NCBI GenBank assembly: GCA_947457395.1
Contig: CANGVA010000002.1
Span: 145,234-209,233 of the forward strand
Reading direction: 5' to 3'
Length of the DNA stretch: 64,000 nucleotides
Origin: Bacteroidota bacterium
GTDB taxonomy: Bacteria; Bacteroidota; Bacteroidia; UKL13-3
A program made the position numbers and the translations under genes. Shown in pieces: positions 1 through 64,000 of the stretch (position 1 is its first letter; each line of letters starts with the position of its first letter). The notes beneath the pieces were generated by a model. That model had not been told where the DNA came from and searched no databases. It saw only the letters and a list, made by a program, of their open reading frames with translations.

Positions 1-25
1 AACCACATCATTCTAATTACAACAG

Positions 26-634
26 TTGCAATTTGCCAAAACTTTTTGCTCCTTAATACTCTGTTTATTTGCCAGCGTATGTAGCGGCCAATTTTGCGAT
101 GAGGTAGTGCTGACCAACACGGGTCAATCAAACCTTAACATGACGTTCGACACGTTTGGCAAATACTTATCAGGCCAAACTTTTAATGGTGCCACACGCC
201 TGAAGGTAAAGGTAGATAACTCTATTAATAGCAACCCGGCCTGCCGTTGGAACCTGGTAGTATTGGTTGACAATGGAGGTGGTGTAACGCCAAATGATGA
301 GTGGGAAACCGTTTTTAGTCAATCTTTATCAGGTACTGCACCAAAAATAGATATACTTCAACTGCGCATTAAAAACATTTGTAACACACCACTGGTTGGC
401 TCACAGTTTTTTAGTGTTCCTTTGGTTACGGGTACACCTGTAATGGTAATAACCAATAACGGCATAACCACACCTGCCGGCTCTTGTATAGCCAATGTTA
501 ATGGCCCGGGCAATGCAAACACCAATCCAAACGAATATATTTTTGATATAGATTACCGTATAGTTCCTGGCGGTAGTCTTAAAAGCGGGGTTTATGAACT
601 CAGGGTAAGGTTTCTACTTACCGAAGTGTTTTAA
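26..634 (+). CDS. Small secreted protein, pilin-like C-terminal strand (hypothetical)
   Basis: A 202-residue exported protein of unknown function. It opens with a signal peptide (hydrophobic residues about 8-20, cleavage probably before QFCDE). The only start after the in-frame stop at 14-16 is TTG at 26. The rest is predicted all-beta, with Cys residues at the N-terminus and mid-protein that could pair. The C-terminus (GGSLKSGVYELRVRFLLTE) has the alternating hydrophobic pattern after a G-x-Y turn that ends pilin and spore-coat-U domains. It lies 1 nt before a large outer-membrane protein with usher-like layout, so I infer it could be that protein's secreted subunit. The family was not recognised with certainty; an unrelated secreted beta-sandwich is the main alternative. 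Confidence 0.6.
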   Translation: MQFAKTFCSLILCLFASVCSGQFCDEVVLTNTGQSNLNMTFDTFGKYLSGQTFNGATRLKVKVDNSINSNPACRWNLVVLVDNGGGVTPNDEWETVFSQSLSGTAPKIDILQLRIKNICNTPLVGSQFFSVPLVTGTPVMVITNNGITTPAGSCIANVNGPGNANTNPNEYIFDIDYRIVPGGSLKSGVYELRVRFLLTEVF

Positions 635-635
635 T

Positions 636-3557
636 ATGCTGGGCGAAAACAGACATATTATCCGCATACTTATATTAGCGCTGCTGTTTTTACTTTATTT
701 TAACAAAACAGGTGCACAAATAAGAAAACTTGAAATTGCTTTTCAAACGAAAGAATTTGAATTAAAAAAAGGAGACGTTATCTCCAACGTATTGAGGATA
801 GTAAATACAGGAGAATCTACCGACAGTTTTAGTATAAGCATTGACTACCCGGCAGGATGGAAATTGCTATTTAACACAGACCTACTCTATACATGTAAGC
901 CAAGTGATACACTTTATATTCCGGTTAGAATTGTGCCACTTGGCAAAGGCAGCGGCAATAGCCGTTATATGATTTCTGCTTTTGCTGCATCCACAGATGA
1001 TTTGGATCTGGGTCAAGATATTTTTTGGGCTTTTACCAAGAAAAGCGTTAGCTGGAAAACAAGCACAGAACCTGCAGGTATTGTATATTTCAGAAACAGA
1101 GAGGATGAGGCTAAATTTAGTGTTAATATTATAAATACGGGAACCGAATTGCAACCAATCATGTATTCCATAAACAATATGAGCTTGCAATCCGCAATTG
1201 TTGACTCAACCGGAAAGCCTATCAAAAAAACCGCTCAAATTATACAGTTAAATTCTTTTGAAGATACCACATTCTTTTACACATTTAAGTATATGCAGGG
1301 TAGAAGAAATTTTGCTATGATTGATATTGAAAACTACCGCCCAGATAACGCAAAAGAAGAAAAATCATATAACCTTATTATCAACTCTGAAGAACCTAAT
1401 TTTGGACAACCGGGCTCTTTCAATACCTCCTCCAGGCTGCAGTTTAAAAAACTCAGTGACGAAAAAAGAGCAGAACGCCAAACTTACTCAGACCTTCCGT
1501 TTATTATTGACTATAATGTGAGTAATTTACTCGATCAAATTTCTTTTACCAATATCAATATCCGTGGGCAGTCTAATATTGGCCCCGACCAATCTCTTAT
1601 TTATAACATGCAAGCCAATGCCATTGGCAACAATTATTCAGAATTGTTTAGAAACAACAACTATTATATTGGATACTTCCATCCGAAGGGAAATCTTCAG
1701 GCAGGGTATTTAAATGGCGCATATATTGGTTTGCAAAGTTTTGGCAGAGGATTAAAAGGCACATATAACATAAATTCCAGAAACGCTGTAAACAGTTTTT
1801 ATGTGGTGAATCAGGACCGCAAAGGCACAGTTATTTTAAACTCTTATGGCATAGGACATAGTTTTAAATATTATAAAAACAATCTCATACATCTAGAATA
1901 TGGTAAAGCCGATAACAAATTAAACGGAACTGCTTCAACCGTATTAAATACTAGAATAACATATTCCTTCTTCCGCACACATTCAATCAATGCAATGTAT
2001 TCTAACAGCTGGAATAATATTGATAATAAAATTCAGGGGAAAACGAACAATTACGGATACTTTTTGCTGGCTAACTATAATGCGGCAATACTAAGAAACA
2101 AACTAAGCTATGAACATAGCTTTGGCCAAAACACACGAGATTATGCTAATGCCGGTGTATCCAGAGTTTTTTATAACCACCGCTCACGATACTTTATAAA
2201 TGGCAATTGGAGTGTCATGCTCTCTAACAATTACAACCAAAGCAAAGCAATGGTGGCAAGAATGGATAACACGAGTGTGATTAATCGTCTATCGTTTATC
2301 CGCGCATTTAAGACCCAAAGCGTTCAGCCAATTTTGTTCTACAACAGAATGAATACATTCTTGTTGAATTATGAAGTCGTAGGCGGGGGTATTAATTACA
2401 ACTACTTTGACCCCAAAGATAATACGCGTCTATCAACAACAGTTGAGGCGGGTAATAATATTCCATCATCCGATACACGTTTTAAATCCAACCAGTTTTT
2501 GATGTGGAATACCCTATTCTTTTATCGGACACTAACAGTGAACTGCCGCTATATTATTGGTAATTTTGGTATAACAGAACAAAGTGCCGCAATTGCAAAT
2601 CGAGTTACACCACAAACACTAACAACCAGTTTTCAGCACCAATATGTCTTTCCCAACACTAAGTTTATGTTACAAACAGCTGGAAATTACTTTTATAATA
2701 ATATTTTTAAGCAGCACAATGCAAGCCTTAACCCTGACATTTATATGTTTACAAGAGATGGGTGGCGGTTTAGAGTGGGCGCAACAATTGGCATAACATC
2801 CAGCATGGCTTTGTCAAATTTCTATAACCCATCCCTCTCCGTTTCTGGCGATGAAGAAAGAATTACAAATCAGAGTATTTTTATAACGCTTGGCGTAAGA
2901 AAAGAGTTTTCTACACCAATCCCGTTCAAGAAAAGCAGATTCACCAAATGCCAAGTTGTGGCATTTTATGATGTAAATGGAAATGGTATTCTTGATAAAA
3001 GGGAACGACCAGTTGAGAATGTAGTTGTAATTATTAATGATGATGAGGTGCTAACCAACGCTGATGGTGAAGCGACAATCGTTGGTGCCGAGATTGGCGT
3101 AAACAAATGGCGTGTTTTTTCACTTGAACCGGTTACCGGTTGGTTTCCTAATATTAGTGATACACTGCTTATTTCAAAAAACAAAACAGCATTGGTGCCA
3201 TTTGTTAAAGGCGTTAGGGTGAAGGGCAAAGTATCAATTGATCGTGAAGCTATAGCTGTTGACAAAGATGAGCTTTTTGATTTATCTTCAATAAAAATAA
3301 CAGCTGTTAACCACAATAAGACCATAAGCTCCCTAACTTCAGTTGATGGTACTTTTGAATTCTTTTTGCCCTATGGTGATTATATAATTAGCATGGATGA
3401 AGGTGTGCTTGGAAATAGGTTTAAACTGGCTAAGAACAATTACGAATTAAGTATTACCAAAGAATCAGATGGATTGTACCTGTCTTTTTTGATTATTGAA
3501 AAGAAACGCAAAATCAATAAAAAAATATTTGAACAGAATAACGGCAATAAGAAGTAA
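636..3557 (+). CDS. Large outer-membrane protein with usher-like domain order
   Basis: A 973-residue exported protein. Residues 1-27 are a signal peptide ending GAQ. About residues 28-250 form one or two Ig-like domains resembling the NEW3/COG1470 type (NVLRIVNTGESTDSFSI). About residues 260-760 are rich in aromatic-ended amphipathic strands with many N/Y/S residues, typical of a large beta-barrel. From about 770 there is a DVNGNGILDKRERPV motif starting a carboxypeptidase-regulatory/SdrD-like beta-sandwich, then a second small beta domain. The order periplasmic Ig, barrel, C-terminal beta-sandwiches recalls fimbrial ushers, in particular the TcfC/CooC type with its C-terminal 'D-x-N-x-N-G' domain. 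No TonB plug or T9SS tail is visible. The gene is 1 nt behind a pilin-like secreted protein, consistent with co-transcription. The usher role is inference; a surface-adhesin barrel is the alternative. Confidence 0.65.
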   Translation: MLGENRHIIRILILALLFLLYFNKTGAQIRKLEIAFQTKEFELKKGDVISNVLRIVNTGESTDSFSISIDYPAGWKLLFNTDLLYTCKPSDTLYIPVRIVPLGKGSGNSRYMISAFAASTDDLDLGQDIFWAFTKKSVSWKTSTEPAGIVYFRNREDEAKFSVNIINTGTELQPIMYSINNMSLQSAIVDSTGKPIKKTAQIIQLNSFEDTTFFYTFKYMQGRRNFAMIDIENYRPDNAKEEKSYNLIINSEEPNFGQPGSFNTSSRLQFKKLSDEKRAERQTYSDLPFIIDYNVSNLLDQISFTNINIRGQSNIGPDQSLIYNMQANAIGNNYSELFRNNNYYIGYFHPKGNLQAGYLNGAYIGLQSFGRGLKGTYNINSRNAVNSFYVVNQDRKGTVILNSYGIGHSFKYYKNNLIHLEYGKADNKLNGTASTVLNTRITYSFFRTHSINAMYSNSWNNIDNKIQGKTNNYGYFLLANYNAAILRNKLSYEHSFGQNTRDYANAGVSRVFYNHRSRYFINGNWSVMLSNNYNQSKAMVARMDNTSVINRLSFIRAFKTQSVQPILFYNRMNTFLLNYEVVGGGINYNYFDPKDNTRLSTTVEAGNNIPSSDTRFKSNQFLMWNTLFFYRTLTVNCRYIIGNFGITEQSAAIANRVTPQTLTTSFQHQYVFPNTKFMLQTAGNYFYNNIFKQHNASLNPDIYMFTRDGWRFRVGATIGITSSMALSNFYNPSLSVSGDEERITNQSIFITLGVRKEFSTPIPFKKSRFTKCQVVAFYDVNGNGILDKRERPVENVVVIINDDEVLTNADGEATIVGAEIGVNKWRVFSLEPVTGWFPNISDTLLISKNKTALVPFVKGVRVKGKVSIDREAIAVDKDELFDLSSIKITAVNHNKTISSLTSVDGTFEFFLPYGDYIISMDEGVLGNRFKLAKNNYELSITKESDGLYLSFLIIEKKRKINKKIFEQNNGNKK

Positions 3558-3596
3558 TATCGCAGCTTGTTGTTGCATGTAAATTCATTCAATATT

Positions 3597-6500
3597 ATGC
3601 GATTCATTTTACTACTTTTCATCACTATTAATCTGTGCATCACCGATGTAGATGCTCAAGAAAAAAGAGCATTAAAACAATCGGCATGGCAGCAACAAGT
3701 TGCCTATACCATTGATGTAAAACTAAATGATATAAGCAATGAACTACATGGTAACGAGACCATCAGGTATACAAATAATGCTCCACAAGCACTCGACACA
3801 ATTTACATGCATCTATGGCCGAATGCCTATAAAAACAATGAAACGGCTTTTGCAAAACAGCAACTAAAAAACGGCAAAACTGATTTTCATTTTGCTGAAG
3901 AAACCGACAGAGGCTGGATTGATTCCCTTCTTTTTAAAATAAACGGAGATCCCATAAAATGGCAACTTACCGGAGATATAGATATAGCTATTCTAATACC
4001 TGATAAGCCGATTAAGCAGGGCGAAACCATCATCATATCAACACCATTTAAAGTTAAAATACCAAAGGTGTTTTCCCGCTTGGGTCACGAAAATCAATTG
4101 TACTGCATTACCCAATGGTATCCCAAACCCGCAGTATATGATGTGAACGGTTGGAACCCTATGCCTTATCTGGACCAAGGGGAATTTTATAGTGAATTTG
4201 GTTCATTTGATGTTCGTATATCTGTACCCGAAAATTATCTTGTTGCTGCTACAGGAAACCTTACAAACACAGATGAACTGATAAAATTATTTGATCTAAG
4301 TAAAAAGAAATTTACATCAGCTAAAGGTAAAACTGCATCTCCCGAAAATCCACCTTCTGCAACAACCTATAAAACACTTCGGTATTTACAGGACAGCATT
4401 CATGATTTTGCGTGGTTTTGTGATAAGCGATTTAAGTTGGAAAGAAGCGAAGTGGTTTTGCCACATAGCGGAAGAAAAGTTACTACCTGGTTTTATAGCA
4501 GTAACCCGAAAAAGAGTGTGGTGCACTGGGTAGATTCGGCCATTCTTTTTTATTCTGCCCATGTGGGGGAATATCCGTTTGCCCAGGCAACGGGTGTGTA
4601 CACTCCATTGCTGGCAGGTGGGGGCATGGAGTATCCTACCATAACAAATATGAGCACGGTGGAACGGCAGGTAATTGTTCACGAGGTTGGTCATAACTGG
4701 TTTTACGGGATTTTAGGAAACAATGAGCGCCTATATCCCTGGATGGACGAAAGCTTTAATAATTATTATGAAACACGCAGTGCTTATCAAAAAAAGGTTC
4801 CTACACATGATGGTATTTCTTTAAGCAATTTGAAAGGAAACAATTTGGAAGAGGAGTTTAGCGGATTAAATTTTTATCAATTACACCATGCCATGCATGC
4901 CCGGCTAAATGATGATCAACCTGTAAATCTTAAAAGCGATTCTTTTTCAAACGAAAATTATGGCGCCATGGTGTATGCAAAAGGTACCCTTAATATGATG
5001 CACCTAAATCAGTATTTGGGAGATTCCCTTTTTGACAGTATGATGAAGGCCTACTATGAAAAATGGAAGTTTAAGCACCCGCTTCCGGATGATTTCAGAG
5101 AACATGCCGAGACATTTACCGGAAAAAATCTAGGCTGGTTTTTTGATGTATTGATGGCTAAAACAAGTACCCCCGACTGGCGCATAAAAAAGTATGAATC
5201 AAAAACGAATAAGCTTTTCATTGAGGGCAATAATGCTGAAAGTGTGCCCTTTCCTGTTACTTTTTTTAACAACAATATTGCTACTGAAACTAAGTGGTAT
5301 GATGGTTTTGCCGGCAAGGATACCAGCATTTTATTGCCCGGTAACGGTTTTGATTATATTGTACTTGATGCCTATGAGCACACCCCCGACTTTTACCGGT
5401 ACAATAATTCAACAAGAACACGTGGTATATTAAAATCTTGGCGCAGGCCGATATTGCAATGGCTGGCAAATGTAGAAAAACCCAATGAACATCGGTTTTT
5501 TGTAAGCCCTGTATTGGGCATGAACCTATATAATAAAACGATGCTGGGCATGGCATTTTATAATGGCCTGGTTCCGTCAAAAAAAACAGATTTTACGCTG
5601 GTGCCCATGTATGCTTTTGGTACGCGTGATTTGGTAGGATATGCCGAAGTAAATCACTTTGCTATAATAAACAGGTTGGGCATAAAAGATATAACCTTTA
5701 CACTAAAAGCAGCTCGTTTTGGCACATATGGTGATTATGTAAGACCAGATATTGACGCAGATGGTGCCATATACAATCGCACTTTTATCGGCACTGAAGT
5801 TTATGAAAAAATTGAGCCTTCTGCACTTATCAAACTCTCCAGTAAAAACGCATTAAACGGTGTTTCGCAATTTATACGCCTACGCTATACATTCACCACT
5901 GAAGATAAAATTACCAAACAATTGCTTCGCTATACTAACAATGTCAATTCATTTGTTACAACCTCTTACCGCTATGAACATGCCAGACCCATTAATCCCT
6001 ACGGAGCAAACATTACTTACCAATGGGGCAGCATGGATGAAACGTTTCAGAAAATTCAGGCAGAAGCCTACTACACAATTAGCTACGAAAAACCTAAAAA
6101 AGGTTTTAGCATCAGGGTCTTTGCAGGTGCTTTTATTGAACCCTACAAAGGTGATGACTCCCGTGTACTCTACCGTGCAGGAAATCAAACAGGCTATACC
6201 GATTATTTATATGATCAATCACAATTTGGAAGAGGTGAAGGAAACCCGGTTGTTGGCAGTAACAGCCTTTTTGCACAACAACTCATGTTTAGCGAGCTAA
6301 ATTTTAAAGAGCTTTATCCGCTTGCTCAGTCAAACCAATGGGTAACAGCTGCTAATTTGGAAACCACGCTGCCGGGCATATTGCCGTTACGCGTATATGC
6401 TGATTTAGCGTTTATACAATATGAAATAGCTACTACAACCAATACCGGTAAAATCATTTCATTAGAAAATAAGTTTTTATATACTGCCGGTGTAAGTGTG

Positions 6501-6677
6501 GTTATGTTTAGAGAAATTCTCCGCATCAATTTCCCGATGGTGGCCTCCAATGAAATTGTTGAATACTTTAAGGGCAATACGGTTAACCCCGGAAAATCTT
6601 ATGGAGAACGCATATCCTTTTCTCTTGACCTAAATAAACTTAACCCCATAAAGGCTGTAAAAAATATCAAATTTTAA
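3597..6677 (+). CDS. M1 family metallopeptidase with C-terminal beta-barrel-like region
   Basis: A zinc aminopeptidase-type protein of 1026 residues, counted from ATG 3597. That start is preferred over an upstream TTG at 3567 because the signal peptide MRFILLLFITINLCITDVDAQ begins there. Zinc ligands are HEVGH at 362-366 and E385, with the canonical 18-residue spacing of M1 gluzincins. The exopeptidase loop is GGMEYP instead of GAMEN, seen in divergent M1 members. After the catalytic part (to about residue 650) the chain continues with aromatic-rich strands to the C-terminus, suggesting an outer-membrane barrel that would anchor the peptidase. It lies about 40 nt after the usher-like gene and upstream of a second M1 peptidase. 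Family assignment is firm; barrel topology and substrate are inferred. Confidence 0.85.
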   Translation: MRFILLLFITINLCITDVDAQEKRALKQSAWQQQVAYTIDVKLNDISNELHGNETIRYTNNAPQALDTIYMHLWPNAYKNNETAFAKQQLKNGKTDFHFAEETDRGWIDSLLFKINGDPIKWQLTGDIDIAILIPDKPIKQGETIIISTPFKVKIPKVFSRLGHENQLYCITQWYPKPAVYDVNGWNPMPYLDQGEFYSEFGSFDVRISVPENYLVAATGNLTNTDELIKLFDLSKKKFTSAKGKTASPENPPSATTYKTLRYLQDSIHDFAWFCDKRFKLERSEVVLPHSGRKVTTWFYSSNPKKSVVHWVDSAILFYSAHVGEYPFAQATGVYTPLLAGGGMEYPTITNMSTVERQVIVHEVGHNWFYGILGNNERLYPWMDESFNNYYETRSAYQKKVPTHDGISLSNLKGNNLEEEFSGLNFYQLHHAMHARLNDDQPVNLKSDSFSNENYGAMVYAKGTLNMMHLNQYLGDSLFDSMMKAYYEKWKFKHPLPDDFREHAETFTGKNLGWFFDVLMAKTSTPDWRIKKYESKTNKLFIEGNNAESVPFPVTFFNNNIATETKWYDGFAGKDTSILLPGNGFDYIVLDAYEHTPDFYRYNNSTRTRGILKSWRRPILQWLANVEKPNEHRFFVSPVLGMNLYNKTMLGMAFYNGLVPSKKTDFTLVPMYAFGTRDLVGYAEVNHFAIINRLGIKDITFTLKAARFGTYGDYVRPDIDADGAIYNRTFIGTEVYEKIEPSALIKLSSKNALNGVSQFIRLRYTFTTEDKITKQLLRYTNNVNSFVTTSYRYEHARPINPYGANITYQWGSMDETFQKIQAEAYYTISYEKPKKGFSIRVFAGAFIEPYKGDDSRVLYRAGNQTGYTDYLYDQSQFGRGEGNPVVGSNSLFAQQLMFSELNFKELYPLAQSNQWVTAANLETTLPGILPLRVYADLAFIQYEIATTTNTGKIISLENKFLYTAGVSVVMFREILRINFPMVASNEIVEYFKGNTVNPGKSYGERISFSLDLNKLNPIKAVKNIKF

Positions 6678-6762
6678 GCACATATTTGGATTTGCCTCGG
6701 CCAATATTAACCCTCTCTGTTTTAAGTATTGATTAAGAAACTACTTATTAAATTGCATAACC

Positions 6763-9192
6763 ATGTATAAAAGAATTCTTTTCGCATTAGCTATTACCTG
6801 TAATGGTGTATTTGCACAAAATACCTATCGCAGCTATTTAAAAGATCAGACCACCTATCGCGAACACCCATTGGATATTACCAGGATGAAAGTTGAGGTT
6901 GCGTTTGAGCCCAATGCAGGTTTGGTAAAAGGAAAGGTTACACATAGCTTTCTTGTTTTGCAAAAACAAGTAGACTCTGTGTTTTTTGATGCACCCGGCA
7001 TTCGCATTAAAAATGCTTCCTTAAATGGCAAGACGCTTGCTTATCAAACCAACGGTAAAGGCGTTTGGGTGAAACTGGCAACACCGTTAATTTGGGACCA
7101 AAACGGTCAAATTGTTTTTGAGTATGAAGCCAACCCGCGTAAAGGAATTTATTTCATAGGCTGGAATGCAACAGATAATCCTGAGCAAAGCCCTTGGGCA
7201 GTACGCAAACAAATATGGACCCAAGGACAAGGTATTGATAACCGCTACTGGATTCCGATGTATGATGACATGAATGATAAATTCATTACCGAAACCGTAA
7301 TCACGTTTAATAAAGATTACGAGGTATTATCTAACGGCACCTTGCTTAAAAAAACAGCTAATAAAGACCAAACCATTACATGGCATTACAGCATGACCCG
7401 GCCGCATGCAGGCTATTTGCTTATGCTGGGCATAGGCAAATATGCAATCAAAGAATCCAAAAGTGCGCGGGGGGTGCCTATGAAGTTTTATTACTACCCT
7501 GAGTTTGCCAGCCGTTTGGAGCCTACTTACCGATACTCTGAGCGCATGGTTGATTTTCTGGAAAAGGAAACCGGCATCCTATATCCTTGGGAAAGTTACT
7601 CGCAAATAATGGTACAGGACTTTTTGTATGGCGCGATGGAAAATACAACTGCTACCATTTTTGGAGATTTTTTTAATGTGGATGCACGTGCATTCAAAGA
7701 TAGAAACTATGTAGGCGTGAACTGTCATGAGCTAACACACCAGTGGTTTGGAGATTTTATTACCGCCCGAGATGGTCGAGATACTTGGCTGCAGGAAAGT
7801 TATGCCACTTATTATCCTAAAATGTTTAACCGAGAAATACTTGGAGAAGATGATTACAACTGGCAACGCAGAGGTGAGCACAACACTGCGCTTGAAGCAA
7901 GCAAAAAAGACAGAAATCCTATAAGACACACACAAGCAGGAACAGCAAGGGTATATCCCAAGGGATCTGCCGTAATTAGCATGCTCAGCTATGCGCTGGG
8001 AGATGAACAGTGGAAGCGTGCACTGAATCATTATCTGAAAACACATGCTTATGCCAACGTAGAAACCAATGATTTGCAACAAGCCATACAGGATAAATTG
8101 GGAATTGACCTGAGTTGGTTCTTTGATCAATGGATTCTACGTGGCGGAGAACCACACTACAAGGTTCATTATGAAGATTTATTTTATAAAGACGGTTCAA
8201 GAGCCACAGAAGTTGCCGTTGAACAAACTCACCTGCGTGATGAAGTGGTGGGCTTATTTAAAATGCCCATAACCATAGAGGTGCATTATACCGATGGTTC
8301 TTCAGATAAGTCTACAGAATGGATTGATGAGGCTTTTGAGGTGGTAAAAATTCAGAACAAAAACAAAAAAGATATTGCCTATGTGTTGTTTGATCCCAAT
8401 AGCATGGTACTAAAATCAGTAACATTTAAAAAGGACTTTAATGAGCTGAAAGCGCAACTTTTAAAAGCCCCCAACATGCTAGACAGATATGATGCATTGG
8501 TGGCGCTAAAAGATTTTTCGCTTGATAAAAAAAGAGCTTTGCTGATAGACATATTAAATAATGAATCGTTTCATGCCATGAAAACAGAAGCCATTAATCA
8601 GCTTAGCGGGGATAAAGAAACAGCATCAATTGTGGCGAAAGTTTTTGATCAATACCATAGTGCACCCAAACTTGCTGCCATCAAACATGCAGCTGATGAT
8701 GTCTTCTGGAAAGAGAGGCTTGTAAAATGTCTTGCTGATTCAAGCTATGATGTGGTAGGTGCTGCGCTCGAAAAGTTGTGTAAAGGATATCCTGCAGAAG
8801 CACAAGTCTTTTTAAATCAAACAATAGGGTTGGACGGCACCACCAACAATCTACGTGTAAAATGGCACGAGCTGGCAGCCTCCTGCAATATTGATAAAGA
8901 TAAAAACCTTGATGCACTGGTTTGGCTAAGCAGCAACGCTTGGGAGTTTAGAACCAGAAATAATGCCTTTGCTGCTCTCAAGGCGCTTAATCACTGTAAT
9001 ACACAATTCGCAGCCCATTTGCTTGATGCCGTTACAAGCACCAACGGAAGGTTATCCGGCCCCGCCACTCAACTAATAGAACACTTTGCACTGCAAACCA
9101 CTTATCGCAATCTATTTATACAATCCTATCAACAACTGGCAGATAATGCCAAAAGGGATTTAATCAAAAAACAACTGAGCTTTTTACCATGA
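6763..9192 (+). CDS. M1 family aminopeptidase, periplasmic/secreted, with HEAT-like C-terminus
   Basis: A zinc aminopeptidase of 809 residues that removes N-terminal residues from peptides. A signal peptide is clear (MYKRILFALAITCNGVFAQ). The GAMEN substrate-binding motif is at 290-294, and the zinc site HELTH at 322-326 with E345 matches HExxH-18-E. Residues from about 560 onward are helical repeats (repeated DALVALKDFSLDKKRALL-like units), similar to the HEAT/ARM-like C-terminal domain of PepN/LTA4 hydrolase relatives. The stop codon overlaps the next gene's start by 4 nt (ATGA), indicating translational coupling. An 85-nt gap separates it from the upstream M1 gene. Confidence 0.92.
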   Translation: MYKRILFALAITCNGVFAQNTYRSYLKDQTTYREHPLDITRMKVEVAFEPNAGLVKGKVTHSFLVLQKQVDSVFFDAPGIRIKNASLNGKTLAYQTNGKGVWVKLATPLIWDQNGQIVFEYEANPRKGIYFIGWNATDNPEQSPWAVRKQIWTQGQGIDNRYWIPMYDDMNDKFITETVITFNKDYEVLSNGTLLKKTANKDQTITWHYSMTRPHAGYLLMLGIGKYAIKESKSARGVPMKFYYYPEFASRLEPTYRYSERMVDFLEKETGILYPWESYSQIMVQDFLYGAMENTTATIFGDFFNVDARAFKDRNYVGVNCHELTHQWFGDFITARDGRDTWLQESYATYYPKMFNREILGEDDYNWQRRGEHNTALEASKKDRNPIRHTQAGTARVYPKGSAVISMLSYALGDEQWKRALNHYLKTHAYANVETNDLQQAIQDKLGIDLSWFFDQWILRGGEPHYKVHYEDLFYKDGSRATEVAVEQTHLRDEVVGLFKMPITIEVHYTDGSSDKSTEWIDEAFEVVKIQNKNKKDIAYVLFDPNSMVLKSVTFKKDFNELKAQLLKAPNMLDRYDALVALKDFSLDKKRALLIDILNNESFHAMKTEAINQLSGDKETASIVAKVFDQYHSAPKLAAIKHAADDVFWKERLVKCLADSSYDVVGAALEKLCKGYPAEAQVFLNQTIGLDGTTNNLRVKWHELAASCNIDKDKNLDALVWLSSNAWEFRTRNNAFAALKALNHCNTQFAAHLLDAVTSTNGRLSGPATQLIEHFALQTTYRNLFIQSYQQLADNAKRDLIKKQLSFLP

Positions 9193-9944
9193 AAAAGTTA
9201 TTGCTTGCCTGTTTGCTCTTGCAGGCTCTTTTTACTTGCGCACAATATGACCTAAAAAATTACACCGTTAGCTCTTACCTGAGAGAAGACTGCTCAACTT
9301 ATATTATGTTACCCCTGTTTCCTAAAGAAACAAAAAAAGATGAGCTAAATAGGTTAGTAATAAACGCACTTACCAAACATCATTTTTTATTTGAACAGCA
9401 ACTGGTAAATCTAAAGGCATTTTATGACGAGCGCCAGTATAACGGTGACTCTGTTTTGGGTTTTACCATAATGGCTGGTTGTACCTTTGCCAAAAGGGGG
9501 ATTTACAGTTTTACCGGCTGCCCATATAACGCATGCGACAAAAAGCCACAATCTGAAATGGAAACGGTAATGGCCGTGCTGGACAGCACCAAAGGGAAAC
9601 TGCTCGTGCTAAGAGATATCATTACTCCGGCAAAGTATGATTCATTGGTAAATTTTGTAATTATGATTGCCAATCGTTACCGCATTAAAACAATACCTTC
9701 TTGCTCCTACTCATCAACAACACCTGTTGTTGTAAACTCATCAAACGGCAGCACTACTCCGGGCAATGAAGTCACCTATGGAAACCAACTTGATACCAAA
9801 TTCTACATTAAACCCGATGCACTTGTTCTTCACCTACTGGCCCAACATAGTCGTTATGCTTACGCTACTGTTGAATTAAATATACCCATTAGGCTAATGG
9901 CATATTTCCTTAAACCGGAATATGCCAGCCGCATTCTTCCTTAA
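9189..9944 (+). CDS. Exported protein of unknown function
   Basis: A 251-residue protein with a signal peptide (MKKLLLACLLLQALFTCAQ). I recognise no family. The mature part has several Cys residues (EDCSTY, AGCTF, GCPYNACDKK, PSCSY) that could form disulfides, and a Ser/Thr/Asn-rich linker at about residues 177-190. The start overlaps the stop of the upstream M1 aminopeptidase (ATGA), so the two are probably made together and may act together in the envelope. No zinc motif or catalytic signature is visible. Confidence 0.75.
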   Translation: MKKLLLACLLLQALFTCAQYDLKNYTVSSYLREDCSTYIMLPLFPKETKKDELNRLVINALTKHHFLFEQQLVNLKAFYDERQYNGDSVLGFTIMAGCTFAKRGIYSFTGCPYNACDKKPQSEMETVMAVLDSTKGKLLVLRDIITPAKYDSLVNFVIMIANRYRIKTIPSCSYSSTTPVVVNSSNGSTTPGNEVTYGNQLDTKFYIKPDALVLHLLAQHSRYAYATVELNIPIRLMAYFLKPEYASRILP

Positions 9945-10033
9945 TTTTTTGTTCTGTTTATCAATTGATTATGCGTTTTTGATATAGTGGTGTAACTTTA
10001 CGCAACCCATATCCGTATGAAAGATTACACCAC

Positions 10034-10519
10034 ATGACTGTATCTGAATTTAATGAGTGCGTAGATTTATATGCTGATGGCCTATTTCGGTTCATTCTTA
10101 AAAATATGAAGGATGAAGAAAGGGCACGCGATGTGGTGCAGGATACCTTTGAAAAGGTTTGGCAACGCGTGCATGAGATACAAGCAGATAAGGCAAAATC
10201 TTATTTGTTTACTACAGCATACCATACCATGATTGATAATATCAGAAAAAATAAGCATACGACACCCCTTGAATCAGACCACGATGATATTATTCATCAT
10301 GACAACCAATATAACGATCTGAAATCCTTACTACAATTAGGGCTGCAAAAACTTAGTCCTGTGCAACGTTCGGTAGTTTTACTCAGAGATTATGAAGGGT
10401 ATTCATATGAAGAAATAGGCGAAATAACAGGCCTTAGTTCGGCTCAGGTAAAGGTATATATTTTCAGGGCACGTCTTTTTTTAAAAGAGTTTATAGGCAG
10501 CATGGATAAAGTATTATGA
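10034..10519 (+). CDS. ECF-type RNA polymerase sigma factor
   Basis: A 161-residue group IV sigma factor. Region 2 is recognisable by DVVQDTFEKVWQR followed by an AKSYLFTTAYHTMIDNIR stretch. Region 4 contains LSPVQRSVVLLRDYEGYSYEEIGEITGLSSAQVKVYIFRARLFLKEF, a helix-turn-helix for -35 recognition. It is immediately followed (4-nt ATGA overlap) by a membrane protein with anti-sigma features, the usual ECF pairing. A TAACTTTA sequence at 9993-10000 is a near match to the Bacteroidota -7 element. The target regulon cannot be read here; the downstream DUF2807-barrel gene is a reasonable candidate. Confidence 0.93.
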   Translation: MTVSEFNECVDLYADGLFRFILKNMKDEERARDVVQDTFEKVWQRVHEIQADKAKSYLFTTAYHTMIDNIRKNKHTTPLESDHDDIIHHDNQYNDLKSLLQLGLQKLSPVQRSVVLLRDYEGYSYEEIGEITGLSSAQVKVYIFRARLFLKEFIGSMDKVL

Positions 10520-11625
10520 TTAACAAACACAATTATGAAATATGGTTGATGGATTACCTTGATGGTAAACTCGGTGCTGCTGAGGTTAGAGAATTGATGA
10601 GTTTTCTCGAGCAAAACCCGGAGGTTAAAGTAGCTATGGAAAACCTTGATCAGGTGATACTGGAGAAAGAGGAAACAATATCGGCTTTCGATAAATCTTC
10701 ACTAAAGAAACCATTGTTTAGTGAAACAAAACACAATCACAACGCTTTGCTTGTAGGTGCAGTTGAGAACACACTGAGTAGGCAGCAGGAAGAAAAGCTA
10801 AAACACGCCATGGCTGCTTATCCTGAACTGATTAACGAATTGCTGCTATTTGAAAAAACACGTATTAAGCCAGACTTAAGTATTGTTTACCCCAATAAAA
10901 AGAAACTAAAGAAATCGCGACCGCTATTTACATCTTATTCCTCTTGGTTACAAGCTGCAGCTGCATTACTCATGATCAGTAGCATAGGTTGGTTTTTAAT
11001 TAAGCTGGATGATACCAAGCTACAAAATAGGGTTTCAGAAAGTAGGCCCCAAAAAACATTAGAAAGTCAAGAAATTGAACAAAGGGCAAATAAAAAAATT
11101 AGTTTAAATACCCAAAACCAAAAGGAAAAAACAAATCGTGTTAACGGGCAAAAGTTTGTGGCTCATGCGCATAAAAGGAATAGGCCAAATTTTAATAATG
11201 GTGTTCTCATACAATCTACATCTAAACAAATTACCCAACACACACAGGTAATAATTATTACACCAAAAATGGCATTGATTTCAAAATCAGTTAATGTTCT
11301 GAAGCCATTAAATATACCCAATCAAATTAACCAGATTGCTTATAGGCAAAGGCAAGAAAAGATGGAAGAATTTGTGGCGCTTCCGGATTTGATTTATGCA
11401 GGGGTTAAAGCGCAAAAGGAAAAGGTGCTGGTAGAAAACATAACGTCTACAAAACTAAAAACAGAAGACGCAGGGTGGCTTGCGCTTGCTTTTATCAATA
11501 AAATTACGCAGGCAAATATTCGGGTAGTGCGCACATTTAATGCAAAAGGCAAAACAAAAGGCATTGATATCAGTGCCAATGGTTTTGAATTTAAAATGGG
11601 CAAAAAAACCTCTAATCCTTTGTAA
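10516..11625 (+). CDS. Single-pass membrane protein, probable anti-sigma factor
   Basis: A 369-residue protein starting inside the stop of the ECF sigma gene. The N-terminal 110 residues are helical and acidic (YEIWLMDYLDGKLGAAEVRELMSFLEQNPEV), the pattern of Bacteroidota anti-sigma domains that bind the partner sigma factor in the cytoplasm. One transmembrane helix lies at about 145-163 (LQAAAALLMISSIGWFLI). The remaining about 200 residues, presumably periplasmic, are basic and Gln/Asn/Lys-rich with little apparent structure. Function is inferred from gene order and topology; no zinc-binding ZAS motif is visible. Confidence 0.75.
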   Translation: MINKHNYEIWLMDYLDGKLGAAEVRELMSFLEQNPEVKVAMENLDQVILEKEETISAFDKSSLKKPLFSETKHNHNALLVGAVENTLSRQQEEKLKHAMAAYPELINELLLFEKTRIKPDLSIVYPNKKKLKKSRPLFTSYSSWLQAAAALLMISSIGWFLIKLDDTKLQNRVSESRPQKTLESQEIEQRANKKISLNTQNQKEKTNRVNGQKFVAHAHKRNRPNFNNGVLIQSTSKQITQHTQVIIITPKMALISKSVNVLKPLNIPNQINQIAYRQRQEKMEEFVALPDLIYAGVKAQKEKVLVENITSTKLKTEDAGWLALAFINKITQANIRVVRTFNAKGKTKGIDISANGFEFKMGKKTSNPL

Positions 11626-11667
11626 CTTTTATATATTATAAACGTAACACCGTAAATATAATTGAAT

Positions 11668-13152
11668 ATGAATATCTGTAAACACTTTTTACTCTTGTTT
11701 CTGGGAGGAGCTTCTTTGCTACTATCCACAACCGTCAAGGCGCAAACAAGCGAACCGCTTGCTGATTTTGATAAGATACGCATAAGCGGACGCGCCAATG
11801 TTGAACTGATTCAGGCTGACAGAAACTCTTATTACTTAGATGCGTTTGATGGCCAAGAGAAGCCTATCGCTATCGATATACGTATAAATAATAAGATCTT
11901 AAACATTAACGGTTATGGCATGAAAAACCATATTAAGGTAAAAATATACTTTAAGAATCTGGAGGAGTTAGCATGTTCGGGAATTGCCACTATTACCCAT
12001 ACAGATACGCTCCGCACACAACGACTGCAAATTAAATCTGATGGAGCAGCAAAGATCAAATTGACTCTTAAGGTTTCAGAGCTTAAAGTTGATGCGGATG
12101 GCGCATCAGATATAACACTAGACGGAGTGGCAGAAATCTTTACCATTCAAGCGGATGGGGCCTCTTCTGTTAAAGCAGAGAGATTAATGGTAGACAAGGC
12201 TAATGCATCCAGCGATGGCACATCATCTATTAAATTACAAGTTACTCAAACAATTACCGCTAATGCAGATGGGGTTTCATCTATTCAATATATAGGTAGC
12301 CCTGCAAATAAAAATATTTCAGTAGATGGTATGGCACAAGTTAAAAGCCTATCAGACGGCAAGGCTTTCAGCAAAGATGATAACATGGGTGAGCAAGATA
12401 CGGTGCGTGTAAAAATTGGTCGCAAAAAGTTTCTTATCATTGATGGTGAATTAAATAACCTACACGATGCGGAAGAAGATGAGGAAACCGACTTATCTCA
12501 TAACCCATATAAAAGACGAAGCATGAAGAGTGTTTGGGGGGGTATTGAGTTAGGGATTAATGGTTTTACAACGCCTGATCTTAACTTTAGAATGCAAGAG
12601 GGTTACACAGATCTAAATACACATTTTGGTCGCTCTTGGTTCATAGGATTTAACTTTCCTGAATTAGATGGTCACCTCATACGTAACAAACTAGCTATTA
12701 CCACCGGACTTGGCATTAAATGGAGCTGGATGGAATTTAAGTCAAATAATATCATGCGACCAGATACCAATACTTTGGTTTTTATTCCTTCAGGCAACAA
12801 CCTGCAGGAAAACGAACTCAACACCTTTAACATCACATTACCTGTGTTATTAAAGCTTGCACCAGGCAACAAAAAGAAGGCAGACAAGGGCCTTCATATT
12901 GCTGCGGGTATAATCGCACATTATGTGGCCACTACTCGACTTAAAACAGTAACAGCCGATAATGGTTATGAAAAAACCACAAATTATGTTACCGACTTTG
13001 GTATAAATCCCTTCAGGGTTGATGGCACCATTAGATTTGGTTATGACTGGATCCGCTTTTTCGCCAACTATTCATTAACACCTTATATTGATGCAGCCAA
13101 GGCTCCTGATATCAGATTATTCACAGCAGGTGTGACACTCATTGGTTTTTAA
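11668..13152 (+). CDS. DUF2807 (head GIN) domain fused to outer-membrane barrel
   Basis: A 494-residue exported protein; ATG 11668 gives the signal peptide MNICKHFLLLFLGGASLLLSTTVKAQ (an in-frame TTG lies 6 nt upstream). Residues about 30-235 are a DUF2807 'auto-transporter adhesin head GIN' domain with recurring DGAS/DGxSSI turns every 19-21 residues, suggesting a right-handed beta-helix. A short acidic linker (DAEEDEETD) leads to about residues 290-494, an aromatic-strand region typical of the PorT/outer-membrane beta-barrel family. The fusion suggests a barrel anchoring a beta-helix. It follows an ECF sigma/anti-sigma pair by 42 nt. A G7 tract at 12536-12542 sits at the head/barrel junction. 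Confidence 0.82.
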   Translation: MNICKHFLLLFLGGASLLLSTTVKAQTSEPLADFDKIRISGRANVELIQADRNSYYLDAFDGQEKPIAIDIRINNKILNINGYGMKNHIKVKIYFKNLEELACSGIATITHTDTLRTQRLQIKSDGAAKIKLTLKVSELKVDADGASDITLDGVAEIFTIQADGASSVKAERLMVDKANASSDGTSSIKLQVTQTITANADGVSSIQYIGSPANKNISVDGMAQVKSLSDGKAFSKDDNMGEQDTVRVKIGRKKFLIIDGELNNLHDAEEDEETDLSHNPYKRRSMKSVWGGIELGINGFTTPDLNFRMQEGYTDLNTHFGRSWFIGFNFPELDGHLIRNKLAITTGLGIKWSWMEFKSNNIMRPDTNTLVFIPSGNNLQENELNTFNITLPVLLKLAPGNKKKADKGLHIAAGIIAHYVATTRLKTVTADNGYEKTTNYVTDFGINPFRVDGTIRFGYDWIRFFANYSLTPYIDAAKAPDIRLFTAGVTLIGF

Positions 13153-13178
13153 TTTTATAACGGTTTCTTAGGTTACAC

Positions 13179-13203
13179 CAGCATTTTTTACTGCTGTTTT
13201 TTT
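13179..13203 (+). terminator. Probable intrinsic terminator after the DUF2807-barrel gene
   Basis: A short stem (CAGCA at 13179-13183 with TGCTG at 13192-13196) is followed directly by seven T residues (13197-13203), 26 nt after the stop of the plus-strand gene. A second hairpin without a T run follows (CCACCTA 13207-13213 pairing with TAGGTGG 13222-13228), between the convergent genes. Confidence 0.55.
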
Positions 13204-13269
13204 ATGCCACCTATATAGTTTTAGGTGGTGGTAAAAGAGAAAGTTAACCATATTGGACAATAAATAGTA

Positions 13270-15186
13270 TTACTTTAACAGGGTTATGGTTCCATATTTG
13301 GTAAGCGGCTGCTCTGATGGAAACTTATAATCTATTAAATAAAAGTAAACTCCTTCGGTGCAATCCGCTCCACCTGATGTGCCGTTCCATTTATCTAGCT
13401 GATTTGTAGTTTCAAAAACAAGTTGGCCCCAGCGATTATAAACGAAGAGCCGATAATGCTCGAATAAACATTGAGTTGATGGGAAAAATTTGTCATTTAT
13501 GCTATCAGCGTTGGGTGTAAAGGTATTTGGAATAAAAATCTTGCAATCTTCTTTCGGAGGAGTTGTACAATCGGTGATATTTATGTTTTTATAAAGGGTA
13601 TCGGTTCCACAAGAAAACTTAACAATGGCCCTGACAAGAAATGTACCCGCTGCCGAAAATGTATGAACCTGAGCAATACCCATAGCCTCGTTATTTGCTC
13701 CACTACCCGAATCGCCAAAATTCCAGTTCACATCAATTATAGTTGAGTCTGCTGTTATTGAAAATTGCGTAGCCGATTTCAGACAAGAGTCATTAGATGT
13801 GGTTATTATACCCGAGCATGGTAATATGCAGTTAACAATTTCAATGTTAAGAAACAGCGTATCAGGACCACATTTATTTACTAATATAGCCCTTACCCTA
13901 TAACTGCCTGGTTTAGTAAAGATGTGGTTCACATTGTTGCCCGATGCGGAATTGCTAGCTTGAGAAGCGGAATCTCCAAAAAGCCAAGCGACACTGGAAA
14001 TACCCGTGGTGTCTCGTAAACTAAATTGGGTTGCTTTGCCAAAACAGGAATCCGCATAGCTAATGACATTGGGCTTGAAAAATGTGGTGGTATCATTTGG
14101 GTAATAAATCCATTTAGGAAGTCCGTAACCGCCTCCCGGGATTGTAGAACTTTCATAGCCGCAATTAGCTCCTGCTTTATTAGGACAAGAAATGAAACAA
14201 ATAGGCCCAGCATTAATATATATTTTGCCATCAGGACCAAGTTGCATGGTTGCATATGACATTCCTACCGCCACGCGATAAGCAGAGTTTTGAATAGCTA
14301 CTTCGTTGAGCTGCTTTATATTGTATTGATATATGGTGTTTATATCGCTTACATACAAAAATTCTCCGCTTGGTGAAAACTCAACCCCATAAACCAAGGG
14401 CACAAAATCTGAAGGAGGGGTCCATGATATAAGGTCGCTGACTACTCCTGTAGTGTTGTTGAAATCAAAGAGTTTAATTCTATTCTCAAAAAGACTTCCG
14501 CATGCCAATTTATTGAACTGCCTGTTAACCTTTAGGTGTCCTGCCGTGTTGGGCAGATTGCCGCCCACGGTAGAAATTACCGGGGTGGTTTGAATTCCTG
14601 CGCTTGTGACTTTAAAGCATGCAAACGTGCCGAAATCATGAGTAATAATCCAGTATCCGGAGCCATCCGCAACCGGAGCAACTTCTGCCCTTTCAGAACC
14701 CGTTTGAAAAAGGAAAATATTTTTTTGCCCAACTACCACATCTCCAAGCCCACTATTAAGAGACATATCTATCAAACTGTATCGCAAACCCCTACTATTG
14801 GCGGTGGTAGCGCCTTCATCTATGGTAATGATATAGAAAAGATTATTGCTGCCAGGCTTAGGAATTATAACCGCTGCCGTTGTAGAAGAAAGCATGGATG
14901 GCGTTCCGCCAAACAGATTATTCCCATTAGGCATGGGTTGATCATTAGCCCCCCAAACGGTTACTCCATCTGTGTAAAACAATAATTTACCCGTGTTTCT
15001 ATCTGCTACAGAGGCACCACCCTCCCCTGTTGCACTTGAAGATCCTGTAACAACAGAAAGGGGAGTACTATTAAAATCGATGCCACTACCATATCCAAAA
15101 CGCCACTGATTGTTTTGCTTTTGGGCGGCCAAATCTATATTAATGAACAAAAAGCCTATGAAAATGAAGAGAGCATTGCGTTTCAC
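13270..15186 (-). CDS. T9SS type B sorting-domain protein with PKD domains
   Basis: A 638-residue secreted protein with a signal peptide (MKRNALFIFIGFLFINIDLAAQ). About residues 25-370 carry repeated WD/NHL-like segments (YSLIDMSLNSG, VEFSPSGEFLYVSDIN, MQLGPDGKIYINAG) that suggest a beta-propeller. Two PKD-like domains follow (SVAWLFGDSASQ and DVNWNFGDSGSG). The last about 85 residues (FIPNTFTPNADSINDKF ... YNRWGQLVFE ... GVYFYLIDY ... GTITLLK) are a gliding-motility-associated, type B type IX secretion tail. It should therefore be exported through the outer membrane and exposed or released. The start is GTG, directly preceded in the mRNA by a run of ten U residues. Confidence 0.88.
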   Translation of the reverse strand: MKRNALFIFIGFLFINIDLAAQKQNNQWRFGYGSGIDFNSTPLSVVTGSSSATGEGGASVADRNTGKLLFYTDGVTVWGANDQPMPNGNNLFGGTPSMLSSTTAAVIIPKPGSNNLFYIITIDEGATTANSRGLRYSLIDMSLNSGLGDVVVGQKNIFLFQTGSERAEVAPVADGSGYWIITHDFGTFACFKVTSAGIQTTPVISTVGGNLPNTAGHLKVNRQFNKLACGSLFENRIKLFDFNNTTGVVSDLISWTPPSDFVPLVYGVEFSPSGEFLYVSDINTIYQYNIKQLNEVAIQNSAYRVAVGMSYATMQLGPDGKIYINAGPICFISCPNKAGANCGYESSTIPGGGYGLPKWIYYPNDTTTFFKPNVISYADSCFGKATQFSLRDTTGISSVAWLFGDSASQASNSASGNNVNHIFTKPGSYRVRAILVNKCGPDTLFLNIEIVNCILPCSGIITTSNDSCLKSATQFSITADSTIIDVNWNFGDSGSGANNEAMGIAQVHTFSAAGTFLVRAIVKFSCGTDTLYKNINITDCTTPPKEDCKIFIPNTFTPNADSINDKFFPSTQCLFEHYRLFVYNRWGQLVFETTNQLDKWNGTSGGADCTEGVYFYLIDYKFPSEQPLTKYGTITLLK

Positions 15187-15800
15187 AAAAAAAAAACAAA
15201 AGACACAGGGCTTTGTTCTGTCATTTTTTGGTAAGCCTGCTTACAAAATCATCTGTTTTATGTTTTTATTATGCTTGCCTTAAACAATGCATTTTCGTAT
15301 ACATTGTAAAACCCAAATAAATTTTATTTATGCGGGCATTGGTTGCATCGGTAATCTGAAGCATAAAGATATTGTTACTTAGGTCTGCTATGTTCATCTT
15401 TCTTTAAGAATGCGGGTTGTGCATATTCCGGTATTGGCTTTCTACATGTTAATTGGTCTTTTCCGCAAATATTACTTGAAAAATACGCACGCTTGCTTTT
15501 TTGTCCGAATGTTCTTTAATAGAAAGCTAATTATGAAAATATACATCCTTATCCGCAAGTTTGGTTTTGTTATTTCCCAAACAATTAGGCCTGCACACAA
15601 ACAAAAACACCCAGCAATACCAATCCAATGGGATATATCTACATCTATTTCAGCCCCGAGCTTTTTGTGTAAACACATTATTCCATTGGAATAGTTTTGG
15701 TACCAACCAAAGCAAAACCCAGATGACTTGCATTGTAATAATTATTAAAAACCCGTGCATCAAAGCTTGCCTGATTAAAGAAATTGGGGAAAAAGAGAAC
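15187..15800. other. 614-nt non-coding spacer
   Basis: An AT-rich gap between two minus-strand T9SS cargo genes. It begins with an A10 run (15187-15196) touching the GTG start of the gene to its left. I see no tRNA, known ncRNA or clear terminator. A minus-strand reading frame at 15472-15678 (68 codons, one hydrophobic segment) has no recognisable similarity. An 8-nt inverted repeat (TCCAATGG near 15623, CCATTGGA near 15683) is too weak to call. The spacer may hold the promoter of the left gene or remnants of a decayed gene. Confidence 0.6.
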
Positions 15801-17114
15801 TCACTTTTTTCTATATTTAATAACTGCGGTTGTGGTATCGGTTTGTATCTGCAGAACATATATACCGGCTGGTAGTTCAGTAATATTAAAATCTGCTGTA
15901 TAATACGTTTTTATCAATTTTCCTTCTACGCTGTAAAATTGCACGCTGCAAAATGTTTGCCCCAATACATTTATATGAACTACGTCTTCTGTTGGATTAG
16001 GGTAAACATCTATTTTGCGGCTTATGCCTAATGGCTCTGTTGTGCCAACGGTTTGGGTAATAGCAACCGACAGGAGCTGTGATGAGACCTGAAATGCCTG
16101 TGCAGGAAGCTGATTAATAAGCACACAAATAATTATTCCTGTTGCTGTATCATACATCATGCACGAGTTATAACCACCCCATATAGTGCCACCATGCTGC
16201 CAAACTGTTCTTCCATTTATCTCAGATTCTATGATGCCCATTCCGTATTTGCCTTGACCAACAAACGTAGTAAGCTCTTTAAAATAGGCTGGGCTTAATA
16301 CCTTCCCTCCCATCAAGGCTTCATACCATTTTATCATCTGTGTAGCATTTGAATACATAGCACCGGCCGACCAGGCTGCACTATTAAGCGCCTTTCTTGG
16401 CACGCCTACATTATTAGTTGATCCCTGCCAGGGGTGCGCAACCGCGTATAATACATTTTCATAAACACCAAGAAAGGTGCTATCCAAATTCAGCGGAATC
16501 AGAATGCTGTCGCGCAAAAGTTTACCATAACTTTTACCGGTTGCGGCTTCTGCAATCATGCCGGCTAACATATAGTTTGTATTACAATAATTCCACCCCT
16601 TTCCCGGTGCAAATAGCGGTGGTCCTAACCAGGAGATGAGTTCCGCGGGAGTAAAAATGCGGTTCGGATTAGAAAGAACTGAATCCATATAACCCGGTAC
16701 ATTGATTATATCAGCAAGCCCACTGGTGTGGTTGAGTAATTGCCGTATGGTAATATTGGGGTTGACATTGTTAAATGTCGGCAAATAACTACTGAGGGAA
16801 TCGTCTAGTTTGATGACGTTGTTTTGTGCCAGCTTAAGCAACAGCACCCCCGTAAATAATTTGGTATTACTACCTATACCAAACAATAATTCAGGGGTAA
16901 TAGGCTGGCCATTATTTGACATTCCCGATACTCCTTTCCACAAGCCTTTACCCGGATACAGGACGCAAGCTGAAATGCCTTTAACATTTGTGGCAAGGCG
17001 CATGCTATCAATGGTAACTTGCATTCTACTTGCCAATAGCGAATCTAATGGCTGCGCTCGCAATCCCATTAATCCTGCAACGCATATCAGATAAATTAAA
17101 TAATACTTCCTCAT
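15801..17114 (-). CDS. Secreted serine hydrolase (beta-lactamase class C-like) with T9SS type A tail
   Basis: A 437-residue protein with a signal peptide ending in LRAQP. The penicillin-binding/serine beta-lactamase fold is shown by SNTK at 82-85 (SxxK, nucleophile S82), Y176-C-N178 (YxN) and a late WQHGGTIWGG standing for the KTG box. Relatives include D-aminopeptidases, esterases and DD-peptidases, so the substrate is uncertain. The last about 75 residues (IDVYPNPTEDVVHINV ... GKLIKTYY ... LPAGIYVLQI) form a type A 'Por' secretion tail, implying export by T9SS and cell-surface attachment. It lies in a run with other T9SS cargo on the same strand. Confidence 0.9.
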   Translation of the reverse strand: MRKYYLIYLICVAGLMGLRAQPLDSLLASRMQVTIDSMRLATNVKGISACVLYPGKGLWKGVSGMSNNGQPITPELLFGIGSNTKLFTGVLLLKLAQNNVIKLDDSLSSYLPTFNNVNPNITIRQLLNHTSGLADIINVPGYMDSVLSNPNRIFTPAELISWLGPPLFAPGKGWNYCNTNYMLAGMIAEAATGKSYGKLLRDSILIPLNLDSTFLGVYENVLYAVAHPWQGSTNNVGVPRKALNSAAWSAGAMYSNATQMIKWYEALMGGKVLSPAYFKELTTFVGQGKYGMGIIESEINGRTVWQHGGTIWGGYNSCMMYDTATGIIICVLINQLPAQAFQVSSQLLSVAITQTVGTTEPLGISRKIDVYPNPTEDVVHINVLGQTFCSVQFYSVEGKLIKTYYTADFNITELPAGIYVLQIQTDTTTAVIKYRKK

Positions 17115-17270
17115 TTGTTGTTCGATACTTTAAGGTGAGATGCCATCCTTACGGAAAGGTTTAAAGAATTTCCTTTTTATGCACCTTACTTTGCTTCTAA
17201 CAAAATTTTATTTCGGTTACTACACAGCTGTTTTCAATAAAAACCTTGGTGCAAAAACAAGTAAAATCTT

Positions 17271-17687
17271 CTAGTCAACTATTTTTTCTACCTTACGTTG
17301 CTTAATAATAAACGCTTGGCCAAAAGTTAATTTTTTGGCGAGTGTTGTACCCGGTTGCACCACGCGCCAAAAGGGAGCAACCCCCCTGAACGATTTTGTT
17401 GTTGCATACTTCTCATAATTTGCTTCCGCAACAATGCGCAAAAAAATACCTGTGGTTAGCGGGCAGGTATATTCTGCACCGGCTTCCAATGCCAAATCTT
17501 TTCGCATGGTTTGAAGTGTTACTTTTCTCCCTTTCGGTATTTTTCGGATATAGCTTTCAATAATTGCAGGTGTAGCTATGAGCATCAGGCTACCTGCTGG
17601 TATATCAGCAAAGCCAGAATCTATGCGCTTTACAATTGCATCCTTTTTTTCATTTAGCTTTTCCAGCCAGGTTTTTTTTACCGCCAT
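17271..17687 (-). CDS. MGMT-like DNA-binding-domain protein
   Basis: A 138-residue cytosolic protein resembling the small Bacteroidota 'MGMT family' proteins. It has an N-terminal helix (KKTWLEKLNEKKDAIVKRI), then IPKGRKVTLQTMRKDLALEAGAEYTCPLTTGIFLRIVAEA. The last segment has the CP-x-TTG-x-F pattern that resembles, but is not identical to, the helical region near the PCHR active site of O6-alkylguanine transferases. The methyl-acceptor motif PCHRV is absent, so alkyl-transfer activity is doubtful; a DNA- or RNA-binding role is possible. The gene stands alone between T9SS cargo genes. Confidence 0.7.
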   Translation of the reverse strand: MAVKKTWLEKLNEKKDAIVKRIDSGFADIPAGSLMLIATPAIIESYIRKIPKGRKVTLQTMRKDLALEAGAEYTCPLTTGIFLRIVAEANYEKYATTKSFRGVAPFWRVVQPGTTLAKKLTFGQAFIIKQRKVEKIVD

Positions 17688-17803
17688 AAAAAGTGTCTCC
17701 GAGTTATTTGAAATTATTCTCTAACCATTTGCAATATACTAGCCGAAAAATGATGGTTGCTTTATTTTTTGAGTTCATCTATAAAACAAAGCTAAAGCCA
17801 AGG

Positions 17804-19165
17804 TTAATGGTGGCTTACAAGCAATTTAGTGCTAAAATTTTGGTTAACGCCTTCAACCAAAACAAAATAAACACCTGCGGGTAGTTCTTGCACTGAAATT
17901 GAACTACTTGTTGTCTCCTTTACTATTAATCCTGTTCTGTCCAGTATCTTAATTCGCAATATTTGCTGCTTGCCAGCACCTATTTGTATATGATTGTTTG
18001 AAGGATTTGGAAATACCGCAATTGGATTGGGTCCTATTACATCGTTGGTGCTATTGATTGTGCCACATAAATTATGTGTTCCCAGCTGATTTCTAAAGGG
18101 GCTATTAAGCATTACTGTTTGGGCTCTTGTTTTTTGATCGGTGGTAAACATATATTTACTTGGCCCTCTGGTATAATCCATAAAATTCATAAACATTTCT
18201 CCATCCGGGTTATTGGATGGCGATGCACAAGAGCCCGCATTCAAAGGATACACAGGCGTACCGGTATTTTCTGCAGAAGCTGGCGGAGTATCATCACAAA
18301 AATCGTTGCCACATGCTAAATCTCCCCAGATGTGGCGCAATCCCAGGTAATGACCTATTTCATGTGTAAGTGTTCTTCCGTCAATAAATGTTGAAACATA
18401 TGTACCTGCAGGAAATAGTGTGTAAGAGCCAACGGCTTTGGTAAAACACCAAATACCGTCTGTTGATTCGGTAGCATTACCAGGCAAATCAGGCAGACCG
18501 CTTAATGGGGGTACAGAAGAAACTCCTGCATAATTAAGCAAAGTGCTTTTGTCCGTAATCCAAACATTCAGGTATTTTTTGACATCCCAAATACTTTGTG
18601 GTTTTATGATGCTATCCAAATAGCTTTTCATGGTTGCTTGTGTGCTAAACTTATTTGGGTTGACCCAACCCTCCTGCAAATAATTAATTCGGTTAATGCC
18701 GGGTTCAGTTAATGAGTTACCATTGTTATCAATTGTTGCCAAACAAAATTCAATATTAAAATCGGCTATTTTAATACGGCCGTTCTGATCTATATTGGCT
18801 AAAGGTATTTTCTGATTATTTGCCCAATTTACAAACGCTGCAGCAGGATAGTTGGCTGCATTATAGCCATTACCTGAAAAATCCTGATTAATAATGGTAA
18901 CCTGTGACGCTATTTGTTGCTGCAGAATATTGGGATACGCTCCCACCGGTTCTCCTCCGTGTATAACATGAAAAACAACAGGTATTACATAATGGCTTGT
19001 CATAGTTTTACCATGCTTGTTTTCTGCCAATGGTTTTTTAATAAGCCCTTGAAGAACAGACTCCCAGCGGATACTAGGAGCTTCTGTGGCACAGCCAATG
19101 AAATCTACTTGTGCATTTGCCAGATTTGCTATTTGAAGCAATACCGACAATGAAATAATTCTCAT
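17804..19165 (-). CDS. Secreted M43 (cytophagalysin/pappalysin-type) metalloprotease, T9SS type A
   Basis: A 453-residue metzincin zinc endopeptidase. The zinc motif HEIGHYLGLRH (268-278) fits HExxHxxGxxH and is followed by the conserved WGD and a Cys-rich loop (ACGNDFCDDTPP). The Met-turn is in MNFMDYTRGP. The N-terminus is a short signal peptide (MRIISLSVLLQIANLANAQ). The last about 75 residues (PIAVFPNPSNNHIQIG ... RTGLIVKETT ... LPAGVYFVLV) are a type A T9SS tail. Such enzymes degrade extracellular proteins. The gene is divergent from the PhoD-like phosphatase, with a 176-nt shared upstream region. Confidence 0.93.
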   Translation of the reverse strand: MRIISLSVLLQIANLANAQVDFIGCATEAPSIRWESVLQGLIKKPLAENKHGKTMTSHYVIPVVFHVIHGGEPVGAYPNILQQQIASQVTIINQDFSGNGYNAANYPAAAFVNWANNQKIPLANIDQNGRIKIADFNIEFCLATIDNNGNSLTEPGINRINYLQEGWVNPNKFSTQATMKSYLDSIIKPQSIWDVKKYLNVWITDKSTLLNYAGVSSVPPLSGLPDLPGNATESTDGIWCFTKAVGSYTLFPAGTYVSTFIDGRTLTHEIGHYLGLRHIWGDLACGNDFCDDTPPASAENTGTPVYPLNAGSCASPSNNPDGEMFMNFMDYTRGPSKYMFTTDQKTRAQTVMLNSPFRNQLGTHNLCGTINSTNDVIGPNPIAVFPNPSNNHIQIGAGKQQILRIKILDRTGLIVKETTSSSISVQELPAGVYFVLVEGVNQNFSTKLLVSHH

Positions 19166-19341
19166 GTTGTATTTTGGGGGTTGGATAGCAAGATGAATAA
19201 AAGGTTTAATACCCTTTGATTGTTGTTGCAGATATGTAAATGTATAAAAACCATTCCGTATCTCATCAAATTACCGGGTGCATACTTGATATTGTTACAA
19301 TTTGTTGTGTTTATTTGAAACAGCTAAATACCTTTCTTAAC

Positions 19342-20715
19342 ATGATACGCTTTTGCCTTTGGATTTTATTATTGTACTGTACACCTTTGTTTGCGCAAAG
19401 GACCGGTGGTTCCAACATTATTTCAGGCCCAATGCTTGGCTATACTGAGCACCGTGAGGCGCTGATTTGGGTACAAGTGTCCTGCGCCAAAACAATCACA
19501 TTAATTTATACCCCGGTGAATTTAACCGCTCCGGTTAGTCGCATAACACGTCATATCTTAGACCCCAACTGCAACAATAGTAGTGTGGTTAAATTTATAC
19601 CCCAAAACCTTGAGCCCGGATGCACCTATAAATACTCGTTGCTGTTAGACGACAAACCTGCCACAACCGGAGTTGATCTGTTTTTTAAAACCAAACCATT
19701 GTGGGAATGGCGCACTCCTGCTCCCGATTTTTCGTTTATTGCAGCATCTTGCAACTATGTAAACGATTCGGCCTACGACCGTCCCGGTAAACCATATGGA
19801 CAGAGTACAGATATTTTCTTACAAATGGTTCAGCAGCCAACAGACTTTATGCTTTGGTTGGGCGATAATGTATATTTAAGGGAGGTAGACTACTCCTCTG
19901 AAAGTGGCATAAAGTATAGATATGCCCATACACGTGCAGATAAAAATTTGCAACCTTTATTGCGCAGCCGTAATCATTACGCGATATGGGATGATCATGA
20001 TTTTGGAGATAACAACAGCGGAAAAGGGTTTGCCTTGAAAGAAAGCAGCAGACAATGTTTTACAGATTACTGGGGCAATAAACAATATGGCCAAAACAAC
20101 GAAGGGGTTTATAGCTCTTTTAGCCACGCTGATGCAGATTTTATCTTACTTGATAACCGCTGGTGGCGAGACGAAAGCGACCTGGACGAAACCCTGCATA
20201 ACAATAAAACCCAACTGGGCACCAAACAGCTGGAATGGCTTTTTTATCAACTTGCCCATAGCAGAGCCACGTTCAAATTTATTTGTGTTGGTGGTCAGTT
20301 CTTGAATGAGAACACCGATAAAGAATCGTTTAACCAATACAAGGCCGAAAGAAAAAAGATACTTAACTATATCATTGAAAACAAAATAAGCGGTGTAATA
20401 TTTTTAACCGGAGACAGACACCACACAGAATTACTTACTTATAATAAAAGCGAAAACGATTTGGGTTATGCGCTTATAGAACTAACCTCATCTGCCATAA
20501 GCAGCAGGCCGGGAAATGCAAAAGAAACAATCGAAGCAACCAACCCCATGCGCATTTCAAACACTCTGGTAACAGAAAATAATTATTGCGTTATAAAAGT
20601 TAGTGGTGAAAGAAAAAATCGACATGTACAGTTTAGTTGCTTTGATAAAAAGAACAACCTCTTGTGGGAATACAAAATTGGTGAAGATAAATTAAAGGCC
20701 AAACCTATAAAATAA
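19342..20715 (+). CDS. PhoD-like alkaline phosphatase family protein
   Basis: A metallophosphoesterase of the PhoD group, 457 residues from ATG 19342. This start gives a proper signal peptide (MIRFCLWILLLYCTPLFAQ); the ATG at 19240 would add a 34-residue non-signal extension. Metal-binding signatures are WLGDNVYLREVDY, AIWDDHDFGDNNSG and LTGDRHHTELL. An N-terminal Ig-like domain (to about residue 110) precedes the catalytic domain, as in PhoD. It probably hydrolyses phosphomono- or diesters in the periplasm. Its stop codon abuts the stop of the convergent gene with no spacer. Confidence 0.9.
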   Translation: MIRFCLWILLLYCTPLFAQRTGGSNIISGPMLGYTEHREALIWVQVSCAKTITLIYTPVNLTAPVSRITRHILDPNCNNSSVVKFIPQNLEPGCTYKYSLLLDDKPATTGVDLFFKTKPLWEWRTPAPDFSFIAASCNYVNDSAYDRPGKPYGQSTDIFLQMVQQPTDFMLWLGDNVYLREVDYSSESGIKYRYAHTRADKNLQPLLRSRNHYAIWDDHDFGDNNSGKGFALKESSRQCFTDYWGNKQYGQNNEGVYSSFSHADADFILLDNRWWRDESDLDETLHNNKTQLGTKQLEWLFYQLAHSRATFKFICVGGQFLNENTDKESFNQYKAERKKILNYIIENKISGVIFLTGDRHHTELLTYNKSENDLGYALIELTSSAISSRPGNAKETIEATNPMRISNTLVTENNYCVIKVSGERKNRHVQFSCFDKKNNLLWEYKIGEDKLKAKPIK

Positions 20716-23166
20716 CTATTTAGAACCACATTGTTCGCAAAAGAGTTTCTTTATATGCAGGTTTTCGAAAAACTTTGACGATACCTGTTTTTCATTAAAA
20801 ATCTTACAAAACAATTCAGGATCTGTTTTTTGAAGGCGTTTAAAAATGCGCAACATCTGTTTATCAAATTCTGCCATGCCTGATGCCTTTGAGAAATACA
20901 ATATGCGAAGGCTGTACTCTCTAACGAGACTTTGCTCCTGAACATCATTATAGTGGTCAAATAAAACCTGAGCAGCAATATCAAATCGCTTTTGTTGGGC
21001 ATAAAAATCCGCAATAGCAAGTGCCTCTAGTGCGGGACTATTCTTTGAAACCTCCTTGACAGTGTTATAGGTATCGGGCTTTTTTTGTTTTTTATTTTCA
21101 TTTAGCACCGGATAAAAACGTGAAATAAGGGTATTTCTTAATCCTGCCGGAATTGCCGTTGCGTTAATGGAACCAAAAAGTGAGGCCTGTGTAAACAGCT
21201 CCTCTCTGCGCTGCTCCTGACTCTTTCTTTCTGCTGCATTTATTTTTAGTGCCAAATAATTGTATTTCGCAATCGGATAATTGGGGTCAATTCTTCTTAA
21301 TTCTTCAAATTTTAAAGTTTTATCAGTATCATTATTAATCATGGCATACTGATTATTAAGCATATTAACGTATCTGGGCTCCTGCGGTATGTTCAATGCC
21401 ATAAATTTTTTATACTCCATCTTACCTTCTTGCAGCAGTTTAATTAATGCAGTTTGATTGCTTAGTGCGCGCTTTAAGTCTTTTCTTTCAATTGCTTTAT
21501 TAAATCGATACGTCCAGTATTCATCAGGTGGAAGTTTCTTCAAATCAAATACCACTTTCATTTCAATAGTAGCAAAGCGCTCTTCTTTCAAGAGTGGTTC
21601 AATTTTTCTAAGCAGCATGGTGTCTGAATCCAAGCGCTTACGTACATATTGTTGGGAGCTATCAGCCAGATAATACCAGTTGGTTAATACAATCTGTTTC
21701 TTAAAAATATCCCAGGCATTGCCTTGCTTTACTGTATAATTTATTTTAGTGCCATTTTGTTGCTGCTCTAGCACTTTTACAATGCTGGCCGCACGTTTTT
21801 CCTGTAGTTGCTGGTTTTTAACAGAATCCCCCTCAACTGATGAGTATGCAACAATTTGAATATTGCTGATGGTGAAACGTGGTTCATTTAAACTATCTAT
21901 GAAAGGAGATATATCGTCCTGTTTAAAATCAAACTTGTTTCGCTCAAAAGGAATTTTGAATGAGAGGCTTTTTTGCTCAACGTAGGGTTCTGGTGTTTTG
22001 GCTGTTTGTGTGTCAAGCAACAATGGCAAATCATTATATTTAGCAGGGGTGAAGTATGGCTCTAGGCGATATAGCTTATCATAAAAACCCCAAACCTCGC
22101 ATTTCAATTTCTCATCGCAATATTTGGCCACCTTAATACCTATTTCAAAATTCTCTGAAAACCCTTTTGGTAGCTTATCTATCATCAAGTCGCCCTTGGC
22201 TTTGAGTCGGGCAAGGTTTACCGGCCTGAGAGCAATAGACAAGTCGGCCTGAGCATTACCACCTGCAGAAATATTATATGAGGTACCACATGGAAACTGT
22301 GACAACTCAATGATATAAATCAGCAGCCTGTCGTTTCCATCGGCAATAAGTTTGGGAGAGGTGCGGTTGTTTTCATCGCCAATAAAATACTTTTTATAGC
22401 TTTCTTTCAGGTAGAGTTTGCTTTCCTTAATATAAAACGCCTTATCCATATCCATGGATTTGTACCAGGCTTTATATTCATCAACGCTAGGGCAAACATT
22501 GCCATCGTCACAACTTCCAAGAAGGCATTTAACCTTACACCCAAGTTTTCTAAACCACCAATGTGCAGCATGGCTATTAACCTTATAATTTTTATCCAAA
22601 TCGCTGCTATGTGCAGCCGTGTTGTTCACAATATTTATATCACCCAGCACAATAGAAATAAATATTTTATTGGTGAGCGGATCAAAAGCAGCGCCTACAC
22701 CGGCATAATACAAATCGGCCCGAAGAAATAACTTTCTATGCTTGCCCATTTTTTTAAAAAGTTTTTCTAAAATTTCGCGCTCGCTTGGTGTTTTTCCTTT
22801 TGAGTTGGTTGCCTCCGCAAGAATTATTTCTTGCGGAAGGCCATCTTTTATTCCACCATGAAAATAAACTCGTAATGCAGTTGTGCTTTTTTTAAGCTCC
22901 TTTTGCACATTGGTTTCTTGTTTTATTTCGCTGCAATAATTAGCCTGATCCTGAGAGGCATTCTCAAGCACCTGAGTTGTAACCACATCTTCCATTTGCG
23001 CAGCCGCACGCTGCTGATTAATGTAGGTAAGCATTCCTGAACGGATGGAATCAAGATCTAAATCCTGCGCAAAAACAGCTAATGTATTACAAATTGCAAA
23101 GAGTAGTGATAGAGTAGATTTTTGTTTCAAAGGGGTTAATTTTTGAACCAAGATATGATATTTCAT
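20716..23166 (-). CDS. CAP (SCP/PR-1)-domain and OmpA-like hybrid envelope protein
   Basis: An 816-residue exported protein, starting at ATG 23166, which gives a signal peptide ending ICNTLAVFAQ; earlier in-frame ATGs would add an odd hydrophobic extension. About residues 30-175 look like a CAP domain: MLTYINQQRAAAQ ... LENASQDQANYC ... KHRKLFLRADLYYAGVGAAF ... IFISIVLGD. About 440-540 resemble an OmpA-like domain (IPFERNKFDFKQDDISPFIDSLNE ... NIQIVAYSSVEGD ... LQEKRAASIVKVLEQ), which in other proteins binds peptidoglycan. The remaining C-terminal about 250 residues are helical and TPR-like. A mid-region Cys cluster (LGCKVKCLLGSCDDGNVC) may form disulfides. Function unknown; probably periplasmic. 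Confidence 0.75.
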   Translation of the reverse strand: MKYHILVQKLTPLKQKSTLSLLFAICNTLAVFAQDLDLDSIRSGMLTYINQQRAAAQMEDVVTTQVLENASQDQANYCSEIKQETNVQKELKKSTTALRVYFHGGIKDGLPQEIILAEATNSKGKTPSEREILEKLFKKMGKHRKLFLRADLYYAGVGAAFDPLTNKIFISIVLGDINIVNNTAAHSSDLDKNYKVNSHAAHWWFRKLGCKVKCLLGSCDDGNVCPSVDEYKAWYKSMDMDKAFYIKESKLYLKESYKKYFIGDENNRTSPKLIADGNDRLLIYIIELSQFPCGTSYNISAGGNAQADLSIALRPVNLARLKAKGDLMIDKLPKGFSENFEIGIKVAKYCDEKLKCEVWGFYDKLYRLEPYFTPAKYNDLPLLLDTQTAKTPEPYVEQKSLSFKIPFERNKFDFKQDDISPFIDSLNEPRFTISNIQIVAYSSVEGDSVKNQQLQEKRAASIVKVLEQQQNGTKINYTVKQGNAWDIFKKQIVLTNWYYLADSSQQYVRKRLDSDTMLLRKIEPLLKEERFATIEMKVVFDLKKLPPDEYWTYRFNKAIERKDLKRALSNQTALIKLLQEGKMEYKKFMALNIPQEPRYVNMLNNQYAMINNDTDKTLKFEELRRIDPNYPIAKYNYLALKINAAERKSQEQRREELFTQASLFGSINATAIPAGLRNTLISRFYPVLNENKKQKKPDTYNTVKEVSKNSPALEALAIADFYAQQKRFDIAAQVLFDHYNDVQEQSLVREYSLRILYFSKASGMAEFDKQMLRIFKRLQKTDPELFCKIFNEKQVSSKFFENLHIKKLFCEQCGSK

Positions 23167-23230
23167 ATAAGAGCTAATGAACATACTAACGTGCATTGTG
23201 AAAAATGTATACAGTTTGGCTGCCAAACCC

Positions 23231-23238
23231 TACTTTTG
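23231..23238 (+). promoter_or_regulatory. Candidate -7 element TACTTTTG for the ALDH gene
   Basis: A match to the Bacteroidota sigma-A -7 consensus TAnnTTTG, ending 17 nt before ATG 23256. A well-spaced -33 TTG is not visible, so this is only a candidate. Confidence 0.4.
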
Positions 23239-23255
23239 CAAGCAAATAAACTCAC

Positions 23256-24788
23256 ATGATTCACTCCGTATTAAACAAACTTGGCATTCTGCCCTTAAAC
23301 CATGGTACCTCAACCGGAATAAACCATTTTTCAACTGAAGGTGCCACAAAAAAAGACATTTTCTCACCGGTAGATGGTAAGGCAATTGCCTCCGTTACAT
23401 TTACCACCTCCGCTGAATATGAGCAGGTTGTTCAAGCTTCTGCTAAGGCTTTTGAAACATGGCGCATGTTACCCGCACCAAAACGCGGAGAGGTTGTAAG
23501 GCAATATGGAAACACACTGCGTGCCAATAAAACAGAATTGGGCACCTTGGTTAGTTATGAAATGGGTAAAAGCCTGCAGGAAGGGCTAGGTGAGGTGCAG
23601 GAAATGATAGACATCTGTGATTTTGCTGTTGGGCTTTCGCGACAACTTACGGGCTTAACCATGCATTCTGAGCGTTCGAACCATCGCATGTATGAGCAAT
23701 GGCATCCACTGGGCATAGTGGGCATTATATCGGCTTTTAATTTTCCAGTGGCCGTATGGAGCTGGAACGCTATGATTGCAGCAGTTTGCGGAGATGTATG
23801 TATATGGAAACCGTCTGAAAAAACTCCGCTTTCTGCAATAGCTTGTCAGAACCTGCTGGAGCAGGTTCTAAAAGAAAATAATTTGCCGGAAGGCATCTTC
23901 TGCCTTATTAATGGCGACCATACCATTGGTGAATTAATGACACGCGATACGCGTATACCGTTGATTTCTGCTACAGGATCTGTTAGAATGGGTAAAATTG
24001 TTGGTGCTGAGGTGGCTAAGCGTCTTGGGCGTTCCCTGCTTGAACTGGGTGGAAACAACGCCATCATTGTTACGCCCAATGCCAATCTTGATTTGGCCTT
24101 ACGTGCCATTACATTTGGCGCAGCCGGTACTGCAGGCCAACGCTGCACCACTACGCGCAGGTTAATTGTGCATGAAAGCCTGTATGAAACCGTAAAAAAT
24201 AAACTGGTGCACATTTTCGGCCAACTAACCATTGGTAATCCACTGGAGAAAGGTGTGCTGGTGGGTCCACTAATTGATAAAGATGCTGTTAAAGCCTATT
24301 TACATGCCTTAGAAACCTTGAAGAAAGAAGGCGGAAAAGTGTTATGTGGGGCCGAGGTGCTTAGTGGCACAGGCTATGATTCCGGGTGTTATGTAAAACC
24401 AACCATTTGCGAAGCAGAAAACCATTTTCAAATTGTACAGGAAGAAACTTTTGCTCCTATATTATATCTTATGAAATACCAAACCCTAGAGGAGGCTATT
24501 GCTCTTCAAAATGGAGTTAAACAAGGACTGAGCTCAGCAGTGTTTACTGATAATTTGCAAGAGGCTGAGCGTTTTCTATCGGGCGCGGGTTCTGATTGCG
24601 GCATAGCTAACGTAAACATAGGTACATCCGGTGCAGAAATTGGTGGGGCTTTTGGCGGTGAAAAAGAAACAGGTGGTGGCAGGGAATCGGGCAGCGACTC
24701 ATGGAAGGCATATATGCGCAGGCAAACCAATACCATCAACTATGGCAAAGAGTTGCCTTTAGCCCAAGGAATTGAATTTAATATCTGA
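23256..24788 (+). CDS. ALDH7-type aldehyde dehydrogenase (probable aminoadipate-semialdehyde/P6C dehydrogenase)
   Basis: A 510-residue NAD(P)-dependent aldehyde dehydrogenase. Catalytic C297 is in GTAGQRCTTTRR and general-base E263 in LLELGGNNAI; their 34-residue spacing is canonical. The stretches RQLTGLTMHSERSNHRMYEQWHPLGIVGIISAFNFPVAVW and the ending GKELPLAQGIEF are typical of the ALDH7/antiquitin group, which oxidises 2-aminoadipate 6-semialdehyde (piperideine-6-carboxylate) in lysine degradation. It acts in the cytosol and stands alone, so context does not confirm the substrate. Confidence 0.92.
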   Translation: MIHSVLNKLGILPLNHGTSTGINHFSTEGATKKDIFSPVDGKAIASVTFTTSAEYEQVVQASAKAFETWRMLPAPKRGEVVRQYGNTLRANKTELGTLVSYEMGKSLQEGLGEVQEMIDICDFAVGLSRQLTGLTMHSERSNHRMYEQWHPLGIVGIISAFNFPVAVWSWNAMIAAVCGDVCIWKPSEKTPLSAIACQNLLEQVLKENNLPEGIFCLINGDHTIGELMTRDTRIPLISATGSVRMGKIVGAEVAKRLGRSLLELGGNNAIIVTPNANLDLALRAITFGAAGTAGQRCTTTRRLIVHESLYETVKNKLVHIFGQLTIGNPLEKGVLVGPLIDKDAVKAYLHALETLKKEGGKVLCGAEVLSGTGYDSGCYVKPTICEAENHFQIVQEETFAPILYLMKYQTLEEAIALQNGVKQGLSSAVFTDNLQEAERFLSGAGSDCGIANVNIGTSGAEIGGAFGGEKETGGGRESGSDSWKAYMRRQTNTINYGKELPLAQGIEFNI

Positions 24789-24866
24789 TTTTGTGTTATT
24801 TATAGGTGATTCTTTGTTTTTGGAACGCTAATTGATTCAGGTGTTATAGGATATAAAACCTAAAAA

Positions 24867-25670
24867 ATGAAAAAGGTAATTTTATTAGCCACACTGTTGG
24901 CTATTGGTCATATAGGAAAAAACCAGAATACACCCACTGATGAGGTGCTTTATGAAATAAAACCGCTGCCAAACAAAGCCTTTACTTTTGGTGAACGGCT
25001 CACCTACCGCATACATTATGGCCTGCTTAATGGTGGAAATGCTTATTTTGAAGTTGATGACAAGCCACATCCGGTAAATGATAGACAAACCTACCACATC
25101 AAGGTTCATGGAAAATCAACCGGATTGGTAGATGTGATGTTTAAAGTACGAGACGAGTATGAGTCATACATGGATGTGGATGCGCTGGTGCCATGGAAAG
25201 CAACGAAGAACGTGCGTGAGGGAGGATACCGCGATACCGACTTTATTATGTTTGATCACCGCAGGCGCATTGCAAGCAGCCGTAGGGGCCAACTGGCTAT
25301 ACCCGAAGGAACAAAAGACCTGGTCTCGTCAATCTACTATGCACGTACTATGGATATGGTAAATGCCAAGCCGGGCGATGTTTTTCCTGTAACATTTTAT
25401 CTAGACCATAAAAACTATGAGTTTCGTTTTAAATTTTTGGGCCGCGAAACCATAGATACTGAATTGGGCCGCTTCAATGCACTTAAGGTTAAGCCACAGG
25501 TAATCGAAGGGCGCGTATTTAAAGATCAGGAGGCTATTACTATGTGGGTAACCGATGATGAAAACAAAATACCCCTGCGCGTGCAGTCTGAAATTTGGGT
25601 AGGCTCATTAAAAGCCGACCTGATTGAGATGAAGGGAATTAGAAACCCACTTCGTTCCAAGGTTAAATAA
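24867..25670 (+). CDS. DUF3108 domain-containing exported protein
   Basis: A 267-residue protein. The N-terminus (MKKVILLATLLAIGHIG) is a probable signal peptide. The body matches DUF3108: FTFGERLTYRIHYGLLNGGNAYFEV ... VMFKVRDEYESYMD ... YRFKFLGRETIDTELGRFNALKVKP ... MWVTDDENKIPLRVQSEIWVGSLKADL. This lipocalin-like beta fold is common in Bacteroidota envelopes; its function is not established. The gene is 78 nt after the ALDH gene and 90 nt before ndk. Confidence 0.88.
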   Translation: MKKVILLATLLAIGHIGKNQNTPTDEVLYEIKPLPNKAFTFGERLTYRIHYGLLNGGNAYFEVDDKPHPVNDRQTYHIKVHGKSTGLVDVMFKVRDEYESYMDVDALVPWKATKNVREGGYRDTDFIMFDHRRRIASSRRGQLAIPEGTKDLVSSIYYARTMDMVNAKPGDVFPVTFYLDHKNYEFRFKFLGRETIDTELGRFNALKVKPQVIEGRVFKDQEAITMWVTDDENKIPLRVQSEIWVGSLKADLIEMKGIRNPLRSKVK

Positions 25671-25727
25671 AACCAGCATCTTTTAGATATATTATTGAAT
25701 TTTTACTGATTATCCGCGCATTTGTTT

Positions 25728-25735
25728 TATTTTTG
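25728..25735 (+). promoter_or_regulatory. Candidate -7 element TATTTTTG for ndk
   Basis: A match to TAnnTTTG ending 25 nt before ATG 25761. The -33 region is T-rich (TTTT at 25701-25704, spacing 23) but has no clean TTTG. Confidence 0.4.
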
Positions 25736-25760
25736 CGCGCCAAAAATCTAAACATAAAAC

Positions 25761-26180
25761 ATGAGCGGAAAAACCACTTTTACCATGATTAAGCCGGATG
25801 CTGTTGCAAACGGACACACCGGAAAAATTATTGACCACATTATTGAAAAGGGCTTCAAAATTGTTGCCATGAAATATACACGCCTTTCCGATGAAAAAGC
25901 CGGAGAATTTTATGATATACACCGTGAGCGTCCATTTTTTAAAGACCTAGTAGCCTTTATGACCTCAGGGCCAATCGTTGCTGCTGTGCTTGAAAAAGAG
26001 AATGCCGTTGCCGACTTTAGAAATGTAATTGGTGCAACCGACCCTCAAAAAGCCGAGGCTGGAACCATACGAAACCTATATGCTAAATCTATTGATGCAA
26101 ACGCCATACATGGCAGCGATAGTGATGAGAATGCGAATCGTGAAGCATCTTTCTTCTTCAGTGCTTTTGAGCGTTTCTAA
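25761..26180 (+). CDS. ndk: Nucleoside diphosphate kinase
   Basis: A 139-residue enzyme that transfers the gamma phosphate of ATP to (d)NDPs through a phosphohistidine. The start [10 protein letters not shown], the Kpn-loop region and the active-site motif NAIHGSDS with H117 are all present. Length matches the family. It is cytosolic and monocistronic here, with its own promoter candidate upstream and a strong hairpin downstream. Confidence 0.98.
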
Positions 26181-26190
26181 ATTTTTTTTG

Positions 26191-26235
26191 TAACAATAAG
26201 CCCGTATGAATATAATTTATACGGGCTTATTGTTA
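26191..26235. terminator. 17-bp perfect hairpin between convergent genes
   Basis: A perfect 17-bp inverted repeat: 26191-26207 (TAACAATAAGCCCGTAT) pairs with 26219-26235 around an 11-nt loop. It lies between the stops of ndk (26180) and the DUF4175 gene (26245), the place for a bidirectional terminator. Neither strand has a U tract after the stem; the T8 run (26182-26189) lies before the stem on the plus strand. It may therefore protect 3' ends or terminate by another mechanism. Confidence 0.55.
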
Positions 26236-26244
26236 TGAGGCTTA

Positions 26245-29200
26245 TTATGGTTGCCTGCTTCCTATTTTGTTAAAATAGGCTCTTGTTTTCTCTATATAAT
26301 ATGGCTGCATTTGTGCGGGTATGGTTTGATGCAACTCTTTCTCTTTATTTTTCTGCTTAATGTATTGCTCAAAATCAGGGGGTGCGGGTTTGGTCTTTTC
26401 TTTTGCCTGTTCGGCCTCACGTTTTTGTTCTTGCTCCTGTTTTTTCTCTGCTTTCTCACTCTCCAGCAAACGGGTTAGTATTTCCTGCTGCCGGTACAAC
26501 ATTTCACTGGTTAGTTGCTTGTTAAAGAGTTCTTTCTCGGTTTGCTCCATCATCTTCTGCATTTCCTGGAGTGCTTTATTTCCGCCAAAACCTTGTTTTT
26601 CTTTCGCCCCCATTTCCTGCATCATTTTTTGCATTTGCTGCCTAATAGCCTGCTGCTGGGCGGCCATTCGGGCAAACTCCTGGCTGCCCATTCCCTGCTG
26701 CCCTCCTGGTTTCTGACCATTGGGTTGTTGTTGGTTATTTAAGCCTTCACGCAACTGCTTGTTTAGTTCTTCCTGCATCTTCTTTAGCTCGCTCATTGAT
26801 TTTCCTTTTTCCTTGCCTTTACCTTTACCCTTGCCAGGTTTGGGTTTTGATTTTCCGCCCTTCTGACCTTCGCCACTCATCTGATCTTGCATTTGTTTTA
26901 GTACCTCACTTAACATTACTGCCAGGTTGTTAGCGTGAGTCATTGCATATTGTTGGCGTGTGCGTATTTCACCAAAAAACCGTTTGCCAAAACTTGCTAC
27001 ACTTCTATCAAGATTATCATTTAATTTAGTTACCTCTCGATTTATAAAAGATCCCAGTTCGGGTACCCGCTTACTTAATGCCAACAGGCTGTCTTCAATA
27101 ATTTTGGCATTATCTTTAATTCGCTTTTGCTCCTTTGCCTTTTCCACAAACTGGGGGTTATATCCATTTATCTGTTTTAGTTCCTCCATTAGCTTTTCCT
27201 GGTCTTTGGAGAGTTGTATGGTGTTTTCCAAAATCTCGCGTAATGCTTCTGCGTTCAGTTCAATTTCCTTTTCGTTTTGCTTATCTGCTGCATCTTTCAT
27301 TTTCTCTTCCATTCGCTTCATGCTTTCGGCTGCCTTTTTTTGTTTTTCAGCAGCTTTCTTGCTATCCTTTTTGTCCAACTCCTGCTCACTTCCTTCCATT
27401 TGTTCCTCTGTTTCCTTCTGCTCTTGTTCAGTATTTTCAAGTTGTTTGGGGTCCTCTAGCGCTTTGTTTTTCTCGTTCAATTCGTTCAGGTCTTTTTTCA
27501 GTTCATCAAACACCTGCTTATTTTCTTGTTGCTCCTTTTTTATTTGATCAAGTTTTTGTTGCTTATCTTCTTTGTTTATGTTTTTTTCCGTACTTAATGC
27601 TTCGCTTTTGCCAGCGAGTTCTTCCTGTTTCTTTTGCAATTGTTGAAGTTTTTCTAGGGCTTCTTCCTGCTTTTTTTCTACCTCAAGGCGTTTAAACTGT
27701 TCCAGCATCCGGTCCAGCTCTTTTTCTACGTCTTTGTTATTCAATTGCATTTTCTCCATTTCCTGTTTAATCAGGTCCTTGTTTTGCAGTTGCATCATTT
27801 GCTCAACCTGTTTAATCAGTTTCTTCATTTCCTCACTCATTACCTCGTTAAACATTTTCTCTATTAACTGTTGCTTTTGCAGCAATTCATCGCTTTGTTT
27901 TTTAAACTCATGTTCCTGTTCTTTCAATTGTTTTTGCTCCTGTTTTATTTGTTCAATTTTTTCTGCCAGCTTCTTTTGACGCTCTATCAGTTGATCCAAT
28001 TTTTTCTTCTCTTCCCATGTAAGCTCTCGTTTTTCCTGCATTTTTCGTTCGAGATCCTTAAGCTCTCTTTGCATTTGTTTGCTTTCTCTGATGGCGTCTT
28101 CCATTTTCTGTTTTAGGGCGCTGCTTCCGGCTTCTGCCTTTTGCTCCAACTCCTGCAAAGACGGAGCCCTGCGAAGCATTATTTTACTTTTGGTTGATTT
28201 GGGTCCGTGCACGCCATCATTATCCCAAACTTCAAAATAATATTCCAACTCGTCTGAGGGGGCAAAACCAATTTCATCTAAATTCATTTGGTAATAAAAA
28301 CGCTGCGCGATTGCGTTTTTCTGAACCGCAAGAGTCTTGTTCTTTGTCCCATGCTTGATTTTTTCAATGTCATCAGATTTAATAAAACGATAGCAGAATA
28401 GTAGTCGGGCTAAACCATAATCATCCGATGCATCACCAACGAAATAAATCTGTTTTCCTGTTAATGTATCTATCTTTTCTTCTGCTGCAATGGTTGGGTA
28501 GGTATCTGGCAAAACATTTATCTGGTAATACAATGAATCGCCTGTGCTAATAATATTGTTGGTTGTTTTGATATAATATGCTGTTGATAAAAACATTTTT
28601 TTACTAAATGTAAACACATCTGTTTCCTGCGGGTTTGCTTTGGCTGTAACGCCATTAAACCCCAAAATAATCTGATTGGCCTGCTCTGCGGCAAATTGCC
28701 AGTTAAGATTTGTTCCTGCCGGTATAGTAATATCTCCGGGGCTGTTAAGCGTTTCACTTTTTTTGTTAAGATATTTGGGGTATTGTAACTGTAACTTATA
28801 TCCAACAAGCCTTGGCCTTGAAACAACGTCAAGGCTATATGTTTCCGATGTGAAATCATTTGCCTCAAAGTAAAAAACTTCCGAGCGCTTAAGCGTATTA
28901 AAAAGATAACCGAAATGCGTGTTGTCTTGCTTCTGCATTTTTATCTTATAATCTCCTCTTACAAGGTAAACCTCATCCGGAAGCTTGCTTCCTTCAAGTC
29001 TTAATTCCAAATTAAAATCAGAGAATTGCTCTGCCCTTAGTTGTGGATTTGTTATAATAAAACGGAATGGCGCCACCGGCTTAAACGTTTGATTGTACGC
29101 AATAACGCGTTTGCCACCATCGCTTATCATACCGGGAGCCACTAAGTATATAGCAGCGTATAGTATTACTGGTAAAAGAACATATCTTGCATATCGTAGA

Positions 29201-29658
29201 TTTTTTTTTAGGTCAATTGCTGCAGTAAACGGAATGGGTTTAAGTTGACTTGTTTTTTGTTCAATAGCAGCCTTTATTAATCCTGTATCTTGACTGCTTT
29301 TTAATTCTTGTTGCAACTGCAGCGTGTTTAGCAACTTGTCTTTTACTTCCGGAAAGTGTTTTCCAATTATTTGTGCTGCTTGTGTATGGTTTATGATTTT
29401 ACCCAGCCTATACATATGCGCAAGTGGAACCAATACAAACCAAACAATAAAATATAATGCCGTACTTAAAATGGTAAAAAACAAAACAGCCCTTATTGTT
29501 GTGCCGAAATGGCCATAGTATTCCATAACAACGGCTAGCAAAACGGTAAGCAGGATGGCCAATATGGTATATATAAAACCCCTTATCAGTTGATTTTTAT
29601 AATACCTCCTGATGAATGCATCGAGTTTTTGTATTAATATATTTTCTGTTGCTAGCAT
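26245..29658 (-). CDS. DUF4175 family membrane protein with long coiled coil
   Basis: A 1137-residue protein (ATG 29658; an in-frame TTG lies 6 nt upstream). Two transmembrane helices lie at about 28-48 and 58-80, and a third at about 160-178 (YVLLPVILYAAIYLVAPG), followed by a beta-rich periplasmic part to about residue 500. From about 510 to 1120 the chain is almost entirely charged coiled coil, rich in K, E and Q (EQKLKEQEHEFKKQSDELLQKQQLIEKM), with a basic Lys-Gly patch (KPKPGKGKGKGKEKGKS). This is the DUF4175 layout common in Bacteroidota; the function is unknown. The thioredoxin-like gene is divergent, 107 nt away. Confidence 0.88.
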   Translation of the reverse strand: MLATENILIQKLDAFIRRYYKNQLIRGFIYTILAILLTVLLAVVMEYYGHFGTTIRAVLFFTILSTALYFIVWFVLVPLAHMYRLGKIINHTQAAQIIGKHFPEVKDKLLNTLQLQQELKSSQDTGLIKAAIEQKTSQLKPIPFTAAIDLKKNLRYARYVLLPVILYAAIYLVAPGMISDGGKRVIAYNQTFKPVAPFRFIITNPQLRAEQFSDFNLELRLEGSKLPDEVYLVRGDYKIKMQKQDNTHFGYLFNTLKRSEVFYFEANDFTSETYSLDVVSRPRLVGYKLQLQYPKYLNKKSETLNSPGDITIPAGTNLNWQFAAEQANQIILGFNGVTAKANPQETDVFTFSKKMFLSTAYYIKTTNNIISTGDSLYYQINVLPDTYPTIAAEEKIDTLTGKQIYFVGDASDDYGLARLLFCYRFIKSDDIEKIKHGTKNKTLAVQKNAIAQRFYYQMNLDEIGFAPSDELEYYFEVWDNDGVHGPKSTKSKIMLRRAPSLQELEQKAEAGSSALKQKMEDAIRESKQMQRELKDLERKMQEKRELTWEEKKKLDQLIERQKKLAEKIEQIKQEQKQLKEQEHEFKKQSDELLQKQQLIEKMFNEVMSEEMKKLIKQVEQMMQLQNKDLIKQEMEKMQLNNKDVEKELDRMLEQFKRLEVEKKQEEALEKLQQLQKKQEELAGKSEALSTEKNINKEDKQQKLDQIKKEQQENKQVFDELKKDLNELNEKNKALEDPKQLENTEQEQKETEEQMEGSEQELDKKDSKKAAEKQKKAAESMKRMEEKMKDAADKQNEKEIELNAEALREILENTIQLSKDQEKLMEELKQINGYNPQFVEKAKEQKRIKDNAKIIEDSLLALSKRVPELGSFINREVTKLNDNLDRSVASFGKRFFGEIRTRQQYAMTHANNLAVMLSEVLKQMQDQMSGEGQKGGKSKPKPGKGKGKGKEKGKSMSELKKMQEELNKQLREGLNNQQQPNGQKPGGQQGMGSQEFARMAAQQQAIRQQMQKMMQEMGAKEKQGFGGNKALQEMQKMMEQTEKELFNKQLTSEMLYRQQEILTRLLESEKAEKKQEQEQKREAEQAKEKTKPAPPDFEQYIKQKNKEKELHQTIPAQMQPYYIEKTRAYFNKIGSRQP

Positions 29659-29734
29659 TGCCAATGTGCGAAATTAAGAGAATAACGAGAACCTTGCTGT
29701 GGTATTTTTTATTTTAGTGGTTTGAAAATAATAT

Positions 29735-29764
29735 TTTGAGGTACGATTATTGATAATACATTTG
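29735..29764 (+). promoter_or_regulatory. Bacteroidota-type promoter (TTTG-N18-TACATTTG)
   Basis: TTTG at 29735-29738 and TACATTTG at 29757-29764 match the -33/-7 consensus with 18-nt spacing, the best promoter match I found. The -7 element ends 1 nt before ATG 29766, so transcription would begin at or inside the start region and the mRNA may be leaderless. Confidence 0.55.
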
Positions 29765-29765
29765 A

Positions 29766-30275
29766 ATGATGATAAAATTTACCCATTTAGCGGTGGTTTT
29801 AATTTTGTTTTGCCCAACAGCGCTTCTTGCTCAGAAAAACAAAAACACAGGCCCTACCGACAACAAACAGGACGAATCACAAAAACTTATATGGTATGAT
29901 TGGAATACCGGTTATGAGCTGGCTAAAAAGACGGGTAAAATTGCCCTTGTTGACGCCTATACCGACTGGTGTGGTTGGTGCAAAAGAATGGATAGAGACA
30001 CTTATAGCAACTCTGATGTTATTGCTCTGATTAATACCCATTTTGTTCCTATTAAGTTTAATCCGGAAATTGAAAATGCATTGTATTATGTAGAAACCGA
30101 TACTGTTAGCGGACCGCAGTTATATGGTATGTTGTCACAGGGAAAATCAACCGGTTTTCCAACAACTTATTATTTGTTTCCCCGCAAAATGAGAATCATT
30201 ATTGACCCTGGCTATAAAGGCCCTGAAGACTTTAAAAAGATTTTACAATCGGCCATTGAAGAAAATAAAAAATAA
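29766..30275 (+). CDS. Exported thioredoxin-like protein (WCGWCK)
   Basis: A 169-residue protein with a signal peptide (MMIKFTHLAVVLILFCPTALLAQ). The thioredoxin fold is shown by VDAYTDWCGWCKRMD, with redox Cys C69 and C72, and a cis-Pro loop in TGFPTTYYLF. The CGWC active site and TxxN-x-D-V neighbourhood resemble the DUF255/SoxW-like group found in Bacteroidota periplasms, which reduce or shuffle disulfides. Two adjacent ATG codons (29766, 29769) are possible starts. purF follows after 30 nt. Confidence 0.9.
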   Translation: MMIKFTHLAVVLILFCPTALLAQKNKNTGPTDNKQDESQKLIWYDWNTGYELAKKTGKIALVDAYTDWCGWCKRMDRDTYSNSDVIALINTHFVPIKFNPEIENALYYVETDTVSGPQLYGMLSQGKSTGFPTTYYLFPRKMRIIIDPGYKGPEDFKKILQSAIEENKK

Positions 30276-30287
30276 CTTGTATATCCT

Positions 30288-30295
30288 TACCTTCG
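30288..30295 (+). promoter_or_regulatory. Candidate -7 element TACCTTCG for purF
   Basis: One mismatch from TAnnTTTG, ending 10 nt before ATG 30306. No convincing -33 element is in register, so purF might instead be read through from the upstream gene. Confidence 0.3.
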
Positions 30296-30305
30296 CTGCT
30301 CCATT

Positions 30306-32201
30306 ATGAGTGATGCAATAAAACACGAATGCGGTATCGCATTCATCAGGCTGCTAAAACCACTTGATTATTATCAGCAGAAATACGGCTCCTCTCTGTA
30401 TGGCCTTAAAAAGCTGTACCTGTTAATGGAAAAACAACACAACCGCGGCCAGGATGGTGCCGGTGTTGGCGTAATTAAATTAAACCCTAATCCGGGAAGC
30501 CCTTACATATTTAGAAGGCGTGCCAGCGGAAGCAATGCTATTGCTGAAATTTTTGGTAAGATAAGCAAGAAAATTAACGAATCGGGGAGTAAAAAAGAGC
30601 TTCAGAATGCCGATTACTTTAAGCAGCACTCTCCTTTTGGAGGCGAAGTGTTGCTTGGCCACTTGCGCTATGGGACCTATGGGGGAAGCGAAAGTAATCT
30701 TTGCCACCCTTTCATCAGAGAAAACAACTGGATGACCAGAAACCTGATGCTTGCAGGTAATTTTAATATGACCAACGTTGATGAGTTGTTTGATTTGCTG
30801 ATGGAGCTTGGACAACACCCCAGCGAAAAAGCAGACACCATTACCATGCTGGAAAAAATTGGTCATTTTTTAGATGAAGAAAATCAGACGCTCTTTGAGC
30901 ATTACAAGGCCAAAGGATTAAACAACAAAGAAATTACCCAACACATTGCAAATAGTCTGAGTATTGAAAATATACTAAAGCGCTCATTAAAAGAGGTGGA
31001 TGGCGGCTATGTGCTTGCGGGCCTCATTGGTCATGGTGATGCATTTATTGTGCGAGACCCTAATGGTATAAGGCCCTGTTTTTATTATCATGATGATGAG
31101 GTGGTGGTTGTTACCTCTGAAAGACCCGCTATACAAACAGGTTTTAATGTTCGTGTTGGTAGCATCAAAGAGTTGGGTGCCGGTAATGCCCTGATAATTA
31201 AAAAAGATGGGGTAGTAACCGAAACAAACATCATTCCTGCCGGAGATAAAAAACAGTGCACCTTTGAGCGCATCTATTTCTCTCGGGGTAACGATAGGGA
31301 TATTTACAAAGAACGCAAAAAACTGGGCTATCTGCTTACGCCCAAAGTGCTTGCGTCTATCAACCATGATATTACCAATACGGTTTTCTCTTACATACCC
31401 AATACTGCAGCTACCGCTTTTTATGGTATGATTGATGGCGTACTGGATTATTTAAGCCAATACAAAGCAGATGAGATTTTCAAAATGGGGCCAAACCCTG
31501 ATAAGGATAAGCTAAAAAAATTGCTGGCGCTTAAGCCGCGAAGAGAGAAAATTGCAGTTAAAGATGCCAAGCTGCGCACCTTTATAACAGACGACCAACA
31601 CCGCGAGGATATGGTGGCACACGTATATGATGTAACATATGGAATCATCAATAATAATACCGATACCCTGGTGGTAATGGATGACTCTATTGTTCGCGGA
31701 ACAACGCTTCGCACAAGTATTTTACGCATCTTAGATCGTTTGCATCCTAAAAAAATCATAATAGTTTCCAGTGCACCACAAATCCGATATCCTGATTGTT
31801 ATGGCATAGATATGAGCCGACTAAAAGATTTTGTAGCATTTCAGGCAATGTTGGCGCTATTAAAAGAAACTAAAAGGGAGCATTTATTGCAGGATGTGTA
31901 TAAGAAGTGTAAGGCTCAAGAAAATCTTCCCAAAGAGCAAATGGTAAATTATTTAAAAGATTTGTATGCGCTTTTTAGTGATGATGAAATAAGTAATAAG
32001 GTGGCTCAAATTGTAAAACCGGATGATATTGAGGCTGAAGTTGGAGTAATTTATCAAAGCATAGAAAACGTACATAAGGCCTGCCCAGAGCATAGGGGTG
32101 ACTGGTATTTTAGTGGCGACTACCCAACTCCTGGTGGGAATAAAGTGGTAAACAAAGCTTTCATTAACTTTATAGAGGGTGTTGCTGCCCGTGCTTATTA
32201 A
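30306..32201 (+). CDS. purF: Amidophosphoribosyltransferase (class II glutamine amidotransferase type)
   Basis: A 631-residue enzyme converting PRPP and glutamine to phosphoribosylamine, the first committed purine step. The N-terminal glutaminase has its nucleophile at C9 (KHECGIAFIR), after an eight-residue leader MSDAIKHE that would be removed as in propeptide-type PurF. QHNRGQDGAGV and the LGHLRYGTYG motif fit the family. The PRPP-binding motif is VVMDDSIVRGTTLRTS. It is longer than the roughly 500-residue classical enzyme; this longer form is common in Bacteroidota. It lies just upstream of lptB (12-nt gap), an unrelated function. Confidence 0.9.
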   Translation: MSDAIKHECGIAFIRLLKPLDYYQQKYGSSLYGLKKLYLLMEKQHNRGQDGAGVGVIKLNPNPGSPYIFRRRASGSNAIAEIFGKISKKINESGSKKELQNADYFKQHSPFGGEVLLGHLRYGTYGGSESNLCHPFIRENNWMTRNLMLAGNFNMTNVDELFDLLMELGQHPSEKADTITMLEKIGHFLDEENQTLFEHYKAKGLNNKEITQHIANSLSIENILKRSLKEVDGGYVLAGLIGHGDAFIVRDPNGIRPCFYYHDDEVVVVTSERPAIQTGFNVRVGSIKELGAGNALIIKKDGVVTETNIIPAGDKKQCTFERIYFSRGNDRDIYKERKKLGYLLTPKVLASINHDITNTVFSYIPNTAATAFYGMIDGVLDYLSQYKADEIFKMGPNPDKDKLKKLLALKPRREKIAVKDAKLRTFITDDQHREDMVAHVYDVTYGIINNNTDTLVVMDDSIVRGTTLRTSILRILDRLHPKKIIIVSSAPQIRYPDCYGIDMSRLKDFVAFQAMLALLKETKREHLLQDVYKKCKAQENLPKEQMVNYLKDLYALFSDDEISNKVAQIVKPDDIEAEVGVIYQSIENVHKACPEHRGDWYFSGDYPTPGGNKVVNKAFINFIEGVAARAY

Positions 32202-32213
32202 AAGAGATAGGCT

Positions 32214-32936
32214 ATGTTATTAAAAACAGAAAATCTGGTAAAACGATACAAAAAAAGGACTGTGGTTAACCATGTTTCTTTTGATGTTAACCAGGGCGAG
32301 TGTGTAGGATTGCTTGGTCCAAACGGTGCAGGTAAAACCACCTCTTTTTATATGACCGTAGGAATTGTTAAGCCTGATGAAGGAACTGTATGGCTAGGTG
32401 ATGAAGATATAACCCACCTTGCCATGTATAAGCGTGCACAAAAGGGTATTGGTTACTTGCCTCAGGAAGCATCTGTTTTTAGAACACTAAGCGTAGAAGA
32501 CAACCTTAAGGCGGTATTAGAAATGACCAAACTTACCAAACAGGAACAAACCCATAAGCTGGAGGAGTTGTTAGAGGAATTTGGTTTAAACAGGGTAAGA
32601 AAAAACCTAGGTAATGTTTTAAGTGGTGGTGAAAGAAGACGTTGTGAGATTGCTCGTGCACTAGCAGTAAATCCAAAATTTATTTTACTAGACGAGCCTT
32701 TTGCCGGAGTTGATCCAATTGCTGTTGAGGATATACAGCAAATCGTATCAAAGCTAAAGCATCGAAATATTGGTATTTTAATAACTGATCATAACGTGCA
32801 TGAAACGCTTTCTATTGTTGACCGTGCATATCTGCTTTTTGAAGGTAAATTATTGAAAGCTGGAACCGCACGTGAGTTGGCAGAAGATGAAATAGTTAGA
32901 AAAGTTTATCTTGGTCAGAATTTTGTTCTTAGATAA
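32214..32936 (+). CDS. lptB: LPS export ABC transporter ATP-binding protein
   Basis: A 240-residue ATPase that powers extraction of lipopolysaccharide from the inner membrane with LptF/G. Walker A is GPNGAGKT (35-42), the signature is [15 protein letters not shown], Walker B is [13 protein letters not shown], and the switch His is in [26 protein letters not shown] is typical of LptB. Length is as expected. LptF/G are not in the window. Confidence 0.96.
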
Positions 32937-32949
32937 AGTAACCGATTAT

Positions 32950-33156
32950 ATGAAAAAATACTTAACACTTTCTTTTTTTGGTTTATTACTCATAAACACT
33001 GCTTGTAAAAATAAATCTGCAAATAATCCGGAAGAATTAAACCAAACGGAAAAAAATACTGTAGAAGATCGTATTAAAAATGATGAGGCCGCTATGGATT
33101 CTTTAGAAAAGATTATTCAAGCACAGATTAATGAAACTGATACAATAACTAAATAA
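32950..33156 (+). CDS. Small lipoprotein, hypothetical
   Basis: A 68-residue protein from ATG 32950 (an earlier in-frame start would overlap lptB and spoil the signal). The N-terminus MKKYLTLSFFGLLLINTACKN is a lipoprotein signal with Cys at the lipobox. The mature part is short, charged and predicted helical. It begins 13 nt after lptB and converges with pheS with a 4-nt gap. Confidence 0.7.
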   Translation: MKKYLTLSFFGLLLINTACKNKSANNPEELNQTEKNTVEDRIKNDEAAMDSLEKIIQAQINETDTITK

Positions 33157-33160
33157 AAGT

Positions 33161-34174
33161 TTACTGCGAAGAGAACTGGCTAAGAAAACGTATATCATTC
33201 TGGCTAAGAACCCTTATATCTTTTATTCCATATAACATCATTGTGGTTCGCTCCACACCCATACCAAAAGCAAAACCGGAATATTCATCCGGGTTAATAC
33301 CGTTTACCTGTAATACGTTCGGGTCTATCATACCACAACCAAGAATTTCTAACCATCCTGTGTGTTTGCAAACATTGCAGCCTGTTCCTTTGCAAATTAT
33401 ACATGCAATATCCATTTCTGCGGATGGTTCTGTAAAAGGAAAATAACTAGGCCTAAAGCGAATTCCATAATCTTCTCCAAATAACTCTTTCACAAAAAAG
33501 TATAAAGTTTGCTTTAAATCTGCAAACGATACATTTTTATCAATATAAACACCATCAATCTGATGAAAAAAACAATGAGACCTGGCTGATATTGCTTCGT
33601 TTCTATATACCCTGCCCGGCATAACAACTCTTATAGGTGGTGATTGATTTTCCATGATTCTAACTTGAACACTGGTACAATGTGTGCGAAGTGAATAATC
33701 CTTATTAATAAAAAAAGTATCCTGCATATCTCTTGCAGGATGGTTATCAGGAAAATTTAATCCGGAAAAATTATGCCAATCGTCTTCAATTTCAGGCCCT
33801 TCAGCAATTGTAAAACCTAATTTTCTGAAAACATCCAACACTTTATTTTGAAAAATATAAATAGGATGACGAGAACCAAGGTAAATAGGCTCACCAGGTA
33901 AACTTATATCTGTTGCTGTTTTTTCTTCTTTTTGTTGATCACCAAAAACTACCTTTAGCTCGTTGTATTTTATTTCGGCCGTTTGTTTTAACTCATTCAT
34001 CACCTTTCCAGTTTCCTTTTTCTGATCATTAGGAATGGATTTAAACAACTCAAACAGATCACTAATAATTCCTTTGCGTGATAAATACTTGATCCGGAAA
34101 ACCTCCAGCTCATCGGCATTATTAATACTCAACACCTTTATTTCCTCAATTACCTGCTTTAATTTTTCAATCAT
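33161..34174 (-). CDS. pheS: Phenylalanyl-tRNA synthetase alpha subunit
   Basis: A 337-residue class II aminoacyl-tRNA synthetase subunit that charges tRNA-Phe with PheT. An N-terminal coiled-coil arm (about 1-90) precedes the catalytic core: GSRHPIYIF, DTFFI, LRTHCTSVQVR (motif 2 region), FHQIDGVYID, and the motif 3 GFAFGMGVERTTMMLYGI. The CIICKGTGCNVCKHTGWLEILG segment is normal for bacterial PheS. pheT is not adjacent, which is common in this phylum. Confidence 0.97.
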   Translation of the reverse strand: MIEKLKQVIEEIKVLSINNADELEVFRIKYLSRKGIISDLFELFKSIPNDQKKETGKVMNELKQTAEIKYNELKVVFGDQQKEEKTATDISLPGEPIYLGSRHPIYIFQNKVLDVFRKLGFTIAEGPEIEDDWHNFSGLNFPDNHPARDMQDTFFINKDYSLRTHCTSVQVRIMENQSPPIRVVMPGRVYRNEAISARSHCFFHQIDGVYIDKNVSFADLKQTLYFFVKELFGEDYGIRFRPSYFPFTEPSAEMDIACIICKGTGCNVCKHTGWLEILGCGMIDPNVLQVNGINPDEYSGFAFGMGVERTTMMLYGIKDIRVLSQNDIRFLSQFSSQ

Positions 34175-34577
34175 TATTTAACGGGATTGGTTCTGCTTTT
34201 TTACAATCACCAAAACTAATACATTTTAAAATTATACCTAAACACACATGTATTAAAACAATAAACCTTTAAATAATTGTATTAGTAATAAGTCCTGTGA
34301 ATTGGTTGAAATATCATTTTCAAAATTCTTGTATTTTATCTTATTCTCTTCAGACGCACAGTTTACTAACATTAAGAAATTTTAATAATCAATTACTTAT
34401 ATAGTTTTATAAACAATGTTGGTAACCTAACCCACTTAAAAATATGGAAAAAAAATAAGCATTATTAATGTAGATATATATCGTTTAACAGGTGGGTAAA
34501 ATAGGGTTTATTAGCTAATATTAATATACCCACATTTGTAATTAACATTAAGCTTATAAAAATTACGTTTATACACA
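34175..34577. other. 403-nt AT-rich spacer upstream of pheS
   Basis: A very AT-rich spacer between pheS and the Big_5 lipoprotein gene. The minus strand carries TAGTTTTG (34218-34211), a good -7 match, with TTTA 20 nt upstream (34242-34239), ending about 36 nt before the pheS start. ACCCAC near 34430 and GTGGGT near 34491 form a 6-bp inverted repeat that could fold but is weak evidence. I see no tRNA, T-box or ORF of note. Confidence 0.5.
34211..34242 (-). promoter_or_regulatory. Candidate pheS promoter (TTTA-N20-TAGTTTTG)
   Basis: On the minus strand, TAGTTTTG (34218-34211) matches TAnnTTTG and is preceded 20 nt upstream by TTTA, one mismatch from TTTG. It would give a leader of about 30 nt to the pheS ATG at 34174. 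Confidence 0.35.
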
Positions 34578-36161
34578 TTACTTAATAAGATTATTTAAGT
34601 CAAATTGTTGTTCTAAATCCCAAAAGGCTCTTAAATTAAAGATCTCAGGAAAATAAAATACATTTTCAGGTTGCTGCTGCATTATAAAATTACCATTATC
34701 CCATTTACCATTTCTGTTGCGGTCATCAATAACTTTTAGCTTATATGTGCCAGGTAATAAGTAATCAAAAAAATATTCAGATTGGTTGTTTAAATAAAAA
34801 GACTTATAAACCTTTTTTTCATCAGCACTAATGAGCTGAATTAATAGGTTTTGATTATTACCATAATATATAAATTTAGCCATAAGCGTGCTGTAACTTT
34901 TAAGGTTTTTAGAAACCCAATTTATACTTTGCTTTTTGCTGTATTGGTTATAAATATCTTTAAAACAGGAGTCTTTTACCTGCAGAGTATATTTAGTGTT
35001 TTCCTTCCATTTATATATAATTTTTATAACAAAGTATGATGTGTCTATTATGTACTTATATGCTTGATTTAAGGTATCTTCTATTAATACTAATTTACTT
35101 GTATCTATATTAAAACAAGGATTAGATAAGGAAATAGTTACTGTATCGTTTAACTCAACATTTTTCTGCATATCTAAATATAACGAAGGCTTCTTAGTAG
35201 ATTTTTTTGTTTTTACACAAACAAAGTCAGTATTATATGTAAAACATAGACTATCTTTTTCTTTAGGCCCGGTATATATAAAAACCGAATCAATATCTGA
35301 TTTACCCACCATCTTACGTAAAAAGAAAACCGATTTATTAAGAGGTATTGGTAAAACACCTGAGGGTTTATAAATTAAAAAAGTGAACCTGTTTTCCTCT
35401 CGGCTAAATGTATCAATAATTTTTCCCGCCTCATATAGGTCAGGCTGATACATTTTTAATTCATAACGCGTGGAAGTATCTGATGTTAAAACAGGATTGT
35501 TTACAAAAGCTATTGCTTCATTTTTATCATACTTAAGATTTTTATTATCATCCGCAAAAGCAATTAGTCTAAATTTTTTATCAGGCAGGTTATATAACCT
35601 AAAAAATCCAGCTTCTTTGCTTTTGGCAAAATATGCGGGTTTAGTTAGGTATATTGAAGAGTCAGAAAAACCATTTATTGGGTATAAACACACATTCATA
35701 TTTTTCTTTGGCTCGTTGTTTTCTGCCCAAACTATTTTACCAGAAATGTTTAGGGTATCTATGGTGCTTCCGGTTGAAAAAACATAACGATAATCTCCAA
35801 GAACATTACCCTCATGATTATCGGCAAGTGAATTACCAAAATTAATCGTATAGGTTGTGTTTGGTTTCGGTGCCGATCTAAATCGTATGATAAGATTTTT
35901 TCCACTTATTTCATATTCCGGCTTTTCTTCCAGCGGTGGAGAAATTACGATCTGTTCTTCCGGGCTAATCAGTTGTATGTATTCATCAAATCCAACCACA
36001 ATTTTATTGGAATTAAATCCCGCTTTTGCATTGGATGGAACCTCTTTGGTCACAACCGGAGGTTGTGTGTCTTTTGCTCCACCCGTTGGCGCAACAACTT
36101 GAGCACAACCGCAAATGATTGCTGCTATCCCTAAAACAAGTATGATATTAAGCCTACTCAA
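34578..36161 (-). CDS. Lipoprotein with Big_5 Ig-like domain
   Basis: A 527-residue lipoprotein; the signal MSRLNIILVLGIAAIICGC ends at lipobox Cys 19. The start is TTG, since the codon two before it is a stop and no other start precedes the signal. Residues about 33-135 form a Big_5 Ig-like domain (PPVVTKEVPSNAKAGFNSNKIVVGFDEYIQL ... PEYEISGKNLIIRF ... NTTYTINFGNSLADNHEGN). Further beta-sandwich regions follow, ending in YKLKVIDDRNRNGKWDNGNF, a carboxypeptidase-regulatory-like motif. This is a common Bacteroidota envelope lipoprotein of unknown role. Confidence 0.85.
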   Translation of the reverse strand: MSRLNIILVLGIAAIICGCAQVVAPTGGAKDTQPPVVTKEVPSNAKAGFNSNKIVVGFDEYIQLISPEEQIVISPPLEEKPEYEISGKNLIIRFRSAPKPNTTYTINFGNSLADNHEGNVLGDYRYVFSTGSTIDTLNISGKIVWAENNEPKKNMNVCLYPINGFSDSSIYLTKPAYFAKSKEAGFFRLYNLPDKKFRLIAFADDNKNLKYDKNEAIAFVNNPVLTSDTSTRYELKMYQPDLYEAGKIIDTFSREENRFTFLIYKPSGVLPIPLNKSVFFLRKMVGKSDIDSVFIYTGPKEKDSLCFTYNTDFVCVKTKKSTKKPSLYLDMQKNVELNDTVTISLSNPCFNIDTSKLVLIEDTLNQAYKYIIDTSYFVIKIIYKWKENTKYTLQVKDSCFKDIYNQYSKKQSINWVSKNLKSYSTLMAKFIYYGNNQNLLIQLISADEKKVYKSFYLNNQSEYFFDYLLPGTYKLKVIDDRNRNGKWDNGNFIMQQQPENVFYFPEIFNLRAFWDLEQQFDLNNLIK

Positions 36162-36168
36162 CTGTTAA

Positions 36169-37059
36169 TTAAACATTTTTAACCACAAATAGTAAGCTAG
36201 AGTAGTTGCCGCTAAACCAGGCATTTACTGTAGATACCAAGCCGCTTGCTGCTCCGCGCAAAAACGCTCCACCACTTCCCCTGTGTACTTCGCTTCGCAT
36301 GCTTATGTAAGGCGCGTCAAAAACCAGTGCACGTGTTTGCACAACCTTAAAACCATGTTTTTGCATAAGCAATGAAAAGCTGATCTTGTTAAAATGGTAC
36401 AAGTGGCGCGGTACATCATACCCGTCCCAATGGGCGCCATAATACTTTGCGTCCCAACTACTGCTATTAGGAACCGCTATAAAAAGTGTTCCGTCTTTTT
36501 TCAGCAACCGTTTCAGCTGCTGCATTCTTTCGTTAAGCGCATGTACATGTTCCAAAACATGCCACTGTGTTATGGCATCAAAGGAATTGGGTTCAAAGGA
36601 GTCCAGCTCGCTTTCTTTTCTAACTATTATGCCAAAATGTTGCTTAACATAGGTTACCGCCTCATCACTTACATCAACCCCTACTGGCTTAAAAGACCCA
36701 TCTTTATGCAGCGCGTTTAGGAAATACCCCAACCCGCACCCCAAATCCATTATATCTCCTGATGGATGAAAAGATTTGATTAGTTTAATTTTGCGGCCAA
36801 TGCTATAATCTCGCACCACATCATATACCTTATACATGAAACTAAAACCCTCTTTGCTTCCCGCATGAGAAACATAACGATCGCTTTGGTAATAAGGACC
36901 AATTTCCCGTACGGATGGTCTGGGGTTGGTAAATAAAAAGCCGCAATCTGCACACCTGAACAAATCAAATGTTTCTGCGCTGGCCACAAAGTCTGTACAA
37001 GAAATTTCTTTGGCAAGATGGTTTCCGCCACAAACAAGACAAAAGGAAAGATGTTCCAT
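36169..37059 (-). CDS. Class I SAM-dependent methyltransferase with N-terminal zinc ribbon
   Basis: A 296-residue methyltransferase. C7-x2-C10 and C36-x2-C39 form a zinc-ribbon-like N-terminus (FCLVCGG, FRCADCG). The SAM site is IMDLGCGLGYFL at about 103, followed by PVGVDVSDEAV and a DAITQWHVLEHV motif. A late segment resembles the Methyltransf_23 group often found with cell-surface polysaccharide genes. The acceptor is unknown. Seven nt separate it from the lipoprotein gene, so they are probably co-transcribed. Confidence 0.88.
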   Translation of the reverse strand: MEHLSFCLVCGGNHLAKEISCTDFVASAETFDLFRCADCGFLFTNPRPSVREIGPYYQSDRYVSHAGSKEGFSFMYKVYDVVRDYSIGRKIKLIKSFHPSGDIMDLGCGLGYFLNALHKDGSFKPVGVDVSDEAVTYVKQHFGIIVRKESELDSFEPNSFDAITQWHVLEHVHALNERMQQLKRLLKKDGTLFIAVPNSSSWDAKYYGAHWDGYDVPRHLYHFNKISFSLLMQKHGFKVVQTRALVFDAPYISMRSEVHRGSGGAFLRGAASGLVSTVNAWFSGNYSSLLFVVKNV

Positions 37060-37096
37060 TGCGGCAAATTAATAAAATAATCTGCAGTAAAACCGC

Positions 37097-38959
37097 TTAA
37101 CGACCCAAATGCACCAGCAATACAGAAATATCCGCTGGTGAAATGCCGCTTATTCTAGCCGCTTGCCCAAGTGTAACGGGTCTTTGCTTGATAAGTTTTT
37201 CGCGCGCCTCTAATGAAATTGACTTTACTGTATTATAATCAAAACCATCTTTAATTCTTATTTCTTCAAGCCTGTTCATTTTATCAACCATCTGTTTTTC
37301 TTTTTCCAAGTAGCCCTCATATTTCATCAAAACTTCGGCTTGCAAAACAGCATCCTCTTTAAAACCTTGCAGAAATTCATTTACCTGTGGTAAGCGCTTT
37401 AGGTTTGCCATATCAACTTGCGGGCGGCTTAATATCGCATCAAGCTTATAATTTTGTGGTATTGGTGCGGTGCTCAGTTCTGCCAGTAAGGGGTTTATAT
37501 CGGTTGGTATAACAGAGGTTTTTTTAAAGTATGTGACTATATCTGCAGTCTGCTTTTCTTTTTCTTCCACAGCATGCATCCGTAATTTACTAGCTAATCC
37601 TAGCCTATACCCTTTTTCGGTTAGTCTGATATCAGCATTGTCTTGTCTTAACATAATTCTGTATTCGGCCCTGGAGGTAAACATGCGATAGGGTTCATCG
37701 GTGCCTTTGTTAACAAGATCATCTATGAGCACGCCTATGTATGCTTCAGATCGTTTAAGAACAAAGTCTTCTTTTCCTGCCAGTTTACCATGGGCATTTA
37801 TGCCCGCAATTAGCCCCTGGCATGCTGCCTCTTCATAGCCCGTAGTGCCATTAATTTGGCCGGCAAAAAACAGGTTTTCTATTAAATGGGTTTCAAGGGT
37901 AAGTTTGAGTTGCGTTGGGGGGAAATAATCATATTCAATGGCATATCCAGGTCTGAAGATTTTGGCATCTTCAAATCCGGGTATTAGTCTCAGCGCTTTT
38001 ATTTGAACATGATCAGGCAATGAGGTGGAGAACCCGTTTACGTATATTTCAACTGTGCTCCAACCCTCGGGTTCTACAAAAATTTGGTGGCGCTCTCTTT
38101 CGGCAAAACGATTTATTTTGTCTTCAATTGAAGGGCAATACCTAGGCCCAAGCCCTTGAATTCGGCCTGCATACATGGGCGATTCATCAAAACCGGTTCT
38201 CAATACCTCATGAACAGCTTCGTTGGTATAGGTAATCCAACAGCAACGCTGGTTGGAAACGGGTGTGGTTAGACTACTATAAGAAAACCTTCCCGGGTTT
38301 TCATCGCCATCCTGTCGCTCCATTTTGTCGTAGTTCAATGATCTTCCATCAACCCTTGGTGGAGTGCCCGTTTTCATCCGGCCACTCTCAAAACCCAATG
38401 AAACAAGCTGTTCGGTTATCCCTGTTGATGACTTCTCTCCTATTCTTCCTCCGCCAAATTGTTTGGTTCCAATATGAATAATTCCGTTAAGAAAAGTACC
38501 GCTTGTAAGTATTACGGCCTTGCAGCCTATTTTTTGCCCCATTCCGGTAATTACACCACAAACCTTTCCTTTATCAAGCACGAGCTCTTTTACCATGTCT
38601 TGCCAGAAATCTACATTGGGCGTAGCCTCAAGAATTTCCCTCCAGTATTGGCTAAAAAGCATTCTATCGTTTTGGCTTCTTGGGCTCCACATGGCAGGAC
38701 CCTTAGAGCGGTTTAGCATGCGAAATTGAATAGTAGATTTGTCTGAAACGATACCTGAATAACCCCCAATTGCATCTATTTCCCTGATAATCTGGCCCTT
38801 CGCGATTCCTCCCATGGCCGGGTTGCAGCTCATTTGAGCAATTTTATTCATGTCCATGGTGATAAGCAAAACCCGGGAGCCAAGATTAGCAGCAGCAGCA
38901 GCAGCTTCACAACCCGCATGCCCTGCACCTACTACAATGATATCATAGTCAATAAACAT
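37097..38959 (-). CDS. mnmG: tRNA uridine-5-carboxymethylaminomethyl synthesis enzyme MnmG
   Basis: A 620-residue FAD enzyme that, with MnmE, installs the (carboxymethyl)aminomethyl group at wobble U34. The FAD dinucleotide motif GAGHAGCEAA (11-20) starts the chain; MSCNPAMGGIAKGQ, MKTGTPPR and the FAGQINGTTGYEEAACQGL block are diagnostic. The C-terminal helical domain (EAREKLIKQRPVTLGQAARISG) is complete. In many bacteria mnmG/gidA lies near oriC, and a parS-like site sits 28 nt upstream of this start. Confidence 0.98.
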   Translation of the reverse strand: MFIDYDIIVVGAGHAGCEAAAAAANLGSRVLLITMDMNKIAQMSCNPAMGGIAKGQIIREIDAIGGYSGIVSDKSTIQFRMLNRSKGPAMWSPRSQNDRMLFSQYWREILEATPNVDFWQDMVKELVLDKGKVCGVITGMGQKIGCKAVILTSGTFLNGIIHIGTKQFGGGRIGEKSSTGITEQLVSLGFESGRMKTGTPPRVDGRSLNYDKMERQDGDENPGRFSYSSLTTPVSNQRCCWITYTNEAVHEVLRTGFDESPMYAGRIQGLGPRYCPSIEDKINRFAERERHQIFVEPEGWSTVEIYVNGFSTSLPDHVQIKALRLIPGFEDAKIFRPGYAIEYDYFPPTQLKLTLETHLIENLFFAGQINGTTGYEEAACQGLIAGINAHGKLAGKEDFVLKRSEAYIGVLIDDLVNKGTDEPYRMFTSRAEYRIMLRQDNADIRLTEKGYRLGLASKLRMHAVEEKEKQTADIVTYFKKTSVIPTDINPLLAELSTAPIPQNYKLDAILSRPQVDMANLKRLPQVNEFLQGFKEDAVLQAEVLMKYEGYLEKEKQMVDKMNRLEEIRIKDGFDYNTVKSISLEAREKLIKQRPVTLGQAARISGISPADISVLLVHLGR

Positions 38960-38986
38960 CTGAAAAACAATAATTTATATATTTAA

Positions 38987-39002
38987 GGTTCCACGTGAAA
39001 CA
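38987..39002. other. parS-like ParB-binding site A
   Basis: GGTTCCACGTGAAACA matches the parS consensus TGTTNCACGTGAAACA at 14 of the 15 fixed positions, with a perfect 14-nt core (GTTCCACGTGAAAC, 38988-39001). It lies in the 50-nt gap between ybeY and mnmG. Confidence 0.85.
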
Positions 39003-39009
39003 TGGAAAA

Positions 39010-39471
39010 TCAGCGAAGCAAAGATAAGCAAACATCCTCTTTCTTTCTCATTTTTTCCTTTTCGGCTTTGCTTTTGTCTTTGTAACCGCAGAGGTGTAAT
39101 ATTCCGTGAATCATGACGCGTTTGAGTTCCACGTGAAACGTTTCCTTTAGTTCTGCCGCATTTTCTTTGACACGCCCCTTGCTTATGTAAATATCCCCGG
39201 AAATTAAATTATTTTCAGTGAAGTCAAAGGTGATGATGTCGGTGTAATAATTGTGATTAAGAAATTCTCGGTTCATTTCAAGTAGGTGATTATCGCTACA
39301 AAAATTAAAAGAGATTTCTCCAAATGATTTCCTTTCTTCTTTAATGCAAAGGGCAATCCACCTTCTTAGTTCCTGCTTGTTGCGAACGAATGGCTTCACA
39401 TCAATAAAATTAAAAGAGATGTGACTATTTGAGGAGGGTAACGAACCCGGATTTTGTTTGTTTTTTACCAT
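39010..39471 (-). CDS. ybeY: Endoribonuclease YbeY (rRNA maturation factor)
   Basis: A 153-residue metal-dependent endoribonuclease involved in 16S rRNA 3'-end maturation. The core LLEMNREFLNHNYYTDIITFDF and ISGDIYIS are family hallmarks. The metal site reads HGILHLCGYKD; the third His of the classical H-x3-H-x5-H is Asp here, which I believe is the usual Bacteroidota form. The start overlaps the end of the upstream T9SS gene by 47 nt. A parS-like site lies inside the coding sequence (39125-39140). Confidence 0.93.
   Translation of the reverse strand: MVKNKQNPGSLPSSNSHISFNFIDVKPFVRNKQELRRWIALCIKEERKSFGEISFNFCSDNHLLEMNREFLNHNYYTDIITFDFTENNLISGDIYISKGRVKENAAELKETFHVELKRVMIHGILHLCGYKDKSKAEKEKMRKKEDVCLSLLR
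39125..39140. other. parS-like ParB-binding site B, inside ybeY
   Basis: AGTTCCACGTGAAACG contains the same perfect 14-nt core as site A (GTTCCACGTGAAAC, 39126-39139); only the two outermost bases differ from TGTTNCACGTGAAACA. It lies 138 bp from site A. Confidence 0.85.
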
Positions 39472-41227
39472 TGGGGCTAATTATATAAAACTTATAATAG
39501 TAAACACCACCAATACAACTATTACCAGAGGCGTCTTTACCGTCCCATCCGCCCGAAATGTCTTTTTGGGAAACAATAAGCCCCCCCCAGCGGTCAAATA
39601 TTTCCATAGATGAATTTGCGTAATCAATATAACTTCCTTCTGGCCGGAATATCGTATTTACCCCCCCTGGCCGGAATGCGTTTGGTACATAAACCACCAT
39701 TTCACCAATAAGACAATCTGAAAAGCTCTTGGCCGAAACCGGATCGGCTGGTGCCGGAAGGGCTTGAACGGCTTCAACAAAATAGCACAACCCAAAACTC
39801 CCCACGTTTTCGGGGAGTTGGTTGTCTACATACATGCTATCCGTTCCTGGAACAGAATCAATTAATATATAGCTTCTTTTCCCAAAATCATCATCTGTAC
39901 CCCTGTAAATACGGTATATGGATACACCAGCCGGCCAACCAAAATACCTATTCCAGGTAAGTGTATTTTCGTTACTATTGGACACAACTTTAAGTACCAT
40001 TTGGGGCATTACTACATTATTTTCATACAGAATATTACATAAATTAACGCTTTCAAGTCTGAAATGTAACTCATCTTCTCTGTCGGGAGTCATAAACACA
40101 TGAGAAATGCGCCCGGTCTGCCCAAGGCTAGAAATGGATGCTATATTCGAAAATGTACCCCTATTTGCAGAAGCATTATACCAAATATTGATTTGCTTAG
40201 ATTCCTCGTTGTTCACGATGAGTAAATCAGCCTTTAATTCATCAGCATCCGGGTTTACAGCGCTTATATTAATTAAAAGCGTGTTTGTGGGCTCTTTTCG
40301 GCCCCTTGTTTGCAAAGTTAGTTGAGATGAAGTGGAGCTGACCGAAACGCTTGTATCTCTGTAGGCTCGAACAAAAAAATCATTGACATCGCCAAGTAAA
40401 ATGGGTAATTGGTAGCTGTTTAAATTACCTGGTAATGAATCAATTAACTTATATCCGGCACCATTTATTTGCCTAAAAATATAGTAATATCTTACCTTGG
40501 GCCAGCCCACATAGTGGGTCCATTGCAGACTTGCTGTTTTTTTACACGTATCTACGCTTCCGCTTAAATATATGGTAATGTGCGGATTAATATTAAAAAC
40601 TTGTGGCCTTGTGTTACAACTATCTATTGATGTTATATCATATTTTAACGGCCTAAGTCTAGGATCAGAAAAGAGATTATTATCTGTTGCAAAAGTATCT
40701 CTAAGCACACCAGAAACGACCTCAACCCACTTAATCGCCAAGCTGTCATAAAATAACAGGTATCGGAAAAAGTCTGGTGTGGGGCTTTTTCTCCACCCAA
40801 TCTTAACCCTGTTCGTTGGTATGTCTACGCTAACAGAGTCTAAAAATAGTGTATCGGGAGGTGTGTCGTCTACTCCCATTGTATCTGAAAATGAATTATT
40901 TGTAGAACAAGAATCCAGATATTGAATAAAATAACGCCAATTGGTGGTGGTGCCAATCGGATTTGCGCCCAAGTGCATATATGAATCGGCCGATTTTATG
41001 CTGAGCGAATCAATTAATAGGAAAGGCCCGCTGTTTCCATTTCGCCCCCAAACGTAGTATGTTCTGAAGCGCTGGCATGTATCGTTTGATGGAAAGAAAA
41101 ACATAGAATTATTTGGCCCAACCCTGCATACCCGCCTCATTTTTGGTGGTTCTGTACCCCATACACCCATTGCAAAATGGAGCAACAACAAAAAAGTGTA
41201 TAAACTATTTCCCCGCAACAACTTCAT
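39425..41227 (-). CDS. T9SS type B (gliding motility-associated) sorting-domain protein
   Basis: A 600-residue secreted protein with a signal peptide (LYTFLLLLHFAMGVWG). The body is a series of fibronectin/Ig-like beta domains with repeated S-D-T-C-x-K and WTHYVGWPKVRYYYIFRQ/WNRYFGWPAGVSIYRIYRG units, so at least two modules are homologous repeats. The C-terminal about 90 residues (VVYVPNAFRPGG ... MEIFDRWGGLIVSQKD ... GVYYYKFYIISPNGKKQTKSGFVTLLK) are a type B T9SS sorting domain. Poly-G tracts of 8 and 7 (minus strand) lie in that domain. It overlaps ybeY by 47 nt and the M16 gene by 23 nt. Confidence 0.87.
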   Translation of the reverse strand: MKLLRGNSLYTFLLLLHFAMGVWGTEPPKMRRVCRVGPNNSMFFFPSNDTCQRFRTYYVWGRNGNSGPFLLIDSLSIKSADSYMHLGANPIGTTTNWRYFIQYLDSCSTNNSFSDTMGVDDTPPDTLFLDSVSVDIPTNRVKIGWRKSPTPDFFRYLLFYDSLAIKWVEVVSGVLRDTFATDNNLFSDPRLRPLKYDITSIDSCNTRPQVFNINPHITIYLSGSVDTCKKTASLQWTHYVGWPKVRYYYIFRQINGAGYKLIDSLPGNLNSYQLPILLGDVNDFFVRAYRDTSVSVSSTSSQLTLQTRGRKEPTNTLLINISAVNPDADELKADLLIVNNEESKQINIWYNASANRGTFSNIASISSLGQTGRISHVFMTPDREDELHFRLESVNLCNILYENNVVMPQMVLKVVSNSNENTLTWNRYFGWPAGVSIYRIYRGTDDDFGKRSYILIDSVPGTDSMYVDNQLPENVGSFGLCYFVEAVQALPAPADPVSAKSFSDCLIGEMVVYVPNAFRPGGVNTIFRPEGSYIDYANSSMEIFDRWGGLIVSQKDISGGWDGKDASGNSCIGGVYYYKFYIISPNGKKQTKSGFVTLLK

Positions 41228-42476
41228 AAAGATCTTCGTGTTTCAAATATTTATTTGCCATTTCTTGAAGAGATAACGAGGTGGTGTTTTTAATTATTTC
41301 AATAAATTCATTATAGTATTCTGCGCTTAGACCATAATCTATTAAAATTCTTTGACGGCTAGCCTGTTCAAACACCCCATCCAGGCTTCTCAGAAAAGAA
41401 CCCAACATATAATTCTTGGCGGTATTTAATTCTTCTTCTCCAACCGCTATGTTACGAAGCCGTTCCAGCTCTTTATATATTTCTGAAACACCAAGATCAA
41501 CTAGCTCATTGTTAATGTCGGTTTCAATATAAAATACTCCATCATAAAGGTAGGATTCTAGAGCGGAATAAATTCCATAAGTAAGACCCTTTTCCTCTCG
41601 AATGTTTGACATAAGCCGAGACCCAAAATACCCACCAAGAATTAAATTTAGCAATTGCATTTTCCTAAAATCCGGATGATTCCGGTTAAATAGTTTACGC
41701 CCTATTCTAATGGTGGATTGTACCGAACCCCCTTTATGAATTTCAATTTTCTGTGCCCGTTCCTGTGGGGGTGCGTATTCAAATATAGATTGGTTATGCC
41801 GGCCGAAAGTAGAGAGCACATCCGTTATTTTATCAATAACACCGATACCCACAGACCCTGAAGCCATAATGTATTTTAGCTTGCGCCTGTAGTGCATCTC
41901 ATAGAAAGAAACCAGTGTTTCACGTGAAATATTTTTTATATCATGTTGATAAACAGGGGCTCCATATGGGTTTTTGTTTCCAAAAACAGCCTCAAAGAAT
42001 GATCTTCTTGCAAGGTAAGAGGTTTTGCTTTCGTTCACCAACAAACGCTGTACAGCATTTTCTTTTTGGGTTTTTATTTCCTCCTCGCTATAGCTGGCAT
42101 GGGATAAAATATCAACTACAAGAGGCAGACAAGATTCTAGGTGTTTAGGCAGGCAAAACAGGGTAAGAGTTGCATCATCGTTTCCTGAGCGGTTTTGCAA
42201 GTACGCACCATAAAAATCAAGGTGCTCAGCCAGTTCTTTAGAAGTGTAGTGGGTGGTTCCTTCAACCAATAATGTGTTTGTTGCGCTTGCCACATATGGC
42301 GCAGGTTGAAGACGAGCGCCTGCATCAAACACAAACTCGATCTTCAGCACCTCAACATTGGGGTCATTCACGGAATAAATTTCAACCCCGCTTGCTATCG
42401 TTGAGCAAACTGCCGGAGTTATTTGAACCTTATCAATTTCCCGCACGTTTGGGGCCGATATTCTGTTAATTGGCAT
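41205..42476 (-). CDS. M16 peptidase homologue lacking the zinc motif (regulatory partner)
   Basis: A 423-residue protein of the insulinase/processing-peptidase family. It has the two-domain M16 pattern (VFDAGARLQPAPYVASATNTLLVEGTTHYTSKELAEHLDFYGA; RIGRKLFNRNHPDFRKMQLLNLILGGYFGSRLMSNIREEKGLTYGI) but no HxxEH where the active paralogue has HLFEH. It should act as the non-catalytic partner, like mitochondrial alpha-MPP. It overlaps the active M16 gene by 11 nt. A parS-like site lies inside the gene. Confidence 0.9.
   Translation of the reverse strand: MPINRISAPNVREIDKVQITPAVCSTIASGVEIYSVNDPNVEVLKIEFVFDAGARLQPAPYVASATNTLLVEGTTHYTSKELAEHLDFYGAYLQNRSGNDDATLTLFCLPKHLESCLPLVVDILSHASYSEEEIKTQKENAVQRLLVNESKTSYLARRSFFEAVFGNKNPYGAPVYQHDIKNISRETLVSFYEMHYRRKLKYIMASGSVGIGVIDKITDVLSTFGRHNQSIFEYAPPQERAQKIEIHKGGSVQSTIRIGRKLFNRNHPDFRKMQLLNLILGGYFGSRLMSNIREEKGLTYGIYSALESYLYDGVFYIETDINNELVDLGVSEIYKELERLRNIAVGEEELNTAKNYMLGSFLRSLDGVFEQASRQRILIDYGLSAEYYNEFIEIIKNTTSLSLQEMANKYLKHEDLYEVVAGK
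41916..41931. other. parS-like ParB-binding site C, inside the inactive M16 gene
   Basis: TGTTTCACGTGAAATA differs from TGTTNCACGTGAAACA at one position and contains the perfect 12-nt palindrome TTTCACGTGAAA. It lies about 2.8 kb from site B. Confidence 0.75.
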
Positions 42477-43707
42477 TTTTATTTATATAAAATAGGGTAG
42501 AGCAGTTTTCGGGTTTAAGCATATCTGTTCCTGCTGCTTTAAGTGTGTTTAAATTCACCGCCAGATAATGCTCCACCTCTTTGTTTGCAATTTCAATATC
42601 GCCTAGCATTTCACAATATGCTAGTTTCATGGCCCTGTTCAGCACACTTATTTCATTAAAGCGTATGTTGGTTTCTGTTTTATTTTTTACTTTCTGCAAC
42701 TCCTTTTCTGCTATATTTTCTAACGCCCATTGCAGGGTTTTTTCTATTTCTTTATTTGCTTGTTCGTGCGTGATGTTTTTCATCAGTTTACCCTCAATTA
42801 TAAACAAACCGCGATCAACATCACCCGATATATAACAATCAAGTTCAGAGAATAACCGTTGTTTTTTAACAAGTTCCTGATATAAGATTGCCGAGCGCCC
42901 GGAACCTAGCATGTCTGATAATAAATCTGCTTCGTAATATCCATTTTCCATGCGAGCTGGCATATGGTATGCTTTAACAATAGCATGCAGCGGCACATCT
43001 GCCTCAATGCCCTGAAAACGGGCCGCTGTTTGCTTTGGCTCTTGCCCATAGCTTGGTTTGCGCACCTCTCTGGTCGGTATGTCTGCAAACCATTTTTGGC
43101 AAAACGCCTTTGTTTGTTCAAGGTTGATATTTCCGGCTACAACCAGAATGGCATTATTAGGAGCATAGAAAGAGAAAAAGAAGTCCTTTACATCATCCAG
43201 TGTTGCTGATTCAATATGGCTTATTTCTTTGCCAATTGTTGGCCAACTGTAAGGATGAACCTTATAGGCCAAGGGGAGCAACTTTAACCAAATGTCTCCA
43301 TACGGTTGGTTCAGGTAACGTTCTTTAAACTCTTCAATTACCACATTGCGCTGCACATCCAGCGAATGCTCATTAAAATTAAGGCTCAGCATACGGTCGC
43401 TTTCTAGCCAAAAGCCCGTTTCAATATTTTGCTGCGGCAGTGTGAGGTAATAATTGGTAATATCGTTGCTGGTAAAAGCATTGTTTTCTCCACCGGCTTT
43501 TTGCAGGGCATCATCATAATCCGGAATATTTACTGATCCCCCAAACATGAGGTGTTCAAATAAATGAGCAAAGCCGGTTTTATTAGGCAGCTCATTTTTT
43601 GAGCCAACCTTATAAAGAATGTTTAATACGCAGAGTTTGGTATTGGGATCGTGGTGGTGAATGACCGTAAGCCCATTTGGAAGAAAAAAACGCTGATAGT
43701 TGATCAA
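42466..43707 (-). CDS. M16 zinc peptidase (active, insulinase/PMP-beta type)
   Basis: A 413-residue metallopeptidase with the inverted zinc motif HLFEH (48-52) in GFAHLFEHLMFGGS and the distal Glu in RNVVIEEFKER. No signal peptide is visible. The start is TTG 43707, since an in-frame stop is directly upstream and no ATG precedes the conserved region. With the overlapping inactive paralogue it should form a heterodimeric peptidase. On the minus strand TAAATTTG (43741-43734) is a good -7 match, 26 nt before the start. Confidence 0.93.
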   Translation of the reverse strand: MINYQRFFLPNGLTVIHHHDPNTKLCVLNILYKVGSKNELPNKTGFAHLFEHLMFGGSVNIPDYDDALQKAGGENNAFTSNDITNYYLTLPQQNIETGFWLESDRMLSLNFNEHSLDVQRNVVIEEFKERYLNQPYGDIWLKLLPLAYKVHPYSWPTIGKEISHIESATLDDVKDFFFSFYAPNNAILVVAGNINLEQTKAFCQKWFADIPTREVRKPSYGQEPKQTAARFQGIEADVPLHAIVKAYHMPARMENGYYEADLLSDMLGSGRSAILYQELVKKQRLFSELDCYISGDVDRGLFIIEGKLMKNITHEQANKEIEKTLQWALENIAEKELQKVKNKTETNIRFNEISVLNRAMKLAYCEMLGDIEIANKEVEHYLAVNLNTLKAAGTDMLKPENCSTLFYINKNAN

Positions 43708-43733
43708 TTACTTGGGTGTTTTATGCTACAAGG

Positions 43734-43741
43734 CAAATTTA
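43734..43741 (-). promoter_or_regulatory. Candidate -7 element TAAATTTG for the M16 operon
   Basis: Reading the minus strand, TAAATTTG fits TAnnTTTG 26 nt before the TTG start. No clear -33 TTTG is in register. It lies in the 270-nt divergent region shared with the pseudouridine synthase gene. Confidence 0.35.
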
Positions 43742-43967
43742 CCCTGTTTTTTTGCATTAGAGCGCGTCAGCGGTGCGGAAAACACAAATGGTGCCCCAGG
43801 CCTAAATAATTTAATAGACACAAAATAAATGGGTCGAATTTAATACACTCATTAGCAGCCACTTTGGTATAAAATACAAGCTTTTGATGTGCACATGCGT
43901 TGAAAACTGTCAATAACCTTAAGCACTTGCGGGATTAAGTTAAACAAGGCATGCTTAAAAAATAACA

Positions 43968-43975
43968 TACCTTTG
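43968..43975 (+). promoter_or_regulatory. Candidate -7 element TACCTTTG abutting the rluB-type start
   Basis: A perfect TAnnTTTG match ending 2 nt before ATG 43978 (second ATG at 43984). If used, the mRNA would begin at or just inside the coding start, giving a leaderless or very short leader. Confidence 0.4.
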
Positions 43976-43977
43976 CC

Positions 43978-45201
43978 ATGAAGATGAAAAACAGAAAACA
44001 AACCCAGGGAGCAAAAAAAACTTCCGGAAAATTTGGTCAGGCAAAAACAGGTGGCCGAAACAACAAAAAGAGCAATAGTCGATTTACGGAGGAAAAAAGG
44101 GGCCCATTTAAAAAATCCAGACCTGCAATTTCTTCAAAAAATAAAGCAGAACAGGATGGCGTAAAAAGCAGATTTGGAAAGCCTGCAGAAAAATCAAGCC
44201 GCACCAATACCATAGATAAAGCCAAAGCACGTTTGGCCGACAAAAGAACATCTCCCAAAAACGAGAAAGAAAAGCCATTTAGCCGTAATCGTACAAATAA
44301 ACAAGGAGATGGTCGCAAATCATTATTTGATGGCGGCAGAGACAAACAGGTTGAAAGAAGGGGGTCGGAAAAACGAAGCTTTACAAAAAAGAGTACCGAT
44401 AAAAAATTTACGTATAAAAAGGGGTATCAAAAATCATATGAAAAAAAGCGCAAAGAAACGGATGTTGCAACGGAATCTTTTGACGGTGAAATCAGACTAA
44501 ACAGGTATTTGTCCAATGCGGGTGTTTGCTCCAGAAGAGAAGCAGACGAGTTGATAGCAGCGGGTCTTGTAAGTGTAAACGGAGTTACTATTACAGAGCT
44601 TGGCTCAAAAGTAAAGCCAGGCGATGAGGTGAAGTTTAACAACGAGCGTCTATCAACCGAAAGAAAAGCATATATTATTATGAACAAGCCTAAGGATACA
44701 ATCACATCCTTAGAGGATCCGGATAAAAGAAGAATAGTAACCGATTTACTCATTGGACATGATTTGCCAAGGGTTTATCCGATAGGCCGTTTGGATAGAA
44801 ACACAACAGGTGTGCTGATTTTAACAAACGATGGCGAATTGTCACAGCGGCTCATGCATCCAAAATACGGCATCCAGAAAGTGTATAAGGCAACACTCAA
44901 CAAAAACTTTAAAGGCGAGCACCTATGGGAGCTTGCCAACGGCTTGGAATTAGAAGATGGATTTATGAAACCCGATGCGGTGCTTATGCCTGACCCTGCC
45001 CAAAAAAACGAAGTGATTGTTGAACTGCACAGCGGCAAAAACAGAATTGTTCATAGGCTTTTTGAGACTTTGGGTTATTCGCTTGATAAGCTGGATCGCG
45101 TAGTGTATGCAGGCTTCAACAAAAAGGGCATGAAACGCGGTGAATGGCGAGAGTTAAATGCAAGAGAAGTATCACAGTTAAAAAAACAAGTGCAGTTGTA
45201 G
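43978..45201 (+). CDS. rluB: Pseudouridine synthase, RsuA/RluB type, with long basic N-terminus
   Basis: A 407-residue RNA pseudouridine synthase. The first about 165 residues are an extremely Lys/Arg/Ser/Gly-rich unstructured extension, common in Bacteroidota and probably RNA-binding. An S4 domain follows (RLNRYLSNAGVCSRREADELIAAGLVSVNG), then the catalytic domain with GRLDRNTTGVLILTNDGEL (catalytic Asp) and KVYKATL. The end QVQL is preceded by HSGKNRIVHRLFETLGY. The target is probably 23S rRNA, but RluB and RluF-like specificity cannot be separated by eye. Confidence 0.9.
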   Translation: MKMKNRKQTQGAKKTSGKFGQAKTGGRNNKKSNSRFTEEKRGPFKKSRPAISSKNKAEQDGVKSRFGKPAEKSSRTNTIDKAKARLADKRTSPKNEKEKPFSRNRTNKQGDGRKSLFDGGRDKQVERRGSEKRSFTKKSTDKKFTYKKGYQKSYEKKRKETDVATESFDGEIRLNRYLSNAGVCSRREADELIAAGLVSVNGVTITELGSKVKPGDEVKFNNERLSTERKAYIIMNKPKDTITSLEDPDKRRIVTDLLIGHDLPRVYPIGRLDRNTTGVLILTNDGELSQRLMHPKYGIQKVYKATLNKNFKGEHLWELANGLELEDGFMKPDAVLMPDPAQKNEVIVELHSGKNRIVHRLFETLGYSLDKLDRVVYAGFNKKGMKRGEWRELNAREVSQLKKQVQL

Positions 45202-45258
45202 GCACATGCAGATTATTCAAATAAAAAATTAATTTCGTACGCTAATTTATTTTAACAA

Positions 45259-45474
45259 ATGAACACGTTACTTTTTATTGGAAATCTTGGTGGTGGCGAG
45301 TGGATTCTGATTATTCTGGCCATACTGTTATTGTTTGGCGGTAAAAAAATTCCTGAATTGATGCGTGGCGTGGGCCAGGGCATCAGAGAATTTAATGATG
45401 CCAAAAAGAATGTAAAATCTCAGATAGAGGAGGGCATGAAAGAAAAAGACAAGGCCAAGGAAGAAAGCAAATAA
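45259..45474 (+). CDS. tatA: Twin-arginine translocase subunit TatA/E
   Basis: A 71-residue protein: an N-terminal transmembrane helix (WILIILAILLLFGGKKIPEL), the FGGKKIPEL hinge, an amphipathic helix (GVGQGIREFNDA) and a charged tail. This is the pore-forming subunit for Tat export of folded proteins. tatC is not in the window. TAATTTCG at 45230-45237 is a one-mismatch -7 element 21 nt upstream. gatA begins 3 nt after the stop. Confidence 0.95.
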   Translation: MNTLLFIGNLGGGEWILIILAILLLFGGKKIPELMRGVGQGIREFNDAKKNVKSQIEEGMKEKDKAKEESK

Positions 45475-45477
45475 TTC

Positions 45478-46887
45478 GTGAAAAGATATAATAGTCTTAA
45501 TGAGATAAATGCCGATATGCAGGCAGGCAAGATCACCATGCGTGGTCTTGTTTCGTATTATCTGGATAATATTGAAAAACAAAAAATGCTGAACGCCTTT
45601 TTGGAAGTGTGGGCGGAAGAAGCGTTGCTTGCAGCAGAGCGGGTTGAACAAAAAATAAAAAATGGCACCGCAGGCAAACTTGCCGGAATGGTAATTGGCC
45701 TGAAAGATAATATCTGTTATAAGGGTCATTGTGTTTCTGCCTCATCAAAAATCCTAGATGGTTTTCAGTCTGTTTATTCCGCTACTGTGGTAGAAAAATT
45801 GCTGGCCGAAGACGCCATCATTATTGGTCGTTTAAACTGCGATGAATTTGCTATGGGCGCATCAAATGAAAACTCAGCTTTTGGCAGGGTACTTAATGCA
45901 GCCAACCATGATCATGTTTCCGGAGGCTCTTCCGGAGGGGCTGCAGTTGCTGTTCAGGCTGATTTGTGTTTGGCGGCACTCGGATCTGATACGGGAGGTT
46001 CTGTTAGGCAGCCAGCCGCATTTTGCGGTGTATATGGACTTAAACCAACTTATGGCCGTGTATCGCGTTATGGCCTTATAGCCTATGCTTCATCTTTTGA
46101 TCAGATTGGTCCGCTTACAGCAAGCATATCCGATATGCAGCTTATTATGCAGGTAATAGCAGGCAAGGATTTAAATGATGCCACTACATCTGCACAACCG
46201 GTACCAAACTTTACTACTTGCATGCCCCGGCTTAAAGCAAAAATTGCGGTGATGAAAGAAGGGTTATATCATAATGGGGTAGATGCAGAGGTGAAAAAAG
46301 CGGTAGAAGAAACCATTGAAAAACTAAAGACAAACGGTCACCAGGTAGAGGAAATTAGTTTTCCGCTGCTGGATGTGCTTGTTCCTGTATATTACGTACT
46401 TACTACAGCAGAGGCCTCATCCAACTTGTCTCGTTTCTCCGGATTGATGTATGGCTATAGAAGTCCGCAGGCAAAAGACCTGGAAGATACTTATAAAAAA
46501 TCGCGTAGCGAGGGTTTTGGCCCTGAGGTAAAAAGAAGAATCATGCTAGGTACCTTTGTTTTGTCGGCCGGTTTTTTTGATGCTTATTACAGCAAAGCAC
46601 AGCAAGTGCGCAGGTTGGTTCGTGAAACCACAAACCATATTTTTGAAAAATTTGATTTTATTCTTTTACCCACCACACCAACACCGGCATTTAAAGCAGG
46701 TGAAAAATCAAAAGATCCCATAGCCATGTACCTTGCGGATATTTTTACAGTGCATGCAAATATTGCCGGAAACCCGGCTGTTTCTATTCCTTGTGGCACA
46801 CACAGCAACGGATTACCGATGGGTGTTCAGCTTATGAGTAAAAATTTTACGGAGGCCGAGCTGCTTGCTTTTGCCAATACACTTTAA
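45478..46887 (+). CDS. gatA: Glutamyl-tRNA(Gln) amidotransferase subunit A
   Basis: A 469-residue amidase subunit of GatCAB, which releases ammonia from glutamine to convert Glu-tRNA(Gln). The Ser-Ser-Lys triad is readable: K76 (GLKDNICYKG), S151 (SGGSSGG) and S175 (GSDTGGSVRQPA). The start is GTG 45478, three nt after tatA. The C-terminus overlaps no conserved part of the next gene. gatB and gatC are not in view. Confidence 0.95.
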   Translation: MKRYNSLNEINADMQAGKITMRGLVSYYLDNIEKQKMLNAFLEVWAEEALLAAERVEQKIKNGTAGKLAGMVIGLKDNICYKGHCVSASSKILDGFQSVYSATVVEKLLAEDAIIIGRLNCDEFAMGASNENSAFGRVLNAANHDHVSGGSSGGAAVAVQADLCLAALGSDTGGSVRQPAAFCGVYGLKPTYGRVSRYGLIAYASSFDQIGPLTASISDMQLIMQVIAGKDLNDATTSAQPVPNFTTCMPRLKAKIAVMKEGLYHNGVDAEVKKAVEETIEKLKTNGHQVEEISFPLLDVLVPVYYVLTTAEASSNLSRFSGLMYGYRSPQAKDLEDTYKKSRSEGFGPEVKRRIMLGTFVLSAGFFDAYYSKAQQVRRLVRETTNHIFEKFDFILLPTTPTPAFKAGEKSKDPIAMYLADIFTVHANIAGNPAVSIPCGTHSNGLPMGVQLMSKNFTEAELLAFANTL

Positions 46888-46906
46888 TCCTGTATCAGAA
46901 CTTGTG

Positions 46907-48151
46907 ATGAAAAAATGCTTTTTATTTTTCAGCCTTTTATATCTTTTGTTGCCACTCAGCGGATACTGCCAGATTAAAGCTGGAAGCGAAGAGATTTATC
47001 AGGCAAGGCTTGCTGCACTTAAATCACCCGTTGATTTAAGCTATCACCCCGAAGTAAAAAAGCATATTGATGCGTATTTGGAAAATCCTGAAAAAACAAG
47101 GGAAATTATAGGAATGAGTAAGGTTTATTTTCCAATGATTGAAAAGGCACTCAAACAAAAAAACCTACCAATCGATTTAAAATATCTTGCCGTGTCGCTT
47201 TCAGGGTTGGATCCGCTTACCCAAAATCCTTATGGCGCAACAGGCGTTTGGATGATGATGTACAACGTTTCAAAGATGTATAAGCTAAAGGTAAATTCTT
47301 TTGTTGATGAAAGAAAAGACATCAGAAAGTCAACCGCGACAGCTGTTACGCATTTTAAAGATTTATATAGTATTTACCGGCAATGGCCATTGGTTATTGC
47401 CTCATATGCCTGTTCTCCGGTTATGCTAAATAAATGTATACGCATGGCAGAAAACAGCCTATATTTTTGGGAAATTTATCCTTATATACCAGAGAACACC
47501 CGTGAGGTATATCCGCGTTTTGTGGCAGCAGCATACATCCTTAACTACTACAAAGAACACGGCATTAGGCCCATATACCCCGAACTCTATACAGAAAATG
47601 ATAGTGTTCTTGTAAACAAGTGGCTTTCTTTTCAGCAAATTTCTGCAACCATTGATATTCCGCTGGAGCAGCTAAGAAAGCTTAACCCGGTTTTTAAGAA
47701 AGATATAATTCCTTATAATGTTGATGGATACTGGATATATTTACCAAAAACAAAAGGAAAATTATTTGAGTTGCTTAAAGACTCTGTATACAACCCGTTG
47801 CCAAAACCAACCGAATTTGCACCAACTATTATTCAACAAGCCCCGGCAGATTCTACATCGGTGCAAGATGCAACAACAGCAACCACACAGCCAATAGCAG
47901 AGAAAGAGACGCTTAAGTTTGATAAAAAGAGGGTAAGCTACACGGTAAAAAAAGGAGATATGCTGTCCGATGTTGCCGATTGGTTTGATGTAACCCCAAA
48001 AGAAATAAAATCATGGAACAAGCTTAAGTCAGATAAACTCAAGCGCGGCCAGAAACTAACGATTTGGGTTAAGGCCAGCAAAACCGGATACTACAAGCGG
48101 ATTAATGGCATGAGTGCCACACAAAAAAGAAAGCTGAAAAGAAAAGATTAA
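46907..48151 (+). CDS. LysM protein with degenerate lytic-transglycosylase domain
   Basis: A 414-residue exported protein from ATG 46907 (signal MKKCFLFFSLLYLLLPLSGYCQ). About residues 75-185 follow the SLT/MltD pattern (LPIDLKYLAVSLSGLDPLTQNPYGATGVWMMMYNVSKMYKL ... VDERKDIRKSTATAVTHFKDLY). The catalytic Glu of the V-E-S motif is Leu (L98), and WQ-F-M-P reads WMMMYN, so muramidase activity is unlikely. A weak LysM-like segment (about 240-270) and a clear C-terminal LysM (VSYTVKKGDMLSDVADWFDVTPKEIKSWN) should bind peptidoglycan. Its end overlaps the convergent GtrA gene by 4 nt. Confidence 0.85.
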   Translation: MKKCFLFFSLLYLLLPLSGYCQIKAGSEEIYQARLAALKSPVDLSYHPEVKKHIDAYLENPEKTREIIGMSKVYFPMIEKALKQKNLPIDLKYLAVSLSGLDPLTQNPYGATGVWMMMYNVSKMYKLKVNSFVDERKDIRKSTATAVTHFKDLYSIYRQWPLVIASYACSPVMLNKCIRMAENSLYFWEIYPYIPENTREVYPRFVAAAYILNYYKEHGIRPIYPELYTENDSVLVNKWLSFQQISATIDIPLEQLRKLNPVFKKDIIPYNVDGYWIYLPKTKGKLFELLKDSVYNPLPKPTEFAPTIIQQAPADSTSVQDATTATTQPIAEKETLKFDKKRVSYTVKKGDMLSDVADWFDVTPKEIKSWNKLKSDKLKRGQKLTIWVKASKTGYYKRINGMSATQKRKLKRKD

Positions 48152-48663
48152 TCAAAAAAATCTTCCGGCTTAGGAACTCTGAACACCAAAAAATTGGTTC
48201 CCAAAAAATTTAGAATTGCATTTACAACGATAGATGCTGCATTAGAAACTGTGGTATCATATTTATAAGCCCAGCCAGACAGGTTGCTCATTTGCAAATG
48301 GTCTAACACCCAGTAAACAGGCTGGTGCAGACGCAACAGGTGATCGCACGTATAATTAAAAATAAGATACACCACAAAGGTTGCAGCATAAACAATCACA
48401 TATTTCACTAGGTATTTTTCCCCGTCATCGGTTCGGTCTACGTACGTCCAGAATTTATTAAGGGTAAACCCAACAAAAAATCCTATAACATAGCCAATGG
48501 CTTTGCCCAAAAGATTATACTGCGGAAACTGCATGGAAAAAACCCAGAAAACAAACAAGCTAACCAATGCGCTGGCTGCACCAACAAAACAGAATTTGAT
48601 GAATTTATGAAGAAAGGGATGCTTTCTTACTTGTTTGCGTATGGAATGAAAAACCCCCGACAT
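48148..48663 (-). CDS. GtrA family membrane protein
   Basis: A 171-residue protein with four predicted transmembrane helices and the GtrA signature KFIKFCFVGAASALVSLFVFWV ... IGYVIGFFVGFTLNKFWTYV ... ASIVVNAILNFLGTNFLVF. GtrA proteins are thought to help flip polyprenyl-phosphate-linked sugars across the inner membrane. No glycosyltransferase partner is adjacent. Confidence 0.9.
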   Translation of the reverse strand: MSGVFHSIRKQVRKHPFLHKFIKFCFVGAASALVSLFVFWVFSMQFPQYNLLGKAIGYVIGFFVGFTLNKFWTYVDRTDDGEKYLVKYVIVYAATFVVYLIFNYTCDHLLRLHQPVYWVLDHLQMSNLSGWAYKYDTTVSNAASIVVNAILNFLGTNFLVFRVPKPEDFFD

Positions 48664-48707
48664 GTTGCAGCAAAATTATAATAATGTTGCTCATATCAAA
48701 CCCAAGT

Positions 48708-49406
48708 TTAAAGGCGGCCCTCGTCTGCAAAACTGTAATAGGTTTTTTCTCCTATAATAATATGGTCTATCAAATGAATATCAAGCAAGTTTGCAGCTTG
48801 CTTTATTTTATCCGTTAGCCTCACATCTGCCTCGCTGGGCTTAACCGAGCCGGACGGATGATTGTGGCACAGAATAATACAGGAGGCCAGCTCATCAATG
48901 GCGTAACGCATAATTATTTTCGGATCGGCTACGGTGCCGCTTACTCCGCCTTCGCTAATCCGTTTGGCACCAATAAATTTGTTTGAACGATTGAGCAGCA
49001 TTACCCAAAACTCCTCATTTTTCAGGTCGGCCAGCATGGGCTCAAAGTATTGGTATGCATCTTTGCTTGAGGTAAAGGCATTGCGCTGCAGCGGTTCGGT
49101 TTCTTTTCTTCTTCGGCCAAGCTCCAGCGCAGCTGCAATGGTAATGGCCTTTGCTGTGCCAATGCCCTTCACTTTCTGCAATTCCTTTACACCCAACTTT
49201 CCCAACTCGTTTAGGTTGTTGTTGGCCAGTTTAAGCACTTGCCGCCCTAAATCAAATGCGGTTAACTCACGCGTGCCGGTGGCAATAAGTATGGCCAGCA
49301 GCTCAGCATCGCTTAATGAAGCCTTGCCTTTCATCAATAGTTTTTCACGTGGCCTGTCATCTTCTGCCCACTGCTTAATACCTAACAGTTTCGACTCTTC
49401 ACTCAT
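48708..49406 (-). CDS. radC: RadC family JAB-domain protein
   Basis: A 232-residue protein from ATG 49406 (MSEESKLLGIKQWAEDDRPREKL is the typical RadC start; an in-frame ATG 18 nt upstream is less likely). A UPF0758 helix-hairpin-helix (LGVKELQKVKGIGTAKAITIAAALELGRR) precedes the MPN/JAB domain with H181-x-H183 and D194 (CHNHPSGSVKPSEAD) and E132. The JAMM-type metal site is intact. A DNA-repair role was proposed historically but is not firmly established. Confidence 0.95.
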   Translation of the reverse strand: MSEESKLLGIKQWAEDDRPREKLLMKGKASLSDAELLAILIATGTRELTAFDLGRQVLKLANNNLNELGKLGVKELQKVKGIGTAKAITIAAALELGRRRKETEPLQRNAFTSSKDAYQYFEPMLADLKNEEFWVMLLNRSNKFIGAKRISEGGVSGTVADPKIIMRYAIDELASCIILCHNHPSGSVKPSEADVRLTDKIKQAANLLDIHLIDHIIIGEKTYYSFADEGRL

Positions 49407-49429
49407 CCATAACGAAAGTAGCAACCTGA

Positions 49430-50065
49430 TTAATGAAGAAAAAATAATGCTACAAAAAATAGCAATTGCAACAAATAAAGTATGGGCGCAATTGGGTTTT
49501 TGGTGTGTATATGAAGTTTAAAAAACAAGAAGTTAAATGCAAATGAAAACGCAAACCAGGCGGTATAATTTTGCATGGGAACCACATTGTTTTGCCAGTA
49601 CCAGAAATCAAAAGCAGGAGCCACCTGTTCTATAAAAAAATCTACAACAACCATTAAGCCTGCACCTATGCCGGAGAGCAATACCGGGTTGTTTTGTTGG
49701 CCACCAGCAATTTTGGTAGCAACAACAGAGGAGCAGTAGCTTAACAATAACCAGTTTATGCCGATAATAACGGGTACATCGAGTAACTTTATTCCCAGAT
49801 TGTTTCCATAAAAATAATGGCCAAAAATGCGACCCGTTTCTACCCCTGCCCACTCAATAATAAAGCCGCAAACAAAAACCACCAGTGCATAAACGAGCAA
49901 AGCTCTTTCGTTTATCGGATGAAACGCAAATAAAATGCCTGCGCTAATAAGTAGATTTATGGGTGTTAGGTGCATAACCTGCCATTGGCCTGTAATAGTG
50001 CCAACTGCGCCAACAGCATAAAGTATCAATAAAATTAGAATAGCAGCAGCTTGTCTTTTATTCAT
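49430..50065 (-). CDS. cruF: Carotenoid 1,2-hydratase-like membrane protein (CruF/DUF422)
   Basis: A 211-residue integral membrane protein with about seven hydrophobic helices. FIIEWAGVETGRIFGHYFYG, DVPVIIGINWLLL and MVVVDFFIEQVAPAFDFWYW are the conserved DUF422 blocks. Relatives (CruF, bacterioruberin hydratase) add water across the psi-end double bond of acyclic or monocyclic carotenoids. Its start overlaps the crtD stop by 4 nt, so the two are translationally coupled, and hydration followed by 3,4-desaturation is the expected order. Confidence 0.85.
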   Translation of the reverse strand: MNKRQAAAILILLILYAVGAVGTITGQWQVMHLTPINLLISAGILFAFHPINERALLVYALVVFVCGFIIEWAGVETGRIFGHYFYGNNLGIKLLDVPVIIGINWLLLSYCSSVVATKIAGGQQNNPVLLSGIGAGLMVVVDFFIEQVAPAFDFWYWQNNVVPMQNYTAWFAFSFAFNFLFFKLHIHTKNPIAPILYLLQLLFFVALFFLH

Positions 50066-51537
50066 GCATCATCTTCGTTTATGAGTTGAGCTACAATGCG
50101 TGCGCTGTTTAGGCAAAGCGGTATGCCACCACCCGGGTGCACGCTGCCCCCGCAAAAATACAAACCATTTATTTTGCTGCTAAAATTTTTATGACGCAAG
50201 AATGCAGCAAACATATTATTGCTGGCATTGCCATAAAGTGCTCCTGCAAAACTTCCGGTTTTTTGCTCAATGCTTCGTGGGTCCAGCACAGATTCATATA
50301 CAATCAATGGCTCAATTTCTGTATGCAGCAAGCGAGATAATTTTTTAATAATCTGCTTTTTTGCTTTTTTTATTTCGTCATCCCATTCTTGTCCGCTGTT
50401 GTTTGGCACATTAATCATCACAAACCAGTTTTCGCAACCTGCCGGTGCGTCTGCTTGGTTGTATTTAGAGGTAATGTTTATATAAACCGTTGGGTCATGG
50501 TAAATACTTTTTTTATTAAACAGGCAATCAAACTCTGCTTCATAGTCCGATGAAAAAAACACATTATGCAAATCCAGTTGCGCAAACGTACGGTTAATGC
50601 CCCAGTAAAATATAAGCGCAGAGGAAGATTTTTCCTGCTTCAGAATTTTTTCGGGCGCCTTATGCCCGGGCAATAACCTGCGATAGGTTTGATGAACATC
50701 GGCATTGCTCACCACATAATCGGCCGCTATTTCTTTGACGTTTGCCACAATTCCCGAAGCCCCACTTTTATTAGTAAGTATTTGATGCACGCGCGCATTA
50801 AAATAAAAGGTTACGCCAAGCTCTTTTGCCAGCCTATAAAGGCTTTGTGTAATTTGGTGCATGCCACCAACAGGAAAAAAAGAGCCTATGCCATGCTCCA
50901 GGTGGGGTATCATATTAAGCAGGGCGGGCGCTTTATATGGACTGCTACCATTGTAAGTGGCAAAGCGATTAAAGTATTGCACCAGATAAGGGTTTTTTAG
51001 CGCCTGTTTGTTTTCGTCATTCATACTGCCCCAAAGCCCAATTCGCCATGCGTTTGCAATACCCTTTAGGGTTTGACGGTTGGTGTAGTTGTTTAACCGA
51101 TGCAGGCTGTGCCTTATAAAAATAGGTGCAGTAAGCTCATACCTGAACTTTGCCTTTTTCAGGTAATTAAAAAAAGGTGAAACATCGCTTATGCCCAATG
51201 CCGATTTTAATTCGGCCGCCATTAAATCCTGATCATGGTAGGCTATAAAACGCACACCATCATCAAAAAAATAGCAACATGTTTTTTCGAGTTGTAAGTA
51301 ATTAAAATAATTAACAGGGTTTTTTCCGGCAAGTGTAAACAATTCATCAACCTGGTGGGGCAAAGTAAACAGGGAAGGGCCGGCATCAAAACGAAAACCA
51401 TTGCCGGTTATCTCAGATAATTTTCCTCCCGGATATGCATTGGCTTCATAAACGGAAACACGATAGCCTGCGCATGCCAGCCTAATGGAGGTGGCAATGC
51501 CCGCGATGCCCGAACCGATGATGATGATGTGTTTCAT
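50062..51537 (-). CDS. crtD: Carotenoid 3,4-desaturase (CrtD-like, CrtI family)
   Basis: A 491-residue FAD amine-oxidase-family desaturase. The FAD motif is IIGSGIAGIATSIRLACAGYRVSVYEAN at the N-terminus; the CrtI-type C-terminus is YFCGGSVHPGGGIPLCLNSAR. It is distinct from the second family member downstream (phytoene desaturase). Coupling to cruF supports the 1'-hydroxycarotenoid 3,4-desaturase role; a plain CrtI/CrtN activity is the alternative. The 139-nt upstream region is shared divergently with the TonB-dependent receptor gene. Confidence 0.85.
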   Translation of the reverse strand: MKHIIIIGSGIAGIATSIRLACAGYRVSVYEANAYPGGKLSEITGNGFRFDAGPSLFTLPHQVDELFTLAGKNPVNYFNYLQLEKTCCYFFDDGVRFIAYHDQDLMAAELKSALGISDVSPFFNYLKKAKFRYELTAPIFIRHSLHRLNNYTNRQTLKGIANAWRIGLWGSMNDENKQALKNPYLVQYFNRFATYNGSSPYKAPALLNMIPHLEHGIGSFFPVGGMHQITQSLYRLAKELGVTFYFNARVHQILTNKSGASGIVANVKEIAADYVVSNADVHQTYRRLLPGHKAPEKILKQEKSSSALIFYWGINRTFAQLDLHNVFFSSDYEAEFDCLFNKKSIYHDPTVYINITSKYNQADAPAGCENWFVMINVPNNSGQEWDDEIKKAKKQIIKKLSRLLHTEIEPLIVYESVLDPRSIEQKTGSFAGALYGNASNNMFAAFLRHKNFSSKINGLYFCGGSVHPGGGIPLCLNSARIVAQLINEDDA

Positions 51538-51676
51538 GTAATGATTAAACCCTGTTAATAGGTTTATTTATTTGATTTAGCTCGTTTTTAAAGTCAACAA
51601 ATTTCAACTAAACATTTTTTATTAAACAATTTTGTAATAAAATCTTTTAATATGATATACCCATCATCACTATTCA

Positions 51677-54106
51677 ATGAAAAAGCTTACACTACTTTTC
51701 TTCATAACCTTGTTACAAGCAAAAGTGTTTGCTCAAAAAAGCGGTATCATTACCGGCCAGGTTAAAGACCGCAACACGCAGGAGCTGCTTATTGGGGCAA
51801 CGGTGCTGCTTGAGGGCACAGGTCTTGGTGCACAAACAGATGCCGATGGGCGATTTAAGATAAGTGGCATACCTCCAAAATCATACAACGTGCTGGTTCA
51901 GTACGTGGGGTATAAGCCAAAAACCATTTTTAATGCCGTGGTTACCACGGGCAATATTCTTAATTTTAATATAGAGTTGGATCCTGAATCTAAAAATTTG
52001 AATGAAGTGGTGGTGCGGGGGCGCACCTTTGGCAAAAAAACTGAAACACCCCTGTCGGTTCAGAGCCTTACTGCCGAAGAAATTAGAAGCAACCCCGGTG
52101 GTAATTTTGATATATCGCGCGTTATTCAAGCTTTGCCAGGTGTGGGGGGCAGCACAGGTGGTGCCGCGTTCAGAAACGATATTATTATACGCGGTGGCGG
52201 ACCCAATGAGAACGTCTTTTACATTGATGGGATAGAAATACCTGTTATTAACCACTTTACTACACAAGGCAGCACTGGCGGGCCACAGGGCATCTTAAAT
52301 GTTAGTTTTATAGAAGATGTAACACTAAGTTCAAGCAGTTTTGGTGCCCGGTATGATAACGCACTTTCTTCGGTAATTGCATTTAAACAAAAGGAAGGAA
52401 ACAGGGAGCGGTTACAGGGCAATGCCAGGTTAAGTGCATCTGAGTTTGGCCTAACACTTGACGGGCCGCTTACTAAAAACACCACCTTTCTTGCATCGGC
52501 CCGCAGAAGTTATTTGCAATTTTTATTTCAGGCAATTGATTTGCCCATCAGGCCCAACTACTGGGATTTTCAATACAAAACAACCACACGCATTAATGAC
52601 AAAACAACACTTACCACCTTGGGTGTAGGCGCCATAGATGAGTTTAGTTTTGCTGTACCTAAAGAGTCAACACCTGAAAAGGAATATGCCATTCGTTCAA
52701 ACCCTATTATAAACCAGTGGAACTATACGGTTGGCGCATTGGTAAAAAGGCGTATGAATAATGGCGTGCTCAATATATCGGCCAGCAGAAACATGTTCGA
52801 AAACAGGCTTGACAGGTTTGAAGATGGCAGGCATAATGAAGAGGCTTTTCGTGTATTGAAAATCAGGTCACGCGAAATTGAAAACAAATTCAGGCTGGAT
52901 ATAAACAAGTATTTGGGCAAATGGAAATATAGTTATGGTGGGGCCTTTCAATATGTTAAGTTTAGTAACGAAGGGTTTACGCGTATTAGAAACGCTGTTA
53001 AAGGCGCAAGCGGTGTAGATAGCATACCGGCTGTAAGTGTTGGACTTAACTCGGACATTGAGTTTTTTAGATACGGTTTTTTTGGCGAAGCAAACCGCAA
53101 GATAATGGACAACAGGCTTTCCCTAACTATAGGTTTACGTGCAGATGGAAACACCTTTACGCAAACCGGTAACGAGTTTTGGCGCACCTTTTCTCCCCGC
53201 TTTTCTGCAAGTTATGCCCTAACAGAGCAATGGAATATTAATGCAACCGTTGGGCGCTATTACAAGTTGCCAATATATACCGTATTGGGGTTTAGAGATG
53301 CCACGGGCAATCTGGTAAATAAAGACAATGATTACCTGGCAGTAAACCATTATGTGGCTGGCATAGAATTTTTGCCAACAAACGCCACACGCATAACGGT
53401 AGAAGGTTTTTATAAGCAGTATAGCCAATATGCAGTGTCGGCCGCTACCGGTATATCCCTAGCAAACCAAGGCACAGAGTTTGGCGCTATTGGCAATGAA
53501 AAAACAATTAGTTCCGGAAAGGGCCGCGCTTATGGTGCCGAGGTTTTTTTTCAGCAAAAGCTCACCAAAAATTTTTATACCACTGTTTCTTATACCTTAT
53601 TTGTGAGCAGCTTTAGTGGAGCAGATGGCCGTTTTGTTGCATCAGCCTGGGATAACAGGCACCTGCTTTCTGCCATTGCCGGCTATAAACTGCCGCGTGG
53701 CTGGGAAATAGGCGTTAAGCATCGGTTTGCGGGTGGATCGCCCTATACACCGTTTGATATGGCTGCCTCACAACAAAACTATTTGCTAACAGGAACAGGG
53801 TCTTTTACTTATGGCGATTTAAATACATTGAGGCTTGGTGGTTTTAACCAAACCGATATCCGGGTTGATAAGAAGTTTAATTTTAAACGCATTACGCTGG
53901 ATATATTCCTTGATATTCAAAATGTAACCCGTAACTCAAACCCGGCAACGCCCCAATACACATTTCAGCGCACGGCAGATAATAGTGGTTGGGCCACGAC
54001 CGATGGAAAACCAGTGCAGCAAAATGGTAGCAATGCCATTCCGCTTGTGCTAAATAATGTGAACGATACTTTTCTGCCCACCTTTGGCTTCATTGTGGAG
54101 TTTTAG
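51677..54106 (+). CDS. TonB-dependent receptor with CarboxypepD-regulatory-like domain
   Basis: An 809-residue outer-membrane transporter. A signal peptide (to VFAQ) is followed by a CarboxypepD_reg-like domain (GIITGQVKDRNTQELLIGATVLLEGTGLGAQTDADGRFKISGIP), a plug (SLTAEEIRSNPGGNFDISRVIQALPGV ... RNDIIIRGGGPNENVFYIDGIEIP) and a 22-strand-type barrel ending in LPTFGFIVEF, a typical C-terminal beta-signal. The substrate is unknown; there is no adjacent SusD. It sits between the two halves of the carotenoid cluster. Confidence 0.94.
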   Translation: MKKLTLLFFITLLQAKVFAQKSGIITGQVKDRNTQELLIGATVLLEGTGLGAQTDADGRFKISGIPPKSYNVLVQYVGYKPKTIFNAVVTTGNILNFNIELDPESKNLNEVVVRGRTFGKKTETPLSVQSLTAEEIRSNPGGNFDISRVIQALPGVGGSTGGAAFRNDIIIRGGGPNENVFYIDGIEIPVINHFTTQGSTGGPQGILNVSFIEDVTLSSSSFGARYDNALSSVIAFKQKEGNRERLQGNARLSASEFGLTLDGPLTKNTTFLASARRSYLQFLFQAIDLPIRPNYWDFQYKTTTRINDKTTLTTLGVGAIDEFSFAVPKESTPEKEYAIRSNPIINQWNYTVGALVKRRMNNGVLNISASRNMFENRLDRFEDGRHNEEAFRVLKIRSREIENKFRLDINKYLGKWKYSYGGAFQYVKFSNEGFTRIRNAVKGASGVDSIPAVSVGLNSDIEFFRYGFFGEANRKIMDNRLSLTIGLRADGNTFTQTGNEFWRTFSPRFSASYALTEQWNINATVGRYYKLPIYTVLGFRDATGNLVNKDNDYLAVNHYVAGIEFLPTNATRITVEGFYKQYSQYAVSAATGISLANQGTEFGAIGNEKTISSGKGRAYGAEVFFQQKLTKNFYTTVSYTLFVSSFSGADGRFVASAWDNRHLLSAIAGYKLPRGWEIGVKHRFAGGSPYTPFDMAASQQNYLLTGTGSFTYGDLNTLRLGGFNQTDIRVDKKFNFKRITLDIFLDIQNVTRNSNPATPQYTFQRTADNSGWATTDGKPVQQNGSNAIPLVLNNVNDTFLPTFGFIVEF

Positions 54107-54164
54107 CAAATAGCCAAACTTTTGTCTAACTTGTATGTTCTAAAAATTAAACAAACCACCGTTT

Positions 54165-55667
54165 GTGAAAAAAGCTATTGTCATAGGATCAGGAGTAGCA
54201 GGCCTTTCTGCCGCGTCATATCTGGCTAAGATGGGAATGCAGGTTACCGTGCTTGAAAAAAATAATCAGGCCGGAGGTAGGGCAAGGGTGTTTGATGCAG
54301 GTGGCTTTTTGTTTGATATGGGACCAAGTTGGTACTGGATGCCCGATGTTTTTGAAAAATTTTACAATGATTTTGGTCATACTACGTCTGACTTTTATAA
54401 CCTAAAACGGCTTGACCCATCTTACCGGGTTTTTTCTAAAAACGGAGAAGCAGTAGATATACCTGCCAATATGCAGGAGTTAGAGCAGTTGTTTGAGCGT
54501 TTTGAAAAAGGCAGCAGCCTGCGCCTAAGGCAGTTTTTAAAAGAAGCAGCGTATAAATATCAGGTTGGCATTAATGATTTAGTTTATAAGCCTAGTTTAA
54601 GCCTCCTGGAGTTTGCCGATATGCGGCTGCTTAAAGGGCTGCTAAAAATGGATGTGCTTACAAGCATGAAAAAGCATATCCGGCAATTTGTTTCGCACCC
54701 CTTCCTGGTTGAGTTATTGGAGTTTCCTGTATTGTTTTTGGGCGCTATGCCCGGCAACACACCTGCGCTATATAGCCTAATGAACTATGCCGACATGAGC
54801 TTGGGAACCTGGTATCCTATGGGTGGCATGCACCAGATAATTAAGGCTTTTGAAAGCATAGCCACAGAACAGGGTGTTTCAATAAAGCTAAACCACGAGG
54901 TAACGAAAATAGAAACCGAGGGAATGACCGCCAAAAGGGTTGTTACTACCCAGGGTGTTTTTGAGGCCGATGTAATTGTAGGTGCAGGAGATTACCGCCA
55001 TATAGACCAGCACCTGCTTCCGGCCGAGAAAAGAAATTATACCGAGCAATACTGGAATTCAAGAAAAATGGCACCTTCGTGCCTTTTGTATTATGTTGGG
55101 CTCAACAAAAAATTAACCAATCTTAGGCACCACAATTTGTTTTTTGATGCAGACTTTAATGCCCATGCCAAGGAGATTTATGAAAACCCTCGCTGGCCAA
55201 GTCAGCCTTTGTTTTATGCCTCTGTTCCCTCTGTTACTGATGCCACGGTTGCACCCAATGGACAAGAAAACTTGTTTTTATTAATACCCGTAGCGCCCGG
55301 GCTTGAAGATACCGATGAGGTAAGAGATAAATATTTTGATATGCTAATGAATAGGCTTGAAAAACTAACAGGCAATGCAATAAAACAGCATGTGGTATAT
55401 AAAAGATCTTATGCCTTCAGAGATTTTGTAAACGATTATCATTCCTTTAAAGGCAATGCATATGGGCTGGCCAACACATTAAGCCAAACAGCCATACTAA
55501 AACCCAGCTTAAAAAGTAAAAAAGTAGCTAACCTGTTTTTTGCAGGCCAACTTACCGTTCCGGGCCCGGGTTTGCCGCCCAGCATCATTAGCGGCAAAGT
55601 GGTGGCAGCGCAAATAGAAAAAGAATTTTTAACAAAGGCACATGCTAAAAGCATGGCTGCACATTAA
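54165..55667 (+). CDS. crtI: Phytoene desaturase
   Basis: A 500-residue CrtI-family desaturase converting phytoene to lycopene. The FAD motif IGSGVAGLSAASYLAKMGMQVTVLEKNNQAGGRARVF opens the protein, and MGPSWYWMPDVFEKFY and FAGQLTVPGPGLPPSIISGKVVAAQI are typical CrtI blocks. The start is GTG 54165. crtB follows at 55681, 13 nt after the stop. Confidence 0.93.
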   Translation: MKKAIVIGSGVAGLSAASYLAKMGMQVTVLEKNNQAGGRARVFDAGGFLFDMGPSWYWMPDVFEKFYNDFGHTTSDFYNLKRLDPSYRVFSKNGEAVDIPANMQELEQLFERFEKGSSLRLRQFLKEAAYKYQVGINDLVYKPSLSLLEFADMRLLKGLLKMDVLTSMKKHIRQFVSHPFLVELLEFPVLFLGAMPGNTPALYSLMNYADMSLGTWYPMGGMHQIIKAFESIATEQGVSIKLNHEVTKIETEGMTAKRVVTTQGVFEADVIVGAGDYRHIDQHLLPAEKRNYTEQYWNSRKMAPSCLLYYVGLNKKLTNLRHHNLFFDADFNAHAKEIYENPRWPSQPLFYASVPSVTDATVAPNGQENLFLLIPVAPGLEDTDEVRDKYFDMLMNRLEKLTGNAIKQHVVYKRSYAFRDFVNDYHSFKGNAYGLANTLSQTAILKPSLKSKKVANLFFAGQLTVPGPGLPPSIISGKVVAAQIEKEFLTKAHAKSMAAH

Positions 55668-55680
55668 TCCCATTAACACC

Positions 55681-56517
55681 ATGAAAGAATTATTTGATTC
55701 CGTATCAATACGCACAAGTAAAATGGTAACCAACGCCTATAGTACATCCTTTTCTTTAGGCATAAAATTTTTAGCTAAAAAACTGCACAACCCTATATAT
55801 GCCATATACGGTTTTGTAAGGTTTGCCGATGAAATAGTAGATACTTTCCATGATTTTGATAAGGCCCTGCTGCTGGAAGAGTTTAAGAATGAAACCTGGA
55901 CCTCCATAGAAAGAGGCATAAGCCTCAATCCGGTGCTTAATAGTTTTCAGCAGGTGGTAAGGCAATACAATATTGACCCATGGTTAATAGAAACATTTCT
56001 GAATAGCATGGAAATGGATTTAAATAAACAGGCGTATGATCAAAAAGGTTATGAGGAATATATTTTGGGCTCCGCAGAAGTGGTTGGCCTAATGTGCCTT
56101 AAGGTATTTGTTAATGGAGATGATAAACAGTATAAAGAACTTACACCTTATGCTATGAAACTTGGTTCTGCGTTTCAAAAAATCAATTTTCTGCGAGATT
56201 TTAATGATGATGTACAACAGCTGGGCCGCGCCTACTTCCCTCAACTGCAACACAAAGCTTTTAATGAGGAAACAAAAAAAGAAATTGAGGCAGATATACA
56301 ACACGATTTTTATTTGGGCCTTGAAGGCATAAAGCGTCTTCCTAAAGATGCAAGGTTTGGTGTGTATGTTGCTTATATGTATTACTCAAACCTTCTCAAA
56401 AAAATAATGAATATGCCGCCCCAACGCATCATGAAAGAGCGTGTAAGAATAAATGATAAAAAGAAGGTGGCCCTGTTTTTTGGTTCTTATCTCAGGCACA
56501 GTTTTAATTTATTATGA
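55681..56517 (+). CDS. crtB: Phytoene synthase
   Basis: A 278-residue squalene/phytoene-synthase-family enzyme joining two GGPP molecules. ATG 55681 is preferred over an upstream start inside crtI. The aspartate-rich motif is DEIVD (YGFVRFADEIVDTFHDF), and the second is INFLRDFNDDVQQLGRAYFP. Its stop overlaps the next start (ATGA). Confidence 0.93.
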   Translation: MKELFDSVSIRTSKMVTNAYSTSFSLGIKFLAKKLHNPIYAIYGFVRFADEIVDTFHDFDKALLLEEFKNETWTSIERGISLNPVLNSFQQVVRQYNIDPWLIETFLNSMEMDLNKQAYDQKGYEEYILGSAEVVGLMCLKVFVNGDDKQYKELTPYAMKLGSAFQKINFLRDFNDDVQQLGRAYFPQLQHKAFNEETKKEIEADIQHDFYLGLEGIKRLPKDARFGVYVAYMYYSNLLKKIMNMPPQRIMKERVRINDKKKVALFFGSYLRHSFNLL

Positions 56518-57020
56518 TCAGAATTGCTACACTGATGATTCTTTTAACATCATTGCTAATCAATGTTGAGGCCATATCCATTCCGGACGCCCGCAAGGCT
56601 TATGATGAGGCGGTTTACAAAGCAAGTGCCGGTAAAACCTTTCTGGCTCAGGCAGAAAAATTAAATCCAACAGAACCATTAATCATGGGTTATGTGGGCG
56701 CAGTAAAAATGATTATGGCCAAGCATTATTTTAATCCCTGGGCCAAACTCCACTCATTCAACCAGGGAAGAGAGTTGCTGGAAAAAGCATTGGCTGCGCA
56801 GCCCCAGGGTGTTGAGCTGGTTTTTCTGCGTTTCAGTATTCAATCTAATTCTCCGGGATTTTTAAATTATAACCAGCATCTGGCAACCGATAAGGCTTTT
56901 CTGCTTGCCAATATTGTTTCGCTTAAAGACAAAGTGCTCAAAGAGAAAATATCTAACTACCTGCTATCAAGCGAAGCGCTTACCCCTGCAGAGAAGCAAA
57001 AAATTCAAGCAGCGTTATGA
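56514..57020 (+). CDS. Helical exported protein of unknown function, between crtB and idi
   Basis: A 168-residue protein with a signal peptide-like start (MIRIATLMILLTSLLINVEA). The rest is predicted all-helical and TPR-like (LNPTEPLIMGYVGAVKMIMAKHYFNPWAKLHSFNQGRELLEKALAAQPQGVELVFLRFSIQ). It overlaps the crtB stop and the idi start by 4 nt on either side, a strict coupling that ties it to carotenoid/isoprenoid synthesis. No catalytic motif is visible. Confidence 0.8.
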   Translation: MIRIATLMILLTSLLINVEAISIPDARKAYDEAVYKASAGKTFLAQAEKLNPTEPLIMGYVGAVKMIMAKHYFNPWAKLHSFNQGRELLEKALAAQPQGVELVFLRFSIQSNSPGFLNYNQHLATDKAFLLANIVSLKDKVLKEKISNYLLSSEALTPAEKQKIQAAL

Positions 57021-57532
57021 AAACAGATGAATTTGTAATACTGGTTGATGAGCAGGACAATGAACTTGGGCTCATGGCAAAACAAGAGGCTCATGAAAAA
57101 GCCCTGCTGCACCGGGCGTTTTCTGTTTTTGTATTCAATAATAACGGTGAGTTGCTTTTGCAGCAGCGTGCATTTAATAAATACCATTCCGGTGGCTTGT
57201 GGACCAATACTTGTTGCAGCCATCCCAGAGCCAATGAACGTACGCTGGATGCAGCACACCGAAGGCTAATGGAAGAAATGGGTTTTGATTGTGAACTAAA
57301 AGAGAAGTTCCACTTTATTTACCGCACACCTTTTGAAAACGGATTAACTGAACACGAGTTGGACTTTGTTTATACCGGTGAGTTTAATGGTATACCACAA
57401 ATTAATCCGGAGGAGGTAGCATCATACCGCTGGCTTAAAATAGACGACTTGATTAATGAAGTTTACTACCACCCCAACCATTTTACATCTTGGTTCAAAA
57501 TTATTTTAAAAGAATACCTAAGCAATCTTTAG
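57017..57532 (+). CDS. idi: Isopentenyl-diphosphate delta-isomerase, type 1
   Basis: A 171-residue Nudix-fold enzyme interconverting IPP and DMAPP, supplying precursors for carotenoids. LLLQQRAFNKYHSGGLWTNTCCSHPRANE contains the catalytic Cys, and EEVASYRW the Glu/Trp region; the Nudix-like RRLMEEMGF is present. It is the last gene of the crtI-crtB-unknown-idi operon. Confidence 0.96.
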   Translation: MKTDEFVILVDEQDNELGLMAKQEAHEKALLHRAFSVFVFNNNGELLLQQRAFNKYHSGGLWTNTCCSHPRANERTLDAAHRRLMEEMGFDCELKEKFHFIYRTPFENGLTEHELDFVYTGEFNGIPQINPEEVASYRWLKIDDLINEVYYHPNHFTSWFKIILKEYLSNL

Positions 57533-57661
57533 CTGTTTATTAGTTGTACGCTTCATAATGATTACGGGCAGCGTGCCTTACTTCAATCTTCTGCAAATGC
57601 AGCTTAACAGGTTTAAAAAGTGGCCAAAACACACATCCGCTCACCAACCACCAAATTTTGT

Positions 57662-57669
57662 TACTTTCG
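57662..57669 (+). promoter_or_regulatory. Candidate -7 element TACTTTCG for purK
   Basis: One mismatch from TAnnTTTG, ending 4 nt before the GTG start 57674. It supports a start at 57674 rather than at the upstream GTG 57620, and implies a very short or absent leader. Confidence 0.35.
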
Positions 57670-57673
57670 CACC

Positions 57674-58840
57674 GTGGATGTATCCAACCCCCTAAAAAAA
57701 ACCATAGGCATTATTGGTGGCGGCCAGCTTGGCCGCATGATGATTGAAGAATCACTTAGACTTAACATTGCGTTTAATGTTTTGGATGCACCTGATTGTC
57801 CCTGTGCAACACTTGCACAAAAACATTTGCATGGCAAACTAACCGATGCATCACAAATTAAAGAGCTGGCTGCCATTTCCGATGTGCTTACGTATGAAAT
57901 TGAACATGTAAATGTGCAAGCCCTGCTGGAGCTGGAGCAACAAGGTAAGGAGATTATCCCATCACCCAAAGTGCTTCAGGTAATACAAGATAAGGGGCTG
58001 CAAAAAGAGTTTTTTATTAAGCATCAAATACCAACTGCGCCTTATCTATTGGTAAACAATCCGGAAGAGTGGCAGCAGGCCATACAACAATTGGGGGGCG
58101 AAAAAATGGTGGCCAAAACGCGTACAGAAGGGTATGATGGTAAAGGGGTGCAAATTTTTAATACAGCAGATATACTTAACTCAAGCAATCATATTCCGTT
58201 TACAGAACCGTGTGTACTGGAGCAATTCATTCCATGCCAAAAGGAGCTATCGGTAATGGTGGCGGTTGATAAAAGTGGCAATGTTGTAACCTGGCCTGTG
58301 GTGGAAATGGTGTTTGATGCCAAGGCAAACCTGGTTACCTTTTTAGATTGCCCTGCATCAATCAATGAAACTGCAGAACAAAAAGCAAGAGCCATTGCAC
58401 ACCAAACCATTCAGGCGTTTAACAGTGCAGGTGTTTTTGCCGTAGAAATGTTTTTAACGCAAAGTGGAGATATTTTGGTTAATGAAGTGGCACCAAGGCC
58501 GCACAATTCCGGCCATCACACCATTGAGGCCTGCTATACATCACAGTTTGAGCAGTTGGTAAGAATACTGGCAGGCTTGCCCCTCGGCAGCACAGATTTA
58601 ATTCAACCCGCAGTAATGATGAATTTGTTGGGCAGCCCAGGTGTAAATGGCCCATACCTACTTCAGGGGCTTGAAGAGGTAAGTGCCATGCAGGGAGTAT
58701 ATGTGCATTTATATGGAAAAAAAGAAAGCAAGCCTATGCGCAAAATGGGGCACGTAACCATCATTGCGCTTACACTGGCCAAAGCCAGGCAAACGGCAAA
58801 ACAAGTGCACCAAACACTTGTGTTTGCATCGGCTATTTAA
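57674..58840 (+). CDS. purK: N5-carboxyaminoimidazole ribonucleotide synthase
   Basis: A 388-residue ATP-grasp enzyme that carboxylates AIR. The dinucleotide-binding start TIGIIGGGQLGRMMIEESLRL is at the N-terminus, followed by ATP-grasp motifs KTRTEGYDGKGVQIF, FIPCQKELSVMVAV and NEVAPRPHNSGHHTIEAC. I chose GTG 57674 because a promoter-like TACTTTCG ends just before it and an upstream GTG adds 18 unrelated residues. purE follows after a 376-nt spacer. Confidence 0.93.
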   Translation: MDVSNPLKKTIGIIGGGQLGRMMIEESLRLNIAFNVLDAPDCPCATLAQKHLHGKLTDASQIKELAAISDVLTYEIEHVNVQALLELEQQGKEIIPSPKVLQVIQDKGLQKEFFIKHQIPTAPYLLVNNPEEWQQAIQQLGGEKMVAKTRTEGYDGKGVQIFNTADILNSSNHIPFTEPCVLEQFIPCQKELSVMVAVDKSGNVVTWPVVEMVFDAKANLVTFLDCPASINETAEQKARAIAHQTIQAFNSAGVFAVEMFLTQSGDILVNEVAPRPHNSGHHTIEACYTSQFEQLVRILAGLPLGSTDLIQPAVMMNLLGSPGVNGPYLLQGLEEVSAMQGVYVHLYGKKESKPMRKMGHVTIIALTLAKARQTAKQVHQTLVFASAI

Positions 58841-58911
58841 TTATTAAAGTTTTTTGGGGCTTCCCCTGATGCATGCACTTGCGCACAGGCCTTATTAGCA
58901 ACATCAGGGTC

Positions 58912-58980
58912 GGGCTGTGTGTTGCAAGTCCTCGCCACAACAAGTTGTGTCTGCGGGCTTTTCACTGCCATCCCTAAGCC
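58912..58980. repeat. REP-like element: two GGGCT half-units around a hairpin
   Basis: Two related direct half-units, GGGCTGTGTGTTGCAAGTCC (58912-58931) and GGGCTTTTCACTGCCATCCC (58955-58974, followed by TAAGCC), flank a hairpin CACAAC-AA-GTTGTG (58936-58949). From memory, similar arrangements, running from GGGT-CGGGCT to ATCCCTAACGC, are frequent in Bacteroidota intergenic spacers. I cannot verify copy number in this genome; no second copy is in this window. Confidence 0.55.
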
Positions 58981-59076
58981 ATGTTTTACAGTGCTTTTGG
59001 CCATTAAAAAGTGTTAAATGAATTACATGAGCTTTTAACTAATAAAACGCTAGCTTTCTGAGTTTCTGACTAACTA

Positions 59077-59095
59077 GTTGGGGTTTCTCCCCAAC
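59077..59095. repeat. GC-rich hairpin
   Basis: GTTGGGG (59077-59083) pairs with CCCCAAC (59089-59095) around a 5-nt loop. It lies between the REP-like element and the 16-bp palindrome in the purK-purE spacer. No T run follows, so it is not a typical terminator. Confidence 0.5.
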
Positions 59096-59216
59096 AACGC
59101 CTAGTGACCTTTTATCATGATAAAAAAAGTAACCAAAGATATCGTGGCTTTGAATAGCATATCCTTTTTCAAATTAAAACCCTTATTTCGCAGTACAATT
59201 TTAATTGCAACACACC

Positions 59217-59726
59217 ATGAGCAAAACAGTTGGCATTATAATGGGCAGTGATAGTGATCTGGAAGTGATGCAGGAGGCTGCAAAAGTGCTGGAGGCATTT
59301 AACGTGCCTTATGAAATAACTGTGGTATCTGCGCACCGCACACCAGAGCGCATGATGGAGTATGCCAAAACAGCCAGAGAGCGAGGCCTTAAAGTAATTA
59401 TTGCCGGTGCAGGCGGTGCCGCCCATTTACCGGGCATGGTGGCCTCCGTTACCTCTCTACCCGTTATTGGTGTACCTGTAAAATTAAAAGCGCTAGACGG
59501 TATGGATTCATTATTGTCTATTGTACAAATGCCTGCAGGTGTTCCTGTAGCAGCAGTTGCTATTAATAATGCTAAAAATGCAGGTTTGCTTGCGGTTCAG
59601 ATACTCGCCACCCACGATGTGCACCTGGCACATGAAATGCAGAAATATAAAGATAAATTAAAAGAAGAGGTGTTGGAGAAAGCAGCCAGGGTTGAAAAAG
59701 GGCCATCATCCATTGGTTTTAAATAA
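59217..59726 (+). CDS. purE: N5-carboxyaminoimidazole ribonucleotide mutase
   Basis: A 169-residue enzyme (class I PurE) converting N5-CAIR to [30 protein letters not shown] and [18 protein letters not shown] are the substrate-binding motifs. ATG 59217 is preferred over an in-frame TTG 12 nt upstream. It works directly after PurK. Confidence 0.97.
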
Positions 59727-59739
59727 CCAGCTATAAGAA

Positions 59740-60564
59740 TTAAGGAAATTTAGGAAACTTTTTAAAATCTGGTTTACGTTTCTCTAAAAATGAGTTTTTA
59801 CCTTCTTTGGCTTCATCACTCAGGTAATATAGCAGTGTGGCATTTCCGGCAAGTTCTTGTATACCTGCCTGCCCATCCAACTCGGCATTAAAAGCAGATT
59901 TAAGCATACGCAAAGCAATGGGGCTTTTATCCATCATTTTTCTGCACCATTCAATGGTTGTATCTTCCAGTTTTTCCAACGGCACCACTTTGTTAACCAA
60001 ACCCATTTCAAGAGCTTCCTGTGCGTTATATTGGTCGCACAAATACCAAATTTCTCTGGCTTTTTTCTGGCCCACAATTCTTGCCAGATAGCTAGCCCCA
60101 AAGCCACCATCAAAACTGCCTACCTTGGGTCCGGTTTGTCCAAAACGCGCATTCTCGGCAGCAATACTCAAATCACAAATTACATGCAATACATGGCCTC
60201 CGCCAATGGCCCAGCCAGCCACCATCGCCACCACCGGTTTGGGTATTCTGCGTATCTGCATTTGTAAATCAAGTACATTAAGTCTTGGTACACCATCATC
60301 TCCAACATAGCCACCATGGCCGCGCACGCTTTGGTCGCCACCACTGCAAAAAGCATTGCCGCCCTCACCGGTTAGTATCACGCAATATACGTTTTCATCC
60401 TGTCGTGCAAGTTCCATTGCTTCGCTCATTTCCTTTACCGTTAGCGGAGTAAATGCATTGTGTTTTTCCGGTCTGTTAATACTTATTTTGGCAATGCCAT
60501 CTAAAAAAGAAAATTTAATCTCCTTGTATTCTTTAATCGTTTTCCAGGGGTGTTTACTTTCCAT
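59740..60564 (-). CDS. menB: 1,4-dihydroxy-2-naphthoyl-CoA synthase
   Basis: A 274-residue crotonase-family enzyme closing the second ring in menaquinone synthesis. [26 protein letters not shown] and [48 protein letters not shown] are typical MenB blocks. It is 1 nt downstream of menD on the same strand, so the two are co-transcribed. Confidence 0.97.
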
Positions 60565-60565
60565 G

Positions 60566-62248
60566 TTATAGTAATTTTATTTTTCTGAATGCCTCAAATG
60601 CTTTTGCATTGTCCTTCATGCTGGTCTTTATTTCGAGCACAGCCGCTTTACCTCTTGGGTTAAAAAAGCGGTTTAACATTTGCTCCAAACTGGACAAGTC
60701 GCGACAAAAGTAGTATTCCATTTGGTATTGTAAAGCTATTTGCGCAGCAGTATATGCATGCGGGGTGGTAAAAAGCGCTGTTTGATTTTTGTTTATTCCT
60801 GGTCCAGGTATCAGGCTAAAAATACCTCCACCACCATTGTTTATTACAATTACTCTTAAGTTATCAGGTATTTGTTTAACCCACCAGGCGTGGCTATCAT
60901 AAAGAAACGCCAAATCTCCCGTAATTAAAACAGTTGGCCTGTTGTTTACCATTGCTGCACCTACTGCTGTAGATGAACAACCATCTATACCGCTGGTACC
61001 ACGATTGCCATGCATAATCCAGCTTTGTTGGTATGTGCCCAGCAAACTTACATACCTGATAACACTGCTGTTGGCCAGATGCAGATCAATCGCATCTGGC
61101 AAATGCTTTAAAATGGTGTGTGTAATACCAAGCTCATTATTTTTATGTGTATTAACAAAGCGGCCTATTTGAACAAGGGCAAGCTCGGCAGTTTGTTGCC
61201 ACAAGTTTTTCCATGTTGTATTTACTTTTTCTCCTTCTGCTATTTTTGAAAGCGCGAGCAGATATGTAGAGGCTTTTGTAAAAATGGTATGTGTAACATT
61301 TTGATAGGTGTTTACTGTTGGCTCATGCGTTTGAATGCGTATATGTGTGTGCGGCTTTTGTTCTTTTAGCCAAAGCTTTAGTGCTTTTGATAAAACAGGA
61401 CCACCAAATGAAATGATAAAATCTGGCCTAAGGTTGTGCAGCAAATCCTTTGAAGCATGGCTCAATAAAAAATCAAAACAATTTACCGTTGCTGTTGCAT
61501 GCTGGTTTGATAGCAAATCAGTTAACACAACCACCTGTGGTAACTTGCCTAGCTCTCTTAATGCAGTAAAGAGCGCAGTATCCGGCTCCATGGATCCGGC
61601 CAGCACCAATATGCGTGAACTATTTTGCCAACGCTTTTTGATATCAGCACTAATTTGTACATCCTTTATTTTTGGGTATACAAGGGTAGGCAACTCAACA
61701 TGTGCCGCTCTTTTTTTAATTGGCTCATAAAGAGGTTCGGTTAGCGGTACATTTATGTGCACGGGTCCTTTGCGTAATGGATTATTTGCTTTAAAAATGG
61801 CTTGTGTAACAATGCTTGCAGTTTGTTTTAGGTTCTCCTTGCCATGCGCATAACAAGGTATTTCAAATGATGCAAGCACATGGTTGCCATAAACGTTTTT
61901 TTGCACAATCATTTGACCGTCTTGCTGATGGAGCAACTCTGGGGGTCTATCTGCAGTTAGTATCAGTAAGGGCACCTGCTGAAAAAATGCTTCTGCAATG
62001 GCAGGAAAATAATTTAATGCCGCAGTGCCCGAAGTGCAGATGAGTACTACAGGCTGCTGCAAATGCCGCGCCATTCCAAGTGCCATATAAGCAGCGCTTC
62101 GTTCATCTGCAGCACTGTGGCAGGTAAAATGCACATCAGAGGCAAAAGCCAGTGTTAGTGGTGCAGAGCGCGACCCCGGTGATACAACCACATGATTGAT
62201 TTTTGCCTTTCGGCATACTTTAGAAGTAATATAAACGTGTTTTTGCAC
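60566..62248 (-). CDS. menD: 2-succinyl-5-enolpyruvyl-6-hydroxy-3-cyclohexene-1-carboxylate synthase
   Basis: A 560-residue TPP enzyme of menaquinone synthesis. [17 protein letters not shown] and the catalytic Glu E49 ([12 protein letters not shown]) are at the N-terminus; the cofactor region is [14 protein letters not shown] ... [17 protein letters not shown]. The start is GTG 62248. The other men genes (menF, menC, menE, menA) are not in the window. Confidence 0.95.
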
Positions 62249-62390
62249 TATTTAGTAAACAACAGCAGGGTGTAAATGTTATCAAGTGTCAAAAATATCG
62301 ATACAAATGCGTTATGAAAAATAAAATGATTCTCTATTTTTGGTGCTGCTTTAAAAAAACTGATTAACATTAACTTACCTATTTGAATAA

Positions 62391-63071
62391 ATGAAAAGAG
62401 TACTGCTGATATTGTGTAGCATATTTTCTTACTGTGCAATGGCTCAGGTTCAGGATCCCGCCTCACCGGGTTTTGATATGGGCGCAACCGATTCTACTAC
62501 TACCCAAAATCCTTTTGCACCTGACGGAGAAGGTAGCGAGTCTGAACAGCAGGCTCCGGCACCTGTTGTTAAACCCTATGAAAGAATAAAACTAAATGTA
62601 GATTCTGTTACCAACCTCATTACCTATACAGGTGTAATTGAACAAGAGGAGAGCCCTTCTGATTCATTATACATGCGAGCCAAGAAATGGGCAGAGAAAC
62701 AGTTTGGCGGAAAACCATCCTACCAAACAGATAAGCGAAATCAGAAACTGGTAATCAATGGTTATTTAGAAGCATATTCTTACTCTAACAAATACACAAA
62801 AAAATCAATAGGCCGCTATAACTTTAAAATGACGGTTTGGATAAAAGAAGGCCGTTACCGTTATGCAATTACTAACCTTGTGCACGAGGGGATTAAAGGA
62901 AATGCAGGCGAGGCGACAAGAAATTATTTTGAGTACTATTATACCACTACCATCAATGTAAAAGGTAGTGACCAAACCCTGCGTTATGCCGATAAAGAAC
63001 TAAACAAGATGATAGACGGCTTTGTTAAGGCCATGAAAGATCCTGTTTTTGTTGATGAGGAAGATTGGTAG
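62391..63071 (+). CDS. DUF4468 domain-containing exported protein
   Basis: A 226-residue protein with a signal peptide (MKRVLLILCSIFSYCAMAQ). A disordered Ser/Thr/Pro-rich segment (about 20-60) precedes a DUF4468-like beta domain: LITYTGVIEQEESPSDSLYMRAKKWAEKQFGG ... KLVINGYLEAY ... RYNFKMTVWIKEGRYRYAITNLVHEG. Function is unknown. The gene is divergent from menD by 142 nt and convergent with the glycosyltransferase. Confidence 0.85.
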   Translation: MKRVLLILCSIFSYCAMAQVQDPASPGFDMGATDSTTTQNPFAPDGEGSESEQQAPAPVVKPYERIKLNVDSVTNLITYTGVIEQEESPSDSLYMRAKKWAEKQFGGKPSYQTDKRNQKLVINGYLEAYSYSNKYTKKSIGRYNFKMTVWIKEGRYRYAITNLVHEGIKGNAGEATRNYFEYYYTTTINVKGSDQTLRYADKELNKMIDGFVKAMKDPVFVDEEDW

Positions 63072-63084
63072 GCAACCAATAATC

Positions 63085-64000
63085 TTATTTTATTAGTGTA
63101 ATTATTTTTTCTCCCATTTGCGCAGCTATGCCGCTCCAACTAAAGCGTGCATAAAAAGCTGCAGGTATTACAGGTTGTTTTCCTTCGCTTTGCTTTATCG
63201 CATTTGCAAATGCCTGCCACTCAAAATCTGGTACCACAACCAAATTCTCTCCGCAAATCTGCCGGTCAATACCCTCGGCACCGGTATTGGTAGAAACTAC
63301 TATTTTATTTAAAGCCAGCGCATCAACTGCTTTGGTTTTAATTCCTCCACCATTTAGAATGGGATTTACCACTACATCGGCAGCCAAAACATAATCATCA
63401 ATGTTTTCTACAAACCCTGCATGTATTATTTGATTGTTTCCTGCAATGGCAGCAAGAAAATCCGGTTGCGCCCTGCGGCCGCAAACAATAAATACATATT
63501 TGTCGGCATCAAGTAATGGCAATACGTTGGATAGCATAACATCCAGCGCTTCGCGGTTGGGCGGATAATCCAGCGAACCAAAAAAAAGCAATATTTGCTG
63601 ATGAGGCTTAATATTGTATTGGATCCTGATTTGTTCAGCTGCACCATTATCTGCCGGTGGTTCCTGCACGTCTACACCATAAGGTGTAACCAATGTTTTA
63701 TGTTTATTAATACCGAAGTATTTAATGGCCCTTTCTCGATCCTCTTCGGTAACAAAAAATACATAATCCATGCTGCGCAGGCACCAGCGCTCATAAACAA
63801 ATAAGAACCACCACCACCATTTGTTTACCGATTTAAAGCGTAAAAACTCAATATTATTGGAGCGCATCACCATGGGTTTGCCGCTAAGCATTTTAAGGAA
63901 AAACGCCATTGCCCAAAACCAAGGTTGTTCCATAAATACTGCATCAATTCTTTTGCTTTTAATTAGCCGCAGTAAATCATATACCAAAAACAGATTTAAA
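63085..64000 (-). CDS. Glycosyltransferase, GT4-like, 5' end cut by window
   Basis: At least 305 residues; the reading frame stays open to the right edge of the window, so the N-terminus is missing. The visible part has the GT-B C-terminal pattern: LVTPYGVDVQEPPADN, QQILLFFGSLDYPPNREALDVML, and the nucleotide-sugar E/G-rich loop VVVNPILNGGGIKTKAVDALALNKIVVSTNTGAEGI. It probably transfers a sugar in surface polysaccharide or LPS synthesis; the acceptor is unknown. Confidence 0.9.
   Translation of the reverse strand, partial: LNLFLVYDLLRLIKSKRIDAVFMEQPWFWAMAFFLKMLSGKPMVMRSNNIEFLRFKSVNKWWWWFLFVYERWCLRSMDYVFFVTEEDRERAIKYFGINKHKTLVTPYGVDVQEPPADNGAAEQIRIQYNIKPHQQILLFFGSLDYPPNREALDVMLSNVLPLLDADKYVFIVCGRRAQPDFLAAIAGNNQIIHAGFVENIDDYVLAADVVVNPILNGGGIKTKAVDALALNKIVVSTNTGAEGIDRQICGENLVVVPDFEWQAFANAIKQSEGKQPVIPAAFYARFSWSGIAAQMGEKIITLIK

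Follow-up and report, generated by a model that had tools for sequence, protein, structure and literature searches.

Predicted parS sites at mnmG in a Bacteroidota bacterium and the placement of parS across genomes of the phylum

Three palindromic sites around mnmG, ybeY and an M16-family peptidase gene of a Bacteroidota bacterium are very probably parS, that is, predicted targets of ParB, and would represent a likely centromere a few kb from the likely replication origin. They were found in a stretch of 64,000 nucleotides, the whole of which is called the window here. Furthermore, the seat of parS at mnmG is tight and phylum-wide in the genomes searched and is independent of parAB and dnaA; this is the part of the results worth following.

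The window was searched with two patterns, the 14-base core GTTYCACGTGRAAC and the 16-mer TGTTNCACGTGAAACA. The pattern search recovered all three sites of the preliminary description at their positions (Table 1), two with a perfect core and one as a single-base variant, and the gene names given to their surroundings held in profile searches, as did the location of two of the sites within coding sequence. Compared with TGTTNCACGTGAAACA, sites 1, 2, and 3 have one, two, and one mismatches, respectively; those of sites 1 and 2 fall at the outer bases, and in site 3 an outer base of the core differs. The genome comprises 2.54 Mb in 34 contigs and is 99.96% complete. Instead of being scattered evenly over it, the exact matches to GTTYCACGTGRAAC were the pair at the mnmG locus, sites 1 and 2, and no others, and the core read backwards gave no match genome-wide. 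Since 0.03 exact cores are expected per genome from the composition of contig C2, two of them 138 bp apart are not due to chance. When one mismatch to TGTTNCACGTGAAACA was allowed, sites 1 and 3 alone were found in the genome; seven further places elsewhere match with two mismatches, so that two mismatches by themselves mean little. With up to three mismatches the window contained seven matches against 2.43 expected, a number that 4 of 100 shuffles reached. A promoter scan returned 31 promoters compared with 32.2 in shuffles. Separately, a 1139-aa open reading frame at 26245-29664, suggested to be SMC by base composition, was rejected as such; Pfam gave only DUF4175, barely above the cut-off, and NCBIfam gave nothing.

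Table 1 Features of the window and the partner genes on contig C9
Feature	Position	Strand	Remarks
parS site 1	38987..39002	.	exact core 38988-39001; within the 50-bp ybeY-mnmG gap
parS site 2	39125..39140	.	exact core 39126-39139; within ybeY
parS site 3	41916..41931	.	one mismatch; within the M16 peptidase gene
mnmG (gidA)	37097..38959	-	TIGR00136, 814.5 bits (cut-off 524.85); tRNA uridine-5-carboxymethylaminomethyl synthesis enzyme
ybeY	39010..39471	-	TIGR00043, 99.6 bits (cut-off 45); rRNA maturation RNase
M16-family peptidase gene	41205..42476	-	PF05193 and PF00675 above cut-off; holds site 3
Candidate oriC	34175..34577	.	403-bp gap, 23% GC, between pheS and the Big_5 gene
ParB gene	L025:13108-13998, contig C9		directly behind the ParA-like gene
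ParA/MinD-type ATPase gene	L025:12302-13102, contig C9		directly upstream of parB

As the preliminary description had noted, parB and dnaA lie outside the window; they were located on contigs C9 and C24, respectively. The profile search found a single ParB/Noc-type protein in the genome. Noc sites have the centre CCCGGG, and the present sites contain CACGTG. Binding by a nucleoid-occlusion protein of the Noc type, and not by ParB, is exceedingly improbable. The protein exceeded the cut-off of TIGR00180 (194.4 bits; cut-off 58.45), and its best NCBIfam score was that to nucleoid_noc (231.7 bits), though below the cut-off of 315. In alignments inspected by eye, R and G occupy two key specificity positions and F and K the remaining two; the K, at position 184, is shared with Noc, whereas R and G stand where Noc has Q and R. 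According to PMC7383237, this R and G are absolutely conserved in ParB that binds parS, and approximately 28% of ParB proteins have K or R at the last of the four positions. With both conserved residues present, the ParB of this genome should bind parS. Moreover, this sole ParB/Noc-type match is encoded behind a ParA-like gene. No NCBIfam ParA model scored the ATPase above its cut-off, and hence it is named ParA by likeness and place.

A palindrome beyond chance, a ParB with parS-type residues, and a ParA gene together with parB are thus all present, and the sites appear to belong to an ordinary ParABS system of the chromosome; ParB binding and a role in segregation are predicted here from sequence. 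From established knowledge of ParABS, ParB would load at the three sites and spread over the adjoining DNA, and ParA would then pull newly copied origin regions apart.

Subsequently, the sites were compared with those of relatives. Both exact cores are present in a genome of the same genus (G118), aligned to sites 1 and 2 and with the same 138-bp spacing. In a 5-genome alignment of the ybeY-mnmG gap, the parS core of site 1 stood out from diverged flanks; in the sequence L031, A replaces the outer G of the core. A different origin has to be weighed for site 3, namely that only sites 1 and 2 are parS, whereas site 3 resembles it by chance and owes its conservation to the encoded protein. One-mismatch sites do arise by chance, as the reversed pattern gave 29 in the 16 genomes described below, and the six amino acids at site 3 are all identical in L031, so that protein constraint could keep the site. 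Nevertheless, 15 of the 16 bases are kept in L031 despite an identity of the M16 genes of 51% in nucleotides and 43% in residues. Where both genes encode the same residue, the codon is identical in 5 of 6 cases within the site and in 76 of 174 elsewhere, a small comparison, and when the 1251 16-base windows were ranked by similarity, 7 of the top 12 overlapped the site. Furthermore, a single-mismatch site is located 2921-2929 bp before mnmG, at the same distance as site 3, in G119, G128, and G132; the last of these is probably the genome of L031. Taken together, a chance origin of site 3 seems rather unlikely.

The placement of parS was then examined across Bacteroidota. Exact parS was found in 111 of 118 genomes, mostly as two sites each, and a list of site positions covered 104 of them (all but G008, G050, G058, G003, G030, G085, and G096). 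Exactly two sites were present in 78 of these 104 genomes. Of the 224 listed sites, 207 were no more than 5 kb from mnmG. For the 208 sites that share a contig with mnmG, the median distance to the ends of the mnmG match was 32 bp. Every site was within 2.5 kb of mnmG in 97 of the 104 genomes. Five exceptions (G064, G037, G034, G013, and G109) have parS on contigs other than that of mnmG, and two are partial: one of the two sites of G072 is 25.5 kb away, and in G025 four sites are at mnmG, with five more at the end of a contig. In a set of 31 nearer genomes inspected by eye, 22 had exact sites, all of them within 2.5 kb of mnmG in 19; in G140 and G142 parS lay away from mnmG, and G147 had no mnmG match. 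Sixteen genomes of both sets lacked an exact site; in 13 of them, a site with a single mismatch was located no farther than 3 kb from mnmG (by eye). Among the other three, the sole such site of G091 is 93 kb from mnmG, and G116 and G126, which lack a full mnmG match, have no single-mismatch site. Altogether, 27 of the 36 single-mismatch sites in these 16 genomes were within 3 kb of mnmG (by eye).

Similar results were obtained with named mnmG loci, for which the best 80 of 590 matches were used; some of these end at contig ends. An exact site was located within 2 kb of mnmG in 63 of these best 80 loci and within 200 bp upstream of it in 59. In the same best 80 of 590, 152 of the 153 exact sites were within 2 kb of mnmG, and the reversed control gave no exact site at all; single-mismatch sites numbered 38 against 1 for the control. 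A nearby site with at most one mismatch was present in 70 of the best 80 and absent from the remaining 10. Among the papers listed in literature searches, we saw none that describes parS next to mnmG throughout the phylum; a parS survey of 2007 (PMC2168934) may have noted it.

The frequent upstream location, together with the position of site 1 in the mnmG leader, would also suit an operator of a transcription factor for mnmG or its operon whose likeness to parS is coincidental. However, exactly two sites flank mnmG, one on each side, in 37 of the 104 genomes, and sites 2 and 3 of the window are inside coding sequence. In addition, the sequence is that of standard parS, a matching ParB is encoded in the genome, and the GC skew turns at the mnmG locus in relatives. 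An operator is therefore very unlikely, and we retain the identification of the sites as parS. A further reading accepts parS and takes mnmG as a fixed centromere seat throughout the phylum, where ParB at the mnmG leader might also control mnmG and couple tRNA modification to the segregation or firing of origins. Such control would hold parS near mnmG while dnaA and parAB wander; we regard this dual role as distinctly unlikely.

Positions of dnaA and parB relative to mnmG were also compared. Both genes were detected above the family cut-off in all 118 genomes. Fifteen of 18 single-contig genomes were tabulated; G033 has no exact site, and places are not listed for G003 and G030. In these 15, with some lengths rounded, the distance of dnaA from mnmG was 8-55 kb in six genomes and 151-1593 kb in the other nine; that of parB was 301-1342 kb throughout. 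Six complete chromosomes with dnaA 0.6-1.6 Mb from mnmG were picked for skew analysis on account of this separation, and twenty 20-kb samples were taken from each in steps of 110-220 kb. When the means of six samples on either side were compared, GC skew was negative before and positive after mnmG in all six chromosomes; the same turn was seen at dnaA in one (G057) and at parB in none. Ranked among 20 conceivable positions of the origin, the position nearest mnmG came 1, 5, 1, 4, 3, and 1, that nearest dnaA 17, 6, 18, 11, 10, and 16, and that nearest parB 10, 10, 12, 14, 13, and 16. The best all-base fits were 11-67 kb from mnmG in four chromosomes, 166 kb in G057, and 446 kb in G095, and 539-1557 kb from dnaA; in G057 the all-base skew barely separates mnmG (r 0.70) from dnaA (r 0.62). 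With fourfold sites, the best fit was 9-67 kb from mnmG in five and 434 kb in G095, where it tied with one at 214 kb. Gene-strand bias in the six chromosomes gave no agreement, with best fits 172-1194 kb from mnmG. Several single-contig genomes start at dnaA though their skew turns at mnmG. These results suggest that mnmG likely marks the start of replication in Bacteroidota even where dnaA is far off.

For the window itself, the evidence is less direct. Contig C2, which accounts for 10% of the genome and carries mnmG at 182-184 kb, has two equal minima of cumulative skew near 186 and 216 kb, and its fourfold-site skew tracks gene direction without a clear switch, as read from this one contig of 34. 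The earlier interpretation of the sites is supported, and its placement of the window near the origin agrees with the turn of skew at mnmG, not dnaA, in the six relatives; a single skew minimum on the contig did not emerge. Because the skew of this genome comes from one contig of 34, the case for origin proximity of the window is drawn mainly from relatives and from the conservation of gene order.

We also attempted to locate the origin itself. The gap listed as candidate oriC in Table 1 lies 4.4-4.8 kb downstream of the mnmG start and coincides with a peak of DnaA boxes in relatives. With TTATNCACA as the exact DnaA box, the best 80 of 590 mnmG loci showed a peak of 0.85 boxes per kb at 4-5 kb downstream of the mnmG start; bins between -10 and +2 kb and between +7 and +11 kb held 0-0.07 per kb. 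A minority of these best 80 loci accounted for the peak, 7 having at least three boxes within 400 bp and 10 having two. In L093, the cluster fills the gap behind a methyltransferase gene and a Big_5/DUF2141 gene, with 14 near-boxes, 12 of them exact, a number reached in 0 of 100 shuffles. The window shares this order, with ybeY-mnmG-methyltransferase-Big_5 followed by the gap and pheS, and its gene order is also that of L031. When the window was taken together with 17 relatives (18 sequences), near-boxes totalled 66, compared with 21.8 for the sum of the shuffle means, and 7 of the 18 individually exceeded at least 95 of 100 shuffles; two of the sequences, L263 and L031, look identical. The gap of the window holds two near-boxes, one of them exact, against 1.2 expected, which 31 of 100 shuffles reached and which is not above chance. 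Boxes at 31895, 34569, and 35211 of the window form no cluster; that at 34569 falls in the gap. In a scan of C2, no 300-bp stretch had more than three near-matches, and the gap was not among the 12 listed. The gap is thus AT-rich, intergenic, and at the conserved position, but lacks a cluster of DnaA boxes, and hence it is a plausible oriC as a candidate only.

Parts of this picture are already known: Bacteroidetes origins lie far from dnaA, commonly so according to PMC4755523, and oriC has been placed at mnmG for Mariniflexile litorale and Algorimicrobium bowmanii by Ori-Finder prediction with support from GC skew (PMC11278836, PMC12843772; the figure legend of PMC11278836 swaps oriC and ter relative to its text). 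The predicted origin is beside mnmG in these two as well, but each report concerns a single species, and parS is undiscussed in their available text. In gut strains, among them the Bacteroidetes Bacteroides caecimuris and Muribaculum intestinale, parS clusters were described as markers of the origin, a role that dnaA does not always fill (PMC10197239); mnmG or a phylum-wide placement is unmentioned in the available part of that report. That study also detected no known condensin in two Bacteroidetes (PMC10197239), which raises the question of what besides ParA acts at parS in Bacteroidota. The palindromes at mnmG, instead of dnaA, provide a testable landmark for the Bacteroidota origin and centromere, and growth-rate estimates from read coverage depend on the true origin. 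A further question is why parS stays within tens of bases of mnmG while dnaA and the parB gene move.

Compared with other bacteria, the arrangement combines familiar elements. In Escherichia coli, oriC lies beside mnmG (gidA) with dnaA elsewhere, and the chromosome is not known to be segregated by ParABS and parS; the adjacency of mnmG and the likely origin is shared, whereas segregation without ParABS and parS is unlike that predicted for the genome studied here. In Bacillus, Caulobacter, and Pseudomonas, mnmG-rsmG-parA-parB are together near the origin. The present system resembles their chromosomal ParABS in the same palindrome, in a parS-type ParB encoded behind a ParA-like gene, and in clustering near the inferred origin. 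It differs from theirs in that parAB is on another contig, and in relatives parB is far away while parS stays at mnmG.

In the window's own family, parS, the predicted docking palindrome of ParB, usually had an altered form. This variant carried an outer G to A change in one half of the palindrome, and in each of the family members concerned (the genomes G119, G120, G124, G125, G128, G132, and G133) these variants were observed at similar positions before the tRNA-modification gene mnmG.

In the window itself, the start of ybeY is overlapped by the 3' end of the gene encoding a protein with a CHU_C domain. The base composition of the stretch encoding the 1139-aa protein was strongly skewed.

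Protein-coding features of the window
Feature	Position	Strand	Match
Protein, function unassigned, 1139 aa	26245-29664	-	DUF4175, weak; nothing besides
Protein with CHU_C type IX secretion signal domain	39425-41227	-	Domain match

In two Bacteroidota genomes, parS was not located at mnmG and shared a contig with parB, at a distance of 72 kb in G034 (contig C56) and 53-60 kb in G109 (contig C42).

Arrays of parS were observed upstream of mnmG in Flavobacterium and Terrimonas (mnmG loci L095, L097, L101, and L071). The array at L095 spanned 1188 to 77 bp upstream of the gene and contained seven exact and five single-mismatch parS, four of the latter having a CACATG centre and being repeated at a spacing of 116-118 bp.
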